Source of the DNA: Calothrix sp. NIES-4105
GTDB taxonomy: Bacteria; Cyanobacteriota; Cyanobacteriia; Cyanobacteriales; Nostocaceae
DNA length: 64,000 bases
NCBI RefSeq assembly: GCF_002368415.1
Contig: NZ_AP018290.1
Location: forward strand, 4,601,614-4,665,613
Direction: 5' to 3'
Under the pieces are notes generated by a model that was given only the letters and a program-made list of their open reading frames with translations, ran no database searches and was not told where the DNA came from. The position numbers and the translations under genes are program-made. Every line of letters begins with the position of its first letter. Positions within the stretch are counted from its first letter, which is position 1. This document shows positions 1 to 64,000 of the stretch, piece by piece.

Positions 1-1
1 C

Positions 2-760
2 CGATTTTCATCCAAGGAGGTTAAAGAATTAGCCTTTCGCTTTGATGGCATCTATTTACCAGCGGCTAAAAATTCTAAAAATAATATATATTTTGTGGAG
101 GTACAGTTCCGAAAAAAATATGCTTTCTACTGGGACTTATTCGGAGAGATATCTTTATACCTTAAACAGTATCGACCAAAACAAAACTGGCGTGCTGTAG
201 CAATTTTTGCTCGTAAAAGTTTAGACACAGGTGAATTACCACAATATCAAGAATATTTTGATAGCGGGCGCCTGACCAGGATATATCTGGATGAGTTACC
301 AAAAACGTCCTCATCATCCGTTGGGTTAGGAATGATAAACTTGGTAGTAGAGCCAAAAGCCAAAGCTGGTAAAAAAGCCAAAGAATTGGCAGAACAGGCA
401 AAAACTCAAATTGCCAAAGCTGAAGAACAAGAGAAAATTTTAGAATTAATAGATAAAATACTGGTATACAAGTTTCCGAAATTAAGTAGACAGGAGTTGG
501 AGGCTATGTTTGGACTAGATGATTTGAAACAGACACGCTACTTTCAGGATGTAATGCTAGAAGGTAGTTTGAAAGCAAAGCGCGAGGATATATTGTCGAT
601 TTTAAAAGCGCGCTTTGAGAAAGTACCTTCAAGTTTTGCTCAGAAATTAAGTAAAATCGAAGACTTGACTGTTTTGACAGAACTAGTAACACGCGCGGCA
701 ACTGTTCAAAATATTTCCGAGTTTCAGCAAGCAATAAACGACATTGAAGACAATAATTAA
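2..760 (+). CDS. Rpn/DUF2887 family PD-(D/E)XK nuclease-like protein (5' end outside window)
   Basis: The reading frame is open from base 2, so the gene starts upstream of the window; the GTG at position 95 is internal. The visible start reads FDGIYLP, then YFVEVQFRKKYAFYWDLFGE, the pattern of cyanobacterial DUF2887 proteins. These are grouped with Rpn/YhgA-like recombination-promoting nucleases, where the E of (V)EVQ is part of a PD-(D/E)XK-type core. A Lys/Ala/Glu-rich helical stretch follows (about window positions 350-440) and then a helical C-terminus. Such proteins are usually multicopy in Nostocales genomes; their biological role is unsettled. The family is assigned from remembered motifs, and nuclease activity is inference. 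Confidence 0.82.
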   Translation, partial: RFSSKEVKELAFRFDGIYLPAAKNSKNNIYFVEVQFRKKYAFYWDLFGEISLYLKQYRPKQNWRAVAIFARKSLDTGELPQYQEYFDSGRLTRIYLDELPKTSSSSVGLGMINLVVEPKAKAGKKAKELAEQAKTQIAKAEEQEKILELIDKILVYKFPKLSRQELEAMFGLDDLKQTRYFQDVMLEGSLKAKREDILSILKARFEKVPSSFAQKLSKIEDLTVLTELVTRAATVQNISEFQQAINDIEDNN

Positions 761-780
761 CGCAATTCTTCACCCTCTTG

Positions 781-812
781 TCCCCCCCTTCCACGCGGGG
801 GGTTAGGGGGGA
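781..812. terminator. C-run/G-run hairpin between convergent genes
   Basis: TCCCCCC at 781-787 can pair with GGGGGGA at 806-812, with an internal CCACGCGGGG segment. It lies between the stop codons of two convergent genes and could end transcription from both sides. C-rich/G-rich units of this sort are commonly dispersed in Nostoc-type genomes, so it may also be a mobile repeat. Confidence 0.5.
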
Positions 813-851
813 TTTTCTAAGGTTTTTAATTCGATATTTTTCAAACATTTT

Positions 852-1817
852 CTAAGAATGCAACACCAAATCTACAACTATTGCTGCATGGTCTGAGTTG
901 CCATGTTGACTAATACCGGTATTAACTACCCCAAAATCTTTACTAACAAAGCAGTGGTCAATAGGAATATTTACTAACGGTATTAACCAGCTAGGTATTT
1001 TTACATGTGTAGCTGCACGAGGCCAACTTGGTAAGGTGCCGAAACCTAAACGTGTATTATGTAAACCTGTTTTTTTGATAAATTTCCGGTAATATGGCGA
1101 CCAAGGACTTAAATTAAAATCACCTGCTATGATTACAGGATTTTGCTGTTGGTTAATATATTTTTCTAAAGCAGCTAGTTGACGGTTACGACGATGGAAA
1201 GTCCAGGGTTTTACTGGTACCATAGGATGTGTGCCAATAAAATGGATAGTTTTTCCATTTACTTTTAAGTTTGTTACTAAATGATGACCTGCTTCATCCA
1301 AATTAACACCCTGCGCGTCTTCAAGTGGTATACGGCTAAAAACAGCTAGTCCACCTCCAGGACTGCGAAATGAGTAAGGAAAAGTATCTTTTAAACGTGT
1401 TTTTAAGTTATTATACCAGGTGTCATGAATTTCAATAAATAAAGCAATATCCGGCTTATCTTTACGAACTATATCTACAGATTTTTGATATTCTTTATTT
1501 TCAACGTTAACATTAAAACTTTCAATTCTGATTTGAGGTGTTTGATTTATCGCTTGTTGCGAAGTGGGTAGATACCAAGGTAATATTTCAACTATATTTA
1601 AACTAATAATTACTAATGCAATAAAAATTGGTGCTTTGTTTTTGATAATACGTTTTTGGTGAAGAATGAATAATATTGCTGTTAAAATTAAGGCAATTAC
1701 AAGATATTGAACTCGAAAGTGTGTTAATAGCTCTATGGGATAAAACCAAGCGAAATAGCTCGAAAGCGATAAGAGTCCTAGAATACATAGCGCAGCTATT
1801 ACTATGATTTGTAGCAT
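852..1817 (-). CDS. Membrane-anchored endonuclease/exonuclease/phosphatase family protein
   Basis: A 321-residue protein with three hydrophobic helices at about residues 2-24, 36-52 and 62-82, then an endonuclease/exonuclease/phosphatase (EEP, DNase I-like) domain. The metal and catalytic signatures are in order: E129 in FIEI, H197 in GTHP, GDFN with D233 and N235, DH at 287-288 and SDH at 308-310. This matches predicted phosphohydrolases of the YafD/EEP type. The domain would sit on one face of the membrane after the three helices. The substrate (nucleic acid, phospholipid or small phosphodiester) cannot be told from sequence. It is monocistronic and convergent with the DUF2887 gene. Confidence 0.85.
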   Translation of the reverse strand: MLQIIVIAALCILGLLSLSSYFAWFYPIELLTHFRVQYLVIALILTAILFILHQKRIIKNKAPIFIALVIISLNIVEILPWYLPTSQQAINQTPQIRIESFNVNVENKEYQKSVDIVRKDKPDIALFIEIHDTWYNNLKTRLKDTFPYSFRSPGGGLAVFSRIPLEDAQGVNLDEAGHHLVTNLKVNGKTIHFIGTHPMVPVKPWTFHRRNRQLAALEKYINQQQNPVIIAGDFNLSPWSPYYRKFIKKTGLHNTRLGFGTLPSWPRAATHVKIPSWLIPLVNIPIDHCFVSKDFGVVNTGISQHGNSDHAAIVVDLVLHS

Positions 1818-1890
1818 AGAGTAGATAATTGAGTTCAGTATGTTTGTTAATAGACTACAAGCTGAAGTGATGGCATTACTGAAAAATCAA

Positions 1891-1957
1891 AATCCTGGCT
1901 TCTTGAAGAAACCAGGATTATACATTTTAAAATTTGAAACAGCCTGGGAAGGCTGTT
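1891..1957. terminator. Two adjacent hairpins, terminator-like
   Basis: Hairpin 1 pairs AATCCTGG (1891-1898) with CCAGGATT (1912-1919). Hairpin 2 pairs AACAGCC (1938-1944) with GGCTGTT (1951-1957). Hairpin 2 begins just 14 bases past the stop of the minus-strand DUF3386 gene and is followed on that strand by an AT-rich run, so it is the likely terminator. Hairpin 1 lies upstream of the EEP gene. Confidence 0.55.
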
Positions 1958-1970
1958 CCACAAGAGATAA

Positions 1971-2624
1971 TTAGGCAGTGGGTTCTAGTAATTGGATGTT
2001 GGAGAAAATAAACTCTTGAACTGAAGGTTTACCATCAACATCGGTGGTAATTTCGCGACGGTTGAGAACAAAGTATTTGCCTACTTTTTCGTATTCATCA
2101 ACGAAAAAGCTCTTACCACCTTTTTGTTCGCCTGTTTGGGGATCATGATATATCGAGTCGTAGGTGTGGGAAAGGTATCCTTCACCTGTATCATGACTGC
2201 TGAAGGTGTTGATAGTGACAACTACGTTATGAATATGACGGTGAACTAAGCTAACTTCGTTGTTACGAACTTTGTACTTGTCACCTGTGGCTTTACCACC
2301 CATTAATAGTTCTACTGCACCATCTGCATCTGTGGCGCCATATGTAAAGGTGTTTTCGCCGTGGGTTTGTTCAAAAGTGCGACGGACGCGGTGAACAGCA
2401 ATTTCCCAAGCTTGACCGTGAATAGCTTTTTGTGCTTCTTCGTCTTCGACACCCAACACTTCCGCCTTCATATTGGCGCCAATAGTAACTTTACCTGTAT
2501 ACTCTTTGCCGTCGTATTTATAGGTAATATCAGCTGTGTAACCAGGGAAATCTTTGTCCCAGGTGTAACGGTTTTCGTAGGCAGCGCGGAAAAGCTCGCG
2601 AGCAGATACTTGTGTGGCTGTCAT
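1971..2624 (-). CDS. DUF3386 domain-containing protein
   Basis: A 217-residue soluble protein matching the cyanobacterial DUF3386 family over its full length. It starts MTATQVSARELFRAAYENRY, has a beta-rich middle (YTADITYKYDGKEYTGKV) and a conserved HRHIHNVVVTINTFSSHDTG stretch near residue 130. No catalytic motif is recognisable and the family function is unknown. It is divergent from the GAF-LuxR regulator; the two starts are 108 bases apart and probably share a control region. No signal peptide is evident, so it is probably cytoplasmic. Confidence 0.85.
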   Translation of the reverse strand: MTATQVSARELFRAAYENRYTWDKDFPGYTADITYKYDGKEYTGKVTIGANMKAEVLGVEDEEAQKAIHGQAWEIAVHRVRRTFEQTHGENTFTYGATDADGAVELLMGGKATGDKYKVRNNEVSLVHRHIHNVVVTINTFSSHDTGEGYLSHTYDSIYHDPQTGEQKGGKSFFVDEYEKVGKYFVLNRREITTDVDGKPSVQEFIFSNIQLLEPTA

Positions 2625-2732
2625 GTAATTTTCCTATAAACTGTTGTATATGTAAGCTTTTTACTTGCTTCTGTTATTTATTAGGATAGAAGTAATAGAG
2701 TCAGTCCGCCAAGACCCCAACTGGGTACACTT

Positions 2733-3425
2733 ATGCCAAATTCCCTCCACACCGTATTTGATGCAATAGCTGGCGCCCAAACCGAACAACAACTGCAACT
2801 TGCTGTTATGGAAACGGTAGGTGAACACTTTGACGTACAGCGTTGGGGTATTTATCTTTTAGATGAGCAACCCGAAGTAAGGGTAAATTCTCAAGGTTTT
2901 CCTGACATCCCTGAAGTTTGCTTGCGGGGGAACCCTGTTGGTAAATATGTAGTTGAACGTCACGCACCAGCACATGAACAATTAATACTACCTGCTGGTG
3001 ACTGGAAACAATTTTGTTCGCGCGATGACCACGCGCATGTTATGAGTGGTCCAATTGTTGCTGACGGGCGCCTTGTTGGTACATTAAATTTAGCGCGCGC
3101 CAAAGGCAACCCCGCATTTACAGCAAATGATTTAGCTGATTTGAGTGCATTATGTCTACATTTATCAGCAAAATTGGCATCACTACGAGCGCAACCTAAA
3201 CCATCTTCTAATATTACAGCTTCGAGTCTTTTAACTCCGCGTGAATTAGAAATTGCCGAACTAGTCGCGCGCGGTTTAACGAATGCTGAAATAGGAGAAA
3301 AACTTTGGATTACACAAAACTCGGTTAAACAAGCATTGAAGCGAATGTTTCGTAAACTCGAAGTGAGCGCACGCGCGGAAATGGTAGCAAGGTTACAAGA
3401 TATTTTGCCATCCAAAGTTAGCTGA
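2733..3425 (+). CDS. GAF domain LuxR-type transcriptional regulator
   Basis: A 230-residue protein. Residues about 1-150 form a GAF-like sensor (VQRWGIYLLDE near the start, MSGPIVADGRLVGTLNLAR at about residues 103-121). Residues about 168-228 form a LuxR/NarL helix-turn-helix: LTPRELEIAELVARGLTNAE, then SVKQALKRMFRKLEVSAR. No receiver domain is present, so activity is probably set by a ligand or dimer contact through GAF. It sits divergently from the DUF3386 gene and may control it; that is inference from position. Confidence 0.88.
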   Translation: MPNSLHTVFDAIAGAQTEQQLQLAVMETVGEHFDVQRWGIYLLDEQPEVRVNSQGFPDIPEVCLRGNPVGKYVVERHAPAHEQLILPAGDWKQFCSRDDHAHVMSGPIVADGRLVGTLNLARAKGNPAFTANDLADLSALCLHLSAKLASLRAQPKPSSNITASSLLTPRELEIAELVARGLTNAEIGEKLWITQNSVKQALKRMFRKLEVSARAEMVARLQDILPSKVS

Positions 3426-3432
3426 CATTAAA

Positions 3433-3636
3433 CTAATCCAACGTCAATACCCCTGCGGGAGAATCTCCGACTAAACGCTTTGTTTGTAGCCATTTAACTC
3501 CTAATAGAGTGTCTTCTAATTGTAGTCCAGCTACTTCGTCAAGAGCTTCGAGCCGCTTTATTTCTTCTAGTAGTAGTCGTCGTTCAGGAAATACCCAACC
3601 TCGACGAGCCGTTTGACGTGAAGATGTTTGTGCCAT
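3433..3636 (-). CDS. Small conserved-looking hypothetical protein (67 aa)
   Basis: An ORF of 67 codons starting ATG at 3636, convergent with the LuxR gene and ending 8 bases beyond its stop. The protein is charged and helical (RRLLLEEIKRLEALDEVAG), has no cysteine or membrane helix, and I do not recognise a family. Codon use is like its neighbours. The tight convergent packing argues that it is a real gene rather than a chance ORF. Confidence 0.5.
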   Translation of the reverse strand: MAQTSSRQTARRGWVFPERRLLLEEIKRLEALDEVAGLQLEDTLLGVKWLQTKRLVGDSPAGVLTLD

Positions 3637-3905
3637 ATTTTTTTAGTTACGTTTAAGTTAGTAATATTAGACTTAAATTAGACCATTTATAAAGTAGCTT
3701 GCAAAATTTCGTTATACAATTACATTTTCTACTAGGCTGTTAATAACTAGTTGATTATTTTTGCGCCACCAGATATTTTTGAAACAATTTATACATTTTA
3801 GATGTTAATAATATAACCTTCTTGTTAATAGTCTAAGCAGGCGCCATTATTAAGTACTAGTTATGAGTTCAAGATATTTGGTGCCATTACATTTTTAAAT
3901 ATAAG

Positions 3906-5330
3906 TTGTATAAATTTTTTGATAATTCAAGTATTAATAGCTACTTGCCCTATTGCTTTAAGTTACGGTTTTTGCTAAAAGTCGTTTATCAAATTTGCTT
4001 GGGTGAAATTCTACTTGTATTTATACTTATGTTTTTACTGCCAGAGTCGCCTAAACCTACCAAGATTTTTTTCGCTTATTCTCCTTCTTATCAGGATGAG
4101 CAATTAAGACAGGTGTTAGAAAAACATTTAATGCAATTGGAATTGGATGTAGTGATGGTTTGGTATCAACACCATAATGAAAACAAATATGATGATTACG
4201 AGAATTTTTATCATTTGCAAACTGCTGATGTAATTGTATTGCTTATTAGTTCTGATTTTTTGGCTTTGATTCAAAATAGAATTGACTGGAACAGTGAAAT
4301 AGAAAAATTGCAAGAAAAGCATTTGCTTGGAGAGGTTGTTGCTATACCTATACTTTTATATCAAGTTCATGGATGGCAGAAGTTATTGGGTAATATTGCT
4401 CCTCTACCAAAAAATGGAATGCCAATGAAAAGCTGGGAAAATCCTGATGCTGCTTTAGTTGATATATCACAAGGTATTGAAGCAACGGTAGTAGAAATCA
4501 AAAAATATCAGCAGCGTTTACAAGAATATAGATATAGTTACGGCGCCGCAATAGTTAAAGAATATCCACTTCGCGCAAAAGCTTTAAATAATTTAAACGA
4601 TATCAAGAATTACTTGGGTATTAAAAACCAAGATGCGGACTTGATACAGCAGGAAGTAACTGCCCAAGCTCAACGTGAATATAAGCAAAAATTACTACAG
4701 TATAAAAAAGAATTAGATTATTTTAAACGTAGCAAACAAGGTATTACGGAAAAAGACCGTCAAAAGCTCCAGTCTCTTCAGGAATTTTTACGTTTACAAC
4801 CAGATGACATTGCTTTGGGTGAGCAACCAACCCTACCAATTTTTACTGGATGGACAAAAAAGTATAAGTATGTAGGGCAAACTGCTTTAATCTGGCTTTT
4901 AGTTTTTACAGCTGCAACATTGGTGATTTTTAGTAGGGCATCTAACGCGAAGTCCGCTGAAAGATTATTAATACAAGCTCGAACTAAGTTTGAGCAAGGC
5001 GCCTATCAAGATTCAGTTAAAATTTATACGGCTGCCCTCAACTTAGACCCGCAAAATATTGATGCATATATTGAACGTGGTAACGCGCGCTCTTTCCTCA
5101 AAGATTACCAAGCTGCTATTGCCGATTATACAAAAGCGATTAATATTTCTTCTGAGTCGGCTGTTGCCCATATGAACCGCGCGGTCATAAATTGCACTTT
5201 AGGCAACAAGCAAAATGCTATCCAAGATTATCAGCGCGCGGTACATATATATAGACAGCTTGGAAGAGAAAGTGAAAGTAGGCAAGCTGCTGAAAGGTTA
5301 AATAATCTACAGTTATGTTTACCAAAATAA
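3906..5330 (+). CDS. TIR domain - transmembrane - TPR protein
   Basis: Read from TTG 3906 it is 474 residues; ATG 4029 (residue 42) is an equally plausible start, since neither has a good Shine-Dalgarno. Order: optional hydrophobic helix (about 21-45), TIR domain (about 52-200: KIFFAYSPSYQDEQLRQVLE, ADVIVLLISSDFLA, VAIPILLYQVHGW), charged coiled coil (about 200-300), membrane helix (about 326-343), then three TPR-like repeats (about 350-450). In the TIR, W128 and E131 (DWNSE) fall where NAD-cleaving TIRs carry W-x-x-E, so the catalytic glutamate seems kept. TIR-TPR architectures occur in cyanobacteria; NADase or signalling activity here is inference. The upstream 269 bases hold no gene. Confidence 0.8.
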   Translation: MYKFFDNSSINSYLPYCFKLRFLLKVVYQICLGEILLVFILMFLLPESPKPTKIFFAYSPSYQDEQLRQVLEKHLMQLELDVVMVWYQHHNENKYDDYENFYHLQTADVIVLLISSDFLALIQNRIDWNSEIEKLQEKHLLGEVVAIPILLYQVHGWQKLLGNIAPLPKNGMPMKSWENPDAALVDISQGIEATVVEIKKYQQRLQEYRYSYGAAIVKEYPLRAKALNNLNDIKNYLGIKNQDADLIQQEVTAQAQREYKQKLLQYKKELDYFKRSKQGITEKDRQKLQSLQEFLRLQPDDIALGEQPTLPIFTGWTKKYKYVGQTALIWLLVFTAATLVIFSRASNAKSAERLLIQARTKFEQGAYQDSVKIYTAALNLDPQNIDAYIERGNARSFLKDYQAAIADYTKAINISSESAVAHMNRAVINCTLGNKQNAIQDYQRAVHIYRQLGRESESRQAAERLNNLQLCLPK

Positions 5331-5681
5331 GCACTGTAACCTATATCTATATAGTTATATAAATCACATTCAATCTACCTTAAGATAGATAAAAATTTAG
5401 TGATTTTGTAAACTGGATTACAAAAAATGATTATTTTTTGAAAAAATAAAAATAAAATTGGCAAAAAAATGAATTATTGTGATGCTCGTCACTTGGAAAG
5501 AGTGATCTGATTTTGGTAGATTGACCACGTTGGAATTAGAAATCTTGCCTTCACGGTTTGTGTTTCTTTGTTGTACACAAAGCAATTATGAAAGCGGACG
5601 TTCGAGTTATTGGGTGGTTTTAGTTCAATTGTTCAATATCCAAACAAAATTGTAGTTCCCTATTACTAAAAAACAGAACAG
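5331..5681. other. Intergenic leader of the rlpA-like gene
   Basis: About 350 AT-rich bases with no ORF that looks real. It holds a CRP-like dyad at 5478-5493, listed separately, and a segment TTGTGTACA-like near 5565-5580. I looked for the ydaO (c-di-AMP) riboswitch, which can precede rlpA-type genes, and did not find its conserved segments. Confidence 0.5.
5478..5493. promoter_or_regulatory. Candidate CRP/SyCRP1-type operator
   Basis: TGTGA (5478-5482), six spacer bases, TCACT (5489-5493): one base from the classic TGTGA-N6-TCACA dyad used by cAMP receptor proteins, including cyanobacterial SyCRP1. It lies 189 bases ahead of the rlpA-like start. Binding is inference. Confidence 0.45.
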
Positions 5682-6611
5682 ATGAATAATACAAAGCTGT
5701 GGTCGGTTGTTGCTTTATCAACTACTGTTTTAGGATTACCTTCAGTTGCTAGTGCTGCAACTAAAAAAACTTCTCCTCAATTACCACCATCAGGTGATAC
5801 AACAAATGGAGAATCAGAAGCAACTCAAAAGACAGCACCTGCTACACCTACTGCAGTTACTCAAATCCACGCGCATACTTTAGCTGGTAAACAAGCAGCA
5901 ACATTATACGTTCGCAGTATTCCTGTTTTGACTTTCGTTGGTCAAGAAACTAATCCAGTTGAAAGAGCAAATGTCATTGCAGCCAAAATTAATCAGTTAG
6001 TCGCTTCTAAAGTTGACGCAAATCAAATTACAGCAAGCTGGACAAAAAACGGTCAAAGCATCAAAGTTAATGGTGAAGAACTTGTAAAAATCGATGCCAG
6101 CACAATCTTACCAGACACAACTAATGACTTAGCGCAAGATACATTACAAGCTACTAATCGTTTACGAAGACTTATTGGTGGCGCCCAACCTTTAAATCAA
6201 CCAACTATTGCTCGACAAGAAAACACCCAACCGCAACAAACAGCAAAACAGCCACAAGTAGCTAACCAACAGCCCACACCTCAAAAGCCACAACAAAATA
6301 CGAATGCTAAAGTAAAAGCAACTGCTACCGGTACAGCTTCTTATTACAGCTATGGAAATTCTACTCGTACTGCAACTGGTGAAAGATTCAATCCTCAAGA
6401 CTTAACAGCAGCACATCGCACTTTACCTTTTGGTACGCGCGTTCGTGTCACTAATAACTGGAATGGTCGCTCTGTAATTGTAAGAATTAATGACCGTGGT
6501 CCATTCATCCGTGGTCGAATTATTGACGTTTCACTCGGCGCCGCAAGACAATTGGGAATGATTAGTACTGGTATCGCATCAGTAAAAGTAGAAGTTTTAG
6601 ATAATTTATAA
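5682..6611 (+). CDS. RlpA-like septal/peptidoglycan protein
   Basis: A 309-residue exported protein. Residues 1-26 form a signal peptide ending VASAA. A Thr/Pro/Gln-rich linker occupies about 165-210. The C-terminal domain (about 212-307) is an RlpA-type double-psi beta-barrel: GTASYYSYGNSTRTATGERF, AAHRTLPFGTRVRVT, NDRGPFIRGRIIDVS. In RlpA the motifs hold the acid and histidine used by lytic transglycosylases acting on naked glycan strands; the equivalent H and D are present. There is no C-terminal SPOR domain. Likely role: cell-wall processing, perhaps at septa. A hairpin terminator follows. Confidence 0.88.
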   Translation: MNNTKLWSVVALSTTVLGLPSVASAATKKTSPQLPPSGDTTNGESEATQKTAPATPTAVTQIHAHTLAGKQAATLYVRSIPVLTFVGQETNPVERANVIAAKINQLVASKVDANQITASWTKNGQSIKVNGEELVKIDASTILPDTTNDLAQDTLQATNRLRRLIGGAQPLNQPTIARQENTQPQQTAKQPQVANQQPTPQKPQQNTNAKVKATATGTASYYSYGNSTRTATGERFNPQDLTAAHRTLPFGTRVRVTNNWNGRSVIVRINDRGPFIRGRIIDVSLGAARQLGMISTGIASVKVEVLDNL

Positions 6612-6663
6612 CCAGCTAAAACATTTCAAGTAAAACATCTCAAAAATTAAATCATCAATCTTG

Positions 6664-6689
6664 TGGGATAGGCCGGACAGCCTGTCCCA
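6664..6689 (+). terminator. Hairpin terminator after rlpA-like gene
   Basis: TGGGATAGG (6664-6672) pairs with CCTGTCCCA (6681-6689) with one G-U, followed by the T-rich ATATTTATTATTT. It is 52 bases beyond the stop codon. Confidence 0.65.
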
Positions 6690-6961
6690 TATTTATTATT
6701 TATTAATTTTTAAACAAAATATCAGCCTTTTTATATAGCTACAGTTCAAAGCAACTACTCCTAGTGGCTGATGGCACCCGAATTTTAAAGTTTGAATATA
6801 TAAATAGCAACACAAACAATTTACAAACCCTACAAAAATGCTTTTGTTATCTCGTGCGTAATGGTTTGCGCCGCTTGAGATAATGGAAGCTGTTTGTTTG
6901 CTGATTACAAAAAGCTATCTTTATACCTTGACTCGTACACGGACTAGTAAACAGAGATTTT
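6690..6961. other. Catalase leader region
   Basis: About 270 bases without a credible ORF between the rlpA terminator and the catalase start. I see no clear operator. The start codon is preceded by AAACAGAGATTTT, a weak GAG-type ribosome site. Confidence 0.4.
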
Positions 6962-9082
6962 ATGAGCGAACATACCAACGAGCAAAGCAAAAATCAGGAC
7001 TTAGAACAGTTCCGCAAAGAGCCGGGTGAGTTTATAACAACTAACGAAGGCGTAAAAGTCAATAATACAAATGACTCGCTCAAGGCAGGTACACGCGGAC
7101 CAACTTTATTAGAAGATTTCCATTTACTAGAGAAAAACGCTCACTTTAACCGCGAGCGCATTCCTGAGCGCGTAGTTCATGCTCGTGGTGTTGGCGCCCA
7201 CGGTTATTTTCAGCCATACGAATCACTTAAAGAATTAACAAAGGCAAAGTTCCTTCAAGACCCTTCAGTAAAAACTCCTGTTTTCGCACGCTTTTCAACT
7301 GTGGCAGGGTTCCGGGGTTCAGCGGATGCTGTACGTGATGTACGCGGGTTTGCTGTGAAGTTTTACACAGAAGACGGAAACTACGACTTGGTAGGGAATA
7401 ATATCCCCGTTTTCTTTATTCAAGACGCAATGAAGTTCCCCGACTTAATTCACGCAGTTAAGCCTGAACCTCATAACGAAATGCCACAAGCTTCTTCTGC
7501 ACACGATAACTTCTGGGATTTTGTGTCGTTGATGCCAGAGTCGATGCACATGATAATGTGGTTGTTATCCGATCGTACCATCCCTCGTAGTTATCGAATG
7601 ATGCAGGGTTTTGGTGTTCACACTTTCCGTTTTGTCAACGAACAAGGTAAAGCACGGTTTGTTAAATTCCATTGGAAGCCATTGCTCGGTATACATTCAA
7701 TGGTGTTCGATGAAATTCAAACTTTGGGCGGTAAAGACCCAGATTTTCATCGTCGCGATTTGTTGGAATCTATTGAAATGGGTGATTTCCCAGAGTATGA
7801 GCTTGGCGTACAAATTATCGAAGAAGAAGACGAATTTAAGTTTGATTTCGATATTCTCGACGCAACCAAGATAATTCCTGAAGAGTTGGTACCCATTAAA
7901 CCAATAGGTAAGATGGTACTCAACCGCGTCCCCGATAACTTCTTTGCAGAAACTGAGCAAGTAGCATTCCAACCTACAAATGTAGTGCCAGGAATTGATT
8001 TTTCTGATGACCCATTATTACAAGGTCGGATATTTGCCTACCCAGATACACAAAGACATCGTTTGGGAACAGCAAACTTTGAGAATATACCCATTAATAA
8101 GCCTGTATGTCCGGTTCATAACGACCAGCGTGATGGCTTCTCCCAATACAATATCCCTACTTCCAAGGTAAATTATTCCCCGAATTCACTCGGTGGTGGT
8201 TGTCCAATGGCATCACCCGAAAATCTGGGCGCCTTTGTACATTACGCTGAAAAGTTGGGTGGTAGAAAAGTTCGTGAACGCAGTGAAAGCTTTAGCGACC
8301 ATTTCTCACATGCAACACTGTTTTTAAACAGTATGTCGAAAGCTGAGAAGGAGCATTTAGTTAAAGCTGCTCACTTCGAGTTGGGCAAAGTGATGAACAA
8401 AGAGGTCAAAGAACGTGTAGTTGGTTTATTTAACCACGTTGACCATGAGTTTGCCACTTTAGTTGCCGCAGGTTTAGGTTTAGAGGCGCCTGCCAAAGAA
8501 GTAATTCCTAATCATGGTAAGAGTTCCGCTGCTTTGAGCATGGAAAATCAGCCCAAAGATTCAATCAAAACTCGTAAAATTGCTGTTTTAGCTGCTGATG
8601 GTGTTGATGGCGCCCAATTAATGGCAGTAAAAGAAGCTCTTAAAGCTCTTGGCGCCTTACCTATGATTGTTTCCAAGTTTGGCGGTAAGATTAAGAGTAC
8701 AGATGGTAAAGAAATTGACGTAGAAAGAACTTTCCTTACCAGTGCTTCAGTGATGTTTGATGCTGTTTACATTCCGGGTGGAGCAAAAAGTATAGCGACT
8801 CTCAAATCGGATAACGATGTAAGTGAATTTATTTACTCAGCATTTAAACATTGTAAAGCTATTGCTGCAACAGGCGAAGGTGTAGATTTAATAGCTGTAG
8901 CTAACATCAAGGATATAAAACTAGCTGACGCAGAGAAATCTGTTTCTGACAAAGGTGTTATTACTAGCCGTAATGCATCAAGTGTCAAACAAGTTGCCAA
9001 AGACTTTGTGCAAGCTATCGCACAACATCGTCATTGGGTTAGAGAAGAGAAAAAAGAAACTAAGCAAATGATACCCGCATAA
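6962..9082 (+). CDS. katE: Large-subunit (HPII-type) haem catalase
   Basis: A 706-residue protein of the clade-2 large catalase family. The core (about 30-510) has the distal His in ERVVHARG (H73), the distal Asn region YDLVGNNIPVFFIQDA, and the proximal haem-ligand stretch RIFAYPDTQRHRLG. After a linker, residues about 540-700 form the class I glutamine-amidotransferase/DJ-1-like domain typical of this clade (RKIAVLAADGVDGAQLM, VYIPGGAKS), which has no known enzymatic role. Reaction: 2 H2O2 to 2 H2O + O2, in the cytoplasm. Full length, single-gene unit, closed by a strong terminator. Confidence 0.95.
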   Translation: MSEHTNEQSKNQDLEQFRKEPGEFITTNEGVKVNNTNDSLKAGTRGPTLLEDFHLLEKNAHFNRERIPERVVHARGVGAHGYFQPYESLKELTKAKFLQDPSVKTPVFARFSTVAGFRGSADAVRDVRGFAVKFYTEDGNYDLVGNNIPVFFIQDAMKFPDLIHAVKPEPHNEMPQASSAHDNFWDFVSLMPESMHMIMWLLSDRTIPRSYRMMQGFGVHTFRFVNEQGKARFVKFHWKPLLGIHSMVFDEIQTLGGKDPDFHRRDLLESIEMGDFPEYELGVQIIEEEDEFKFDFDILDATKIIPEELVPIKPIGKMVLNRVPDNFFAETEQVAFQPTNVVPGIDFSDDPLLQGRIFAYPDTQRHRLGTANFENIPINKPVCPVHNDQRDGFSQYNIPTSKVNYSPNSLGGGCPMASPENLGAFVHYAEKLGGRKVRERSESFSDHFSHATLFLNSMSKAEKEHLVKAAHFELGKVMNKEVKERVVGLFNHVDHEFATLVAAGLGLEAPAKEVIPNHGKSSAALSMENQPKDSIKTRKIAVLAADGVDGAQLMAVKEALKALGALPMIVSKFGGKIKSTDGKEIDVERTFLTSASVMFDAVYIPGGAKSIATLKSDNDVSEFIYSAFKHCKAIAATGEGVDLIAVANIKDIKLADAEKSVSDKGVITSRNASSVKQVAKDFVQAIAQHRHWVREEKKETKQMIPA

Positions 9083-9109
9083 GGAAACATACTTAGATAG
9101 ATTGTTAGG

Positions 9110-9143
9110 ATTCCCGATTTCTTGAAAAGTCGGGAATTTTTTT
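9110..9143 (+). terminator. Rho-independent terminator of catalase gene
   Basis: ATTCCCGATTT (9110-9120) pairs with AAGTCGGGAAT (9127-9137), followed by a T run to 9143. This is a textbook intrinsic terminator 28 bases past the stop. Confidence 0.88.
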
Positions 9144-9277
9144 ATATAACTTGTAAAAATTCAAACAAGAAAAATGTTCATTTCAAGATTTATTAATCAA
9201 GTATATGATTATATTTAGTTTGTTAGAGAATAAAAGCTAGGTAATAAAAAACCAGGCTCTGTATCTCGACAAATTCA

Positions 9278-10210
9278 ATGACGAAAAACCCCTTCGACCA
9301 ATTTTCCAAGCAATTTTTCAAGGAATGTCTATCACCATTAGGTGAGGTAAGAATCAGTGAAGAAATTCCAGGTGAAGCAAAATATGTTGATATTTGGTTT
9401 ATTCCATCAGTTAAACCTAACGCTGACATTTTGTCCGACTTGGGTATTTTAGCCAGAATTGCTGAAACCCCGTGTTTGTTAGAACCATTCCGTAATCAAC
9501 CTACAGATGAAGAAATTCGTAGTTGTATTGGTAAGTTAGTTCATTTGGAAGCTGAACTGCGACGTGAAGCAAACCGAGATGAGGATAAGCTATCTTACGA
9601 TCAACTTCCACGATTATGGATTATTGCAAGCACTTTTTCGGATGAAGCGTTATATGATTTTCCTGTTTTCAGCGACCCTTCTTGGCTAGATGGTATATAT
9701 TTCTCAAGAAAAACACTTCTGACCCGAATTGTTGCGATTAATAAATTACGGCGTATCCCTGAAACGCTTTGGTTGAGAATTTTGGGTAAAGGGTTAATGC
9801 AAAAACAAGCTGCCGATGATGTAGTAGCTTTACCAAAAGGAAATCCCAAACGTTCCAAAATTTTAAACCTACTCTACAGTTGGAAGATTAACATGGAAGT
9901 AAGTAGTGAGATTGATATTGAAGATAGGGAAGAAATAATGATGAACTTATCACAAGCCTATTTGGAGTGGGAGCAAGAGACTGTCGAGCGCGGTAAGGAG
10001 ATTGGTAAGGAGATTGGTAAGGAGATTGGTAAGGAGCAGGAACGACGTTCTGTTGTCGAAAACTTGCTGGCTGTTCGTTTTGGTTCGTTAGACCCCCAAC
10101 TTCAAGCGATTATTCCATCTGTTTTGACGCTGTCACCAAGAGAATTTACCCCTATATTAATGCGATTATCGCGCGAGGAATTAATCGCTAGATTCGCTAC
10201 GCAAAACTAA
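9278..10210 (+). CDS. Rpn-like / DUF4351 C-terminal protein
   Basis: A 310-residue protein. The N-terminal two thirds (FFKECLSPLGEVRISEEIPG, AKYVDIWFIP) resemble cyanobacterial Rpn-family proteins with a degenerate PD-(D/E)XK core (E, then VDIWF). Residues about 255-305 (VENLLAVRFGSLDPQLQAII ... REELIARF) match the DUF4351 tail seen on many such proteins. A KEIG repeat at about residues 239-252 is encoded by a 12-bp tandem repeat. Length is usual for the group. Nuclease activity is uncertain. Confidence 0.75.
   Translation: MTKNPFDQFSKQFFKECLSPLGEVRISEEIPGEAKYVDIWFIPSVKPNADILSDLGILARIAETPCLLEPFRNQPTDEEIRSCIGKLVHLEAELRREANRDEDKLSYDQLPRLWIIASTFSDEALYDFPVFSDPSWLDGIYFSRKTLLTRIVAINKLRRIPETLWLRILGKGLMQKQAADDVVALPKGNPKRSKILNLLYSWKINMEVSSEIDIEDREEIMMNLSQAYLEWEQETVERGKEIGKEIGKEIGKEQERRSVVENLLAVRFGSLDPQLQAIIPSVLTLSPREFTPILMRLSREELIARFATQN
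9992..10039 (+). repeat. 12-bp in-frame tandem repeat, four units
   Basis: The unit GGTAAGGAGATT is repeated at 9992, 10004, 10016 and (diverged) 10028, inside the Rpn-like gene. It encodes GKEI units of a charged helix. The 12-bp period keeps frame, so copy number can vary without frameshift. Confidence 0.9.
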
Positions 10211-10323
10211 AAAGTCACTGTTTTTTGTTTTTGGGGGTGGGTAGAAATACTTTTACCCTTTCCTTTTGCTGTCTTATATCTGTGTACTCTGTGTCTAATA
10301 AGGTAAAGAGAATTATATTACCA

Positions 10324-10342
10324 CACAGGCAGGATGCCTGTG
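10324..10342. terminator. Hairpin between convergent genes
   Basis: CACAGGCA (10324-10331), loop GGA, TGCCTGTG (10335-10342): perfect 8-bp stem between two convergent stop codons. It may be one copy of a dispersed cyanobacterial repeat acting as a bidirectional terminator. Confidence 0.55.
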
Positions 10343-10402
10343 CTACAATCGAGTCAAATTAATGACATAGACTATTAGGTAGACATTGCTACCCTTATTT
10401 TG

Positions 10403-11947
10403 TTATTCAGTTTTTGTTGTTGAAGCTGGTGGTCTGCCAGTATTTCTAACATTAACAGCTTTACCTAATAAATCAAACCAAAACGGCGCCCCCATTGCAA
10501 TCGCTATTCCACTAATTATCCAACCAGGTAGTAAAGTAATAATTCTCCATATCGGGAATGGTCTACGCTGTTTACTTGTCCATGAAATTTGTCGCTGCAG
10601 GTTTGCATCACCCCAACCAATGGGTAAAGCTATTTGATTTAATGCTTCGTCAGTTTGACTTCGCAATGTGTCAATATCTACATATTTTAACTGGTCGCGA
10701 TTTTGTAAAACAATTTGTCCTGCATTTTGTGTGATAGTGTCTCGCAGCGCTGAATCTTTAGATAATCGATTTACCATGTAAAAAGCATCAGCATTTGTTG
10801 CCGCTGCAATGGTTAAACCAAGTAATAAAGCTATACCCTTTGCATTACGCTTGTATACACCCGACGCGCGTTCCATTGAGTTATCAAAGTTATGTTCTAT
10901 TTCTTGACGTAATGCACTGACACCTTGTTGAGTATTATTAATATTAAACTCCGCGCGCTGCGCTAAATCTTTAATATTATTAGCCATTGATGTAGGCAAT
11001 TTATCAATTATGCTCTCTATCCTCTGCAATGTTTCATTATCCTTGTCTTGAAGCCTTGAAATTAGCTCATTATATGTATCAGTTCCACGTTTAATTGCTT
11101 GGGCTATTTCTTGTACATTCGGTCTTAGTCCCGTTCGCGAAATCGTACTTTCAACTGAAGTAAGTGAATTATTTTTTAAAAATTGCAATTGCTGCAATGG
11201 TTGAGATAAAGTTTCTTGCTGTGGCAAGTTTACTTTTAATGATTCGATAAATCTATCAAAACTAACAATCATACTGCTAATACTGTTATTTAAATCAAAT
11301 TTATTTTGCTGAAAGTTCCAAACAACTTGCTCAAAATCAGCTTGAATTTCTGAATAACTTTGATACAAATAATTAAAAAATTCTTCGTGTTCCTCACCTT
11401 CTCCTATCTGCTCTTGCAATTTAAAAATTACGTTTTCAATTTCCGATAAACGCTGATTTTTAAAGCTGTCTAATCGCGTTCCTGACAGTGACTGCTCAAT
11501 AGTTGGAATTCCTAATGTTTCAATCAAACTCGATGCAAATACGTTGGAAGGAATATATGAAGGGCCACTATGCCTACTATCACCAACTTGTTCGTTATTA
11601 AATACAGTTTGTTTTTTGTCAGGTTGAGTATTTGCTAAAGAACGGTAAGCACTGGCAACTGTCCAAGTAAAACGACGTGGTAAATTAGCTATCACACCCG
11701 TTGCTTGTTGATTAAGACTATTAATTAAAGGATTTGCATAAATTTGGTTAGCAAGTCTAAGAATTTTCTCTTGCTCCGCATCAGTTGCATTACCTGTCAA
11801 AAATAGTTCGATTGATTTTCTTAAATGCTCCGCACGCCATTGAAAAACAGTCGCAAGTAACTCCTGAATTTCTGATGCCAATAAACTTAATATCAAGTAG
11901 ATAAATATTAGTCCTATTGATACATCTAAAATGAACGGTAAATTCAT
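10403..11947 (-). CDS. Membrane protein of unknown function (514 aa)
   Basis: I do not recognise the family. One N-terminal membrane helix (about 4-27, FILDVSIGLIFIYLILSLLA) is followed by a long, mainly helical, Gln/Asn-rich region (about 30-355) with coiled-coil character. There is a helix at about 370-390 (NAKGIALLLGLTIAAATNAD) and another near 470-495 (ITLLPGWIISGIAIAMG). The tail has polar Arg/Pro residues. Such a layout suggests a large soluble domain held at the membrane. It is divergent from the glycosyltransferase gene, 347 bases away. Confidence 0.75.
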   Translation of the reverse strand: MNLPFILDVSIGLIFIYLILSLLASEIQELLATVFQWRAEHLRKSIELFLTGNATDAEQEKILRLANQIYANPLINSLNQQATGVIANLPRRFTWTVASAYRSLANTQPDKKQTVFNNEQVGDSRHSGPSYIPSNVFASSLIETLGIPTIEQSLSGTRLDSFKNQRLSEIENVIFKLQEQIGEGEEHEEFFNYLYQSYSEIQADFEQVVWNFQQNKFDLNNSISSMIVSFDRFIESLKVNLPQQETLSQPLQQLQFLKNNSLTSVESTISRTGLRPNVQEIAQAIKRGTDTYNELISRLQDKDNETLQRIESIIDKLPTSMANNIKDLAQRAEFNINNTQQGVSALRQEIEHNFDNSMERASGVYKRNAKGIALLLGLTIAAATNADAFYMVNRLSKDSALRDTITQNAGQIVLQNRDQLKYVDIDTLRSQTDEALNQIALPIGWGDANLQRQISWTSKQRRPFPIWRIITLLPGWIISGIAIAMGAPFWFDLLGKAVNVRNTGRPPASTTKTE

Positions 11948-12294
11948 ATATCCTCAACTCCTCATCACTGGTAAGGTGGCTTATGCCAAACCTATGTTGA
12001 TTTTAATTTACTAAACTTTACATTGAAATTAGTATAAGCATCACCAAATAACGATTAAATCATATAAGATTGTCTTACTCCTATAGAAGAATAATTATTT
12101 TGACTTTATAACGTGACACGAATTTAAAAGAAAATTGACAAATTGTCAAAATATCTTTTTACAAATCAGTAAAAGTTGAGCTAACTTAAAGTTTGGTAGT
12201 CAAAAATATGCCTTGCTACAGGTGCAACTAACTTTAACGTCAAAGCGTCTGTCGTGAATAACTTAATTCTTATCCAAAATAAATATCTTACACT
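11948..12294. other. Divergent intergenic region
   Basis: An AT-rich 347-base stretch that must hold promoters for both divergent genes. It contains AAATTGACAAATTGTC near 12131-12146, a short dyad (GACAAATTGTC) with a TTGACA-like core. No ORF or RNA gene is evident. Confidence 0.4.
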
Positions 12295-13929
12295 ATGCAA
12301 TTCGGAAGCTTCATTTGGGGTCGTCTAGAAAAGTACCGTACAGATTCAAAACGGTTAGACTTGATATGGGTAATTTTACTGCTAGGAGCGGCAATACTCA
12401 TTTTTACTATTGATTTAGGCAACTTGCCGTTGCGGGACTGGGACGAGGGTACGGTAGCACAAGTCGCGCGTGAAATAACAGAGGCGCCTAATGGTTCATT
12501 GCGTTGGCTTTATCCAACTTTAGGAGGTTTATCATATCATAATAAGCCGCCTTTGATGCATATTCTTATTGCTTTTTGCTACTCGCTGTGGGGAGTGCAT
12601 GAGTGGACGGCACGTTTGCCGGGAGCAATTTTAACGGCAATTTCAGTACCATTACTATATTTTATTGGGCGTGAGATATTTCCAAGACGTACAGCTGCCA
12701 TTTATAGCGCTTTAATTTATATGACGATGTTGCCAGTACTCCGGCATGGACGTTTGGCAATGTTAGATGGCGCCTCAGTATGTTTTTTTATGGTGATGGT
12801 GCTGTGCTTACTACGTTCGCGTCGTAATCTTCGCTATTGTCTTGGGGTTGGAATAGGATTGGGTTTAATTTTTCTAACTAAGGGAATATTAGGAATTTTA
12901 TTTGGGGCAATTGCCTTTATTTTTTTATTTTGGGATACTCCGCGACTATTAACGAGCTATACGATGTGGGTTGCAATTGTAATTGGCTGCTTGCCTTACG
13001 GATTATGGTACGCTGCTCAATTGCTCCAGCACGGTAATACCTTCACTAACGTTGGTATGGTTGACCAATCGCTAAGTCGCATTTGGAAACCTGTAGAAGG
13101 ACATTCACAACCATTTTGGTACTACCCGTTAGAAATTGTTAAATATACACATCCTTGGTTACTATTCTTATTAGCTAGTTTTCGACTTACCTGGCAAAAT
13201 CGTAACCTTAGTTGGGCAAAATTAGTACTCGTTTGGAGTTTCTTATATTTAGTTGCTATTTCTCTGATGAGTACTAAATTACCTTGGTACGTTTACCCGA
13301 TTTACCCAAGTTTAGCGCTGACTCTGGGCGCGCTCGCAGTCGATATCGAAAATACACCTCTTTTATCATCTTATCCACGTCTTTGGACAACAGGTTTGGG
13401 TATCTTAGCTGTTGCTGCAACGGTTGGCTGCATTTATTACAGTTTCGCTCAAACAGTACACTCCGATTTACAGCTAATATTTGCCGCTGTCGCAGGTACT
13501 ATGGCACTAGCCGCCATTTTGACTCTAAGAGGTGACGCGCAATTTATAAAGGTACTGCTTTGGGGAACTTACATTTCGCTACTGCTGTTTGTTAAATCAA
13601 ACTACTGGGTGTGGGAACTCAACGAAGACTACCCTGTAAAACCAGTTGCCACAATGATTGAACGAGCGAATCCTCCACGTACAAGTAAAATTTATACTCT
13701 TTCACCTTACCATCGTCCATCGCTCAATTTTTACGCCAACCGTACCGTAACTGCTGTTCAGGCGCCAAACGAAATTGAGCAATACTGGCAGCGAGATGCA
13801 AAACCATATGTTTTACTCAAAGAACCTGACCGCTCAAAACTCAAGCTAGATGCAGCCAATACCGTTGACCGCGTTGAAGCAGGCAACGAAACATTTATAC
13901 TATTAACGAAGAAAACTAGTACCAATTAA
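12295..13929 (+). CDS. GT39/ArnT-like membrane glycosyltransferase
   Basis: A 544-residue polytopic protein with about 10-12 hydrophobic helices. After the first helix comes RDWDEGTVAQVAREI (D48, D50, E51), the first-loop acidic motif of GT-C transferases (PMT/ArnT, PF13231) that use polyprenyl-phosphate sugar donors. A soluble domain follows the last helix (about 455-544). Probable role: transfer of a sugar onto an envelope lipid or glycan at the outer face of the inner membrane; donor and acceptor are unknown. It stands alone with a hairpin downstream. Confidence 0.85.
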   Translation: MQFGSFIWGRLEKYRTDSKRLDLIWVILLLGAAILIFTIDLGNLPLRDWDEGTVAQVAREITEAPNGSLRWLYPTLGGLSYHNKPPLMHILIAFCYSLWGVHEWTARLPGAILTAISVPLLYFIGREIFPRRTAAIYSALIYMTMLPVLRHGRLAMLDGASVCFFMVMVLCLLRSRRNLRYCLGVGIGLGLIFLTKGILGILFGAIAFIFLFWDTPRLLTSYTMWVAIVIGCLPYGLWYAAQLLQHGNTFTNVGMVDQSLSRIWKPVEGHSQPFWYYPLEIVKYTHPWLLFLLASFRLTWQNRNLSWAKLVLVWSFLYLVAISLMSTKLPWYVYPIYPSLALTLGALAVDIENTPLLSSYPRLWTTGLGILAVAATVGCIYYSFAQTVHSDLQLIFAAVAGTMALAAILTLRGDAQFIKVLLWGTYISLLLFVKSNYWVWELNEDYPVKPVATMIERANPPRTSKIYTLSPYHRPSLNFYANRTVTAVQAPNEIEQYWQRDAKPYVLLKEPDRSKLKLDAANTVDRVEAGNETFILLTKKTSTN

Positions 13930-14013
13930 TTAACTCACCAAGGTATTAATACTGTTTTTTAATGTTTTCAATAAACATAAATTTTTATCAACAACACAAA
14001 AAACAGCATTTAT

Positions 14014-14032
14014 AGCCTGCCGGGAGCAGGCT
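14014..14032. terminator. Hairpin after glycosyltransferase
   Basis: AGCCTGC (14014-14020), loop CGGGA, GCAGGCT (14026-14032). It is 85 bases past the stop, in the convergent space before the zinc-ribbon gene. A weak T-run suggests it may be a repeat rather than a strong terminator. Confidence 0.5.
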
Positions 14033-14142
14033 TAGATACTATAGCCTCACCCTTCTAAGGTGGTGGTATTAACAAAATCAAGATTGATTCGATCAATAAA
14101 TAATTGAGTACAGATAGTTTAAAATAAAACTATCCGTTACAT

Positions 14143-14520
14143 TTATAATCTTTGAATAAATTTATTAGTTTTTTCAGTTTTTTGTAAATTTTGCTCATAA
14201 CTAGTGTTTTGCTGTGTCGTGGCAATCATACCGAAGACAATTGCGCCGCCAACAGCCAAAGCTAATATTGGGCGAAGTAGAATAAAGTCACGGAGAATCC
14301 TAGCCAGTGGACGGCTTTGACGGCGTAAGGCGCTACTTACTATGATTTGCCTAAGTATGAAAGGGTCACGGACGTAATGCCCAGAATGCGTTACAACTAA
14401 TCGTTCTTGGCAGTACGGACAACTGAATAATCCGACGCAAGATTTAATCGGTTTTGGCGTAGCATTCTTTTGGCAAATTGGGCAGGTCAGGTAATGATTG
14501 TCAAAAGTGTGTGTATTCAT
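14143..14520 (-). CDS. Small zinc-ribbon membrane protein
   Basis: 125 residues. The N-terminus has CPIC (C13, C16) and, after a short loop, CPYC (C34, C37), with one more Cys at 28: a probable rubredoxin-like zinc ribbon. A basic middle is followed by one membrane helix at about 89-107 (ILALAVGGAIVFGMIATTQ) and a short polar tail. Family and role are not recognised. The gene is alone, convergent with the glycosyltransferase. Confidence 0.68.
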   Translation of the reverse strand: MNTHTFDNHYLTCPICQKNATPKPIKSCVGLFSCPYCQERLVVTHSGHYVRDPFILRQIIVSSALRRQSRPLARILRDFILLRPILALAVGGAIVFGMIATTQQNTSYEQNLQKTEKTNKFIQRL

Positions 14521-14923
14521 CTACTTTGTCCGTCAAGTCCACTTATTCGCTAATTACAACGAGTGTTATGTTAATTCCGAGTTAATCCTAATTTTAACTG
14601 TTCCTATCGTCTAACTCTACTAGTTAAATTTATGTATCAATTATGATTCATTGCTTCCTTGGGGTGGATATGACATCCACAATGCTAGCAAAATTTAGCC
14701 AATTTCTAGGGAAATAGCAAGGCGCCCAGCGAACAATAAAACAGTCAGTAGAATATGTCTTGGCCTGCAAGCAGAATTTCTGACTCTATTTTTACTGCCT
14801 GCTGCTCCTGAATTTATCAGGTGCTTTGAGTAAATAGAGCTTGTCTGGTTGGTATAGGATGGATGACAATATCAAGTAAGACATATATTTTAATTTTTTT
14901 ATTAGATTTAAGTTCATTTATCG
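14521..14923. other. Intergenic region upstream of ClC gene
   Basis: About 400 bases between divergent genes. It has a small hairpin GTGGAT/ATCCAC at 14664-14680 and one GGCGCC. I find no ORF longer than a few codons with a ribosome site, and no clear operator. Confidence 0.4.
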
Positions 14924-16837
14924 ATGACTCTCCTGCCTCCCACGTTTGAAAAGAAGGTGGCAGACCAACCTGTGTCTACTCCTTCAAAACAACCTCTAAC
15001 ACATTTGCTCAATCGGTTTCAATTATCGCCAGAAACACTGATATTACTTTTAAGCCTGCTTATCGGTGGTGGTACTGGTATGGGTATCGTTACTTTCCAT
15101 TACTCAATTCAGGTTATTCATTACCTGCTATTAGAGCAATTTATGGGGGTAATAGGTACTTGGGGTGCGTGGACTCTTTGGAGCGTTCCAATTATTGGCG
15201 GTTTAATTGTCAGTTTGATGCGCTGGCGCACTCAAGATTTTGGCCCAAGTTTATCTTCGCTCATTGCTGCTTCACGTTCTGGAGGTTTAAAGCAAAAACT
15301 TCGACCTGTTACAAAAATGCTTGCTGCTGCTGTTTCTTTGGGTAGTGGCGCCTCGCTTGGACCTGAAGGTCCAAGTGTGGAAATTGGAGCGAATTTTGGT
15401 GTTTTACTGTCGCAAGTGCTACAAGTCTCACAAGAACGCCTACGCTTATTATTAGGCGCCGGAGCGGCTGCGGGTCTTGCGGCAGGATTTAATGCCCCTA
15501 TCGCCGGGGTATTTTTCGCATTAGAAGTAGTACTAGGTGCTACATCATTTGCGACATCAGCTGTTAGTGTTGTGCTGTTAGCAGCGGTACTAGCAGCATT
15601 AGTAGCTCAAATCGGTTTAGGTTCACAGCCAGCTTTTGCATTACCAGCCTATCAAGTTCGCAGTCCTCTAGAATTGCCTTTGTATCTAGGTTTAGGCTTG
15701 GGAGCAAGTTTAGTATCACTGTTGTATACCCAAGCGATTCGATTCGCGAAAGCGTGTTTTGAAGGAAAAGTACCTTACTTAACATGGCTAGCTCATATTC
15801 CAAGACCAGTTCATCCAATTATTGGTGGTGCAATAGTTGGAGCAGTAGCACTGAAATTTCCACAAATATTGGGAATTGGTTATGGCACAATACAAGCGAT
15901 GCTTCAAGACGTACATTTATCAATTCAGCTTTTGCTTGCGCTGCTAGTACTAAAACTGCTGATGACAGCTGTGTCTACAGGCAGCGGTTTCGTAGGTGGT
16001 TTATTTGCTCCGGCTATGTTTTTAGGAGCATCATTCGGAGACGCATACGCAAAAATTATCGCGTTACTTGTACCTGATGTTGCTACTTATATGGCTGCAC
16101 CTCCTGCATATGCAATGGTTGGTATGGCTGCCGTATTAGCTGCCAGTGTCCGGGCGCCATTAACGTCAATCTTATTGCTGTTTGAATTAACGCGCGACTA
16201 CCGAATTGTATTACCACTAATGGCAGCAGTTGGGTTAAGCTTTTGGCTTGCAGAACAAATGTTGCCGAACGAAAACTCCAACACCAATTTACAGCGAATT
16301 GGGTTATCAGAGTTAAAAGACGACCAGGCAGAAATGCTGCAACAAATCTTTGTAATTGATGCAATGTATGCCAACCCTAAAAAATTGCCCTCAACAATGA
16401 AAGTGTTAGAGGCAGCTAATTCGATGTGGCACGCTCGTACTCGCAGCGCGTTAGTAGTAGATGAACTTGAGCAACTGGTCGGTATAGTTACTCTTGAAGA
16501 CATTAACCGCACGCTCGCTAACTATCAAAAAAATTCGGACTTAGCCACTCAAATACAGCAAAATTTGTCAAATCTAACCTTGAAAGAAATATCTACTACT
16601 GATATTCTGTATGCCTACAGCGATGAACCTTTAACCGAGGCATTAGACCGAATGGCATTAAGAGGTTTACATCAATTACCAGTAGTAGCGCGAAACAATC
16701 ACGAGCAAATTTTAGGTTTACTCGAACGCGAACAAGTTGCATTGACCTGCAATTTAGCAGCAACGCGCAAAGCTTTGAGTCATTACTTACCGCTACCCTC
16801 AAAAACTGATGTTGAAGAGTGCCTTGTTAGTCAATAG
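14924..16837 (+). CDS. ClC-family chloride channel/antiporter with CBS pair
   Basis: A 637-residue ClC protein. Signatures: GSGASLGPEGPSVEIG with the gating glutamate at E148, a helix-N region GSGFVGGLFAPAMFLGA, and about 10-12 hydrophobic helices to about residue 440. Residues about 475-625 form two CBS domains (SALVVDELEQLVGIVTLEDI and LHQLPVVARNNHEQILGLLE) that bind adenine nucleotides in relatives. The usual GSGIP of the first pore helix is replaced by GPSLSS, so anion selectivity may differ. Whether it is a channel or a H+/Cl- exchanger cannot be said. Confidence 0.93.
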   Translation: MTLLPPTFEKKVADQPVSTPSKQPLTHLLNRFQLSPETLILLLSLLIGGGTGMGIVTFHYSIQVIHYLLLEQFMGVIGTWGAWTLWSVPIIGGLIVSLMRWRTQDFGPSLSSLIAASRSGGLKQKLRPVTKMLAAAVSLGSGASLGPEGPSVEIGANFGVLLSQVLQVSQERLRLLLGAGAAAGLAAGFNAPIAGVFFALEVVLGATSFATSAVSVVLLAAVLAALVAQIGLGSQPAFALPAYQVRSPLELPLYLGLGLGASLVSLLYTQAIRFAKACFEGKVPYLTWLAHIPRPVHPIIGGAIVGAVALKFPQILGIGYGTIQAMLQDVHLSIQLLLALLVLKLLMTAVSTGSGFVGGLFAPAMFLGASFGDAYAKIIALLVPDVATYMAAPPAYAMVGMAAVLAASVRAPLTSILLLFELTRDYRIVLPLMAAVGLSFWLAEQMLPNENSNTNLQRIGLSELKDDQAEMLQQIFVIDAMYANPKKLPSTMKVLEAANSMWHARTRSALVVDELEQLVGIVTLEDINRTLANYQKNSDLATQIQQNLSNLTLKEISTTDILYAYSDEPLTEALDRMALRGLHQLPVVARNNHEQILGLLEREQVALTCNLAATRKALSHYLPLPSKTDVEECLVSQ

Positions 16838-17072
16838 TTACTAGTCAATCGCTCATATAGGCATGTTGGTTGTGCGTGAATTACCCGCGCACCATCACAC
16901 CACAAAATGGCGCACTGAGCGCAACCACCTTGCGTCTATATTACATATATAGTTTGAGCATATTATATAAAGCACAGATTATTCACTGCCCGTCTATCAC
17001 AACAAGCATGAATAAGCGCGCGTCCGGGCTTGACTAATAACTAATGACTAAGAAGTGATGAACTATAGCTAT

Positions 17073-17489
17073 TTAAGCTGTAGCTTCCAAAGCTTCACTT
17101 TCTTCACGCTCATCTGAGTCTACCTGCCGGAGTCTGATGTGCTTTTTACCTAACGTAATGATGAACTCATCTCCAGCTTGAAGACCCATTTGTTTGGTAT
17201 AAGCCGAGCCAATAAGTAAGTTACCGTTTGATTGCACGCTAATTCGATAGCTAGCGCTACGTCCACCGCGTCCATTTGCACTAGGGGAACTATCTAATTG
17301 AATGCCTTCTGCATCAATTAAGGCATTCAAGAACTTCATCATATTGACGCGCTCGATGCCGTTTTTGGTAACGGTGTAGTATCCACAACGTTTAGCTTTT
17401 TCTTCTTTGCTCAGATTTTCGAGTTCTTTAACTTTGACGAGCAAATCTTCGCCTACGAGGGGTTCAATTTTTTTCTGTTTAGCCATCAA
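17073..17489 (-). CDS. cyAbrB-type transcriptional regulator
   Basis: 138 residues. It matches the cyanobacterial AbrB (cyAbrB/Cal) family, which unlike Bacillus AbrB has its DNA-binding swapped-hairpin at the C-terminus (SNGNLLIGSAYTKQMGLQAG, DEFIITLGKKHIRL). The N-terminal half has KEEKAKRCGYYTVTKNG, conserved in the family. These proteins act genome-wide on nitrogen/carbon balance and heterocyst genes. Clade (CalA/cyAbrB1 or CalB/cyAbrB2) is not decided here. A second Met directly after the first could be the true start. The tail is acidic. Confidence 0.9.
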   Translation of the reverse strand: MMAKQKKIEPLVGEDLLVKVKELENLSKEEKAKRCGYYTVTKNGIERVNMMKFLNALIDAEGIQLDSSPSANGRGGRSASYRISVQSNGNLLIGSAYTKQMGLQAGDEFIITLGKKHIRLRQVDSDEREESEALEATA

Positions 17490-17896
17490 CGTAAAACAAA
17501 AATAAATGGATCAATTGGTCGAATCGTTTTTATTTTAGCTGACAATTTGCTCTACAGAGTAGAACTTTTTATTTTTATATCAGCCTAGCTAAGTATATTA
17601 CATAAGTAGGTGGTATGTGATTGTAATATTAGCCATATTGTCAAAATTTCTTTTATGAACGACTCAACCCGTGCGTCCAGTCGCATCAAAATAATTTTCA
17701 ACCACTACTGATTTTTCGCATTTCCTTTCACTACGTAGACAAAAGCACCTTTTGTGTTCGGAATCTGGGCGCGCCCTTTTTGTTTAAGATTCATAAAGGA
17801 AAGCTAAAAAGTTGTCTACTTACTTATGGCATAAAAATTACATCTAACAAATGTAACAGGTTATAACAAACAGGTAAATACAATTAACGTGACTCT
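17490..17896. other. Divergent control region of cyAbrB and Rrf2 genes
   Basis: 407 bases. It holds GGGCGCGCCC (about 17767-17776) directly followed by TTTTTGTTT, enclosed by GAATCT/AGATTC; this could be an attenuator-like hairpin ahead of the Rrf2 gene, though the central stem has little loop. Near the Rrf2 start there is TAACAAATGTAACAGGTTAT, a direct TAACA-like repeat. No gene seen. Confidence 0.4.
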
Positions 17897-18340
17897 ATGA
17901 AACTTACTACTCGTGGACACTACGGCGTCAAAGCATTACTCGATTTGAGCTTGCTTCAACCGGACGCAACCGCATCTGTTAAAGCAATTGCATCTCGTCA
18001 AGATATACCTGCCCCTTATCTTGAAAAATTGCTAATCGAAATGCGGAAGGCGGGGCTGGTAAAATCAATTCGTGGCAGCATTGGGGGATACCTGCTCGCA
18101 AAACCACCCGCACAAATATCAATAGGAGAAATTTTAGAGGCAGTAGGTGAAAAAATAACTCACTTGCCACAACAACAATCTGAACCTAACCAAGCTCTTG
18201 ATTGGGTAACATTAGCTCTTTGGCAAAGGTTAAATCAAAAACTCAAAGAATCTTTATATTCTATTACCTTAGCAGACCTTTACTATGATGCTCGTAGCTG
18301 GCAAGCAGCACTTGGAGAAGAAGCTAGTTTTATTGTTTAG
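17897..18340 (+). CDS. Rrf2-family regulator without Fe-S cysteines
   Basis: 147 residues. Winged-helix motifs: MKLTTRGHYGVKALLDLSLL, then PAPYLEKLLIEMRKAGLVKS, then RGSIGGYLLAKPPAQISIGE. Family members such as IscR/NsrR bind Fe-S clusters through three Cys between the wing and the last helix; this protein has no cysteine at all, so it must sense by another route or act constitutively. It is 17 bases ahead of cbiB on the same strand and probably in one operon with it. Confidence 0.9.
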   Translation: MKLTTRGHYGVKALLDLSLLQPDATASVKAIASRQDIPAPYLEKLLIEMRKAGLVKSIRGSIGGYLLAKPPAQISIGEILEAVGEKITHLPQQQSEPNQALDWVTLALWQRLNQKLKESLYSITLADLYYDARSWQAALGEEASFIV

Positions 18341-18357
18341 TCAAGAGTCAATAGTTT

Positions 18358-19365
18358 ATGATAACAATCACAAATAAATTACTAGCAACTGACGTTATTG
18401 TTTTGCTGATTGCGGCAATCTTAGACTATTTAATTGGTGACCCAATCAAGTGGCTTCATCCAGTGCAAGTCATGGGGTGGGCAATTTCTCGTTTAACTAA
18501 CATCGCTTTATTCTTATGTAAGAATTCTTTTATGCAGCGAATTGCCGGAATTTTCCTGGCTAGTATCTTAATATTTAGCACTTATACTCTCAGTGCATTA
18601 CTGATTAAAATTATTTCATGGATACATCCACTACTGGGAATCACAACTGAATGTATTCTACTTGCTAGTTGTTTTGCCGCAAAAAGTTTAAGAAACGCTG
18701 CGGAAACTGTATTAGAACCATTAATTTTAGAAGATATTATCCGCGCGCGTTTAAATCTGAGTCAATTTGTCGGACGCGACACTGAAAATCTGACTTCATC
18801 CGAAATATTGCGTGCTGTCTTAGAAACTGTAACTGAAAATGCTACTGATGGCGTTATGGCGCCTTTATTTTATGCAATTCTCGGCATCATCATTAGTGCA
18901 TATATACCAAAAATTGAATTTGTATCTTTAGCGTTAGCATATAAAGCCAGCAGTACCCTTGATTCAATGGTAGGTTATAAACAACAACCTTACACCTATT
19001 TAGGTTGGTTTAGCGCGCGAATAGAAGATTATTTAACTTGGGTACCTTGTCGTTTGACTGTAATAACCTTAGCGTTAATCTCTTTTAAACCTTTATATAT
19101 ATGGAATATTTGCTGTCGTGATGCAGTATTAGACCCCAGTCCTAACTCTGGGTGGAGTGAATGCGCTTATGCTGCCATACTAGGAGTACAAGTAGGAGGC
19201 GCCAACTCTTACCAAGGAGTAATTAAACATAAACCGAAATTGGGAAATAACATTCACCCAATTCAACCCCAAACAATCCGAGATTCGCTGCAATTAACAA
19301 GATATTCGTTTTTAATATGGTTGGGGGTAGCTACATCTATAGGCTTTTTACTGATAAACAGGTAA
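18358..19365 (+). CDS. cbiB: Adenosylcobinamide-phosphate synthase CbiB/CobD
   Basis: A 335-residue integral membrane enzyme. It joins adenosylcobyric acid to (R)-1-amino-2-propanol (phosphate), forming the nucleotide-loop arm of (pseudo)cobalamin. Family marks: LDYLIGDPIKWLHPVQVMGW at the N-terminus, TENATDGVMAPLFYAILG, YTYLGWFSARIEDYLTWVP, and DPSPNSGWSECAYAAILGVQ. About five to six hydrophobic helices. It lies between Rrf2 and pyrR. Many cyanobacteria call it cobD. Confidence 0.93.
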   Translation: MITITNKLLATDVIVLLIAAILDYLIGDPIKWLHPVQVMGWAISRLTNIALFLCKNSFMQRIAGIFLASILIFSTYTLSALLIKIISWIHPLLGITTECILLASCFAAKSLRNAAETVLEPLILEDIIRARLNLSQFVGRDTENLTSSEILRAVLETVTENATDGVMAPLFYAILGIIISAYIPKIEFVSLALAYKASSTLDSMVGYKQQPYTYLGWFSARIEDYLTWVPCRLTVITLALISFKPLYIWNICCRDAVLDPSPNSGWSECAYAAILGVQVGGANSYQGVIKHKPKLGNNIHPIQPQTIRDSLQLTRYSFLIWLGVATSIGFLLINR

Positions 19366-19404
19366 TCATAAATATAAAGCTTAAAAATTAGGGACACTAA
19401 GCAT

Positions 19405-19947
19405 ATGAATCTGTCTGCGAAAGTAGTTGAGATTCTTTCACCTGAAGAACTTCGTCGTACTGTAAATCGTCTAGCTTCGCAAATTATCGAAAAAAGCCGT
19501 GATTTATCGCAGTTAGTACTTCTTGGTATTTTTACAAGAGGGGTACCACTAGCTGAACTACTCGCGCGTCAAATTGAAGCAATGGAAGGAATTTCCATCC
19601 CTGTTGGAGCATTAGATATAACATTTTACCGAGATGACCTAGACCAAATTGGTCTACGAACACCAGCAAAAACTGATATACCCTTTGACTTAACAGATAA
19701 AACAGTTGTTCTTGTTGATGACGTAATATTTAAAGGTAGAACAATTCGGGCAGCTTTAAACGCTGTTAATGAATATGGCAGACCAGAAGTAATTCGTTTA
19801 GCCGTGCTAGTTGACCGAGGTCATCGAGAAGTCCCAATTCATCCCGACTTCACAGGTAAACAGCTACCTACTGCTCTAGAAGAAATTGTCAAAGTTTACT
19901 TAAATGACTTCGACGGACGCGACGCAGTTGAACTCATTAGTTCTTAA
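19405..19947 (+). CDS. pyrR: PyrR: pyr regulator / uracil phosphoribosyltransferase
   Basis: 180 residues, usual length for PyrR. The PRPP-binding loop is [19 protein letters not shown] at about residues 99-117; [13 protein letters not shown] and [11 protein letters not shown] fit the type I phosphoribosyltransferase fold. In Firmicutes PyrR binds pyr mRNA in a UMP-dependent way; in cyanobacteria it may act mainly as a UPRTase. It starts 39 bases past cbiB on the same strand, likely the last gene of this unit. No pyr operon genes are adjacent. Confidence 0.93.
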
Positions 19948-20018
19948 TATATTGATGAGTTGGGGCAATAGATATTAATATTTATTAATATACTGTTAAC
20001 AAACTTTACCTCCAGCAT

Positions 20019-20186
20019 ATGAATCTTTTCCTAGTGGCTATAGACAAAGCATCTTACAACTCGCATCTCCAGACAATCTTAACTTTTGTAGGCATCGGAG
20101 GATTTTTAGCAGCTACAATTCTTGGCTCAATAGGCTGGTACAACTCGAAGCGTCCCCCAGGTTGGGAAGCTAGCGATAGGCGCTAA
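20019..20186 (+). CDS. Small single-helix protein, Psb35-like candidate (55 aa)
   Basis: An ORF of 55 codons from ATG 20019 to TAA 20186. The product has a polar N-terminus (MNLFLVAIDKASYNSHLQ), one membrane helix (TILTFVGIGGFLAATILGS) and a tail GWYNSKRPPGWEASDRR. The helix followed by WYNSKRPxGWE resembles, from memory, the small cyanobacterial photosystem II assembly protein Psb35 (Ssl2148 type); this was not checked by a search. Upstream TTACCTCCAGC gives no normal ribosome site. It lies 71 bases after pyrR, same strand. Confidence 0.6.
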   Translation: MNLFLVAIDKASYNSHLQTILTFVGIGGFLAATILGSIGWYNSKRPPGWEASDRR

Positions 20187-20230
20187 ATTGGGTACCAAAA
20201 GTTCCAGAACAAAAAAAACAAGATTAGGTG

Positions 20231-20296
20231 TAGGGTGCGTGAAAGCCATTACAATCTCCAACAAAACGAAAAATTAATCTGCTTTCACGCACCTAC
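20231..20296. repeat. GGTGCGTGA inverted-repeat element, copy A
   Basis: Arms GGTGCGTGAAAGC (20234-20246) and GCTTTCACGCACC (20281-20293), perfect 13-bp inverted repeat, edge TAGG. One of six copies in this window; its left 24 bases are almost identical to copy E at 61701. It lies beside the stop of the NTF2-like gene. Confidence 0.9.
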
Positions 20297-20307
20297 TAAT
20301 GGCGCCA

Positions 20308-20688
20308 TTACCTCATAATCGGACTTGCATGGTGGTGTACCAAATACCACTTGCCACCAAGCAGTTCAAATATATTAGTAGCAAGTGATTTCGCTTCGAT
20401 TTTGCGGTTTGCTGCAAACTGCATCACATTTTCAATCAAGATAACATAGGCAGTATTTTCACGTACTTCAACAGAAATAATTTCTTGGTTAATTTCAACA
20501 TAGGCAGTATTCTTAAATATTCTTTGCCAAGAATCTCGAATATCTTTCCAACCGCGTAAAGCATCCCATCCTGGGTGAATACAAATACTAGCAGTACCTT
20601 GCGACCACACACTGCTCATCGCTTCGATGTCTTTTTTTTCAAAAGCACGGTAGAAAGCATTGTTCGTATCTAAAACTTCTGTTTTCAT
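20308..20688 (-). CDS. NTF2-like / SnoaL-like domain protein
   Basis: 126 residues with the cone-fold pattern of the NTF2/SnoaL superfamily: NNAFYRAFEKKDIEAMSSVW at the start, then CIHPGWDALRGWKDIRDSW, and a final strand pair FELLGGKWYLVHHHASP. The IHPG...G...I..SW pattern is common in proteins annotated as DUF4440/SnoaL-3-like ketosteroid-isomerase folds. Substrate or partner is unknown. The gene is bracketed on both sides by copies A and B of the GGTGCGTGA inverted-repeat element. Confidence 0.85.
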   Translation of the reverse strand: MKTEVLDTNNAFYRAFEKKDIEAMSSVWSQGTASICIHPGWDALRGWKDIRDSWQRIFKNTAYVEINQEIISVEVRENTAYVILIENVMQFAANRKIEAKSLATNIFELLGGKWYLVHHHASPIMR

Positions 20689-20710
20689 AACTTATAACTT
20701 ATAACTCGCG

Positions 20711-20777
20711 TCGGTGCGTGAAGGCTATTAGATTATTAGCTTCGTTTAGGAATTGTTGGTAGCCTTCACGCACCCTA
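20711..20777. repeat. GGTGCGTGA inverted-repeat element, copy B
   Basis: Arms GGTGCGTGAAGGCTA (20713-20727) and TAGCCTTCACGCACC (20760-20774), perfect 15-bp inverted repeat, right edge CTA. The inner stem AAGGCTA/TAGCCTT differs from copy A on both sides in a matched way. It lies just upstream of the NTF2-like start. Confidence 0.9.
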
Positions 20778-20784
20778 CTCCACC

Positions 20785-20814
20785 TGTAGAGACGCGATAT
20801 ATCGCGTCTCTACA
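20785..20814. repeat. GTAGAGACG palindrome, copy 1
   Basis: A perfect 30-base palindrome with half-site TGTAGAGACGCGATA. Three other copies are at 45452, 50994 and 56814. It is followed at once by heptamers (CACTCAG) that run into the stop of the next minus-strand gene. It may serve as a terminator for that gene. Confidence 0.9.
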
Positions 20815-20815
20815 C

Positions 20816-22711
20816 TCAGCACTCAGCACTTTTAACGGCGCCAATAGTTTGCAAAAGTTGCTTGGCAGTGTAGGGTTTAGGTAAAAAGGCTTTAACACCC
20901 ATTTCAGTAACATTATTTATTTTATCGCTAGAGAGAAGTCCGCTAACAGCAATAATTTTGACACCTGGGTTAATCTTTTGTAGAGTCCGAATAGTAGTTA
21001 GTCCATCCATTGCGGGCATAATCATATCGGTTAACACGATTTCGATTTTATCGCGGTGTTCAGCATATAAAGCAATTGCTTCGATGCCATCGCTAGCTGT
21101 CATCGTTTTATAGTTATAAGCTTCTAAGGATGTTTTGGTGACATCGCGAATTGAATCTTCATCATCGACGACCAATATTAACTCTCCATTGCCTTGTGGT
21201 AATTCAGTTTCACCTTCTTCTACAACTTCAGGAATTTGCTGTGCTGGTAAGTAAACTTGAAATTTACTGCCTTTGTTGACATCACTCAAAACATTAATAA
21301 ATCCTCCATGACTTTTAACAATTCCTAAAACTGTAGAAAGTCCCAGTCCAGTACCTTTACCAAGTTCTTTTGTGGTAAAAAATGGTTCAAATATACGGTC
21401 TAAAACATCCGAAGGTATACCAACGCCCGTATCTATAATTGTTACTAGTATGTAATTACCAACTCGTGCTTCAATATTCATCTTGACAAAATTTTCATCA
21501 ATAAAAATATTTTCAGCTAATATTTCTAATTTTCCACCATCAGGCATTGCATCGCGCGCGTTAACACAAAGGTTCATCAAAACTTGATGAAGTTGAGTTG
21601 CATTACCTAAGACAGTCCACAATCCTGGATGAATGTTGGCAGATACTTGAATCGATTTTGGAAATGTTTCTTTGATAATTTGTTGAATTTCGGCAATTAG
21701 GTGCTTAATTTGCGTCATTGTACGCTCACCTTCAATGCCACGTGTAAATGATAATACTTGCTTGACTAAATTGGCGCCGCGTTTAGCGTTAGATACTAGT
21801 ATTGGTAAAAGTCGTTTACTGCGTTCATCGTGTAACTGCGATTCTAGAAGTTGTGCTGTCATTAAAATTGGCGCCAACACGTTGTTCAGGTCGTGAGCAA
21901 TACCACTTGCTAAAGTACCAATACTTTCTAAACGTTGCGCGCGGAAAAACTGAGCTTCTAACTGTTTTTTTTGCGTTATATCAGTATTTACCACAAGAAC
22001 AGCTTGTGCTTTATTATCAAATTCTGGTACTAGTGTCCAACGGCTTTCAACGATGATTACACTGCCTGATTTAGTCGTTTGTTTTAACTCGCCTTCCCAC
22101 GCACCATTTTTTAAGAGGATATTAAAAGCTGATTGTAATTGTGATAAGTTCTTTTCTTGCCAAAGCTCTATTGTTTGCTTACCAATAGCTTCTTCTTCCT
22201 TCCAACCGTACAAACGTTCTGCGGCTTTATTCCAAAAAAGTATTTGATTTTTTAAATTACAAACAAAAATGGCATCAGTAGCAACATCAAGTAACGCTGC
22301 TTGTTCACGAATTTTACGTTCCGCGCGCTTTCGTTCTAGTGCGTAGCGAATCGAACGTTCGAGTAATGCTGCATTAAGTTGACTTTTTTCTAAATAATCA
22401 GCGGCGCCAGCTTGCATTGCTTCAATATCAATATCACGTTCGCCTTGACCTGTCAGTAAAATCATCGGCGCACTCGCACCAGAAGCTACAGCAACACGTA
22501 GTAATTCCAAACCATTACCTTCACCCAAGCGATAATCAACAAGATAAACATCGTGCTGACGTTTCGCTATCTCCCTGAGTCCAGCATCATAACTGCTAAC
22601 CCATTCTAATTCGCATCCAGCCACCTGAAATTCAAAAAACCAATCACGAGTTAAGATGTAATCATCTTCATCGTCATCGATAAGAAGCACCTGGATGGGG
22701 CTATTTTTCAT
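20816..22711 (-). CDS. Hybrid kinase REC-PAS-HisKA-HATPase-REC
   Basis: 631 residues. Order: receiver 1 (about 6-125, phospho-acceptor D59), PAS (about 138-250), HisKA with H273 in GIAHDLNNVLAPI, ATPase (about 365-490: NARDAMPDGG, DTGVGIPSD, GKGTGLGLSTVLGIVKSHGG), receiver 2 (about 511-625, D562 in LTDMIMPAMDG). It is a soluble phosphorelay kinase with no membrane helix. Its last codons (KSAEC) are written by CACTCAG heptamers. The kinase-receiver half is a close paralogue of that of the 26534-29383 kinase. It follows a response regulator gene by 15 bases, so they are probably co-transcribed. Confidence 0.93.
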   Translation of the reverse strand: MKNSPIQVLLIDDDEDDYILTRDWFFEFQVAGCELEWVSSYDAGLREIAKRQHDVYLVDYRLGEGNGLELLRVAVASGASAPMILLTGQGERDIDIEAMQAGAADYLEKSQLNAALLERSIRYALERKRAERKIREQAALLDVATDAIFVCNLKNQILFWNKAAERLYGWKEEEAIGKQTIELWQEKNLSQLQSAFNILLKNGAWEGELKQTTKSGSVIIVESRWTLVPEFDNKAQAVLVVNTDITQKKQLEAQFFRAQRLESIGTLASGIAHDLNNVLAPILMTAQLLESQLHDERSKRLLPILVSNAKRGANLVKQVLSFTRGIEGERTMTQIKHLIAEIQQIIKETFPKSIQVSANIHPGLWTVLGNATQLHQVLMNLCVNARDAMPDGGKLEILAENIFIDENFVKMNIEARVGNYILVTIIDTGVGIPSDVLDRIFEPFFTTKELGKGTGLGLSTVLGIVKSHGGFINVLSDVNKGSKFQVYLPAQQIPEVVEEGETELPQGNGELILVVDDEDSIRDVTKTSLEAYNYKTMTASDGIEAIALYAEHRDKIEIVLTDMIMPAMDGLTTIRTLQKINPGVKIIAVSGLLSSDKINNVTEMGVKAFLPKPYTAKQLLQTIGAVKSAEC

Positions 22712-22726
22712 AATTGCCTCCCCCGT

Positions 22727-23173
22727 CTAGAACGGTAGTTCTACAATTTCAAACCAGTATTTTCCAATTGTTCGCATCACTTCAACTAAAGATGCAAAAT
22801 TCATCGGTTTGATGATGAACGAATTTGCACCTAAATCGTATGTACGATATATATCTTCTGGAGCTTTGGAAGTTGTCAGTACAATTACTGGGATTTTCCG
22901 TAATTCTGGGTCATCTTTAATTTCCTTGAGCGCTTCACGACCGTCTTTCTTGGGCATATTTAAATCAAGTAAAATCAGCCCAGGACGAGGTGAACTGCTC
23001 AAAGATACATACTGACCCCGATGATATAAAAAATCCATCAACTCCTCACCGTCTTTAACTATATACAGTTCGCTTGACAATCGACTTTCAGCCAATGCCT
23101 CGCGCGCTAACATGCAATCGTCTTCATCATCATCAGCTAATAGAATTTTTACAGTTGTCTGCCGACCCTTCAC
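22727..23173 (-). CDS. Stand-alone response regulator (REC only)
   Basis: 148 residues from GTG 23173, chosen because AAGGAG lies ten bases upstream (23182-23189 on the other strand) and because the protein then opens directly with the receiver (VKILLADDDEDDCMLAREAL). A longer frame to 23242 is unlikely to be used. Phospho-acceptor D in LILLDLNMPKKDGREALKEI; conserved T in VIVLTTSKAPEDI and K in SFIIKPMNF. This matches the Rcp1-like CheY type in cyanobacteria that serve phytochrome-class kinases. It is immediately upstream of the hybrid kinase and may serve as its partner or that of the next kinase. Confidence 0.9.
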   Translation of the reverse strand: MKGRQTTVKILLADDDEDDCMLAREALAESRLSSELYIVKDGEELMDFLYHRGQYVSLSSSPRPGLILLDLNMPKKDGREALKEIKDDPELRKIPVIVLTTSKAPEDIYRTYDLGANSFIIKPMNFASLVEVMRTIGKYWFEIVELPF

Positions 23174-23344
23174 TATGCATTTTCTCCTTTTTGATAACAA
23201 TAGTATTGGTTTAGTATTAAATCTCAATATAAAATGTGACAATAATACATATTCTTTTTAACTACACAAAAAACTGGTTTCTACTCCAAATTGTCGTTTT
23301 TATTACAAGTTATCGATCAGAAACCCGGTTTCTAAAATCAAACT

Positions 23345-26260
23345 TTACTTACTTAACGGTAATGTCACGATAAAGAAAGCACCTTGTCCAGGTTGACTTT
23401 TGGCAGTAATGGTTCCCTGGTGTCGCTCAACAATTTTACGGCAAATAGCTAATCCGATACCTGTTCCGTCATATTCGCTACGTCCATGCAATCGTTGGAA
23501 AACTTGAAAAATGCGGTCACAATACTTTTCGTCAAATCCAATCCCGTTATCTTTGACTATAATTTTATACATTTGTATATCATTTTCTTGCGTGATTATC
23601 TCGCTATAAATACTTACAACGGGTACTTGATGAGGACGGTGAAATTTCAAAGCGTTGCCAATTAAGTTTTGTAATAATTGTCGCATTTGAAGCGGATCGG
23701 CATTAATCGTAGGTAAATCGCTCAACTCAATACGTCCAGAAACTTGTGCAATAGTTACTTCCAAATCACATAACACTTCGGATACTATTTGTGACAAATT
23801 AACAGGCACAAATGGTTGAGCGCGCGTTGTTACACGCGACAATGTTAATAAATCTTCGATTAGTGCCTGCATACGCCCAGCTGCATTTTGCATTCGTTCA
23901 AGGTAATCACGTCCTTGAAGAGAAAGACTATCATTACATGTACTTTTAAGCCTATCTCCAAATGCTTTAATCTTTCGCAGTGGTTCTTGTAAATCATGAG
24001 AAGCAATAAAGGCAAATTGTTGCAGTTCCTCATTGGAACGGGTAAGTTCTTGACGCTGTAATGTTTCCTTCTCTAAAAGTTTTGCTTGAGCAAGAGCAAC
24101 ACCTATTTGGTCGGCAAGTTGACGCAATAGTTCAGTTTCCCAGGTCGTCCAGATACGAGGACACCCACATTGATGGGCGATTAACAACCCCCACAGTTGA
24201 TTTTGGAGCAAAATCGGAACAACAAGGTTTGCTTTGACGGCAAATTGCTGCAAAAATTGAACATGGCAATCTTGAATACTGCCATCTTCAATATCTGCCC
24301 GTGAAGAAATGTTTCCGATTCGGTATTTTTGAATATAATTTTCACTAAAGCAAGGGTCATAGATTTCTCTACCTAACATTACAGGAAAACCAGGAACAAC
24401 AGCTTCTTGAACTGCCGTCACCGCACCGTTTGAACGTAAACGCAAAACTAACACACGGTCAGCGTTGAGTAATTTTTGGACTTCAGTAACGCTAGTTGAG
24501 AGAATTTCGTCGATTTGCAGCGATTGACGAACCTTTAAAGTAAAATCTGCAAATAATTGAGAACGTAAATTCTGACGTTGTAACTCTTCTTGAACCCGCT
24601 TACGCTCGGAAATATCCATCATCGCGCCAATCATCCGCACAGCTTTGCCTTCTTGTCGGACAACATAACCTCTATCCAAAATATACGCATACGAACCATC
24701 GGCGCGCTCAAAGCGATACTCGTTTGACCAAACTTGTTCGCCGCTATCAATAACTGTTTGCATATTAGTGACGATCCGCCACTTATCATCAGGGTGAATG
24801 CGGTCGCGCCACCAAGTCGAATTTGAGCTAGCATCATTTGTTGAATAGCCAAATAATGTTTGAACGCTTTCATTCCACCATACCCGGTCAGTTATTAAGT
24901 CCCAGTCCCATACAGCATCATTTGTTGCTTGCGCGAGTATTTGAAATCTTTCTTCGCTTTGCTGCAATCGCGTTTCGGCTAACTTACGTTCAATCGCTGT
25001 TGCTAAAACATTGGCAATTGCTTGTAAAAAGAAAACTTCATCGCGGTTATAGTTTCTCTTTAACTTTGAATAGGCGCCTAGAACACCAAACGGTCGTTCT
25101 TTACCGTGAATAACAACACTAACACCGCTTTCCACATTATGCTCTGCTAATAATTGTGGCTTAGTAAATCGGGCTTCATTTGCAAAATCATTAACAATAA
25201 CTGGTTCAGGAGAAATCAATGTAAATTGAAATTGCGACGAGAACCCAGCACTAAATACCTTTCCTACTAGTGAAGAGCCAAATCCAACTGCGGAACGTAA
25301 TAGAAAGTTATTTTCATGCGCGCGCAATTCTAATATTTTACAATATTCAAGCCCTAAACTTTGGGCAATTACAACTACCGCTTGCTGCAATAAGTCATTT
25401 AGACTGGAACCTGCCAGGGCTAATTGGCTTAATTGGGCTATCATTGCTTGGCGGTTAGCGTATATTTCTAGTGCTTCTTCTGATTGCTTACGCTTGGTAA
25501 TGTCCATATCAACTCCCGACATTCCTACTGCTGCACCTTTCTCATCACGAAACACAACACCTTTGCTTGCCATCCAGCGAGTTGTATTGTCAGGTAACAA
25601 AACTCGAAATTCTAAATCATATTCTGCCTCTTCTTCAACCGCGCGCTTAATTGCATGGGTAACTAAATTCCTGTCCGATGGATGGACGCAACGCATAAAA
25701 GCATCATAAGTACCTGCAAATGTGCCTTTTTCTAATCCAAATAAAGATTCTTTATCATCCGACCAAGTAACTGTATTAGTGATAATATTCCAATCCCAGA
25801 TACCCATTTGGGCAGACCTTAAAGCCATCACTAACTGTGCCTCACGTCGCAATGCGTACTCTGTTTGCTCTTTCAATTTTTCCATTGTGTGTTTGGCTTC
25901 GAGCAAACGACGAACGCGCTGACGCAAAACTTGCCAATGAATTGGTTTAGTTATGTAATCTGTAGCACCGGATGAAAACGCGCGTTCTACCGAAATTTGG
26001 TCAGCAAGCCCTGTAACCATTAATATTGGAATTTCAGTTTTAGTAGCTCGTAACTGGGCACAGCAAGTAAAACCATCCAGAGTACCCATCAAAGCATCAA
26101 GCAGTACCATATCTGGTTGTCGCTTTTGGTATAACAACAACGCCTCCTCACCACTAGATGCTTCTATTATTTGATATCCTGAGTGCTGAAGTAACTCGCG
26201 TAATTGAATACGAGTCAAAGCATCATCATCTACAACTAGAATTAAATTATTCATTTTCAA
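23345..26260 (-). CDS. REC-PAS-GAF-PAS-GAF(CBCR-like)-HisKA-HATPase kinase
   Basis: 971 residues. Receiver (about 5-120, D55 in MVLLDALMG), PAS (about 140-258), GAF 1 (about 275-425), PAS/PAC (about 435-555), GAF 2 (about 565-725), HisKA with H755 in FIASHDLQEPLRKIKAFG, ATPase (about 850-970: NLIGNALKFHRP, DNGIGFDEKY, GTGIGLAIC). GAF 2 holds DPCF (C637) and DCHVQFL (C665-H666), then VKANLVVPILLQNQLWGLLI: the two-cysteine pattern of DXCF cyanobacteriochromes, so it may bind phycocyanobilin and sense light. No membrane helix. The kinase type resembles phytochrome-class HWE-free HisKA proteins. It lies in a sensory cluster of four genes on one strand. Confidence 0.92.
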   Translation of the reverse strand: MKMNNLILVVDDDALTRIQLRELLQHSGYQIIEASSGEEALLLYQKRQPDMVLLDALMGTLDGFTCCAQLRATKTEIPILMVTGLADQISVERAFSSGATDYITKPIHWQVLRQRVRRLLEAKHTMEKLKEQTEYALRREAQLVMALRSAQMGIWDWNIITNTVTWSDDKESLFGLEKGTFAGTYDAFMRCVHPSDRNLVTHAIKRAVEEEAEYDLEFRVLLPDNTTRWMASKGVVFRDEKGAAVGMSGVDMDITKRKQSEEALEIYANRQAMIAQLSQLALAGSSLNDLLQQAVVVIAQSLGLEYCKILELRAHENNFLLRSAVGFGSSLVGKVFSAGFSSQFQFTLISPEPVIVNDFANEARFTKPQLLAEHNVESGVSVVIHGKERPFGVLGAYSKLKRNYNRDEVFFLQAIANVLATAIERKLAETRLQQSEERFQILAQATNDAVWDWDLITDRVWWNESVQTLFGYSTNDASSNSTWWRDRIHPDDKWRIVTNMQTVIDSGEQVWSNEYRFERADGSYAYILDRGYVVRQEGKAVRMIGAMMDISERKRVQEELQRQNLRSQLFADFTLKVRQSLQIDEILSTSVTEVQKLLNADRVLVLRLRSNGAVTAVQEAVVPGFPVMLGREIYDPCFSENYIQKYRIGNISSRADIEDGSIQDCHVQFLQQFAVKANLVVPILLQNQLWGLLIAHQCGCPRIWTTWETELLRQLADQIGVALAQAKLLEKETLQRQELTRSNEELQQFAFIASHDLQEPLRKIKAFGDRLKSTCNDSLSLQGRDYLERMQNAAGRMQALIEDLLTLSRVTTRAQPFVPVNLSQIVSEVLCDLEVTIAQVSGRIELSDLPTINADPLQMRQLLQNLIGNALKFHRPHQVPVVSIYSEIITQENDIQMYKIIVKDNGIGFDEKYCDRIFQVFQRLHGRSEYDGTGIGLAICRKIVERHQGTITAKSQPGQGAFFIVTLPLSK

Positions 26261-26533
26261 ACAAGATTTATTTATTTTTTAATTAACTATTTCTAATTAC
26301 CAAAATAATAACGATTCGTAATTATATAGCTATTCTTGTAAATTATCGTAACATATTGATTAATCGAACTAATCCTTAAGACATATATCAATTACTTTTT
26401 TTCTATGATAATCTTAATCATAACTCTATTAAGCAATAAAATTTAGTAATTATTAATGTAAAGGAGTTATAATCCGACACGCACGTCGGGAATGTCAAAC
26501 ATAGTTTCTATTATCTAACAAATTAATCAAAAT

Positions 26534-29383
26534 TTAGAGCGTCAATACTTTGTAAACAGCACTAAATAATTCTTGGGCAGTATATGGTTTGGGTACAAAA
26601 GTAAATTTTTTGGAATGATTATCTTTATATAGATTAATCGAGTCACTAGTTGCTAACCCACTAACTGCAACAATCGGAATTAAGGGATTCATGCGTAGTA
26701 AGGTGCTAATAGTAGTCGAGCCGTCCATATTGGGCATCATCATATCAATAATAGCGGCTTTAATTTTATTTTTGTGTTGAGCAAAAATAGCGACAGCTTC
26801 GATACCATCACTTGCGGTGATAACTTCATAGTTATAACTTTCAAGCGAGGCTTTGGTAATTTCTCTTATACTTGGTTCATCATCGACAACCAAAATAAGT
26901 TCACCGTTTCCGCGCGGAACTTCTACATGTAAGTGGTTTGAAGTAATTCCGCTATTAACAGCAGGTAAATAGACTTTAAATTGTGTACCTTTGCCAACAG
27001 TACTAGAAACGTTAACAAAACCTCCATGACCTTTAATAATACCCATTACTGTTGATAACCCTAGTCCAGTACCTTGACCGAACTCTTTAGTAGTAAAGAA
27101 TGGCTCAAATATTCGGTCTAGGTTTTTTCTATCAATTCCAATGCCTGTATCTGTAAGCGTTAGCAAAACATATTGACCAACCTTAGCATCAATATGCATA
27201 CTTTGGAAATTTTGATCAATAAAAATATTTTCAGCGTTTAGTGTTAACTTACCACCTTCTGGCATTGCATCACGCGCGTTGAGGCATAAATTAATTAATA
27301 CTTGGTGTAACTGAGTATTATCACCATTAATCACTTGTAAATTTGGTTTAATATCGGTGTAAAAATCAATTGATTTTGGAAACGTTTGTTCGACGATTTG
27401 CTGAATTTCTTGAATCAAGTGATTAAGTTGAATTTTAGTACGTTCTCCTTCCATTCCTCGTGCAAACGATAGCACTTGTTTTACTAAGTCGGCGCCGCGT
27501 TTGGCATTCTTTTCAATTATTGATAAAATCTGTGACTCTCGTGGACTGTTAGATTTATTATTTAATAGTTGGGCAGACATTAAAATTGGTGAAAGCACAT
27601 TATTTAAATCGTGTGCAATTCCACTTGCAAGAGTTCCAATGCTTTCAACCCGTTGCGCGCGTAAAAATTGACTTTCTAGCTGTTTTTTCTGTGTAATATC
27701 AGTATCAACAGTCAATATAGACTTAGGCTTTTGATGTTCGTCAAGTACTAATGTCCAGCAACTATCAAGAATAATTTCTTGACCTGATTTTGTTAACCTA
27801 ATTAATTCACCTTGCCAGCAGCCCTTTTCTAAAACTGTATTATAAATTTCTTGATATTGTGGTGATTTTATACACAATAGTATATCCGAAGCACTACTAT
27901 CAATAACCTCTTCTGCTTGCCAACCGTACAACTTCTCAGCACTTTTATTCCATAATAATATCTTATTCGATAAATCGCGTAAAATTATTGCATCAGAAGT
28001 GACATCAAGTAATGCGGCGCCAGAACGCATTTGCTGTTCAGTACGTTTACGCTCAGTAATATCCTCAAATATATATAATCTGCCCGAACAACACTCACCA
28101 TCTTGACGAAACGAAGTTGAAACCCTGCGAATTACTCGTCCATCTTTTAACTTTATTTCATCTTCACCAACATTCGGATTATTTTGATTATGTATCAATT
28201 TATCATTTTCAACAAATGCAGGAATATCTACAACAAGCTTCAAACACTCGGCAATAACATCTTTATTTTTGAATTTGCCATGTTCCATTTCTTGTTGTAA
28301 ATGTTCAATGCCCCATATTTTGCAAAAACGATTATTAAGGAAAAAAACCTGACCGGAACATTTATTAACAACATAGTACCCAAGAGGCGATACGCTGTTC
28401 ATCGAGCGCATAATAGCCTGTTGGCAATTTAACTGTTCTTCAGCTAGCTTGCGTTTTGTAATATCTTGAAAATACACCGATAACCCATCTGCTGAAGGAT
28501 AAGCATGAACTGCAAACCAAGCATTTAAGGGTTGATAAAATTCCTCAAATTCAACGCTAATTCGCTCTGTTACAGCACATCGATACTCATGATAAAACTT
28601 AGAATCTACAGCATCGGGGAAGGCTGACCATAAATTTTGGCCTAGTAGTTCTGAGCGCTTACGTTGTAATAATGACTCTGCTTGCTTATTCAGATAAGAA
28701 AAACACCAGTTATTATCTAAAGCAAAAAACCCATCCGTTATACTTTCAAATATATTCAGAATGCGGTTACTTGCTGCATGTTCACGCTCAAGCAGTTGTA
28801 ACCGTTCTTCTTCAGCTTTGCCAAGAATATGCTCGCTATGATGAAGTGCTTCTTTAGCTTGTTTATAATCAATTTGAATAACTGCTAACTCGTTAAGATT
28901 TCTCCGAACTTCCAACTGTCGCATTATTAAACGAGCTAACGAGCGCAAACCATCAACCTGCTTTTGAGTTATCTCTCTGGGTTTTGTATCAACAACACAA
29001 AGCGTTCCTATCACCAAACCCTCTGGACTTTTCAGTGGTATGCCAGCATAAAATCGTACATAAGGCTCTGCAATTACAACACAGGAAGTAGCATATTTTT
29101 CCGAAGCTAACGTATCGGGTACAATTAAAACATCGCCTTTTTCAACGCAAATAGAGCAAAATCCGAATTCACGAGGAACCTCCACCAGATCAATACCAAC
29201 CTTCGCTTTAAACCACTGACGATTCGCGTCAACCAAATTAATTAACGCAATTGGAGTATCGCAAATTTGTGCAGCCAGCATCACCAAATCCTCAAACGCT
29301 TCTTCCTGTGACGTATCGAGAATTTCATACTGTCTCAAGGTTTTCAGCCTAGCTGCCTCTTTATCTAAAACTAAAGAATTCAT
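26534..29383 (-). CDS. Hybrid kinase GAF-PAS-PAS-PAS-HisKA-HATPase-REC
   Basis: 949 residues from ATG 29383; the frame runs to 29455 but the domain start MNSLVLDKEAARLKTLRQYE fits the family. GAF (about 20-165: FGFCSICVEKGDVLIVPDT, GIPLKSPEGLVIGTLCVVD), three PAS units (about 205-310, 325-450, 460-580), HisKA with H591 in GIAHDLNNVLSPI, ATPase (NARDAMPEGG, DTGIGIDRKN, GQGTGLGLSTVMGIIKGHGG), C-terminal receiver (AAIIDMMMPNMDGST). The kinase part is closely similar to the 20816-22711 protein, pointing to a local duplication. The GAF has no cyanobacteriochrome cysteine motif. Inputs unknown. Confidence 0.92.
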   Translation of the reverse strand: MNSLVLDKEAARLKTLRQYEILDTSQEEAFEDLVMLAAQICDTPIALINLVDANRQWFKAKVGIDLVEVPREFGFCSICVEKGDVLIVPDTLASEKYATSCVVIAEPYVRFYAGIPLKSPEGLVIGTLCVVDTKPREITQKQVDGLRSLARLIMRQLEVRRNLNELAVIQIDYKQAKEALHHSEHILGKAEEERLQLLEREHAASNRILNIFESITDGFFALDNNWCFSYLNKQAESLLQRKRSELLGQNLWSAFPDAVDSKFYHEYRCAVTERISVEFEEFYQPLNAWFAVHAYPSADGLSVYFQDITKRKLAEEQLNCQQAIMRSMNSVSPLGYYVVNKCSGQVFFLNNRFCKIWGIEHLQQEMEHGKFKNKDVIAECLKLVVDIPAFVENDKLIHNQNNPNVGEDEIKLKDGRVIRRVSTSFRQDGECCSGRLYIFEDITERKRTEQQMRSGAALLDVTSDAIILRDLSNKILLWNKSAEKLYGWQAEEVIDSSASDILLCIKSPQYQEIYNTVLEKGCWQGELIRLTKSGQEIILDSCWTLVLDEHQKPKSILTVDTDITQKKQLESQFLRAQRVESIGTLASGIAHDLNNVLSPILMSAQLLNNKSNSPRESQILSIIEKNAKRGADLVKQVLSFARGMEGERTKIQLNHLIQEIQQIVEQTFPKSIDFYTDIKPNLQVINGDNTQLHQVLINLCLNARDAMPEGGKLTLNAENIFIDQNFQSMHIDAKVGQYVLLTLTDTGIGIDRKNLDRIFEPFFTTKEFGQGTGLGLSTVMGIIKGHGGFVNVSSTVGKGTQFKVYLPAVNSGITSNHLHVEVPRGNGELILVVDDEPSIREITKASLESYNYEVITASDGIEAVAIFAQHKNKIKAAIIDMMMPNMDGSTTISTLLRMNPLIPIVAVSGLATSDSINLYKDNHSKKFTFVPKPYTAQELFSAVYKVLTL

Positions 29384-29880
29384 TAAAATAACCCTAGTAA
29401 TTATAGAAATTACAATTTTTCGGTCGAGACAACACCAAAGCCTGCCGAGAAACACCTATTTACACGTCAAATTCACTCAAGAAGGAAGTTACGGGGTTTG
29501 TAAACAATTAAGCCACTTCAATTCGATTGGTAATCTCGAACCACATAGTAGGATGGATTATCCAATATAAATGGTCAAAAGCAATTATGTTACTCATACT
29601 ATAGTAATATGCCTTAAGGAGGATAACAATTTTGTTTTCTAATATACGTATAATTACGTAATTGATAGAAAGTTTATGTATTTTTATGTATATACCTTAA
29701 GCTTTTGAAATCATCTGACTATTGAAAAAGTCGATTTTTGCAGCCCTGGATACTTGTATCAGGATTTTGCGGCGCCAACTAAGATTTCCGAGATATTAAA
29801 GAAGTCGGGAAGCTGACCACCCGCAAGAGCAAAAATAAAGGTAAAAATATAACTACCCATACAACCGTTATGAACATAAA
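29384..29880. other. Divergent region upstream of hybrid kinase and moaE
   Basis: About 500 AT-rich bases. TTAAGGAGGATAACAATTTTG (29612 onwards) has a strong ribosome-site-like AAGGAGG but leads only to a few codons, so I do not call a gene. One GGCGCC at about 29771. No Moco-riboswitch signature was recognised. Confidence 0.4.
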
Positions 29881-30375
29881 ATGAATCCAGGTGTAATATC
29901 TACCTATACCTCAGCAAAGCGCCATAAAGAGGACAGTTTTGCAATCAGCTTCGCACCGTTGTCTTTAGTAGAAATTTATGAATTAGCCTCAGACTCTAAA
30001 AATGGCGCCGTAGTTACAATGAGTGGCACGGTTCGCAATCAAACCGACGGAAAACCCGTAATCTGCCTTGAATACCAAGCATACGAACCGATGGCGATGC
30101 AAGTGTTTTACCAAATAGCGTCTCAAATTCGCTCGCTTTGGCCAGACGTTAACCGCGTAGTTATCCATCACCGGATAGGGCGCCTCGCTATCGGAGAAAT
30201 CAGCGTTTTAGTTGCAGTTGGCTGTCCTCATCGTTCGGAAGCATTTGAAGCATGTCGCTACGCCATTGATACCCTTAAACACAATGCTCCTATATGGAAA
30301 AAAGAATTTTGGGAAGATGGTACGAGTAATTGGGTTAGTATTGGCGCCTGTGAACAGTCAGATGGCGCGTGCTAA
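29881..30375 (+). CDS. moaE: Molybdopterin synthase catalytic subunit MoaE
   Basis: 164 residues. MoaE with MoaD converts precursor Z (cPMP) to molybdopterin. Family signs: GAVVTMSGTVRNQTDG, LEYQAYEPMA, HHRIGRLAIGEISVLVAVGC, PHRSEAFEACRYAIDTLK and APIWKKEFW with the catalytic lysines. The last 16 residues (SNWVSIGACEQSDGAC) lie on a 27-bp segment found again 3.93 kb downstream. The 3' end overlaps the convergent nuclease gene by 18 bases. No moaD or other moa gene is adjacent in the window. Confidence 0.94.
   Translation: MNPGVISTYTSAKRHKEDSFAISFAPLSLVEIYELASDSKNGAVVTMSGTVRNQTDGKPVICLEYQAYEPMAMQVFYQIASQIRSLWPDVNRVVIHHRIGRLAIGEISVLVAVGCPHRSEAFEACRYAIDTLKHNAPIWKKEFWEDGTSNWVSIGACEQSDGAC
30324..30350 (+). 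repeat. 27-bp direct repeat, left copy (inside moaE)
   Basis: GAGTAATTGGGTTAGTATTG followed by GCGCCTG, inside the final codons of moaE. The right copy is at 34255-34281, 25 of 27 bases identical. It may be a recombination or attachment site flanking the six-gene block. Confidence 0.85.
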
Positions 30376-30984
30376 CCGCTTGAGTATTTTTAAAACCTCA
30401 TTCAGATTATTTCGATATTGAGAACGAGTGGTAAAAATATCAGAAATGCCATACTGTTTTCCAGAGGTTTTCACAAACAAAAAACTACTACCATTCGTTA
30501 CCATCCCATAAAGTACTTGGCTTGGGTCAGGATTTGCTGCCATATAAGCCAGTGCTTGAGGTATAGCCACCTCCAAATCAAAAATAGTCTTTTTCGACTC
30601 AATCAGAACAATCCACAATTTCGTTTGCAAAACTAGCGCATCAATCCGTCCACGCAAAATTTCGTCGTTATCTCCAACTGCTTCAACTTCAACAGAAACT
30701 TCTGTTTTAAATTTATAAGGCGCCTGATAAAAACCTGCAAGTTCGAGCAAAGGAGACAGCACGACCATTTTTACAGTTTCTTCTAAAAGAACTCCATCTG
30801 AAATTTGATACAGATAATTTTGCCGTACTTCCTCTAGTCTTATTTGTTCCGCTTGACTCAATGTAGGTAGTTCAGTAATCCACTCTGTAAAAAACTCGCT
30901 GTCCCTAGTTAATGTCAACCCGAATTTTTCCTCACAATTACGAAAAGTCGTAATCTCATCCGTAACAGCTAGAATTTGAGTCAT
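30358..30984 (-). CDS. PD-(D/E)XK nuclease-like (HsdR-N-like) protein
   Basis: 208 residues. Core pattern: SPLLELAGFYQAPYKFKTEV, then GRIDALVLQTKLWIVLIESKK (D...E-x-K) and AIPQALAYMAANP, as in the N-terminal nuclease of type I restriction HsdR subunits. Cyanobacterial proteins like this are often annotated restriction endonuclease subunit R although they are free-standing. No helicase part and no modification partner is nearby. It overlaps the 3' end of moaE by 18 bases and is the left-most gene of the direct-repeat-bounded block. Catalytic residues look intact; target unknown. Confidence 0.72.
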   Translation of the reverse strand: MTQILAVTDEITTFRNCEEKFGLTLTRDSEFFTEWITELPTLSQAEQIRLEEVRQNYLYQISDGVLLEETVKMVVLSPLLELAGFYQAPYKFKTEVSVEVEAVGDNDEILRGRIDALVLQTKLWIVLIESKKTIFDLEVAIPQALAYMAANPDPSQVLYGMVTNGSSFLFVKTSGKQYGISDIFTTRSQYRNNLNEVLKILKRLARAI

Positions 30985-31044
30985 GATTAAGTAGAAGCAA
31001 TTGTTCCTATATAACTATATAGTATATTAATATTTGGTAATCCC

Positions 31045-31359
31045 TTAACTATTACCGTTACTTGATTGTCCGAGCAAATATTCCCAAACGCGGCGTATCT
31101 CAGATTGAAACACTTGGCGGTCACGTTCAGCATTTTGAGTTATCAGGCGCAAAGCTAATTGATGGTCGCGCGCAATATCTCGCAACTGGGCAACGGTTTG
31201 TTCTAAACTCGCGGTTCTTTGGCTCGTGGTGCGAACTTCCACCCTGATACCACTTTCAATTGTGCGCGCTAAGTCAATTTCGTCTCCTAGCGCTTCTAAT
31301 CGACGGTCGATATCTTCGAGGCGCCCGGTAATGTCTTGTGGTTGGTCTGCGTTCGTCAT
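31045..31359 (-). CDS. Coiled-coil hypothetical protein (104 aa)
   Basis: Not recognised to family. Nearly the whole chain is a charged heptad-patterned helix (ITGRLEDIDRRLEALGDEID, TASLEQTVAQLRDIARDHQL), ending WEYLLGQSSNGNS. No cysteine, no membrane helix. It follows the nuclease gene's start by 61 bases on the same strand, so it would be transcribed just before it. It could be a partner or structural adaptor. Confidence 0.68.
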   Translation of the reverse strand: MTNADQPQDITGRLEDIDRRLEALGDEIDLARTIESGIRVEVRTTSQRTASLEQTVAQLRDIARDHQLALRLITQNAERDRQVFQSEIRRVWEYLLGQSSNGNS

Positions 31360-31438
31360 AAAAAAATACTTCTATTTTTTTGAAACTAAAAATAAATAAA
31401 CCGCTTCTAAAAATCTAGGAAAATCTAGTTTCCTCAAT

Positions 31439-31497
31439 CCAAGTCCACGGTGTAACTTACTTTGACCCAGAATGGAAACGCTACTAAGTAGACTTGG
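31439..31497 (-). ncRNA. Candidate guide-RNA-like hairpin at TnpB 3' end
   Basis: CCAAGTCTAC (31497-31488 on the minus strand) can pair with GTGGACTTGG (31448-31439), a 10-bp stem with one G-U, spanning the last codons and the stop of the TnpB-related gene. A second short pairing (AACTAGATTTTCCTAGATTT) follows. Reprogramming/omega RNAs of TnpB overlap the ORF 3' end in just this way; here it is only a structural hint. Confidence 0.35.
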
Positions 31498-32989
31498 AAC
31501 AAGCTCGACGTTCAGCTTTTACACTTACTTGCTCAACCTGAACCTTGACCACCATTCCCCAGTTAGGTATGCTGAAATAGTCGTGCCGAGACTTGACTAT
31601 GGCAGCAGTCAAAGTTAATTTATTCAATTTCGACCAACCGCTCCATACGTGTTTTCTCGGATTCACTCCAAGATAAGCGGACACGGATGCGGGTAATCTC
31701 TCAGACAGATTCATTCCCCTTCTAGCTATTACCAATGCAGCTACAATATCACTACTTAAACCATACATTCGCGAATATTTTACTAATCCAATAATTGAAG
31801 TATAAGCAGCATTTCTTTTATACAGACTAATTCCTCGGTTAGAAAGTATTGATTCAAGTAATTGATACAACTTACTGTATGCAAAACTTGACAGCATTCT
31901 TGCATACTTTCTACCCTTTTCCCGCAATGATTCTTTCTTTTTGGAAAAGTCCAATTCCTCGCAGACGACAGGACTTGCATATTTGGTAGCGAGATTTGAT
32001 AGTTCCAAACAAGCGTTAACTAATTGCTCTTGATTAAAATTTCTTCCTAACCCTAATAACAAGGGAATAGTACCACAGTCAAATAAATTACCACAGGCAT
32101 CTACATAAGCCCATCCTATAGAATCAGGATTAATGTCTATACCAATGGCACCGTATTGAATTGGTTTACTGACTTTTTCCACGGGCTTTGGTGTAAATTG
32201 GACACCTACAACCCAACGATTATTTTTTCTGAAAAAGTGCCAAGTTTTAGCTCCTTCTTCTGGGAACCTATTAATATTTCTATCAAAGTTACCTATTTCA
32301 GTTTCAATGTACTTACCAAACCGCTCCTCCAGACAATAAGGAACTCTGAAGCAAATTTTATTACCGTCGTATTGACAAACTTGATTACCAAAACTTTCAT
32401 CCTTTGAACCAACAATATAAATTTCACTGCTTGAAACTTTTACCCGTATTGGCGCCGTTTTTAGATGAGCGATTTTTTTCTCAAGCACATATATGTAACG
32501 TTTCTTATGATGAATCTGGAACCGTATTGCGTGCCAGTTAGAACGACCAGTACTTAAATCACAGGATAGCGGAATTTTGCATCCTGTCTTAGAGTTCTGC
32601 CAATTTTTCTTAGCATAAAATTTTTGGCTGTCGGATAACCGTTTTAAAGCATTTTTTAACCAAATATTAGCTGATTTTAATTTTCCCTCTAATTGCTTAA
32701 TGTGATTTTTTCTACATTCTCTTGCTGAATCAACTTTACCATTCGCCAGTGTAATTACTCCGTTTGCGTGCCTTTTACTTAAACCGTACTTTTTTTGCAG
32801 GTGAGTATTAAATTTACCCAATTTCAATTCAAAATCCTTGGAGGATAAAATAGCATCAACAGTCTCACAAACTGCTTGCTTGAAGATAGGGGAAAAGGCA
32901 TTAAGAAACATTTCAAAATCGGTGAAACCAAGATGGTTCATTTCCGATTCTTTGGTTGGCAGACCTTTTACGTAGGTAATTGTTGACAT
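31484..32989 (-). CDS. TnpB-related RuvC-like nuclease
   Basis: 501 residues. The RuvC triad seems complete: D285 in GAIGIDINPDSIGWAYVD, E344 in PVVCEELDF, D414 in GLSSDIVAALVIARRG. Between motifs II and III runs NAAYTSIIGLVKYSRMYG; the CxxC zinc ribbon of classical TnpB is missing. This is the pattern of proteins annotated IS200/IS605 accessory TnpB-related. The N-terminal half is basic (RKNHIKQLEGKLKSANIW). There is no TnpA Y1 transposase next to it. TnpB relatives are RNA-guided endonucleases; this subgroup is little studied. It could be an immobile, domesticated nuclease or the homing engine of the block. Confidence 0.82.
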   Translation of the reverse strand: MSTITYVKGLPTKESEMNHLGFTDFEMFLNAFSPIFKQAVCETVDAILSSKDFELKLGKFNTHLQKKYGLSKRHANGVITLANGKVDSARECRKNHIKQLEGKLKSANIWLKNALKRLSDSQKFYAKKNWQNSKTGCKIPLSCDLSTGRSNWHAIRFQIHHKKRYIYVLEKKIAHLKTAPIRVKVSSSEIYIVGSKDESFGNQVCQYDGNKICFRVPYCLEERFGKYIETEIGNFDRNINRFPEEGAKTWHFFRKNNRWVVGVQFTPKPVEKVSKPIQYGAIGIDINPDSIGWAYVDACGNLFDCGTIPLLLGLGRNFNQEQLVNACLELSNLATKYASPVVCEELDFSKKKESLREKGRKYARMLSSFAYSKLYQLLESILSNRGISLYKRNAAYTSIIGLVKYSRMYGLSSDIVAALVIARRGMNLSERLPASVSAYLGVNPRKHVWSGWSKLNKLTLTAAIVKSRHDYFSIPNWGMVVKVQVEQVSVKAERRACSKST

Positions 32990-33095
32990 GCACGCACCTG
33001 GTTTTGTGTCATTGTACTGATAGCTTTTTTATCTATTGGCACTTGCCTGTAGCGATTCCTCGTTACAAAGTGCCTTTTTGCGTCTTCTAGTACTA

Positions 33096-33119
33096 TACGC
33101 TATTCACGTATTATATTTG
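33096..33119 (-). promoter_or_regulatory. TATAAT plus TACG-N7-CGTA dyad ahead of TnpB-related gene
   Basis: On the minus strand: TATAATACGTGAATAGCGTA. A perfect -10 hexamer leads into the dyad TACG-N7-CGTA. It overlaps the stop codon of the HTH gene and lies 107 bases ahead of the TnpB-related start. A second copy is at 33438-33461. Confidence 0.5.
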
Positions 33120-33413
33120 ATCAATAAATTCAGATAAATCACTTTTTTTTACAAGTTCTCGAATTTGAAGAATTGTATCTTCCTTTTTTAGGGTCGTGAG
33201 AACATAGTCAGGACGGTTAGAAAAATCTGACCCCCAACCTTCGACAGTACGAGCCGAAAGCCCTGTAGCTTTTGCTAGAAGCTTTACGCACGTTTTATAA
33301 TACCCACGCTCACCAGGAGCAGGCGCCTTTAGCCATTTATGACAAAACTCAAGAGGTTCCAATTGTCTTTGTTTGAAATCATTGCCTATATAATGCACTT
33401 TTAAGGCAAGCAT
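33111..33413 (-). CDS. Small HTH-like protein (100 aa)
   Basis: Family not recognised. The middle reads CVKLLAKATGLSARTVEGWG, a helix-turn-helix-like core (AKATGLSARTVEGW), followed by SDFSNRPDYVLTTLKKEDTI. The N-terminal third is basic and aromatic (KVHYIGNDFKQRQLEPLEFC). Two copies of a TATAAT + TACG-N7-CGTA element sit directly ahead of it and at its 3' end; it is a natural candidate for the protein that binds them. Lies in the direct-repeat-bounded block. Confidence 0.65.
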   Translation of the reverse strand: MLALKVHYIGNDFKQRQLEPLEFCHKWLKAPAPGERGYYKTCVKLLAKATGLSARTVEGWGSDFSNRPDYVLTTLKKEDTILQIRELVKKSDLSEFIDQI

Positions 33414-33437
33414 ATAAAGTTCCTGTTGCTGCTTTTT

Positions 33438-33461
33438 TACGCAATCTACGTATTATATGTC
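33438..33461 (-). promoter_or_regulatory. TATAAT plus TACG-N7-CGTA dyad ahead of HTH gene
   Basis: On the minus strand: TATAATACGTAGATTGCGTA. It starts 25 bases ahead of the HTH-gene start. It matches the 33096-33119 copy at 19 of 24 positions, with the TATAAT and both TACG/CGTA arms kept. Confidence 0.55.
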
Positions 33462-33634
33462 GAATATGGCAAAGCTTTTAATTCATCAGTAATATTTATA
33501 CCCTCGTACCGATCGTAACTTACTTGAACGGTCTGGGTACGAGGATTTTCAAGATTTCCAAATCAAAATACTAGGAAATCTTATGATTTTAGGTAACTAC
33601 TAACAACCCACTTACCACTATGGGTAAATGAGTA

Positions 33635-33862
33635 CTAAATGGATTTTTCTTGTTGCTCAAGCAATTCGATAATCATTCCTCTAACAAGGTGATACATAGG
33701 TACGCCTTTGTTAGCTGCAAATTCTTTTAGTGCTTGCTTCTCATGCTTGTGCAGAAACACTTTTAACAGTTCTGCATCTGGGTGCCCGACTGTAATCATT
33801 TCTGTATCCTCTAAACGTGGTACATGAGAAGTATAACCTGAACTGCCGTTTTCATGTACCAT
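33635..33862 (-). CDS. Ribbon-helix-helix-like protein (75 aa)
   Basis: 75 residues. The second half (AELLKVFLHKHEKQALKEFA, then NKGVPMYHLVRGMIIELLEQ) has the short strand plus two helices of CopG/Arc DNA-binding proteins. The first 25 residues are polar and possibly disordered. It begins 20 bases past the stop of the next RHH gene on the same strand, so both are one operon. No toxin partner is recognised. Confidence 0.68.
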   Translation of the reverse strand: MVHENGSSGYTSHVPRLEDTEMITVGHPDAELLKVFLHKHEKQALKEFAANKGVPMYHLVRGMIIELLEQQEKSI

Positions 33863-33882
33863 GATAGAGGAATTTTTTGTCT

Positions 33883-34083
33883 TTAAGTTTTGTAACTCCT
33901 TGCCGATTGGCTCAATAACTTTTTTGGGGGTTCTATATACCCCTTCTGTACAAGTACCTCTTTTACTAGCTCCGAAAGCAAGTTACTTACTGTTCGCCCT
34001 TCTGCGTCAGCCCACTTTTCAAGGGCTTCCTTGGTTTGGTCGTCCGTGACAAACATTACTCGTGGTCTTTTTCCTGCTGGCAT
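33883..34083 (-). CDS. CopG-type ribbon-helix-helix regulator (66 aa)
   Basis: 66 residues from ATG 34083 (MPAGKRPRVMFV); an in-frame ATG at 34104 would add seven residues. RPRVMFVTDDQTKEALEKWA gives the strand and first helix; EGRTVSNLLSELVKEVLVQK gives the second helix. Such proteins are common in cyanobacteria as antitoxin or copy-control-like repressors. Two TTCTC-N-GAGAA dyads lie directly upstream and look like its own operator. Confidence 0.78.
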   Translation of the reverse strand: MPAGKRPRVMFVTDDQTKEALEKWADAEGRTVSNLLSELVKEVLVQKGYIEPPKKLLSQSARSYKT

Positions 34084-34122
34084 TTTAAATATTTTTAAAC
34101 ACATACACCAAAACTTTAAACA

Positions 34123-34135
34123 ATTCTCTGAGAAT
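34123..34135. promoter_or_regulatory. ATTCTC-N-GAGAAT dyad, copy 1
   Basis: Perfect 13-base dyad ATTCTCTGAGAAT, 40 bases ahead of the RHH start at 34083. A second copy of its core is 77 bases further out. A likely repressor site, probably autoregulatory. Confidence 0.5.
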
Positions 34136-34200
34136 ATGGCTACTAATTGTCTATTTATTTTGCAATAAAAGTAAATAATATATTGATAAATAGTTGATAA

Positions 34201-34211
34201 TTCTCAGAGAA
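34201..34211. promoter_or_regulatory. TTCTC-N-GAGAA dyad, copy 2
   Basis: TTCTCAGAGAA, same arms as the 34123 copy with a different central base. Spacing of 77 bases between centres (about seven helical turns) would suit looping or cooperative binding. Confidence 0.45.
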
Positions 34212-34255
34212 ATAGTGTACCTTAAACGCATGGACGTAAAACGAACATAGAAAAG

Positions 34256-34318
34256 AGCAATTGGGTAAGTATTGGCGCCTGCTCTAAATGTGATGAGCGA
34301 GTATATATTAATATTTAA
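34256..34318 (+). pseudogene. moaE 3'-end remnant / right direct repeat
   Basis: In the frame matching moaE it reads SNWVSIGACSKCDERVYINI and stop. The first nine codons equal those of intact moaE (30325-30351) in amino acids and differ only at three third positions (AGT/AGC, GTT/GTA, TGT/TGC). This indicates descent from a functional moaE rather than a chance match. No upstream moaE sequence precedes it. The 27-bp repeat proper is 34255-34281. Confidence 0.7.
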
Positions 34319-34438
34319 GAACTCCATAGTTTGTTTATGTTAAAATATCTTTCACGTTTATCATGCGGCAAAGTTTCTGCAGATGATTCATGTTGATTCA
34401 AGTTGTTTATGCGGCGAGCCAAGTAGCTCCGAAGGAGA

Positions 34439-35260
34439 ATGGCTCATGTTGATATTCCCAACCAACAAAGTTTAGACGTTAAAGCTACGTTAACTGAAAT
34501 TCAAAAATTGCAAACACGCACGTATCGTGATCATTGTGGAAAATTCTATACAGAAGGCGTGAGAAATTTTACCAAAGCCGTTGATAATGGTTTTGATATT
34601 AGCGCCATTATATATAGTGAAAAGCTACTAACAGCACCGCTAGCTCGTAAGTTAGTCCGTAATCAGCGCCGTTCTGGTATTTTAACTATAAATATTACAC
34701 CTGAACAATTTAGACACATCTCATGTACTGAACGTGCGTCTGGTGTTGGCGCCATTGTTCGACAGCGATGGTCTAATTTAAAACAGATTTCACTTCTAAG
34801 TTCTTCATATTGGGTGGCATTAGAAACTGTACGTTCACCAGGAAATTTGGGAACTTTGATTCGCACGTCCGAAGCTTTTGGTGGCGCCGGATTTATTTTT
34901 ATTGGTAATAAAATAGACCCATTTGACCCTGATGTTGTGCGAGCATCTATGAGTTCGCTTTTTAGCCAAAAGTTAGTACGCACTAGTTACCGCGCGCTTG
35001 GTCATTGGTTGCGGCATCAAGATTGTACGGCAATTGGCGCCTCTCCAGATGGAAGTGTTGATTTAGATAAGTTTAATTATCAGCAGTCAACGCTACTTTT
35101 CCTTGGTGAAGAACGTCAAGGACTTACCCAACAACAGCGTGAATTATGTCAACACCTCGTTCGTATTCCAATGATAGGCGCCGTTGACTCGCTTAATCTT
35201 GCTGTTGCTGGTAGTTTATTAATGTACGAAGTATATAAATCACAAAAACTGTGTGTTTAA
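34439..35260 (+). CDS. TrmH/SpoU-family RNA 2'-O-methyltransferase
   Basis: 273 residues with the trefoil-knot SPOUT motifs: ETVRSPGNLGTLIRTSEAFG (motif 1), LLFLGEERQGLTQQQ (motif 2), RIPMIGAVDSLNLAVAGSLL (motif 3). The N-terminal 90 residues (REKKYRDHCGKFYTEG-like TYRDHCGKFYTEGVRNFTKA) are the substrate-binding extension seen in 23S rRNA or tRNA ribose methyltransferases. Uses S-adenosylmethionine. The ribosome site AAGGAG at 34432-34437 is only one base from the ATG, which is unusually close; a later in-frame TTG is possible. Confidence 0.9.
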   Translation: MAHVDIPNQQSLDVKATLTEIQKLQTRTYRDHCGKFYTEGVRNFTKAVDNGFDISAIIYSEKLLTAPLARKLVRNQRRSGILTINITPEQFRHISCTERASGVGAIVRQRWSNLKQISLLSSSYWVALETVRSPGNLGTLIRTSEAFGGAGFIFIGNKIDPFDPDVVRASMSSLFSQKLVRTSYRALGHWLRHQDCTAIGASPDGSVDLDKFNYQQSTLLFLGEERQGLTQQQRELCQHLVRIPMIGAVDSLNLAVAGSLLMYEVYKSQKLCV

Positions 35261-35297
35261 ACACAAATAAACATAGATAAACACAGGTAAACACAAC
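35258..35297. repeat. 10-bp tandem repeat overlapping a stop codon
   Basis: Four units of TAAACACARA-like sequence at 35258, 35268, 35278 and 35288. The first unit supplies the TAA stop of the methyltransferase gene. Confidence 0.85.
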
Positions 35298-35308
35298 AAT
35301 TTGTTATA

Positions 35309-35358
35309 TATATATCTAATTGTAGTGGTACCACCGTATCTCTACAATTAGATATATA
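35309..35358. terminator. Long hairpin after methyltransferase gene
   Basis: TATATATCTAATTGTAG (35309-35325) is a perfect match to the complement of 35342-35358, with a 16-base loop holding TGGTACCA. Strong hairpin but without a G/C-rich stem; could act as terminator or be a small palindromic element. Confidence 0.55.
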
Positions 35359-35491
35359 CTTAATTTTCTAATGCGTGTTGTAAGTGTCCATAGTATAGGC
35401 AATTGCAAAGCGTTAACATTAAAATCAAGTTTTATGTGTTCTGAATCAGATTTTATTTATTTTTTCTACTGTTAGCACATTTGCAATCCGC

Positions 35492-38089
35492 ATGTCCAAA
35501 AATGTTGCATCTACGTATAACCGCAAAGTACCTCTAATTCTAGTTTTTGTGGTACCTTTTGTGTTACAAATTTTTGTGGCAGTTGGAGTCACTGGGTGGG
35601 TTTCATTATCTAACGGGCAAAAAACGGTTAGCGAACTGACTATTCGACTTCGAGAAGAAGTAACACAGCGAGTAACTCAAGGACTTCGACAATATTTAGA
35701 AAGCTCGCAAGTTGTGAACCGGATGAATGAGGAAAATATCAGGTTCAATCATTTAGATTTGCAAGACCCAAACAGCATTACTCGAACATTTTGGAAACAA
35801 AGGTTTTTGTTTGATAGGGTATGTGGTTCTGCTATGTATTTCGGCAACTCAGAAGGAGAGTTTACAGGTTTAGGATTACAAGAAGACGAAAACTGGAGAA
35901 TTGGCAGGTCTGGAAAGTCTACAAATGGCATATTTTATAGATATGCAACTGATAACCAGGGTAATGCAACAAATTTGATTTTGAAGTTACAAGAATACGA
36001 CCCTAGAGTTAGACCTTGGTATCAAGATGCGGTGCAAGCTGGTAAGTCAGTTTGGAGTAGACCTTATCCAGATTTTATTCGACAAGAGATGAAGGTTGCT
36101 TTAGCTCAACCTATTTATGATGATTATGGAAAATTGCAAGGAGTGATTGGAGTTGATTGTTTGCTAACTTCAATTGGTGAATTTCTTGAAGATATAAAAG
36201 TTGGGAATGGCAAGACTTTTATTATAGACCGTTCCGGTAAACTAATTGCAGCATCAACTGGCAAAATTCCTTTCAAAAAACACGTGAAACAAGTTACAGC
36301 AAGTGAAAGCGAAAGTTCTGTAGTTGCTGCGACTGGTAAGTTTCTTTCGCAAAGTTTTAGCGATTTGAGTCAAATTAAAACCGAAAAACAACTAGATTTT
36401 TACTTGAATGGGCAGCAAAAACTTATACAAATAACACCTTTTCAAGAAAAATTTGGTTTAGACTGGTTAATTGTAGTCGTCGTTTCCGAAGCTGATTTTA
36501 TGGGAACGATTAATCAAAATACTCAGATAACTATCTTATTATGTTTTGCTGCTTTGGCTTTAGCAATAGGAGTTGGGATTATAACTTCTCGTTGGTTAAT
36601 TCGTCCAATTTGGCGAACTATTAATGCAGCACATGCTTTGTCGCAAGGAAATTGGCACTCTCGTGTTCCAGAATCTAAAACTTATGAATTAGCGTTACTA
36701 GCGAAAGCATTTAATCACACTGCACAACAATTACAAACTTTTTTCTCAAATTTAGAGTACAATGCTAATCATGATGCTTTAACTGGTTTACTTAATCAAA
36801 CTGCCTTCAAGCAAAAGTTAGAAGAGGCAATTAAACGACGTGATAGTGCTGCAACTATCAGTAATAGTAGCAAAAGTTATGCTTATCATTTTGCTGTTTT
36901 ATTTCTCGACTTAGATTATTTTAAGTTGATTAATGATAGCCTTGGGCATATGATGGGAGATGAATTATTAATCGAGGTAACAAAAAGACTACAAAGCTGC
37001 ATTCTTCCTAACGATACAATTGCACGCTTTGGTGGTGATGAGTTTCTTATCTTACTAGAGAACATTACAAATATACATGATGCGATTTATACTGCCGAGC
37101 GTATTTTAAAAGTGTGCCAGCAACCATTTTACTTAAGCGATAAAAAAGTTTTTATTACAACTAGTATCGGTATTGTTCTTAGTACGTGTGAATCCCAAAA
37201 TCCTTTAGATTTCTTGCGTAATGCCGATATTGCCTTATACTGTTCTAAATCTGATGGTAAATGTAGATACCGTGTTTTTGATGCCCAAATGCACGCAGAA
37301 GCTGTAAATAGATTGCAGTTAGAAATGGATTTAAGACGTGCAATCGAAAACGAAGAATTTATTGTTTATTACCAACCGATTATCGATATTTATATAAATC
37401 AAATTATTGGATTTGAAGCATTAGTGCGGTGGCAACATCCTGGGGGAGATATGATATCCCCTGCTAAATTTATCCCTATTGCTGAAGAAACTGGGTTGAT
37501 TGTCAAAATCGATGCGTGGGTATTACATGCTGTTTGTTGTCAAATGCGAATTTGGCAACAGTTAAACCTGCCTCAAAATCTCTTCGTCAGTGTTAACTTC
37601 TCTAGTAAACAACTTTTGCAACCTGATTTACTCGAACAAATTGAAAACATTATTACTAACACTGGTGTAGATACATACAAAATTAAAATTGAAATTACTG
37701 AAACAATTTTAATTCATTATCACGAGTCTACGAAAACCAAGCTTAAACAGATGCAGGATTTAGGACTTTCGTTAATTATTGATGATTTTGGAACAGGATA
37801 TTCTTCTTTAAGTTATTTACACCAATTTCCATTTTGTAAACTCAAGATAGATTATTCTTTTATTTCTTGTTTAACAGAAAACGATAGAACTAGGGCAATT
37901 GTCGAAGCAATGATTGTACTCGCACACAAGTTAGAGATGGATGTAGTGGCAGAAGGTGTTGAAACTACTGAACAGTTAGACATATTGCACTCGATTGGCT
38001 GTCAACAAGTTCAGGGCTACTTATTTTCGGCGCCTGTAACCCACACTCAAGCAACAGCATTATTAACAGAAAATTTTACCAAAAACTAA
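35492..38089 (+). CDS. dCache-HAMP-GGDEF-EAL c-di-GMP enzyme
   Basis: 865 residues. Membrane helix 1 (about 12-35), periplasmic dCache sensor (about 40-330: RVRPWYQDAVQAGKSVWSRP, DDYGKLQGVIGVD), helix 2 (about 345-367), HAMP (about 368-420), GGDEF (about 430-605), EAL (about 615-862). GGDEF is intact (RFGGDEFLILLE) but the product-inhibition RxxD is LPND, so I-site feedback is probably lost. EAL is intact (GFEALVRWQHPGG, DDFGTGYSSLSYLH), so phosphodiesterase activity is expected. It may make, break, or do both to cyclic di-GMP in answer to an outside ligand. Confidence 0.94.
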   Translation: MSKNVASTYNRKVPLILVFVVPFVLQIFVAVGVTGWVSLSNGQKTVSELTIRLREEVTQRVTQGLRQYLESSQVVNRMNEENIRFNHLDLQDPNSITRTFWKQRFLFDRVCGSAMYFGNSEGEFTGLGLQEDENWRIGRSGKSTNGIFYRYATDNQGNATNLILKLQEYDPRVRPWYQDAVQAGKSVWSRPYPDFIRQEMKVALAQPIYDDYGKLQGVIGVDCLLTSIGEFLEDIKVGNGKTFIIDRSGKLIAASTGKIPFKKHVKQVTASESESSVVAATGKFLSQSFSDLSQIKTEKQLDFYLNGQQKLIQITPFQEKFGLDWLIVVVVSEADFMGTINQNTQITILLCFAALALAIGVGIITSRWLIRPIWRTINAAHALSQGNWHSRVPESKTYELALLAKAFNHTAQQLQTFFSNLEYNANHDALTGLLNQTAFKQKLEEAIKRRDSAATISNSSKSYAYHFAVLFLDLDYFKLINDSLGHMMGDELLIEVTKRLQSCILPNDTIARFGGDEFLILLENITNIHDAIYTAERILKVCQQPFYLSDKKVFITTSIGIVLSTCESQNPLDFLRNADIALYCSKSDGKCRYRVFDAQMHAEAVNRLQLEMDLRRAIENEEFIVYYQPIIDIYINQIIGFEALVRWQHPGGDMISPAKFIPIAEETGLIVKIDAWVLHAVCCQMRIWQQLNLPQNLFVSVNFSSKQLLQPDLLEQIENIITNTGVDTYKIKIEITETILIHYHESTKTKLKQMQDLGLSLIIDDFGTGYSSLSYLHQFPFCKLKIDYSFISCLTENDRTRAIVEAMIVLAHKLEMDVVAEGVETTEQLDILHSIGCQQVQGYLFSAPVTHTQATALLTENFTKN

Positions 38090-38094
38090 ACTAC

Positions 38095-38124
38095 TTTACT
38101 TGTTCCCACAAATATGTGTATAAT
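38095..38124 (+). promoter_or_regulatory. Promoter of Mn riboswitch transcript
   Basis: TATAAT at 38119-38124 with a weak -35 TTTACT at 38095-38100 (18-base spacer). Start of transcription would fall near 38131, right at the base of the riboswitch P1 stem. Confidence 0.55.
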
Positions 38125-38134
38125 TGCCTATATA

Positions 38135-38260
38135 TGAAGGGGAGTAGCTGCTGACGAAATCAAAGATTAGTCAGTACATCTGAATCAACATACTGGTGAT
38201 GAACCTGGTTCAGACGGCATACAGTAAGTTTAAAAATTTTTAATGCGAGCGAGACCTTCA
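38135..38260 (+). ncRNA. yybP-ykoY (Mn2+) riboswitch aptamer
   Basis: P1 pairs TGAAGG (38135-38140) with CCTTCA (38255-38260). The two hallmark loops are present: GGGGAGTAGCTGC directly after P1 and GCGAGCGAGACC directly before the closing strand. Between them is a variable arm with ACCTGGTTCAGAC and CATAC. This class binds Mn2+ and stands ahead of Mn exporters, including TMEM165/GDT1 genes, just as here. Confidence 0.88.
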
Positions 38261-38284
38261 CTGAGTTCACACAACCTAAACGTG

Positions 38285-38350
38285 TGGAGCTTGGTGAGGT
38301 CTTTGTTAGAATTCATCAAGCTCCATGCCGCAACATGAAAAAAGGAGCTT
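38285..38350 (+). promoter_or_regulatory. Riboswitch expression platform sequestering the ribosome site
   Basis: CAAGCTCCA (38317-38325) has two perfect partners: TGGAGCTTG upstream (38285-38293) and GGAGCTT downstream (38344-38350), the latter containing the Shine-Dalgarno AAAGGAG (38341-38347) of the transporter. Only one pairing can form. Also GTGAGGTC (38294-38301) can pair with GACCTTCAC (38253-38261), linking it to P1. This is consistent with translation control by metal binding. Confidence 0.7.
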
Positions 38351-38356
38351 TATAGA

Positions 38357-38974
38357 GTGCTAACAGCTTTTACTGCGGGATTATCGATAATTACAGTTTC
38401 GGAGCTAGGTGATAAAACCTTCTTTATTGCGATGTACTTAGCAATGCAACACTCGCGACGGTTGGTGTTTACCGCAGTAACAGCAGCATTAGCGGCAATG
38501 ACAATACTTTCTGTGGCATTAGGACAAGTTGCATCGCTCTTACCAGCCAGTTTTGTACATCATGCGGAAATAGCATTATTCTTGGGCTTTGGGCTGAAAC
38601 TAATTTATGATGCCTATAAAATGCCAGTGGTAACAAGCTGTGACGACGTACTCGAAGAAGCAAAAGAAGCAGTTGTCAAAGCAGAAGCACAACTTAATAA
38701 CAAAAATGCTTGGGCAATTTGGTTTGAAGGATTTTTGTTAACTTTTGTTGCTGAGTGGGGAGACAGAACCCAACTTGCGACTATCTCACTCGCAATTAAT
38801 AACAACCCGTTTGGTTTAGCATCTGGCGCCGTTTTAGGACACGCTATTTGTGCAGCAATTGCCGTGACCTGTGGCAAAATGCTTTGTGGACGCATCAGCG
38901 AGCGCCAGCTAACTTTTATTGGTGGCTGTTTATTTATATTGTTTGGAATAATAGCGGTGTTTGAAAAAGCTTAA
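38357..38974 (+). CDS. TMEM165/GDT1 (UPF0016) family Mn2+/Ca2+ transporter
   Basis: 205 residues, start GTG 38357 with AAAGGAG ten bases upstream. Both family motifs E-x-G-D-(K/R)-T are seen: ELGDKT at residues 16-21 and EWGDRT at 133-138, each in a helix of one half of an inverted repeat; six membrane helices in all, with a charged loop at about 96-115. Cyanobacterial members (Mnx) move Mn2+ out of the cytoplasm into the thylakoid lumen. The Mn riboswitch directly upstream supports Mn as substrate. Confidence 0.93.
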   Translation: MLTAFTAGLSIITVSELGDKTFFIAMYLAMQHSRRLVFTAVTAALAAMTILSVALGQVASLLPASFVHHAEIALFLGFGLKLIYDAYKMPVVTSCDDVLEEAKEAVVKAEAQLNNKNAWAIWFEGFLLTFVAEWGDRTQLATISLAINNNPFGLASGAVLGHAICAAIAVTCGKMLCGRISERQLTFIGGCLFILFGIIAVFEKA

Positions 38975-39010
38975 GTCAGTTGTAGGGTCGTCAGTGACGA
39001 CCTTACCCTA

Positions 39011-39880
39011 CTATGGTGTTGGACTTGCCGTGGGCGTAGCTGTAGCTGTGGGTGCAGGTGTTTGTGTGGCAGTTTTATTGATTTCGTCTTTGTACTGAGC
39101 AGGCGCCAGAGCAGCAGCTTTAGCAAATAAAGGTTTAGCTTCATCAATTTTGCCTTGCTCTTTGAGAACGAGAGCTTTTGCCCAAATCGGACGAAAATCT
39201 TTGGAGTCACTTTTGATTGCTTGCTCGTAGATTTCAAAAGCTTTTCCATATCGCTTTTGCGAAGCATGGATATTACCCATTAAAACCCGGATTGCCATTG
39301 TGTCAACGCTATTTGGTTGAATTTTATTTGCTTGAGGAGCTTTATCTAAAGCTTCTTGTAGCAAACCGATAGCAGCTTCTGGGCGTTTTTGACTCATCTG
39401 TAACGCGACCATCGACTGTAAAGCATCCATATCTCCTGGTTTTGTCTCCAAAACCGCGCGTAGAGTTTGTGCGGCGCCTTCATTGTCACCCATTTGCTGT
39501 TTAGCTTGAGCAAGCAAAACAGCGTACTTGGTCTGGTCGGGGTTTAAAGACGCGAGCTTTTCAAGCGGTTGAATTACATCTTTTATTTCTCCTTGCCCCA
39601 GCGCCAACAATTGTAAACGCGCTTGTAACAAAGCTTTTAGCGCAGTTTGATTTTCTGGTTCTCTTTGTAAGACTAGTTCATAGCCCCGTACCTCATCTTG
39701 CAACTTAGTTTTTTGGTCAACAGCAGGCGCCGCTCCTTTGTTATTGCTAGCATTAGAGGATTGAGAACTGCGCGATTCATTGAATGCGCCAATAATTGGA
39801 GCTATGGAAATTCCTGCAAAAAGTAAGACTCCCAGTACGAGTATGACCCTAACTATCAAGCGATTTGCTGATTGAGACAC
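39011..39880 (-). CDS. Membrane-anchored TPR protein
   Basis: 289 residues from GTG 39880, chosen for the strong GGGAGG four bases upstream; the longer frame to 39982 has no ribosome site. One membrane helix (about 6-28, LIVRVILVLGVLLFAGISIA) then a Ser/Asn linker, then about five TPR units (about 65-265: YELVLQREPENQTALKALLQ, TKYAVLLAQAKQQMGDNEGA, RYGKAFEIYEQAIKSD). The tail is Thr/Pro/Ala-rich (PAPTATATPTASPTP). Protein-protein scaffold, cell-envelope side unknown. Confidence 0.85.
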   Translation of the reverse strand: MSQSANRLIVRVILVLGVLLFAGISIAPIIGAFNESRSSQSSNASNNKGAAPAVDQKTKLQDEVRGYELVLQREPENQTALKALLQARLQLLALGQGEIKDVIQPLEKLASLNPDQTKYAVLLAQAKQQMGDNEGAAQTLRAVLETKPGDMDALQSMVALQMSQKRPEAAIGLLQEALDKAPQANKIQPNSVDTMAIRVLMGNIHASQKRYGKAFEIYEQAIKSDSKDFRPIWAKALVLKEQGKIDEAKPLFAKAAALAPAQYKDEINKTATQTPAPTATATPTASPTP

Positions 39881-40290
39881 AAAACCTCCCTTGAGCGTGA
39901 CAACAGGAAAATTTAAAAATTTGCAAAACTTTGCGGAATACCGCGTCAGCTTGTGAACTTTATAACAAATACCAAAAAACAAAGCAGTCTTAGAAAGTGC
40001 TAATTTTAGGAGGAATCGTCAGAATTGTAACTGTAATGTACTTCCGAAACTAGTATAAAGACACGCTTATTACATCATTATGTGTGAAATGAATGTACTG
40101 TGAACCAATATGTTTCCTTGAGGTGTTCCTCGTTGAAATAACTGGTATCGCGTATGAAAGTATCACACAAGGTACGCTGGAACGGCAGTTATGGAAGAAA
40201 TATACTTTCATTCAACCGCACAAACGCTCTTTCCAGTTAAATTATGTTAAATCCCACCGTGGGGATGTATCTCCCTCGCAAGGAGTTTCT

Positions 40291-41271
40291 ATGAATTCCG
40301 ACCTGATGCCGTCAACAGAACCGATCTTACCAGTAAAGTCAAATCCCGATTCAACTATCATCGAAGCATCCGTTGATACCCCGACTCAAAACCATGCTTC
40401 TATTGAAGAAAGTTCGTCGGATAAAAACGAAACTGCTAATTTGAAGAGTGAGAATCGTCTTTCTCCAATTCCACCACCTAGCGAACCAATGCAATACCGA
40501 GCAATCGGTTTAATTCGAGGTCGCTATGTGAGCAGTGCCGAACAATTTACTCAAGGTTCGCTTGTTACCGCAGATGGCGCGTCGATCAACACCGTTCTCC
40601 TTGGACGGATGATGAGCTTAGTCAAAAACCATCTCGACCTAGAGCAAGAACATTTGTGGGTTGTTTACCCCCGCACTCGCCAAGAAAATGACCAGCTACA
40701 CCTGCAAATAGTTGGTGTGTGGGAGCCAGAAAAACTTGCCAAATCGACTCCGAGCATTGAACAGACAGAAAATTATATTGACTCATCAGAATCTACACCA
40801 TCAAGTGTTTTAGATGGTAAGTTTTCCGTGCGTGGTGAGGTTGTTTACCAAGCGCAAGATGGTAGCAATTTAGTTATAAAAATCAAGCAAGCTCCCCGCA
40901 AGCAGGATGATAAACCAAAATATTTCAAGCTTAAACTCAAGGGCAACCTCGAAATGAGAGCTGTAGGTAAGTTTTGGGACTTAGAGGTGATACGTCAAGG
41001 TGACGATCTTGCCATCGAAAGTGGAAAAGTAATCGCTGACCTACCCAAAAAACGGCGCCCACCGTTTAAAGGAGGAGCAGGAGGAGGTAAAAGACCCTTC
41101 AATAGCTTTAATAAAGGTGGTTCTAAAAAGCCGTTCAAAAGACCAAGCAACGGCGAAACTCCACTCCCAATCAAAAAGGGTAGTCCTGACTTCAACGCAG
41201 CACCAAGACCTGTAGCAACTTCTGGGCGCCCAACCCCCAAACCTGTTAAACGCCCAAAACCAGAAGAGTAG
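40291..41271 (+). CDS. Conserved-type unknown protein with basic Gly/Arg/Lys-rich tail
   Basis: 326 residues from ATG 40291, preceded by AAGGAG at 40280-40285; the upstream open frame to 40093 is probably leader. After an acidic Ser/Thr N-terminus (about 1-75) comes a folded region (MQYRAIGLIRGRYVSSAEQF, LDLEQEHLWVVYPRTRQEND, LQIVGVWEPE) and then a second beta-rich region (VRGEVVYQAQDGSNLVIKIK). The last 75 residues are very basic (KKRRPPFKGGAGGGKRPFNS), like RNA-binding tails. Function not recognised. Its TAG stop is the first triplet of inverted-repeat copy C. Confidence 0.82.
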   Translation: MNSDLMPSTEPILPVKSNPDSTIIEASVDTPTQNHASIEESSSDKNETANLKSENRLSPIPPPSEPMQYRAIGLIRGRYVSSAEQFTQGSLVTADGASINTVLLGRMMSLVKNHLDLEQEHLWVVYPRTRQENDQLHLQIVGVWEPEKLAKSTPSIEQTENYIDSSESTPSSVLDGKFSVRGEVVYQAQDGSNLVIKIKQAPRKQDDKPKYFKLKLKGNLEMRAVGKFWDLEVIRQGDDLAIESGKVIADLPKKRRPPFKGGAGGGKRPFNSFNKGGSKKPFKRPSNGETPLPIKKGSPDFNAAPRPVATSGRPTPKPVKRPKPEE

Positions 41272-41333
41272 GGTGCGTGACGCTACCAACAATTCTCAAG
41301 CAAAACTAATGATCTGGCGGCGTCACGCACCTT
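41270..41333. repeat. GGTGCGTGA inverted-repeat element, copy C
   Basis: Arms GGTGCGTGACGC (41272-41283) and GCGTCACGCACC (41320-41331), perfect 12-bp inverted repeat with inner stem ACGC/GCGT. Its left edge TAGGG carries the stop codon of the preceding gene. Confidence 0.9.
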
Positions 41334-41350
41334 ATTTACACCTTATTTAC

Positions 41351-41466
41351 AATTGATGGTGCGTGAAAGAAAGATTGATGGTGCGTGAAAGAAAGATTGA
41401 TGGTGCGGTCCGCGCACTTTAACTTTGCGTTTCATTGATTGACAGTAATGGCTTTCACGCACCCTA
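41351..41466. repeat. GGTGCGTGA inverted-repeat element, copy D, with duplicated left arm
   Basis: Left arm GGTGCGTGAAAG occurs at 41358-41369 and again at 41380-41391 as a 22-bp tandem unit (GATTGATGGTGCGTGAAAGA plus AA); a third truncated start follows. Right arm CTTTCACGCACC at 41452-41463. Ends in CCTAC four bases before the HcyBio gene stop. Confidence 0.88.
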
Positions 41467-41470
41467 CATT

Positions 41471-42667
41471 TCAAAACTCTGTCCATCGGTCTTGCGGTAC
41501 AAACGAGCGTTCCATTGGAATTGAAGCGACGGGTTCGGTTAAAGTAAATCGACCCTCTTCAATCCACTGTTTTAATTCCGTTGCAACTTGTAATGAAAGA
41601 TACATACTTGCAAGAGGCGCCGTTCGCACGTTTTTACCTTCGATGGTAATGCGTCCTGATTTTAGTTGAGCATAACTTACCAAGCCAAATGTAGGACGAA
41701 CACGTCGAGGAATTGAGAAATCTACTATTGGCGCCACTAAGTCTTTGTCTTGAACTGCACAGCGAGCTACAACTTCTTCACTAAGTACAGGATAAGGAAC
41801 ACCCACACCCAACATCAAGGACGGGCCATAATTTTTAAAGTAGCAGCCTCGCACCCAGCGGGCATCCATTGATTTAGCATCGCCAATCAATGCTAAAGTC
41901 GCAGCAGGGCCAATCGGAGTATCATTTGGTAATCGCTTTTGCAAAGGAAAATGCTGGGTACCTTCCCATGTCACATAGCCAATGGCCCCACCCAGAAAAA
42001 TCCTAGTACCGATACCAACAAGTTGTAATTTTGGGTCGTTAAGAAGCGGTGAAATTTCACCCGGACTTGAAAATACTGCATTTCCTAAACGGGGTTGCAA
42101 GGGACCTAGATATGTAAATAGTGGTCTGTCTCCTCCATTTACCCCCACTATAAAATTTTGATAAAGATTTCTTGGATTAAATAAATAAAACTGATTTATA
42201 GTTTCGCGAGAAATTGTCGTTTCAAATAAAGCGCGCGGATAACAATCTGTTACTTGCCCTTCTGCCCGTAGTTGTATAGGTTTCCCAGCAATTAAATCTT
42301 CTATAACATGACCTCCACCACGTCTATACTTAGATGCTGCTTTCCGAACGCGCGCTTCTTCACCATCATTCGTTTCCACTACACAACTGGCGCCAATATA
42401 TAAATCAACAGCACCAAAACCGGAGTATGCTGGTACCCCATCAAGCCAACAACGCCGAATTTTAATTGGTGGGTCTGTATGTCCTAAGTTTATAATGGCG
42501 CCGCTCGACTCCATTGGTTCAAAAGTACCAGTAGTAATTACATCAACTTCTTTAGCCACTTGAGTAACACCAACTTCTGCGACCCTTGCTTTGACTTCAG
42601 AAGCGGTTAAGACTACCGCCTTTTGTTGGCTGATTTTTTCGTTGATTTGGGCAAGTGTTCGCATCAT
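41471..42667 (-). CDS. HcyBio/DUF39 homocysteine biosynthesis-type protein
   Basis: 398 residues. Matches the family named for sulfur insertion in methanogen homocysteine synthesis (PF01837): VDVITTGTFEPMESSGAIIN, HTDPPIKIRRCWLDGVPAYS, AVDLYIGASCVVETNDGEEA, GGGHVIEDLIAGK, GIGTRIFLGGAIGYVTWEGT. The conserved Cys in IGASCV fits a sulfur-carrying residue. There are no C-terminal CBS domains, unlike some archaeal forms. In cyanobacteria the reaction has not been settled for this gene; aspartate-semialdehyde sulfuration is the family proposal. Confidence 0.88.
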   Translation of the reverse strand: MMRTLAQINEKISQQKAVVLTASEVKARVAEVGVTQVAKEVDVITTGTFEPMESSGAIINLGHTDPPIKIRRCWLDGVPAYSGFGAVDLYIGASCVVETNDGEEARVRKAASKYRRGGGHVIEDLIAGKPIQLRAEGQVTDCYPRALFETTISRETINQFYLFNPRNLYQNFIVGVNGGDRPLFTYLGPLQPRLGNAVFSSPGEISPLLNDPKLQLVGIGTRIFLGGAIGYVTWEGTQHFPLQKRLPNDTPIGPAATLALIGDAKSMDARWVRGCYFKNYGPSLMLGVGVPYPVLSEEVVARCAVQDKDLVAPIVDFSIPRRVRPTFGLVSYAQLKSGRITIEGKNVRTAPLASMYLSLQVATELKQWIEEGRFTLTEPVASIPMERSFVPQDRWTEF

Positions 42668-42772
42668 CGTGTCCTGTTACAGAAAGTCTGATTTTGGGAA
42701 ACATAGATATAGGATTTTATGCTCATGGCATATAGATTATCAGGTTAGCACTCTATTTTTATTTATTAATCT

Positions 42773-44383
42773 ATGAATATTTCTAACTCCGAACGTGAAT
42801 TTTTGTCTTTGGTTTCCAGACTCGAACAAATGGAACGCCAACAAACAGTCCTCAAAAATTATTTGCAAGGAATAAAACGTGAGTTAGATAATTTAGTAGA
42901 TAAATTTGAGAACCGACCCGATGTTCAAATTGTAGAAAGTTTACAGTGGGAAGTAGCAGATTTACAAAATATTTTGTATCAAAAATTTAATATAAATCAA
43001 GATAATACAGAATTTTATAATCATGATAAATCCGAATTATCACCGCATACTACTGCAATTTTTTTAGAAGCAATTGATACTGTCTTAGTCCCAAGAAATA
43101 CCAAAACGACTAAAAAACTTAGTGATGAAGAATTTAAGGTCGAGCGAATGCTGTTGCTACTTAACCAAATGTATATAGCACAGGGTAGAACAGAAATTAA
43201 TATTGAGGAACTGCTCCAAAGATATCAAAATGGAGAGCGTAATTTTACTGAAGTTGAACTGAGTGGTGTTTCATTTACTGGATATTCATTAAATAATATT
43301 AAGTTAAACAAAGCTAATTTGAAAAATGCTGATTTTAGCAGTATCGATTTACGCTATGCTGACCTCAGTCACGCTAATCTCGAAAATGCCAACTTGCAAA
43401 ATGCCAATTTATACGGCGCCAATTTAGCAAATGCTAATCTCAAAAATGCTAATTTGAGTGGTACAAAATTAACTCGAACGAATTTGGATGGCGCCAACCT
43501 TAGTGGTGCTGATTTAAGCGGTGTTGATTTCAGTGAAATTAGGCTAAATCGGATTGATTTAAGTGGAGCAAACTTGAGTTGGGCTACGTTGCGTAAAGCT
43601 GAGTTAAAAAACATTGATATGAGAGGCGCCCGTTTGAGTCGGGCTGATTTACTTGATACCAATTTGTCTGGTGTCAATTTAGACAATGCAAATCTTCAAC
43701 ATGCGGTTTATAACGAAGCAACTATTTTCCCTGATAATTTTGACCCTGCTTCATGTGGCGCCTATTTAATTGCTCCAGGCACCTGTTTAGAAAACGCGGT
43801 TTTAAGCAGTGTACAGCTTGGCAATACTAATTTAAGCGGCGCCAATTTATCAGGAGCAAATCTAACTGGTGCTGACTTAGGTGGAACTGATTTACGCGAA
43901 GCTAATTTAAGTGGCGCTAATTTAACTAAAGCAAGATTAGAAGGTGCTAATTTACTGTTTGCTAATTTAAGCAATGCTGATTTAAATGAAGCACAACTTA
44001 GCGACCCTGAAGGTGAATTTCCAGCAAATATGATTGGTGTTAATTTGAGTGGTGCTAATTTGAGTCGCGTCAAGCTAACACATATTAATTTAACCACCGC
44101 TAATCTCAGCAAAGCTAATCTTAAGTACGTGCAAGATTTTACACATAATTTAAGTGCTGCTAATTTAAGCAGTGTGAATTTGATGGGTATGTATCTAAGT
44201 AATGTTAATTTAAGTAGCGCCAACTTGACAGCAGCAAATTTATCTGGTTCGTGCTTGCGTGGCGCCAACCTTAGCAACGCGAATTTGAAAAATGCTGATT
44301 TGCGTGGCACCGACTTACGCGATGCTAATTTAAAGGATGCTAATTTAACCGATGCAAATCTAAACGGAGCAATAATGGAATAG
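42773..44383 (+). CDS. Pentapeptide-repeat protein with coiled-coil N-terminus
   Basis: 536 residues. A charged coiled-coil segment (about 1-75) and an acidic linker with a conserved-looking LQRYQNGERNFTEVELSGVS at about residue 150 are followed by around sixty A(D/N)LxX units to the C-terminus. The repeats form a right-handed quadrilateral beta helix. A Cys-containing break (FPDNFDPASCGAYLIAPGTC) at about 322-341 interrupts the helix, and a second break is at about 410-425. The LQRYxxGxRDFxxxxL opening is common in cyanobacterial pentapeptide proteins. Role unknown. Confidence 0.93.
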   Translation: MNISNSEREFLSLVSRLEQMERQQTVLKNYLQGIKRELDNLVDKFENRPDVQIVESLQWEVADLQNILYQKFNINQDNTEFYNHDKSELSPHTTAIFLEAIDTVLVPRNTKTTKKLSDEEFKVERMLLLLNQMYIAQGRTEINIEELLQRYQNGERNFTEVELSGVSFTGYSLNNIKLNKANLKNADFSSIDLRYADLSHANLENANLQNANLYGANLANANLKNANLSGTKLTRTNLDGANLSGADLSGVDFSEIRLNRIDLSGANLSWATLRKAELKNIDMRGARLSRADLLDTNLSGVNLDNANLQHAVYNEATIFPDNFDPASCGAYLIAPGTCLENAVLSSVQLGNTNLSGANLSGANLTGADLGGTDLREANLSGANLTKARLEGANLLFANLSNADLNEAQLSDPEGEFPANMIGVNLSGANLSRVKLTHINLTTANLSKANLKYVQDFTHNLSAANLSSVNLMGMYLSNVNLSSANLTAANLSGSCLRGANLSNANLKNADLRGTDLRDANLKDANLTDANLNGAIME

Positions 44384-44457
44384 TATTAAGCCACTCCTCC
44401 AGTTGAGGTTATCTCTTATTAAATTCTAGGCGATATTTACCCCAACCTGCGTTTCAG

Positions 44458-45387
44458 CTATTCAAGATTTACTTTATAAATGACCTCGAATTCACAGTCA
44501 ACAAGAAGCCTATTTATTCCATCCATTATTATTGGAAATTTTTCTTCAGGTACGTTTAACTCCTGAAAACATTTATCTCTATATCTTTCTTGTTGAGTAA
44601 AATGAGTGATGGCTTTAACTAATGGCTTCTTGACTTCATAGCTTTCTTCAGCTTTAGCGATTGCCCGTGCAGGTATTTCGTTATTTACACGCAATATTGC
44701 TAAGTCAATCAAATCTCTAGATTGTGTACTTGAATCGTTCCATCGGTCAGCATTAGCCATTAGTTTAGATGTAAATCTATCGCTTATACTCAGACAAGGA
44801 ATTTTTGTCCATTGAGGATAAACAGGAGGGTCTAAAGTAAAAGTACCATTGGCTAGAATTTCTACTTTAATAGTTGTTTCATTGACTACAACAGGGAAAC
44901 GAATGCCATATTGATTTATTGTAGTGTCACCTAATTCGATATCTGTTGTACTTTGAAATAATGCTAGAATTCCTTCGTCGTAAATCAAATTTCTTAAATA
45001 CCTGTAATTTTCAGTTCCATAAGGGAAGAGAAAATCAATATCTTTACTAAGCCTGTATTCATCATACTCTAACGCCAAGAGTGTACCACCGCCAAAGTAT
45101 GCAAAAGCTTTTTTGAAAATTTCTGGATTAAAAGCATCAAGGATTTTAAGTATATTATTGTGATGCTCGATACTAAACATTTCAAAATCCGGTAATATCC
45201 AAGAGTTATATTTTTTTGCTAAATAATGAACAAAATCCTTTTCTTCTTGTTTTAAATTGTTGAATGTAGTTTGATGATGCCAATTGCGTTGATACAATTG
45301 AACCATTTCTTTCTCACTCATTTGATATACATTTTTTAGCTGCCAACCAATAGACTCTAGAAATGGTAGTTTTTGTTGATTGAGCAT
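44458..45387 (-). CDS. Orphan AbiEii-like nucleotidyltransferase
   Basis: 309 residues. The nucleotidyltransferase signature is AYFGGGTLLALEYDEYRLSK followed by DIDFLFPY (GG...R.SKDIDF), with NETTIKVEIL as the later acidic strand and DLIDLAIL further on. This is the AbiEii/AbiGii toxin family (MenT-like). No AbiEi antitoxin gene is next to it: the gene upstream on the same strand is the RND permease, 33 bases away, and the pentapeptide gene converges from the other side. It may be a stand-alone nucleotidyltransferase or rely on a remote antitoxin. Confidence 0.82.
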   Translation of the reverse strand: MLNQQKLPFLESIGWQLKNVYQMSEKEMVQLYQRNWHHQTTFNNLKQEEKDFVHYLAKKYNSWILPDFEMFSIEHHNNILKILDAFNPEIFKKAFAYFGGGTLLALEYDEYRLSKDIDFLFPYGTENYRYLRNLIYDEGILALFQSTTDIELGDTTINQYGIRFPVVVNETTIKVEILANGTFTLDPPVYPQWTKIPCLSISDRFTSKLMANADRWNDSSTQSRDLIDLAILRVNNEIPARAIAKAEESYEVKKPLVKAITHFTQQERYRDKCFQELNVPEEKFPIIMDGINRLLVDCEFEVIYKVNLE

Positions 45388-45420
45388 AAAATTAAAAAAT
45401 TAATTTTATATTGAAGTTAA

Positions 45421-48400
45421 TTATTTTCTCATTTCCTCCATGTCGGCATTTGTAGAGACGTGATTAATCACGTCTCTACGGAGGCGCCGTTTTTTACCGA
45501 ATCCATATTTGAATAAATTTAGCATCCAGGTTTGGAAACCATCAATGTAGCTAAACAGCACTGGTACAACTAATAATGTTAGCAATGTTGATGTAGTAAA
45601 ACCTCCTAAGATTGCCACTCCCATTGGTTGACGAACTTCGGCGCCTGCTCCAATTCCTAATGCTAACGGAACGGTACCCGCAATACTAGCTAGCGATGTC
45701 ATCATGATTGGACGCAACCGCGATACTCCAGCTTCGATTAATGCTGCACGCTGTGGTTTTCCTTCGGACATACCAATGATGGTATAGTCAACGAGCAAAA
45801 TTGAGTTTTTGGTGACGATACCCAACAACAATACAATTCCAATCAGCGCGTATATACCTAATGCTTTCTGCGATACTAATAACCCAATTAAGGCGCCTCC
45901 CAAACAAAATGGTAGTGCTGCCATGATGGTAACAGGATGCAAGAAGTTGTTGTAAAGTAACACTAAAATTGCGTATATACACGTTACGGCAAGTAGTACA
46001 GCCAAGCCAAAGCGACTAAAAATATCCTGCATAATTTTTGCGTCACCTGAGCTACGTTGATTAACTCCGGCTGGTAAATTTTTGAGTGCAGACAACTGAG
46101 AAACTTTATTTAAAGCGTCACCTAATGATAATCCAGTTAAGTTTGCTTCTACTGAGACTTGACGCAGGCGGTCAAAACGGTTAATTGTCGAAGGTCCACT
46201 ACCAAATCGAATATCCGCAACGGAAAGTAACGGTACTGTACTTCCGTTTTGGGTTGGTACGCGGAGATTTTTAAACGTATCAATATTAGCTCTGGCTCTA
46301 GGGTCAATTTGTACACGTATTGGAATTTGACGGTCGGGCAGATTAAATTTTGCCAGGTTAGCATCGTTATCGCCAATTGTTGCTAACGATGCTGTTCGCG
46401 CTATCGCTTGTACTGTGACTCCTAAATCTGCCGCGCGTTGTGGGTTTGGGATAACAAGAATTTCTGGTTTAACTAAACTGGCAGTTGAAGACACTTCAAC
46501 AACGCCAGGTATTGTCCGCATTTCTGATTCTAATGCCACAGCAGAGCGATTTAAGGCTTCGGGGTTTTCACTTTGTAATAATATCGTCAAGTCTTTACGA
46601 CCACCAACTGCACCTGCCGAAGCAAAACTAACACGGGCGCCAGGTACTTGTTGAAGTGATGGACGTGTTTTATTTTCGTATTCGATTTGAGAAATATCGC
46701 GTTCTTCTCTAGGTTTTAGTTTGACTGTTAGTGATGCGGTATTTATCTGTTCGGTTGCAAGAACACTATCAACTAGAGGATTTTGAAGAATAATATTAGT
46801 TGCCGTAGCGCTTGCTCTCTCGACATCTTTTAACGTCGAACCTGGTGGTAATTCTAGATTGACCGTAGAAATACCAATATCTCCACCATCAACTAATCCT
46901 TTGGGAATAAGTGGTACAAGCATTAAAGAAGCTATAAAAAATCCGATGGCAATGCCTATTGTAATTACACGATGGCGCAGTGACCATCTTAATAATGAAG
47001 CATAAGGTTGAAAACGGCGCCTCTTACCATGATTTATAGTAGAGACACGAACTGCATCTCTATCTTCAGTATTTTTACCTTCATGCTTATCTTTAAGTAA
47101 ATAGGCGCCCATCATTGGAGTAACCATGCGCGCGACTAAGGTAGAAAAAATAGTAGAAACGGCAACAGTAACACCAAACGGTTGGAAAAATTGACCTGGC
47201 ACTCCTCCCATAAAGGCAACAGGCAGGAATACGGCGATGATTGTAGCACTCGATGCGATTACTGCTAATCCTACTTCGTCGGAGGAGTCGAAGGCAGCTT
47301 GCATCGGTGTCTTGCCCATCGACATATGTCGTTCCATGTTTTCAATTTCTACCACCGCGTCATCGACTAAGTTACCCACCGCCAACGCTAACCCTAACAA
47401 CGTCATATTATTGAGGGTATAACCTAGCGCTAGCTGTACAGCAAACGTAGGTATCATCGATAAAGGCAAAGCTACAGCAGTAATTAACGTCGCCCGCCAA
47501 TCTCGCAAGAATAATAAAATTACTATTATTGCCAATACTGATGCTTGGATTAATTCATCAATGGTGCTTTGGTAAGACTGTCTAACGAATGTTGCGCGCG
47601 TAAAGATTAGTTCAAGTTTGACATCTTTTGGTAGCGTCTTTTGTAGTTCTACAACAGCTTGCTTAACTCCTTCTTCGACCGTCACCATAACACTGCCGGT
47701 ACTTCGCAGCACTTGAAACGCGACGACAGGTTTATTATTTAACTTTGCTGCTTGACGAACATCACCAAAGCTATCGTCTACATTTCCCAAAGATAATAAA
47801 GGTACACTTCCTCCATTGGGCAAGACAATTTCATAGCTTTTTAAGGCAGCGACACTTTCGGCACTACCAAGCGTGCGAATACTTTGCTCACTACCACCCA
47901 TTTCCGCCCGTCCTCCTGGTAAATTAATATTGAACGCACGGATTTGATCGTTGACTTGAGTCGCAGTAATATTTAAAGACTGTAATCTTTCGGGGTATAA
48001 GTTTACACGTATTTCTCTGTCTACTCCTCCAACACGGTTAATTTGAGCAACTCCACGAACACCTAGAAGCGCGCGACTAATTGTTTGGTCTACTAAGTTA
48101 CTTAAATCTTCAACAGAACGAGATTCTGATGTTACCGCGTAGGTCATAATTGGACCACCAGAAAATTCCAACCGTTTGACGATTGGGTCATTTACATCTT
48201 GGGGTAAATTTTGCCGTATTTGGGCAACTGCGTTACGAACATCGTTTGTCGCGCGGTCAGTGTTTGTACCCAGAACAAAATTAATCGTCGTCACACTAGA
48301 ACCATCGGTGACAGTTGAGCGTAACTCGTCGATATTACCCAGAGAAGCAACCGCGTCTTCTATTTTTTTGGTAACTTGTGATTCTAATTCGGCAGGCCCA

Positions 48401-48567
48401 GCACCAGGTTGTGTAACTGTTACTGATACCGTCGGAACGTCAATATTAGGGTTAATATCTATTCCCAAAGTGGTGAACGAATACCAACCAATTAAAGTCA
48501 AAATTATAAATAAAATTATGGTCGGAACTGGTTTTTTAATCGACCAACCTGAAATATTAAATGACAT
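45421..48567 (-). CDS. RND-family efflux permease (HAE1-like)
   Basis: 1048 residues, normal for the family. Twelve membrane helices in two repeats with two large periplasmic loops; the proton-relay pair is kept in LALAVGNLVDDAVVEIEN. PTVSVTVTQPGAGPAELESQ is the typical first-loop start. Drug/solute antiport out of the periplasm with the adaptor at 48947-50464; a TolC-type partner is not in the window. The final 20 residues (RRDVINHVSTNADMEEMRK) include a segment encoded by a GTAGAGACG palindrome, so the tail is repeat-derived. Confidence 0.93.
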   Translation of the reverse strand: MSFNISGWSIKKPVPTIILFIILTLIGWYSFTTLGIDINPNIDVPTVSVTVTQPGAGPAELESQVTKKIEDAVASLGNIDELRSTVTDGSSVTTINFVLGTNTDRATNDVRNAVAQIRQNLPQDVNDPIVKRLEFSGGPIMTYAVTSESRSVEDLSNLVDQTISRALLGVRGVAQINRVGGVDREIRVNLYPERLQSLNITATQVNDQIRAFNINLPGGRAEMGGSEQSIRTLGSAESVAALKSYEIVLPNGGSVPLLSLGNVDDSFGDVRQAAKLNNKPVVAFQVLRSTGSVMVTVEEGVKQAVVELQKTLPKDVKLELIFTRATFVRQSYQSTIDELIQASVLAIIVILLFLRDWRATLITAVALPLSMIPTFAVQLALGYTLNNMTLLGLALAVGNLVDDAVVEIENMERHMSMGKTPMQAAFDSSDEVGLAVIASSATIIAVFLPVAFMGGVPGQFFQPFGVTVAVSTIFSTLVARMVTPMMGAYLLKDKHEGKNTEDRDAVRVSTINHGKRRRFQPYASLLRWSLRHRVITIGIAIGFFIASLMLVPLIPKGLVDGGDIGISTVNLELPPGSTLKDVERASATATNIILQNPLVDSVLATEQINTASLTVKLKPREERDISQIEYENKTRPSLQQVPGARVSFASAGAVGGRKDLTILLQSENPEALNRSAVALESEMRTIPGVVEVSSTASLVKPEILVIPNPQRAADLGVTVQAIARTASLATIGDNDANLAKFNLPDRQIPIRVQIDPRARANIDTFKNLRVPTQNGSTVPLLSVADIRFGSGPSTINRFDRLRQVSVEANLTGLSLGDALNKVSQLSALKNLPAGVNQRSSGDAKIMQDIFSRFGLAVLLAVTCIYAILVLLYNNFLHPVTIMAALPFCLGGALIGLLVSQKALGIYALIGIVLLLGIVTKNSILLVDYTIIGMSEGKPQRAALIEAGVSRLRPIMMTSLASIAGTVPLALGIGAGAEVRQPMGVAILGGFTTSTLLTLLVVPVLFSYIDGFQTWMLNLFKYGFGKKRRLRRDVINHVSTNADMEEMRK
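45452..45479. repeat. GTAGAGACG palindrome, copy 2, inside RND gene
   Basis: A perfect 28-base palindrome with half-site GTAGAGACGTGATT within the last codons of the RND permease, where it encodes RDVINHVST. Confidence 0.9.
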
Positions 48568-48571
48568 TTAG

Positions 48572-48945
48572 TTAGGAGTTAGGAGTTAGGAGTTAGAATT
48601 CAGCAGTCAGTAGTTAGCAGTCAGGAGTTAGGAGTTAGTAGTTAGTAGTTAGGAGTTAGGAGTTAGAATTCAGCAGTTAGTAGTTAGGAGTTAGGAGTTA
48701 GAATTCAGCAGTTAGTAGTTAGGAGTTAGGAGTTAGAATTCAGCAGTCAGTAGTCAGGAGTTAGGAGTTAGAATTCAGCAGTCAGTAGTCAGGAATTAGA
48801 ATTCAGCAGTCAGTAGTCAGGAGTTAGAATTCAGCAGTCAGTAGTCAGGAATTAGAATTCAGCAGTCAGTAGTCAGGAGTTAGATATTCTGCATTCTGTA
48901 TTCTGTATTCTGCATTCTGTATTCTGTATTCTGTATTCTGCATTC
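48572..48945. repeat. Degenerate 7-bp tandem repeat tract
   Basis: About 53 units of seven bases: mainly AGTTAGG, AGTTAGA, ATTCAGC, AGTCAGT and, at the right end, ATTCTGT/ATTCTGC. Higher-order blocks (AGTTAGAATTCAGCAGTCAG) recur. It fills the whole space between the RND permease and its adaptor. Heptanucleotide tandem repeats (STRRs) are typical of filamentous cyanobacteria. Confidence 0.95.
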
Positions 48946-48946
48946 A

Positions 48947-50464
48947 TTAATTAGGTATATCAGCGACTCTAACTGTGTCACCATCTTTTATATATCCGGC
49001 GCCATCAATGACAACTCTGTCACCAATTTTCAAGCCATCTTTAATTTCAACGCGGTTATTATTAAGTATTTCTCCCACTTGTACTTTTTGGGCTTTTACT
49101 TTGTCTTCACCCATTAGCATGAATACTATTGCACTACCATCAGTTTGTGGTTGAACTGCCTTTTGTGGCACAGAAACACCGATAGATGTAGATGTTGTGA
49201 TAGCTCCAGTCGCAAACATTCCTGGTTTAAGTAAGTTTGTCGATGGTAAGTCTATCCTTACGGTTGCTTCGCGTCGTTGTTGATTCACCACTGGCTCAAT
49301 TTCTCGAACTGTTCCAGTTAAACGAACGCGACTATCACGGTCTGAAGTTACTTGGACATTGGCGCCAACTCTGACTTGAGGCAACTGAACTTCGGGGACT
49401 TGCGCTTGTAATTCTAATTTGCCGTCTTGAACGATGGAAAATAGCTTTTGTGAGCCACCAACTACAGTACCTACTTGGGTTTGTGGTGCAATTCCTGTAA
49501 CATCCCCAACACGTACTAACTTCTCTGCTATATATCCTGAAACTGGTGCCTTTACTACAGTTTGACCTAGCTGCGTTTTGATTTGCTCTAATCTCGCATT
49601 GTTACTTTTTACACTTGCTTGTGCGCTCGAAGTGCCAGCTTCAGCGATACGAACTGCTGCTCGCGCGCTACCTACGTTTGCAAGTGCCGTGCTAACATTT
49701 GCTTGAGCATTACGAATATTTGCTTGCGCTTGACGCACTGCTTCGCGCGCAGTTGTTAAGTTAATTTCTGCTGTCTCTAATGCTTGAAGACTAATGGCGC
49801 CTGCCCCCGATAATTTTTGGTTACGCTCATAATTACGTTGTGCATCAGTAAGTCTTGCTTGTGCGGTCGAAAGGTCTGCTTGCCGTTGTTGGACTACTGC
49901 TTGTGCTGATGCGACTGCTGCAGTTGCCGCTTCGACTGCGGCTTGCTTAGATATTACATCAGCTTGTTTGGATGAAACATCAGCTTGTTTTGATTCAACA
50001 TCTGCTCTTGCTTGACGAATTTGGTCTTGCAATAATGAATTGTCGAGTACTGCCATGACTTGCCCAGCTTTTACATAGTCACCAATATCGACTAATACTT
50101 GCTTGACTTGTAAACCATTGCTTTGCGGCAATACTGGCGTCAAGTCGCGCGCGGCAATACTTCCCGTTACAGCCAGTTTACGAAAAATTCGAGTTGTTTC
50201 AGCTTGTGCAAGAGTCACAGTCATACTTGGCGCCACCGAAGTATTCGCTACGGGCTGTTTGGCATCTGTTGCTGCTGGACGCTGGCTAAAAACTCGTATA
50301 CCGCCTAGAGCAATGATAATCCCCATTCCTAAACCAAGCATCAGCGGAGTCAACCATGTGCGTTTTGGTTTTAGTTCCGAATCCCAACTTTCTTCATCAA
50401 CCGATATCGGCTGTTGTACTTCCAACTCAGAAAAACTTTCTTCCCCCACAACCAATGCCTCCAC
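48947..50464 (-). CDS. RND efflux periplasmic adaptor (membrane fusion protein)
   Basis: 505 residues. A membrane anchor (about 37-58, LTPLMLGLGMGIIIALGGIR), a lipoyl half (LPQSNGLQVKQVLVDIGDYV), then an unusually long Ala/Gln coiled coil (about 145-300) with visible repeats (SKQADVSSKQADVISKQAAV), the second lipoyl half (VVKAPVSGYIAEKLVRVGDV), beta-barrel and membrane-proximal domains. It links the permease to an outer-membrane channel. It would be transcribed before the permease, across the 7-bp repeat tract. Confidence 0.93.
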   Translation of the reverse strand: MEALVVGEESFSELEVQQPISVDEESWDSELKPKRTWLTPLMLGLGMGIIIALGGIRVFSQRPAATDAKQPVANTSVAPSMTVTLAQAETTRIFRKLAVTGSIAARDLTPVLPQSNGLQVKQVLVDIGDYVKAGQVMAVLDNSLLQDQIRQARADVESKQADVSSKQADVISKQAAVEAATAAVASAQAVVQQRQADLSTAQARLTDAQRNYERNQKLSGAGAISLQALETAEINLTTAREAVRQAQANIRNAQANVSTALANVGSARAAVRIAEAGTSSAQASVKSNNARLEQIKTQLGQTVVKAPVSGYIAEKLVRVGDVTGIAPQTQVGTVVGGSQKLFSIVQDGKLELQAQVPEVQLPQVRVGANVQVTSDRDSRVRLTGTVREIEPVVNQQRREATVRIDLPSTNLLKPGMFATGAITTSTSIGVSVPQKAVQPQTDGSAIVFMLMGEDKVKAQKVQVGEILNNNRVEIKDGLKIGDRVVIDGAGYIKDGDTVRVADIPN

Positions 50465-51091
50465 TATTAACCAAGCTGAATTTACGCAGTTTTACTGTAC
50501 TTTGCTTAAGAAAGTTTTCAAACTATTACTATATCTTAACTATGCCGCACAAATTTGACTTTTGCATGTAAAATGCCTCACCCGATAGCATGATTTTAGT
50601 TATAATTGTGCGTCACAGTCGTCGCAATATCATGATCACAACTTAATTACTGTCAAATCACCATACTAAAACGAGTCGATATGACAAAATTATAGTTAAA
50701 ACGATTTAGGTAAATTTATTGAATGTTATTCAAGAATGTATAATATTTCACTATATTGATAAATTGTTCTTATTAGTTTAAGCGTATTAAGCTAAATAGT
50801 ATAATAAGAAGCTCAAAAGTTTCTACACTTAAATTTTTGAATTGTGAATCTCATTAATCATAAAACTTTGCATCTACCCAAAGGCATAGCATATGCTGTG
50901 ATCAGGGTAGAAGCTGTATTCTTGTCCACGCAAATAATTTAATCAATTTTTTGAGTATTTGGTAACTATGGACAAAATTTGGGAAAAATCTATTGTAGAG
51001 ACGTGATAAATCGCGTCTCTAGTATATGAAGCTATGCCGAAGAGGAATTAGGAAAAACCGATAAGTACTATACTATAAGATTCGTACCAAT
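50465..51091. other. 627-base intergenic region
   Basis: AT-rich, between divergent genes. I find no ORF over about 32 codons with a ribosome site. CTACCC (about 50875) and GGGTAG (about 50905) bracket CATAGCATATGCTGTG, a small hairpin. The GTAGAGACG palindrome copy 3 lies at 50994-51021. Confidence 0.45.
50994..51021. repeat. GTAGAGACG palindrome, copy 3
   Basis: GTAGAGACGTGATAA and its near-complement, with T/C mismatch between the two arms (GTGAT against ATCGC). About 70 bases before the HD gene. Confidence 0.88.
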
Positions 51092-51955
51092 ATGTTTAAT
51101 ACAACAGAAATTTTAATCGACGCATTTGTAAAACAGATTCGTGAAGGGTATAGACGGACTTACGGCTGTCTAAAAACAGACTATCAAGATATTATTGCCT
51201 GGGCTGGCAACATGGCTCTAGAGAATATTGCTAACAGTGATGCTCTCTATCACAATGTCGAACACTCTATTTTGGTAACTCTAGTAGGACAAGAAATTCT
51301 TCGCGGCAAGCACATTCGCGAGGGAGGTGTATCGAGCGAAGACTGGCTACATTGTATCATCTCGTTATTATGTCATGACATCGGTTACGTCAAGGGAGTA
51401 TGCCGACAAGACCAAGAAATTGATGGTTTATATTCTACAGGCAAAGAAGGAAAAATGATACCTTTACCACCTGGCGCCTCAGATGCGAGTTTAACACCTT
51501 ATCACGTTGACCGAGCGAAACTGTTTATAGATGAGCGATTTGGTGGTCATAAACTAATTGATTCTGAGGTCATCAAAAGCAATATTGAGTTAACACGCTT
51601 TCCCGTACCAGCAAAAGAAGACAGTCAAGGTACCCAGTGCTTTGCTGGGTTAGTACGCGCGGCAGATTTAATTGGACAATTAAGTGACCCACGTTACCTG
51701 AATAAAATCACTTCATTGTTCTACGAGTTTGAAGAAACAGGAATGAATAAGGTATTGGGATACAAAACACCTGCGGATTTACGTAAAAACTACGCCAAGT
51801 TCTATTGGAACGGTGTATTTCCATACATCCAAGACGGTTTACGTTATTTATCGCTAACGCAGCAAGGCAAGCAAATTATCGCCAATCTATATTCCAACGT
51901 CTTTGTCGTCGAACACGAGCGTCAACTCGAAGAAAAACTATACCTTGTTAGTTAA
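51092..51955 (+). CDS. HD-domain metal-dependent phosphohydrolase
   Basis: 287 residues. HD superfamily residues: H in YHNVEHSILVTLVGQEIL, HD in LLCHDIGYVKGVC, and D in VRAADLIGQLSDPRYL. Similar cyanobacterial proteins are annotated as Npun-type metal-dependent phosphohydrolases. The substrate is unknown; nucleotides or cyclic dinucleotides are possible. Alone on its strand, followed directly by the GC-rich foldback. Confidence 0.88.
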   Translation: MFNTTEILIDAFVKQIREGYRRTYGCLKTDYQDIIAWAGNMALENIANSDALYHNVEHSILVTLVGQEILRGKHIREGGVSSEDWLHCIISLLCHDIGYVKGVCRQDQEIDGLYSTGKEGKMIPLPPGASDASLTPYHVDRAKLFIDERFGGHKLIDSEVIKSNIELTRFPVPAKEDSQGTQCFAGLVRAADLIGQLSDPRYLNKITSLFYEFEETGMNKVLGYKTPADLRKNYAKFYWNGVFPYIQDGLRYLSLTQQGKQIIANLYSNVFVVEHERQLEEKLYLVS

Positions 51956-51956
51956 A

Positions 51957-52105
51957 AGTGCGCTCGTGCGCTCGTGCGCTCGTGCTGAGTGGAGGCGCGT
52001 CGGGGCGGGTTCACGCTTATTTTCGACTTTACCAGGATACAGATAAACCCGCCCGTACAGTCGGCGCGTCGGCGCGGAGTAAAAAAAACTCAGCACGAGC
52101 GCACT
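51957..52105. repeat. GC-rich foldback element
   Basis: Left end AGTGCGCTCGTGCGCTCGTG ... CTGAGT (51957-51990, with the 8-base unit CGCTCGTG in three tandem copies) is matched by right end ACTCAGCACGAGCGCACT (52088-52105). Inside, GGGCGGGTT (about 52003) and AACCCGCCC (about 52046) make a second stem. The whole is much more GC-rich than its surroundings. Heptamers (CACTCAG type) follow to about 52137. The open frames across it are an artefact of this structure. Confidence 0.85.
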
Positions 52106-52222
52106 TTCCACTCAGCACTCTCTATTCAGCACTTTGTAAAGATTGACATTTTGCCCCACAACATCCACGATTAACTATTAACTTATAGCTATAAGTACTT
52201 GACAATTTACGATTAACTGACT

Positions 52223-53338
52223 ATGAACTGGTGGCAACGTTTAAAGAAAAACCCTTTGGCAAGGTTTGGGGCAATACTATTGTTAATTTTCTATGTATCG
52301 GTAATTGGGGCAGATTTTTTTGCTCCTTACAAACCTAATGAACCACAAGCCAACGGTTCACTGCTTCCACCGACTGCGATACACTATCAAACGCGCTCGG
52401 GAAAATTCATTGGACCTCATGTTTACCCAACGACGCAGGGAAAAACCGATTTGGAAACAGGCAAGCGTGAAATCATCGTAGACTATACAAAGCCTTCGCC
52501 GATTCGACTATTCACTGCTGGGCCTGAATATAAGCTATTTCAAGTGTCTCTACCATTACCACCAAAATGGGAAGAAGTTGATATTTTGCCGGGTATCACC
52601 ATGAACTTGCACTTATTTGGTGCTGATGGCGCCGCAAAAGTGAATATCTTGGGAACTGATGACCAAGGTCGTGACCAGTTTAGCCGTCTTTTGCATGGTG
52701 GTCGCATAAGCTTATTTATCGGTATCGTTGGGGTTGCAATTTCTTTTCCTCTCGGAATGTTAATCGGTGGTATTTCTGGCTACTTTGCTGGTTGGACAGA
52801 CAGCGCGATTATGCGATTAGTTGAAGTACTAATGACTATACCTAGTACTTACTTATTAATTGCTCTTGCCGCAGTACTACCTGCTGGACTAAGTAGCACT
52901 GAACGCTTCTTGCTTATTATCGTCATTACCTCATTAGTTCGATGGGCAGGTTTAGCGCGCGTAATTCGCGGTCAGGTATTATCTATCAAAGAGCGTGAAT
53001 TCGTGCAAGCCGCGCGGGCAATGGGGGGTAAACCTTTATACATTATATTGCGTCATATTTTACCCCAAACAGCGACTTACATAATTATTGCCGCCACTCT
53101 CTCAATACCTGGTTTTATTGAAGCAGAATCAGTATTAAGTTTGATTGGTTTGGGCATTCAACAACCAGATGCCTCTTGGGGTAATATGTTATCGCTAGCC
53201 TCAAATGCTTCGATTTTGGTACTCCAACCTTGGTTAATAGCACCACCTGCACTATTGATTATTTTGACCGTACTAGCATTTAACTTGCTCGGAGACGGTT
53301 TACGTGATGCATTAGACCCCCGCAGCTTACAGCGTTAA
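52223..53338 (+). CDS. Oligopeptide/dipeptide-type ABC transporter permease (DppC/OppC)
   Basis: 371 residues. N-terminal OppC-N helix (about 12-30, LARFGAILLLIFYVSVIGAD), a periplasmic stretch longer than usual (about 35-135), then five helices with the permease signature EFVQAARAMGGKPLYIILRH (EAA loop) and SWGNMLSLASNASILVLQPW near the end. It moves peptides or nickel with an ATPase and a binding protein; none of these partners is next to it, so it is an isolated permease as is common in cyanobacteria. Start ATG 52223. Confidence 0.92.
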   Translation: MNWWQRLKKNPLARFGAILLLIFYVSVIGADFFAPYKPNEPQANGSLLPPTAIHYQTRSGKFIGPHVYPTTQGKTDLETGKREIIVDYTKPSPIRLFTAGPEYKLFQVSLPLPPKWEEVDILPGITMNLHLFGADGAAKVNILGTDDQGRDQFSRLLHGGRISLFIGIVGVAISFPLGMLIGGISGYFAGWTDSAIMRLVEVLMTIPSTYLLIALAAVLPAGLSSTERFLLIIVITSLVRWAGLARVIRGQVLSIKEREFVQAARAMGGKPLYIILRHILPQTATYIIIAATLSIPGFIEAESVLSLIGLGIQQPDASWGNMLSLASNASILVLQPWLIAPPALLIILTVLAFNLLGDGLRDALDPRSLQR

Positions 53339-53404
53339 GATTAGCTTCCGTAGGGAGCGGTGGAGGCGCCCATGAACCCAACATAAAACTTAATAGTCCG
53401 GTAA

Positions 53405-53421
53405 GGTGGGCACTGCCCACC
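53405..53421. terminator. GGTGGGC hairpin between convergent genes
   Basis: GGTGGGCA (53405-53412) pairs with TGCCCACC (53414-53421). It lies before the stop of the DUF1049 gene and after the ABC permease; a dispersed palindrome type that can end transcription from both sides. Confidence 0.55.
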
Positions 53422-53427
53422 CTACAA

Positions 53428-53697
53428 TTAATCATCAGTAAAAAACTCCGGGTCATCATCCAACGTTGAATTACCACGGACAGAACTACTAAGACCCCAT
53501 AGTGGTAGCAAAAATGCCATACCAATAATCCCGATACCAGCGCTAAACGCTAAAAGCAAACCGAAAGGTATTTGAATTGACTGGTAAGACAGAAATCTTA
53601 AAGATACAGGTTCAGCGTTTTGAATAGCAACAATAGCAATCGCGATTACCCAGAACGCTATCAGTAAAGATGTCAGCAGGTTAGCAATAGTTTTCAT
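53428..53697 (-). CDS. LapA/DUF1049 domain membrane protein
   Basis: 89 residues. Two membrane helices (about 4-27 and 42-68) with the DUF1049 pattern AFWVIAIAIVAIQNAEPVSL and LPFGLLLAFSAGIGI-like IPFGLLLAFSAGIGIIGMAF. In E. coli LapA takes part in lipopolysaccharide assembly with LapB; the cyanobacterial role is unknown. The tail is acidic (LDDDPEFFTDD). Confidence 0.88.
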   Translation of the reverse strand: MKTIANLLTSLLIAFWVIAIAIVAIQNAEPVSLRFLSYQSIQIPFGLLLAFSAGIGIIGMAFLLPLWGLSSSVRGNSTLDDDPEFFTDD

Positions 53698-54194
53698 TTT
53701 GTTTACTTTCTTAGCGTTTTGTTAACGGTTAAAGCTGCGGTAGTCGAACGTATAAGGCTATATATAACAGGATTACGGTCGTTTACGGTTGAAGTAAAGC
53801 CAATTAAAGATCAATAAATCGGTATACAACATAGCTTTTATATTTGCCACAATAGTGATCAAAGTGCTGTTGTGGCTGTTGCTGTTGCAAGCTCACGCTT
53901 ACTACCGCTAATTGGTTGAGCTTTCATTACGCTTGGGTAGTATACCAAATAACCAAAATTAATTTTGGTTAAGTATAGGCTTTATCAATATAGCTTTTGA
54001 AACTGCCGTTTTTAATACAAACAAAACCTAATACCTAAAAAGAAACAATAATTCAGTCTAAGTAACTACAACATAATCACCTATCGCAAGAAAGGCGCCA
54101 AATTTCAGTTTGATGTTGGTGCCAAATTTTACTCATATTTATAACTGCATTACCACAATTGCTTAATTAATTGTCTAAATAATATCTGTCCTAC
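53698..54194. other. 497-base divergent intergenic region
   Basis: No credible ORF. It holds a perfect 20-base palindrome (53951-53970), a GGCGCC at 54094 and AT-rich stretches. It must contain promoters for the LapA-like gene and the Cas4-like gene. Confidence 0.45.
53951..53970. repeat. Perfect 20-base palindrome
   Basis: AACCAAAATTAATTTTGGTT. Could be an operator for a dimeric regulator or a hairpin; no second copy noticed in the window. Confidence 0.8.
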
Positions 54195-54206
54195 TTGACT
54201 CGAACA

Positions 54207-55055
54207 ATGTCCATCCCTGACCGACCATTTATAAGCTACCATCTTTGGTCATTAGTTGTCCCAGCGGCGGGACAACAACGTTTGCATTGCCAAATGCGAC
54301 GGGGGTTTATCAAAGCACGTCAGCATGAACCACAAGTCAAAGCTTTGTTAAAGACCGCAACTCCATCACAACGTATCGGTCTATTAGCTCAAAAAGGAGT
54401 ATACGAGTTTCATAACAACCCACATCTTCTAAAGCGAGATGACGGAGTTGAAAAAGTCGCACAGTTACTTAAATTAAACTATACAACTGTAGAAGTCCAA
54501 AAAAGGGTGCTACAAATCTTAAAAAACTATCATAGTTCACCTTTACTACATAATAAACAAATTATCCAACTGACGCGCGGTGATGAAGGTTTTCCAAAAC
54601 CAATTGCTGTAGAAAAACAAGATTATCATTTCCGGCTATACGCGACAATGGACTGCGTTTTTATTGAGGGTGACATAGATATCCAAAATAAACCGACATC
54701 ACTACGCACTCTACATATTTTAGATTTCAAAACCGGCAAATCTCCATTTGACCGTCGGCAAGCATTAGTTTACTTGGTAGCAGCACGGTATTTATACCCA
54801 GAGTATCAAGCGATAGCTTCATTTTATAATTTAGAAATTGGTAAAAAATCTGAGCTAATCGTAATTTCTGACAGCGAATTAGACCAAATCGAGCAAGAAC
54901 TAGCAAATATAGCCAAAAAACACCAGCAAGACGTACAAAAGTATCAACAAAAATCACAGTTTTTTAATAGTATATTCCCACCAAATCCAGGTTATCACTG
55001 TCGCTTTTGCCCATTTAACTCAATTTGTCAATTTTCCAATGCACCTAAAAAATAG
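54207..55055 (+). CDS. Cas4/RecB-like Fe-S PD-(D/E)XK nuclease
   Basis: 282 residues from ATG 54207 (a TTG at 54195 is possible). Counting from the TTG: D153 (ATMDCVF) and ILDFKTGK with D177 and K179 are the PD-(D/E)XK metal site. C32 near the N-terminus and C269-x2-C272-x5-C278 near the C-terminus (YHCRFCPFNSIC) match the 4Fe-4S ligands of Cas4 and AddB nucleases. YLYPEYQAIASFYNLE resembles the QxxxY region. No CRISPR array or cas gene is in the window, so it is likely a repair-type nuclease. It converges with the 55136-56437 gene. Confidence 0.83.
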   Translation: MSIPDRPFISYHLWSLVVPAAGQQRLHCQMRRGFIKARQHEPQVKALLKTATPSQRIGLLAQKGVYEFHNNPHLLKRDDGVEKVAQLLKLNYTTVEVQKRVLQILKNYHSSPLLHNKQIIQLTRGDEGFPKPIAVEKQDYHFRLYATMDCVFIEGDIDIQNKPTSLRTLHILDFKTGKSPFDRRQALVYLVAARYLYPEYQAIASFYNLEIGKKSELIVISDSELDQIEQELANIAKKHQQDVQKYQQKSQFFNSIFPPNPGYHCRFCPFNSICQFSNAPKK

Positions 55056-55074
55056 CTGGCAACAGATGACTCTA

Positions 55075-55143
55075 GGATGTAACGGATAGTTAATTTTATA
55101 CAAAGAGATTTTGCCTATACCAAATAACTCATCCGTTACATCC
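55075..55143. terminator. Inverted repeat in convergent space
   Basis: GGATGTAACGGA (55075-55086) and TCCGTTACATCC (55132-55143) are perfect complements, the right arm reaching into the last codons of the minus-strand gene (stop at 55136). Possible bidirectional terminator or repeat element. Confidence 0.55.
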
Positions 55144-56437
55144 GTTGTATCCGTTGCAATTGTTTAAAGTATGAAAGGTCTACATGTCCAAAATGGATAC
55201 TGTAGGCAACATTTAATTGCTCAAGCGTCTCTACTAGCCAAACGATACCATTAGTCGTTGCCGACTCATAATGATTAAACAAAATTGCAAACCGCTTTGC
55301 TAGTAATGGTTTAACCTTACGACAAATCAACACAATCTTCAGTAATAACCCTGTTGTGATGAGGGTACCTTGGTTAGCAATTAAATCAATAAAAGTAAAA
55401 TGTTGTGGTGATGTTGCACTTTCAACAACTAAAAAGTTGAGTAACTGACTACAAGTTCGGATTAGTAAGAATTCATCCAGTTTTTGGTCATCAGCATCTA
55501 TCAACGTACTTTGTAATTGTTTATACAAACGTTGATTAAATTGCCGCTTACCATACTCTTTATCGATTCCAGAAATTAGATACTCGTATAAATCGTCTTT
55601 AAAGGCGCCAAAACAAGAAGCTTGGGTATAGTTTAAAAAAGCGCGCGCTAATTCTTGATAAGTGTAATCACCTTCAACTTTACCGACAAATTGTGTGAGA
55701 GCGGCATTTAAATTTGCTTCGCTTAATAAAGTCGGGTTATTAACGGGTAGAATTAGTTTTCTTGTATTAGCTATCGAATCAACTTGTGAAGCTTGATGGC
55801 AACGAACTTTCCAGGTAGCGTAACGGGATAAATCTAACTCAAAACCTTTTTGAACCTCAGCTTTAATTTTCTTGATAGTCCACTTATGCTCAACTGTTGA
55901 GTCTTCGGTTAGTAAACAATGCTCATATAAATATGGATAGCGTCGCATCAGCGTTGCTAAGGGTTGATGAGTATTTCGCTGCACTTGGTCAGATGAGATA
56001 ATGAGCGTTAATCGACGTAAAGCCACATATTGTTCGCTTTGTGTAAAACTTTTTACTAATATATGTAGGCGCCGAATTGCTTTAGAACGAACGCTAATAA
56101 TATTATGTCGAGAAGGTGGAGATTGAAACAATGTAATCAAATCGCGAATATAACTATGTATTAGTGGCTGCATGTGCCAACGATTAATTAAAATATGGCA
56201 GCAACGGTTAAGAAAAAACTTAAACTCATGTTCAGCATATTTAGATGCAGTAATTTCGTCTAGAGCTAACAATATTTCTGATTCTGGGTAATCAAAGCTA
56301 TCTAGAAAAATAGCTCTAAAACGTATAAGCATCTGACTTGGAGATTCAACTTGCACGAAATGTAGCAAATGTTGATATATTTTTTGTTCTGGAACGCTTG
56401 TGGTATAAAGATTTATTAAATTGCTCACTTGCTTCAC
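55136..56437 (-). CDS. Helical protein of unknown function (433 aa)
   Basis: Family not recognised. Mainly alpha-helical, Leu/Arg-rich, with several Cys (RCCHIL, KVRCHQAS, RTCSQL) but no clear metal motif. No signal peptide; one moderately hydrophobic helix near 345-370 (TFIDLIANQGTLITTGLLLK). The last codons lie on an inverted repeat. Convergent with the Cas4-like gene, with only 80 bases between stops. Heptamer repeats lie directly ahead of its start. Confidence 0.72.
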   Translation of the reverse strand: MKQVSNLINLYTTSVPEQKIYQHLLHFVQVESPSQMLIRFRAIFLDSFDYPESEILLALDEITASKYAEHEFKFFLNRCCHILINRWHMQPLIHSYIRDLITLFQSPPSRHNIISVRSKAIRRLHILVKSFTQSEQYVALRRLTLIISSDQVQRNTHQPLATLMRRYPYLYEHCLLTEDSTVEHKWTIKKIKAEVQKGFELDLSRYATWKVRCHQASQVDSIANTRKLILPVNNPTLLSEANLNAALTQFVGKVEGDYTYQELARAFLNYTQASCFGAFKDDLYEYLISGIDKEYGKRQFNQRLYKQLQSTLIDADDQKLDEFLLIRTCSQLLNFLVVESATSPQHFTFIDLIANQGTLITTGLLLKIVLICRKVKPLLAKRFAILFNHYESATTNGIVWLVETLEQLNVAYSIHFGHVDLSYFKQLQRIQRM

Positions 56438-56447
56438 CGCTATATAT

Positions 56448-56482
56448 AGTGCTGAGTGCTGAGTGCTGAGTGCTGAGTGTTG
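56448..56482. repeat. AGTGCTG heptamer array, five units
   Basis: Units at 56448, 56455, 56462, 56469 and (AGTGTTG) 56476. It begins 11 bases ahead of the minus-strand start at 56437, where it would fall in the leader. Confidence 0.92.
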
Positions 56483-56813
56483 CTTGATAACAAGTATGAA
56501 GTAAAATTTAATATTTATATTTTTATATCTATTTTTTTGCTTTTAGGCAATGTCAATTACCGCTAGCACGACAAATAATATTTACATGTTTTCAATATAT
56601 TTACTGAGGTACTTTACTTAAAAAAAATACTAATTAATGATAATATTACCTGGTTATCATCAAAGAGTTTTCACTGAACTTCTGTTACTGTTGCTATACA
56701 ATTATATATAATTTAGTGCGTGATAATTTACAAGTTAATCTATGAACATTCTGAGATTAATCAAGCTGGAATGAAGCTTCGCGATAAAACCATGAATTAT
56801 TTGTAAAAATAAT

Positions 56814-56843
56814 TGTAGAGACGCGATTAATCACGTCTCTACT
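56814..56843. repeat. GTAGAGACG palindrome, copy 4
   Basis: GTAGAGACGCGATTA and its near-complement (arms CGCGAT/ATCACG carry one wobble mismatch). Six bases from the stop of the transglutaminase gene. Confidence 0.88.
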
Positions 56844-56848
56844 CAGCA

Positions 56849-58516
56849 CTACATTGGTGGCAGCTCATTAAGAATTGTAAAGCGAATGTGATTAATCGCT
56901 AGCTCACCAATTGAGATATCTTCTTTTGTAAGCCGCGCGCCTTTACTATACAAGCTTTCAAATGAAATACCTTTACCAATTTCAAGATGGTACCAGCACA
57001 AACCCATGAAAAAGCGGGTTGGATGAGCGCTGTAATACCCCAAATCATCTGGGTTAGACTCCATTGGCAACCAACCAAAACCAGGAATGTAAAATTCTAA
57101 CCAGACGTGATTGAAGTCAGGTTGTAAGGGAACGTTTTGATGTTCGGCAAACGGAGGACATTTATAGCGTCCAACTGTACGGCAAGCTATGCCATTTAAG
57201 CGACATAGCGCTAATAGAACCCCTACGTATTCGCCACAAGAACCAACACCACGTTCAAGGACAACATCAGGAGCGTCAATATAAGGTTTAATACCATAAG
57301 AAAGTTGGTCGTAGACATAATTACGGATGTTATACATTTTTCGCAAAATGTTTGTCTCGGTGCCAACAGCGTCTTTTGCTGCGCGGATAACTATACCCGT
57401 ATCCATTGCCAAGTCATCGTTGTCTACGAGATAGCGCGTTTTGAATTCTTCGGGCAGTTCTGGAATATTTTCGACATCGCGCGGGGTAATGCGGTATTTA
57501 ATGCCACGCACTTCCACAATAGCTTTCCAACCCAAAACATGACGTTCACCAGGGGTAAGCGCGTCAAATTTAAAGACAGCAACTCGCTGCCCTTCGATAA
57601 TTTGTTCGCTAAAAGGTAGTCCAACAGGTTCAACACTAACGACTTTTTGACGGTCGGTATCGCTGGGTAAAGCAATATGCCATTCTAAGTCAGGGAGATA
57701 AATTTCTTCGAGAGGCGCTATTTCCTCAACATAAGACATTTCGATGCGGTACCCGTTCGATAAAGCAACGCGCTTTTGAGGGTCGTAATGATATTGCAAA
57801 CGATGAATAAACGTCCGATCCCGATACGCAACCTCGTAGTTTGGGTCGGCGTTAGGGTTATCGCGCACGTAAGGCTCATCTGAGGCATAGGCAACATAGA
57901 TATTACTGGTGCCGTTTTGGTCTGTGTGAATAGCTATGCCTGTAGGCGAATCGAACGGTGTGAGAACATTAAACTGAATTTCTCCTGTCGCGCGGTCAAG
58001 AGCATAGACTGTTTGTTCAGTCCGGTCACAAACCCAAAGCGTTTCTTCACATACTGCTAAATTTTCTACTCCGACACCAGGCGCATAAAAATGTGTAATT
58101 TGTTTACGTGTATTAATGTCAAAAATGAGGATTCCACCAAGCTTTTGACAACTCACATAAACCGTTGACCCCCATACTGCAATACCGTCAGCGGGGTAAG
58201 GTAACGTTACAAAATGCTGTAAACCCAACGAGTTGAGCTTGCATAAATAAACACTATTATCGCGCGTTACCCACAACGTATCTTCCCAGATACTAATGCC
58301 TGTTACTCCTGTAAACTCGCGACTAGAATGTGGATTCAGTACCTTAGTGTTATCCGTGTGAGGGTTAATTTCAAGTAAAAACCCCTTTCTTTGGTCAATC
58401 GCAATGAGTGTATCCTTGATGAAGGCGATGCCATAAATCGAGGCTGCACACAGCGGTCTGATCGTCCGTTGCCCAAACATCTTACCCGTAGTTAAATTAT
58501 CAACTGCGTAACTCAT
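56849..58516 (-). CDS. Beta-propeller plus transglutaminase-like protein
   Basis: 555 residues. The N-terminal half (about 15-245) has repeated blades of the NHL/SMP-30-like type (GVTGISIWEDTLWVTRDNSV, PADGIAVWGSTVYVSCQKLG, GVGVENLAVCEETLWVCDRT, TGIAIHTD). The C-terminal half (about 385-510) is a transglutaminase/papain-like core with Cys in GVGSCGEYVGVLLALCRLNG, His in DFNHVWLEFY and Asp in MESNPDD. A middle beta-sandwich occupies about 265-370. No signal peptide seen, so probably cytoplasmic. Could act as a protease or amidase; unusual combination. Confidence 0.85.
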   Translation of the reverse strand: MSYAVDNLTTGKMFGQRTIRPLCAASIYGIAFIKDTLIAIDQRKGFLLEINPHTDNTKVLNPHSSREFTGVTGISIWEDTLWVTRDNSVYLCKLNSLGLQHFVTLPYPADGIAVWGSTVYVSCQKLGGILIFDINTRKQITHFYAPGVGVENLAVCEETLWVCDRTEQTVYALDRATGEIQFNVLTPFDSPTGIAIHTDQNGTSNIYVAYASDEPYVRDNPNADPNYEVAYRDRTFIHRLQYHYDPQKRVALSNGYRIEMSYVEEIAPLEEIYLPDLEWHIALPSDTDRQKVVSVEPVGLPFSEQIIEGQRVAVFKFDALTPGERHVLGWKAIVEVRGIKYRITPRDVENIPELPEEFKTRYLVDNDDLAMDTGIVIRAAKDAVGTETNILRKMYNIRNYVYDQLSYGIKPYIDAPDVVLERGVGSCGEYVGVLLALCRLNGIACRTVGRYKCPPFAEHQNVPLQPDFNHVWLEFYIPGFGWLPMESNPDDLGYYSAHPTRFFMGLCWYHLEIGKGISFESLYSKGARLTKEDISIGELAINHIRFTILNELPPM

Positions 58517-58823
58517 ACTAAACTTACTTGCTCAACGCTTTGATTCATCTAAAATTGATTTGCTTTATCTCATTCATGCACAATTTCAGACCTATTTACT
58601 CTCATAATCGTAAATTATGTGCTACAAATTACTCTATCGAAAGTCAATATCACTTAGGTGTGAAGAAAAACTTGCCATGAGATGCTAGTAACATCTATAT
58701 AGTATTACTTATATATATGATGTATATCTATAGCAACTCCAATGTAAGCTTAGTCAATGGTTTTTTAACCAATGTCTAAATTATGATTCAAACTTGTAAC
58801 TAAATACGAGTGTAACTTATACG
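58517..58823. other. Divergent intergenic region ahead of P-ATPase
   Basis: 307 AT-rich bases, including an ATATAT-rich stretch at about 58696-58732. No gene or recognisable operator. Start codon of the ATPase has no strong Shine-Dalgarno. Confidence 0.4.
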
Positions 58824-61703
58824 ATGTCTGCTCATTCTCTGCCTGATAATGCCGTTTGGCATAGTTTAGAACCAAATAAAGCAATACAACAACTGTCAAC
58901 TAGCGCAGACAAGGGCTTAACGCCGGAAGAAGTTGAACAACGGTTGCAAAAATATGGCCCGAACGAGCTAGAAGAGTCTGGTGGTCGCAGTTCCTGGGAA
59001 ATCTTGCTAGACCAGTTCAAAAACATCATGCTGCTGATGTTAATTGGAGTGGCTTTCATTTCCGGAATTTTAGATTTCATATCTTGGCGCGCGGGAGAAC
59101 TCAAACCGGGCGAATTACCCTTTAAAGATACAATCGCCATCTTAGCAATTGTTATTTTGAACGGCATTCTCGGTTACGTGCAAGAAAGCCGCGCGGAACA
59201 AGCACTCGCAGCTTTGAAAAAACTATCTTCTCCAAATGTTCGAGTTATTCGCAACGGCAAACAAGTAGAGATTGCAGGAAAGGATTTAGTGCCTGGTGAT
59301 GTAATGCTGGTTGAAGCAGGGGTGCAACTCGCAGCAGACGGGCGAATAATCGAACAATCAAACCTGCAAATTCGCGAGTCAGCATTGACGGGGGAAGCTG
59401 AAGCTGTTAATAAGCGGTCAGATTTAGCGTTGCCGGAAGAAACTTCTTTAGGGGATAGAATTAATTTAGTCTTCCAAGGAACCGAAGTTGTAAATGGGCG
59501 CGGTAAAATCGTCGTTACCAACACGGGAATGAAAACCGAGTTAGGTAAAATTGCCCAAATGTTACAGTCAGTCGAAAGCGAGCCGACTCCACTGCAACAG
59601 CGCATGACTCAATTGGGTAATGTACTTGTAACTGGTTCACTAATACTAGTAGCTTTAGTAATAGCGGCTGGAATGTTCCAAGCTATAAGTTCTGGCGTGA
59701 CTGGAAACAAGTTACTAGATACTTTTAGAGAACTTGTAGAGGTTTCGTTATCAATGGCTGTAGCTGTAGTACCAGAAGGTTTACCCGCTGTTATTACTGT
59801 CACCTTAGCGCTCGGAACACAGCGAATGGTTAGGCAAAAAGCTTTAATTCGTAAGTTGCCAGCGGTAGAAACTCTAGGTTCGGTGACAACGATTTGCTCG
59901 GACAAAACTGGTACCCTGACCCAAAATAAAATGGTGGTGCAGCAAGTTTTCACCAATAACCAGTTATTTGGGGTGACAGGAAATGGTTATGCTCCTACTG
60001 GGGAGTTTAATCTCAATGGTAAAAATGTTTCGCCTGAACAAAATCCAGAAATTTCTGCTTTATTAGTCGCTTGTGCTATTTGTAATGACTCAGACTTACA
60101 AAACGATGGGGGTGACTGGAAAATTTTAGGTGACCCTACCGAAGGCGCCTTAGTGACATTAGCAGCAAAAGGTGGCATTGAAAAAGACCAGTGGGAAAGC
60201 AAATTGCCTCGGAAGAGCGAATTTCCATTTTCATCCGAACGAAAGCGGATGAGTGTTATTACCAAAGTCGAGCCTGTAGATACAGGTTCATTAATGAGTA
60301 ATATTGACCCAGTATTAAAAGACCGGGTACGTCAAGAAAAATATTTGATGTTTACCAAAGGCTCACCCGAATTGATATTAGCCCGCTGTACGGGAATAGA
60401 TAACGGTAAACATTCACTGCCCTTAACCGAAGATATACGTAAAGTAATTCTTGCTCAAAACGACAACATGGCGAGTAACGGTTTGCGTGTATTAGGTTTT
60501 GCTTATAAGCCATTAACTGAAAAACCACCTGAAGATTCTGATGAAACTACAGAACAGGATTTAGTATGGTTAGGTTTAGTTGGAATGCTCGACGCACCAC
60601 GACCAGAAGTTCGCGCTGCCGTAAAAGAATCTCGCGAAGCTGGTATTCGTCCCGTCATGATAACAGGTGACCACCAATTAACAGCGCGCGCAATTGCCAA
60701 AGATTTAGGTATTGCAGAGGGCAGCAACGACAGAGTTTTAATTGGGCAGGAACTGCAAAAAATGAGCGACCAGGAACTTGAGCAGCAAGTAGACCTGGTA
60801 AGTATTTACGCACGAGTGGCGCCTGAACACAAATTGCGAATAGTACAAGCGTTGCAACGGCGTGGTCGTTTCGTGGCAATGACAGGAGACGGTGTTAACG
60901 ATGCTCCCGCACTCAAACAAGCTGACATCGGTATTGCAATGGGTATTACTGGAACCGATGTTAGTAAAGAAGCTAGCGACATGGTTTTACTCGATGACAA
61001 CTTTGCTACTATCGTTGCTGCAACAAAAGAAGGTCGCGTAGTTTACACGAATATCCGTAGATTTATTAAGTATATTTTGGGTAGTAACATCGGTGAAGTA
61101 ATTACAGTAGCAGCAGCGCCATTACTAGGTTTAGGGGGCGTACCGTTATCACCGCTACAAATATTATGGATGAACTTAGTTACAGACGGTTTACCTGCTT
61201 TAGCCTTAGCTGTTGAACCTCCCGAACCAGACGTAATGAAGCGTCCACCATTTAGCCCACGTGAAAGCATATTCGCGCGCGGCTTAGGTTCTTACATGAT
61301 TCGGATTGGGATAGTATTTGCGATTATTACTATTACAATGATGGTATGGGCATATAGATATACTCACGCATCGGGTTATCAAGGAGATCCAAATTCTTGG
61401 AAAACAATGGTATTCACAACATTGTGTCTTGCTCAGATGGGTCATGCGATTGCAATTCGTTCCAACAACCGCTTAACTATTGAAGTCAACCCCCTATCAA
61501 ATCCCTACGTGTTAGCAGCAGTAGTAGTAACCTCAATCTTGCAGCTAATGTTAGTTTACGTTCCACCACTGAGAGATTTCTTTGGAACACATGTTCTAGA
61601 TAGGACTGAGTTGCTAATATGTGTAGGATTTAGTGCGCTGATGTTCGTTTGGATTGAAGCTGAGAAAATTTTCTTCCGTCTCATTGGCAAGAAAAACGTG
61701 TAG
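58824..61703 (+). CDS. pacL: Ca2+-transporting P-type ATPase (P2A, PacL-like)
   Basis: 959 residues. Phosphorylated Asp D360 in [17 protein letters not shown] actuator loop; [11 protein letters not shown] nucleotide domain; [18 protein letters not shown] hinge. Calcium-site residues of SERCA are matched: PEGLP (E318) in M4, GSNIGEV in M5, NLVTDGLP in M6. This supports Ca2+ export driven by ATP. Ten membrane helices. The TAG stop is the first triplet of inverted-repeat copy E. Divergent from the transglutaminase gene. Confidence 0.94.
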
Positions 61704-61765
61704 GGTGCGTGAAAGCCATTACAATCAATCAATTGTTAGTAAGATTAAAGTGCTTTCACGCACCA
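61703..61765. repeat. GGTGCGTGA inverted-repeat element, copy E
   Basis: Arms GGTGCGTGAAAGC (61704-61716) and GCTTTCACGCACC (61752-61764). The first 24 bases (from TAGGG) match copy A at 20231. Its left edge carries the stop codon of the ATPase. Confidence 0.9.
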
Positions 61766-61863
61766 CCAACCTCGTGATTTAACGCACCATCAACATAAGC
61801 GCGATTAGAATGAAGCATGAGATACAAGATTAAATTGTTTTCACGTGCCCTTAATCTCGCGTT

Positions 61864-61963
61864 GGTGCGTGAAGGCTAGCAGTAATCTTAATCTCGCGTT
61901 GGTGCGTGACGCTAGCAGTAATCTTAAAATGAAACAGAATTACTAGTAGCGTCACGCACCCTA
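61864..61963. repeat. GGTGCGTGA element, copy F, plus a half copy
   Basis: Arms GGTGCGTGACGCTA (61901-61914) and TAGCGTCACGCACC (61947-61960) with right edge CTAC. A left arm without its partner (GGTGCGTGAAGGCTAGCAGT, 61864 onwards) precedes it as a 37-base tandem unit. It ends seven bases before the recF start. Confidence 0.9.
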
Positions 61964-61970
61964 CCCTTAC

Positions 61971-63149
61971 ATGAATTTTATGTTTCTCCAATCTATTCAA
62001 CTTCGAGCATTTCGTAATTATCGGGAGCAGTACGTTGAATTCACTGCTCCTAAAACTATTTTGTTAGGTAATAATGCTCAGGGCAAATCAAATTTGTTGG
62101 AGGCAGTAGAATTACTTGCGACTTTACGAAGCCATCGAATGGCGCGCGATAAGGAATTAGTTTGTGATGGTGAGGAAATTGCTCAAATTAAAGCTTGTTT
62201 GAAGCGGCAGACAGGTATTAGTGACTTAACATTAACCTTACGTCGTAATGGGCGCCGTACTGTAAACTTGAACGGAGAAAATCTTAGGCGCCAAACCGAT
62301 TTTCTTGGTGTTCTTAACGCTGTAGAATTTTCGAGCTTAGATTTAGAACTAGTTCGCGGTGGTCCTGAAGGTCGGCGCCACTGGCTTGATACATTACTAG
62401 TACAGCTTGAACCAGTTTACGCCTATATATTGCAGCAATATAACCAAGTCCTACGTCAACGTAACGCTTTTCTAAAAAACATTGCCACTACTACCCGTAC
62501 AGACACTACTCAACTCAGCACGACTCACGACTCACGACTCACGACTCACTCAGAACAACTGAGCGTTTGGGATGCACAACTTGTTACAACTGGGACAAGG
62601 GTAATTAGAAGACGCTCTAGAGCTATACAACGTTTGGCGCCTATCGCTGCCAAATGGCACGCTAGTATTAGTGGTAGTACAGAAGCTCTTGAAATTAAAT
62701 ATGCTCCAAATGTAGAAACTGCTGAAAATGAACCTGAACAAGTCCATCAGGCTTTTTTAAATAAAATACAACAGCGTGTTATACCAGAACTACGGCAAGC
62801 AACTACCCTTGTCGGGCCTCATCGTGACGAAGTAGAATTGACAATTAATCAAACACCTGCTCGTCAGTATGGTTCGCAAGGTCAACAGCGAACGCTGGTT
62901 TTAGCGCTAAAGTTAGCAGAGTTACAATTAATCGAAGAAGTAGTTGGGGAACCACCTTTACTGCTACTTGATGATGTATTAGCGGAACTCGATCCGTCGA
63001 GGCAAAATCAATTGCTTGACGCGATTCAAGACCGTTTTCAAACTCTAATTACTACTACTCATTTAGGGTCTTTTGATTCGCAGTGGTTGAATTCATCACA
63101 GATTCTTTCAGTTCAAAGCGGAAAAATTTATACCCAATCTTCAATATAA
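61971..63149 (+). CDS. recF: DNA replication/repair protein RecF
   Basis: 392 residues. Walker A GNNAQGKSNLLEAVELL at about residue 34; ABC-type signature TLVLALKLAELQLIEE region with QYGSQGQQRT; Walker B LLLLDDVLAELDPSRQ; NALARGGPEGRRHWLD-like LVRGGPEGRRHWLDTLLVQL is conserved. RecF binds gapped DNA with RecR to load RecA. Residues about 167-200 contain a repeat-derived Thr/Ser-rich insert (see 62514-62552), making it a little longer than usual. Start ATG 61971; ATG 61980 is also possible. Confidence 0.95.
   Translation: MNFMFLQSIQLRAFRNYREQYVEFTAPKTILLGNNAQGKSNLLEAVELLATLRSHRMARDKELVCDGEEIAQIKACLKRQTGISDLTLTLRRNGRRTVNLNGENLRRQTDFLGVLNAVEFSSLDLELVRGGPEGRRHWLDTLLVQLEPVYAYILQQYNQVLRQRNAFLKNIATTTRTDTTQLSTTHDSRLTTHSEQLSVWDAQLVTTGTRVIRRRSRAIQRLAPIAAKWHASISGSTEALEIKYAPNVETAENEPEQVHQAFLNKIQQRVIPELRQATTLVGPHRDEVELTINQTPARQYGSQGQQRTLVLALKLAELQLIEEVVGEPPLLLLDDVLAELDPSRQNQLLDAIQDRFQTLITTTHLGSFDSQWLNSSQILSVQSGKIYTQSSI
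62514..62552. repeat. ACGACTC heptamer array inside recF
   Basis: ACTCAGC then four units ACGACTC then ACTCAGA. It encodes LSTTHDSRLTTHSEQ within RecF, in a surface-loop position where other RecF proteins vary. Confidence 0.9.
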
Positions 63150-63301
63150 ACATTGATTGATTTGATATAAATAATAATATCAATAAAACTGCATATAATA
63201 AATAACTTTATAGTAAATAATACTTATATAGCCTAAATCACCGTTCAATAATCCTCTTGCATAAATTATCACGCATACTACTACACACGGTAAAATCAAA
63301 G

Positions 63302-63733
63302 ATGCAAAACAGCAAAAATGTACTAAACAGTAATGAAATCGAATTGCTAGGAGCTTCGCTGCATAAAATTGAACAGAAACTTATTAAAAAAACAAATCAA
63401 GACGGTACGCAGCGAATTTGGTATCAAGGAGAGGAACCTTACTTTGATATATTTTTTGATCTTCTTGATTCAGAGATAATATGGTTTCAATTTACACTGC
63501 GTGCTAAGTCACTTTCTTGGGATAATAAAAGGCGAGAGTTACAAACAGGTGTAACCAACGAGTTAAAAGTGGATGATGTTAGCTTTTATGCGGCAACAAA
63601 AACAATTGAAGCAGATGAAAAAACAGATCAGAATTTTTTAGAGTTAGTCAAAGCCATTCTACAAACTCGTTGTGAAGAAGAGATATTTAAGAAAGCACTT
63701 TTACTATTTGATGAAGCGACGAGCAGTAATTAG
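63302..63733 (+). CDS. Hypothetical protein (143 aa)
   Basis: Start set at ATG 63302; the frame extends to a TTG at 63257 that would add only a basic leader. 143 residues, mixed alpha/beta, with LLGASLHKIEQKLIKKTNQD, IWYQGEEPYFDIFFDLLDSE, IIWFQFTLRAKSLSWDNKRR. I do not recognise a family. No signal or membrane segment. Lies between recF and the PEP-synthase-like gene, all on one strand. Confidence 0.7.
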   Translation: MQNSKNVLNSNEIELLGASLHKIEQKLIKKTNQDGTQRIWYQGEEPYFDIFFDLLDSEIIWFQFTLRAKSLSWDNKRRELQTGVTNELKVDDVSFYAATKTIEADEKTDQNFLELVKAILQTRCEEEIFKKALLLFDEATSSN

Positions 63734-63819
63734 GGTTTTTCAAAAGTACGAGAAACCTCTTTTAATTGATTAATGTAATTGTAAGGTTATAAATGCAAAC
63801 AAACAAACAAAATACTTGA

Positions 63820-64000
63820 GTGGAAAGACTTTATTGGCTTAATCAAATCAAACACCAAGACCAGAGTCAAGTTGGTGATAAAGCATTTAACTTGAGTCGC
63901 TTGCTGCAACATGGTTACCCAGTGGCGCCTGGTTTCGTTATTTCTGCGGATGTAACACGTGATTTTCTCTTAAATCTTAATACGGAAACTCTAATCACCG
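63820..64000 (+). CDS. PEP synthase / PPDK N-terminal domain protein (3' end outside window)
   Basis: From GTG 63820 the frame stays open to the end of the window: YWLNQIKHQDQSQVGDKAFN, LSRLLQHGYPVAPGFVISAD, VTRDFLLN. GDKAxNLxxLxxxGxPVPPGFVIxAD is the start of the PPDK-N/PEP-synthase ATP-grasp domain. The gene runs past the window so length, histidine and PEP domains cannot be judged; cyanobacteria also hold shorter pyruvate-phosphate-dikinase-like proteins. No strong ribosome site precedes the GTG. Confidence 0.82.
   Translation, partial: MERLYWLNQIKHQDQSQVGDKAFNLSRLLQHGYPVAPGFVISADVTRDFLLNLNTETLIT

What the first reader, a model, noticed from the sequence alone, without database searches (positions are those of the whole stretch)
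30324..34281. Six-gene minus-strand cassette bounded by direct repeats of the moaE 3' end
The last codons of moaE recur 3931 bp away (30324-30350 and 34255-34281, 25/27 identical). In the moaE frame both copies give SNWVSIGAC and differ only at three synonymous third positions, so the second copy comes from a once-functional moaE, perhaps of another strain. Everything between is on the opposite strand: PD-(D/E)XK nuclease, coiled coil, TnpB-related nuclease, HTH and two RHH proteins. This looks like an element integrated at a protein-gene 3' end that rebuilds the gene, but no integrase is present. It could be a small nuclease-based defence or homing cassette.
Basis: partly seen in the sequence, partly recalled or inferred. 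Interest (0 to 1): 0.75.

Follow-up and report, generated by a model that had tools for sequence, protein, structure and literature searches.

The report
Layered mobile DNA beside moaE
The repeated end of the moaE gene is real and may be the scar of a mobile element, but the six genes between the copies have separate histories, one part being a common jumping gene, so they are not one working cassette.

Summary
The repeat is real: 25 of 27 bases, none expected by chance, and two places in the 12-Mb genome at up to 3 mismatches of a 26-base tail pattern. It differs at two synonymous positions, not three. The six genes are not one cassette. (1) The PD-(D/E)XK gene is older: it follows moaE intact in two and as fragments in two of six congeners. 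(2) CC, tnpB, HTH, RHH2, RHH1 and the second repeat are absent at this locus in G002, where PD-(D/E)XK and the SpoU ('trmH') gene are neighbours; here they lie between 13-bp direct repeats. (3) tnpB and HTH form a nested IS200/IS605-like element, about 31400-33606. Relatives of the RHH pair occur in plasmid-like elements. Elsewhere moaE's 3' end does look like an integration site: G009 has 26 kb with a large serine recombinase between two moaE tails, and three genomes of another genus hold differing DNA between moaE and a decayed tail. Best reading: an eroded remnant of a moaE-targeting element; the att-relic step is inferred. Homing or defence as a unit is not supported.

The parts
29881..30375 (+). 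moaE, molybdopterin synthase catalytic subunit; native copy, its tail continues into TGTGAACA like that of the congeners
   Evidence: Pfam MoaE 1.4e-39; about 88% identical to G002-G006 and 81% to G001; tails
30324..30350 (+). repeat copy 1, inside moaE
30358..30984 (-). PD-(D/E)XK (HSDR_N-like) gene; older layer, one of a large paralogous family
   Evidence: Pfam HSDR_N 1.4e-6; same place in G002, G003, fragments in G001, G005; 22 matches in own genome
31023..31035 (+). 13-bp direct repeat TATATTAATATTT, left edge of the block absent from G002
   Evidence: longest shared word of the two 60-bp flanks is 13; 0 of 500 shuffles reach it, largest 10; blastn edges against G002
31045..31359 (-). coiled-coil-like protein (CC), multi-copy family in this genus
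   Evidence: only weak, sub-threshold coiled-coil matches in Pfam; 9 matches in own genome and matches in 5 of 6 congeners
31400..33606 (-). nested IS200/IS605-like element: RE ...TTTTTAGAAGCGG(T), LE TTGTTAGTAGTTACC directly after GTGGG
   Evidence: shared edges in paralogs
31484..32989 (-). TnpB-like protein, 501 aa, no CxxC zinc finger seen by eye; candidate RuvC residues D285, E344/E345, D414 (assigned by eye)
   Evidence: NCBIfam guided_TnpB 3.4e-7 and TIGR01766 7.1e-5, both below cut-off; paralogs; alignment
33111..33413 (-). 100-aa putative HTH protein inside the IS; 93% identical copy beside the tnpB paralog on contig C3
33635..33862 (-). RHH2; 82% and 70% copies at own 5.82 Mb, 42-45% relative in the G004 insert at hupS-hupL
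33883..34104 (-). RHH1, ribbon-helix-helix (RHH_5)
   Evidence: Pfam 1.8e-8; 40% relative upstream of an RHH2 copy at own 5.82 Mb
34255..34281 (+). repeat copy 2, orphan moaE-tail segment; 22 bp inside the right edge of the block
34304..34316 (+). 13-bp direct repeat TATATTAATATTT, right edge of the block
   Evidence: blastn edge at 34304 against G002
34439..35260 (+). SpoU-family methylase ('trmH'); accessory, close orthologs in 2 of 6 congeners (G002; truncated in G005), both beside moaE
   Evidence: Pfam SpoU_methylase 2.2e-31
35492..38089 (+). GGDEF-EAL protein, found at this place only in this genome among the seven stretches compared
38357..38974 (+). neighbour of moaE kept in all seven genomes of the genus (looks like a UPF0016/Gdt1 family transporter; name recalled, from no call)

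Best explanation
The interval between moaE and its conserved neighbour (38357) is an accretion and deletion hotspot. Shown: it holds at least three layers, an old PD-(D/E)XK gene, an RHH1-RHH2-CC block that carries a 27-bp moaE 3'-end segment at its edge, and a TnpB-type IS200/IS605-like element (with a putative HTH gene) inserted in that block. Inferred: the block is what remains of a plasmid-like integrative element whose recombinase used the moaE 3' end as attachment site, copy 2 being its relic att segment. Its recombinase and replication genes were lost by deletion, the IS then broke up the rest, and in G002 the same stretch may have been removed by deletion between the 13-bp repeats. As it stands it should be immobile except for the IS, which would need a transposase in trans.
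For: Layering: at this locus G002 has moaE-PD(D/E)XK-SpoU with neither block nor second repeat; G003 moaE-PD(D/E)XK; G001 and G005 carry fragments; G004 and G006 have neither gene there. IS edges shared with paralogs. moaE 3' end as integration site: G009 has 26 kb between two moaE tails, starting with a large serine recombinase (Resolvase 1.4e-27, Recombinase, Zn_ribbon_recom); its first moaE copy has an altered tail, the displaced one resembles the tail of G409 of the same genus. In G079, G126 and G144 (one genus) about 15.0, 2.6 and 6.1 kb lie between moaE and a decayed moaE tail; G079's stretch has no blastn match in those of the other two, and the shared downstream block starts at that tail. 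RHH pair: relatives beside a DUF3987/PriCT_2 primase, actin-like and serine recombinase genes in a 14.8-kb insert between hupS and hupL of G004, in a related gene set in G005, and more weakly on a 24-kb Fischerella plasmid. G009 and G004 recombinases and primases are homologous (33% and 30% identity).
Against: No recombinase or primase was recognised in the block. Copy 1 is the native tail and copy 2 has no significant moaE-like flanks (7/100 and 21/100 shuffles), so they are no clear attL/attR pair, and 27 bp is shorter than the 58-78 bp tails of G009 and G079. In G009 and G079 the displaced tail starts near the PIWKK codons; here homology starts some 30-40 bp later. Comparison with G002 cannot say whether the block was inserted here or deleted there. 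RHH2-like hits in G342 and G025 show no element genes around them; tblastn of RHH2 found nothing in plasmids or phages at its limits. No G009-like recombinase lay beside moaE in the 30 loci kept from 28 positive of 291 genomes, each with flanks of at most 1.5 kb (G009 itself is not in the listed hits of that sample). Downstream of G009's copy 2 nothing matches the 5.2-kb G409 stretch, so that far edge is not proven.
Confidence: 0.55

Rival explanations
1. The RHH1-RHH2-CC block, already holding a moaE-tail segment, was inserted in this lineage 0.66 kb from moaE and made a 13-bp target-site duplication; the closeness to moaE is a by-product of the hotspot.
For: Empty site in G002; exact 13-bp direct repeats at both edges.
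Against: No transposase for the block and no terminal inverted repeats seen by eye at the edges; the moaE segment in the block would lie near moaE by chance; several congeners show deletions at this locus.
Confidence: 0.25
2. Copy 2 is filler DNA copied from the nearby moaE during break repair, then mutated twice.
For: Only 27 bp, no significant flanking homology; GGCGCCTG end as in moaE of this genome and of G002-G006.
Against: Both differences are synonymous third positions and occur in other moaE alleles (GTA, AGC); elsewhere moaE tails mark likely element edges.
Confidence: 0.12
3. A nuclease-based homing or defence cassette of six genes that moves as a unit.
For: Two nuclease-like genes and putative DNA-binding proteins on one strand.
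Against: Genes have different histories: PD-(D/E)XK without the rest in G002 and G003, tnpB as separate IS copies (one with HTH), an RHH pair without the others at 5.82 Mb.
Confidence: 0.04
4. The repeat is a chance match helped by the over-represented GGCGCC word.
For: 86 GGCGCC in the window against 3.6 expected from base composition.
Against: 0.00 expected in 100 shuffles (which keep dinucleotides, not the GGCGCC excess); two places in 12 Mb at up to 3 mismatches of the 26-base pattern, none for the reversed control pattern.
Confidence: 0.01

Closest known systems
Recombinase-bearing DNA elements within genes of heterocyst-forming cyanobacteria (survey PMC4874684; passages seen only)
   Same: Large serine recombinase at the element's edge in G009, duplicated segment of a protein gene; the RHH2 relative in G004 lies in an insert with such a recombinase at hupS-hupL, genes named in that survey.
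   Different: The surveyed elements interrupt genes; at moaE the gene stays readable, and no recombinase remains in the window. 'moaE' has 0 occurrences in that paper's main text.
IS200/IS605 family TnpB elements
   Same: TnpB-like protein, copies with a common conserved right end, left end directly after TGGG in the window and in L050, after TGGGG in L008.
   Different: No TnpA recognised in the element; no CxxC zinc finger seen; carries a putative HTH gene; below the NCBIfam cut-offs.
Integrative elements that attach at protein-gene 3' ends and restore the gene (recalled as a kind, from no call)
   Same: Duplicated gene tail; in G009 a changed but readable moaE end.
   Different: In the window only a 27-bp segment without moaE-like flanks and without an integrase.

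Membership tests
Integrative element at the moaE 3' end | duplicated target segment at both element ends | tested here: inconclusive
   27-bp segment duplicated, but copy 2 has no significant moaE-like flank
Integrative element at the moaE 3' end | integrase or recombinase gene in the element | tested here: not met
   none recognised among the six proteins
Integrative element at the moaE 3' end | single-copy (empty) site in relatives | tested here: met
   one copy each in the roughly 19-kb stretches of G001-G006
Integrative element at the moaE 3' end | all cargo gained and lost together | tested here: not met
   PD-(D/E)XK present without the rest in G002, G003
IS200/IS605-type TnpB element (31400-33606) | multiple copies with common ends | tested here: met
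   four further full-length tnpB copies at 78-86% in own genome, one with an internal stop, plus fragments; common right end in these four and others; left end matched in L050 and L008 only
IS200/IS605-type TnpB element (31400-33606) | insertion after a fixed short target without duplication | tested here: inconclusive
   TGGG before the left end in the window and L050, TGGGG in L008; left end not found in L048, L049, L051 or L007 by the motif used; duplication not tested by script
IS200/IS605-type TnpB element (31400-33606) | Y1 transposase TnpA in cis or trans | not tested
   none recognised in cis; own genome not searched for TnpA
RNA-guided TnpB nuclease | RuvC D-E-D triad | tested here: inconclusive
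   candidate residues by eye; no PDB sequence match up to E 0.1
Heterocyst excision element | interrupts a gene and is excised in heterocysts | tested here: not met
   moaE is intact here; excision itself not testable with these tools
Anti-phage defence system | match to a complete known system | tested here: not met
   only PD_DExK, a sub-level mad2 and Cas12f matches for two of six proteins

The most novel reading that the evidence does not exclude
The 3' end of moaE is a recurrent attachment site, in at least three cyanobacterial genera, for plasmid-like elements (serine recombinase, primase, RHH pair) related to heterocyst excision elements; some bring their own moaE ending and so rebuild the gene. 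The window holds a fossil of such an element, with an att core that still matches moaE at 25 of 27 bases.
Probability: 0.4. Interest if true: 0.55.

Novelty: new member of a known kind. Interest (0 to 1): 0.4.

Why it matters
If right, moaE joins the protein genes whose 3' ends serve as docking sites for mobile DNA, with a likely intact example (G009) that could be tested for excision, and with a graded series from intact element to fossil. It also warns that a run of same-strand genes between two repeats need not be one cassette: comparison of seven genomes separates at least three layers here.

Tried and rejected
Six genes as a unit: rejected by their separate distributions. trmH as ancestral neighbour: rejected. 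Copy 2 as a decayed longer moaE tail: flank alignments not significant. More elements like G009's beside moaE: none in the 30 recombinase loci kept, flanks at most 1.5 kb. A second moaE tail in more genomes: of 388 genomes, 220 match the tail pattern and, by my reading of the table, three rows show two matches (G000, G009, G219). G219 has two near-full-length moaE genes on separate contigs and was dropped. The pattern misses 168 genomes and decayed tails such as that of G079. RHH2 in other collections: 44 stretches matched in genome contigs but none was confirmed; none in plasmids or phages by tblastn, while a DNA search found one plasmid with a match over the RHH1 part (68.7%). The copy-2 segment has no exact match in viral contigs. 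Rfam: no match at gathering scores in 29400-39000. Papers: moaE + serine recombinase + cyanobacteri, and moaE + attB + integrase, gave 0 papers; one search listed one paper, not opened; of PMC4874684 only passages were seen. No structure was predicted.

Full report
Observation. The direct repeat is exactly where reported and is 25/27 identical. A 26-base degenerate pattern of the segment has two places in the 12.04-Mb genome at up to 3 mismatches, and 100 shuffles of the window give none for the 27-mer. The copies differ at two positions, both synonymous third positions in the moaE frame, not three. Copy 1 belongs to the native moaE: it continues into TGTGAACA like the congeners. Copy 2 is embedded in other DNA; anchored alignments of its flanks to 34 moaE tails are not significant (7/100 and 21/100 shuffles reach the best score).

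Comparison within the genus. In all seven genomes (own, G001-G006) the gene corresponding to window 38357-38974 lies downstream of moaE. From the end of the moaE match to this gene the distances are about 370 bp (G004), 379 (G006), 645 (G001), 1111 (G003), 1265 (G005), 2303 (G002) and 7982 (own), computed by me from the coordinates. PD-(D/E)XK follows moaE intact in G002 and G003, in pieces in G001 and G005, and is not found there in G004 and G006. The SpoU gene has close orthologs (84-86%) only in G002 and G005 among the six congeners, both beside moaE; the other four have only distant or short matches (24-40% identity, best E 3.9e-19). None of the six has CC, tnpB, HTH, RHH2 or RHH1 at E 1e-4 in the roughly 19-kb stretch fetched around moaE, nor a second moaE tail at up to 8 substitutions.

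Edges of the block. Against G002 the own sequence aligns up to 31035 and again from 34304. A 13-bp word, TATATTAATATTT, stands at 31023-31035 and 34304-34316; no shuffle of the two 60-bp flanks in 500 reaches 13 (largest 10). This fits an insertion with target duplication in this genome or a deletion between repeats in G002; the data do not decide. I lean to deletion, because several congeners show losses at this locus and because it explains why a moaE tail lies near moaE.

The IS. The four full-length tnpB paralogs and several fragments share one end at window 31400 (L048, L049, L050, L051, L054, L068 and, over shorter stretches, L007, L008); the fragments in L052 and L053 do not reach it. 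Two loci, L050 and L008, share the other end, TTRTYAGYAGTWAC after TGGG or TGGGG. Own genome: four further full-length tnpB copies at 78-86% identity, one of them with an internal stop, and fragments. The HTH gene is inside these ends and recurs at 93% beside the tnpB paralog on contig C3. So tnpB and HTH are a separate insertion downstream of RHH2. The TnpB-like protein matches NCBIfam guided_TnpB below its cut-off (3.4e-7) and Cas12f models weakly. RuvC residues were assigned by eye.

The RHH pair. At own 5.82 Mb there are two tandem pairs of small genes whose second members match RHH2 (82%, 70%); the first member of the first pair matches RHH1 (40%), that of the second pair does not match it. 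They lie beside a NifU-domain, a HypF and an AIRS-type gene and are followed by an AAA_25 helicase-like and a Shedu-like gene. RHH2 is rare: 3 of 60 genomes (own, G004 and a weak G025), 4 of 388 (own, G005, G316, G342). G004 holds it in a 14.8-kb insert between hupS and hupL with serine recombinase, DUF3987/PriCT_2 primase and actin-like genes. G005 holds a related gene set. A 24-kb Fischerella plasmid shares some of these genes and has a DNA match over RHH1 (68.7% over 176 bp) and a weak RHH2-like protein (27%; E from a small database), although tblastn of RHH2 against plasmids found nothing. G342 and G025 show nothing of the kind; the 4-kb G316 contig was fetched but not annotated.

moaE as integration site elsewhere. 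G009: moaE is followed at once by a large serine recombinase; 26 kb away lies a second moaE tail. The first copy has an altered ending, the second resembles the ending of moaE in G409, a genome of the same genus with one moaE. This is what integration with rebuilding of the gene end predicts. Downstream of copy 2 no match to the 5.2-kb G409 stretch was found, so the far edge is not proven. G079, G126 and G144 (one genus): moaE and a block beginning at a decayed moaE tail are shared at 92-95%, while about 15.0, 2.6 and 6.1 kb lie between; G079's stretch has no blastn match (E 1e-10) in the other two, and the ORF lists of G126 and G144 differ, though these two were not aligned to each other. In a survey of 291 genomes with the G009 recombinase, 28 had relatives; none of the 30 loci kept had moaE in its flanks of at most 1.5 kb.

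Conclusion. The repeat is meaningful and the idea of a moaE attachment site gains independent support from two other lineages. The six-gene cassette as a unit does not. The window most likely holds an eroded, IS-interrupted remnant of a plasmid-like integrative element, next to other accessory genes. The first part (layering) is shown; the link between copy 2 and an element's att site is inferred.

Noticed in passing
window, whole: GGCGCC occurs 86 times against 3.6 expected from base composition, GCGATCGC not at all; a HIP1-like palindrome of another sequence (HIP1 recalled).
   Followed up: partly
G009:C1 2110043-2136475 (L045, L046): 26-kb stretch with a large serine recombinase between two moaE tails, with a changed moaE ending.
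   Followed up: partly
L193 722-15513 (G004): 14.8-kb insert between hupS and hupL with serine recombinase, primase, actin-like and RHH2-like genes.
   Followed up: partly
L192 9579-14626 (own 5.82 Mb): Two tandem pairs of small genes with RHH2 copies, then an AAA_25 helicase-like gene and a Shedu SduA_C protein, beside NifU-domain and HypF genes.
   Followed up: partly
window 33818-33861: GGTACAT...ATGTACC inverted repeat across the RHH2 start, kept in the first own copy and nearly in the second; a hairpin-like TTTACC...GGTAAGTGGG after the stop recurs in the first own copy and, with changes, in G004.
   Followed up: no
own genome, L007 and L008: Second TnpB-like group (37-38% identical) with G in place of the candidate RuvC-III D414.
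   Followed up: no
window 30358-30984: The PD-(D/E)XK family has 22 matches in this genome and matches in 50 of 60 genomes searched.
   Followed up: no
G079, G126, G144 moaE regions (L047, L185, L186): A decayed second moaE tail marks the shared right edge of differing intervening DNA.
   Followed up: partly
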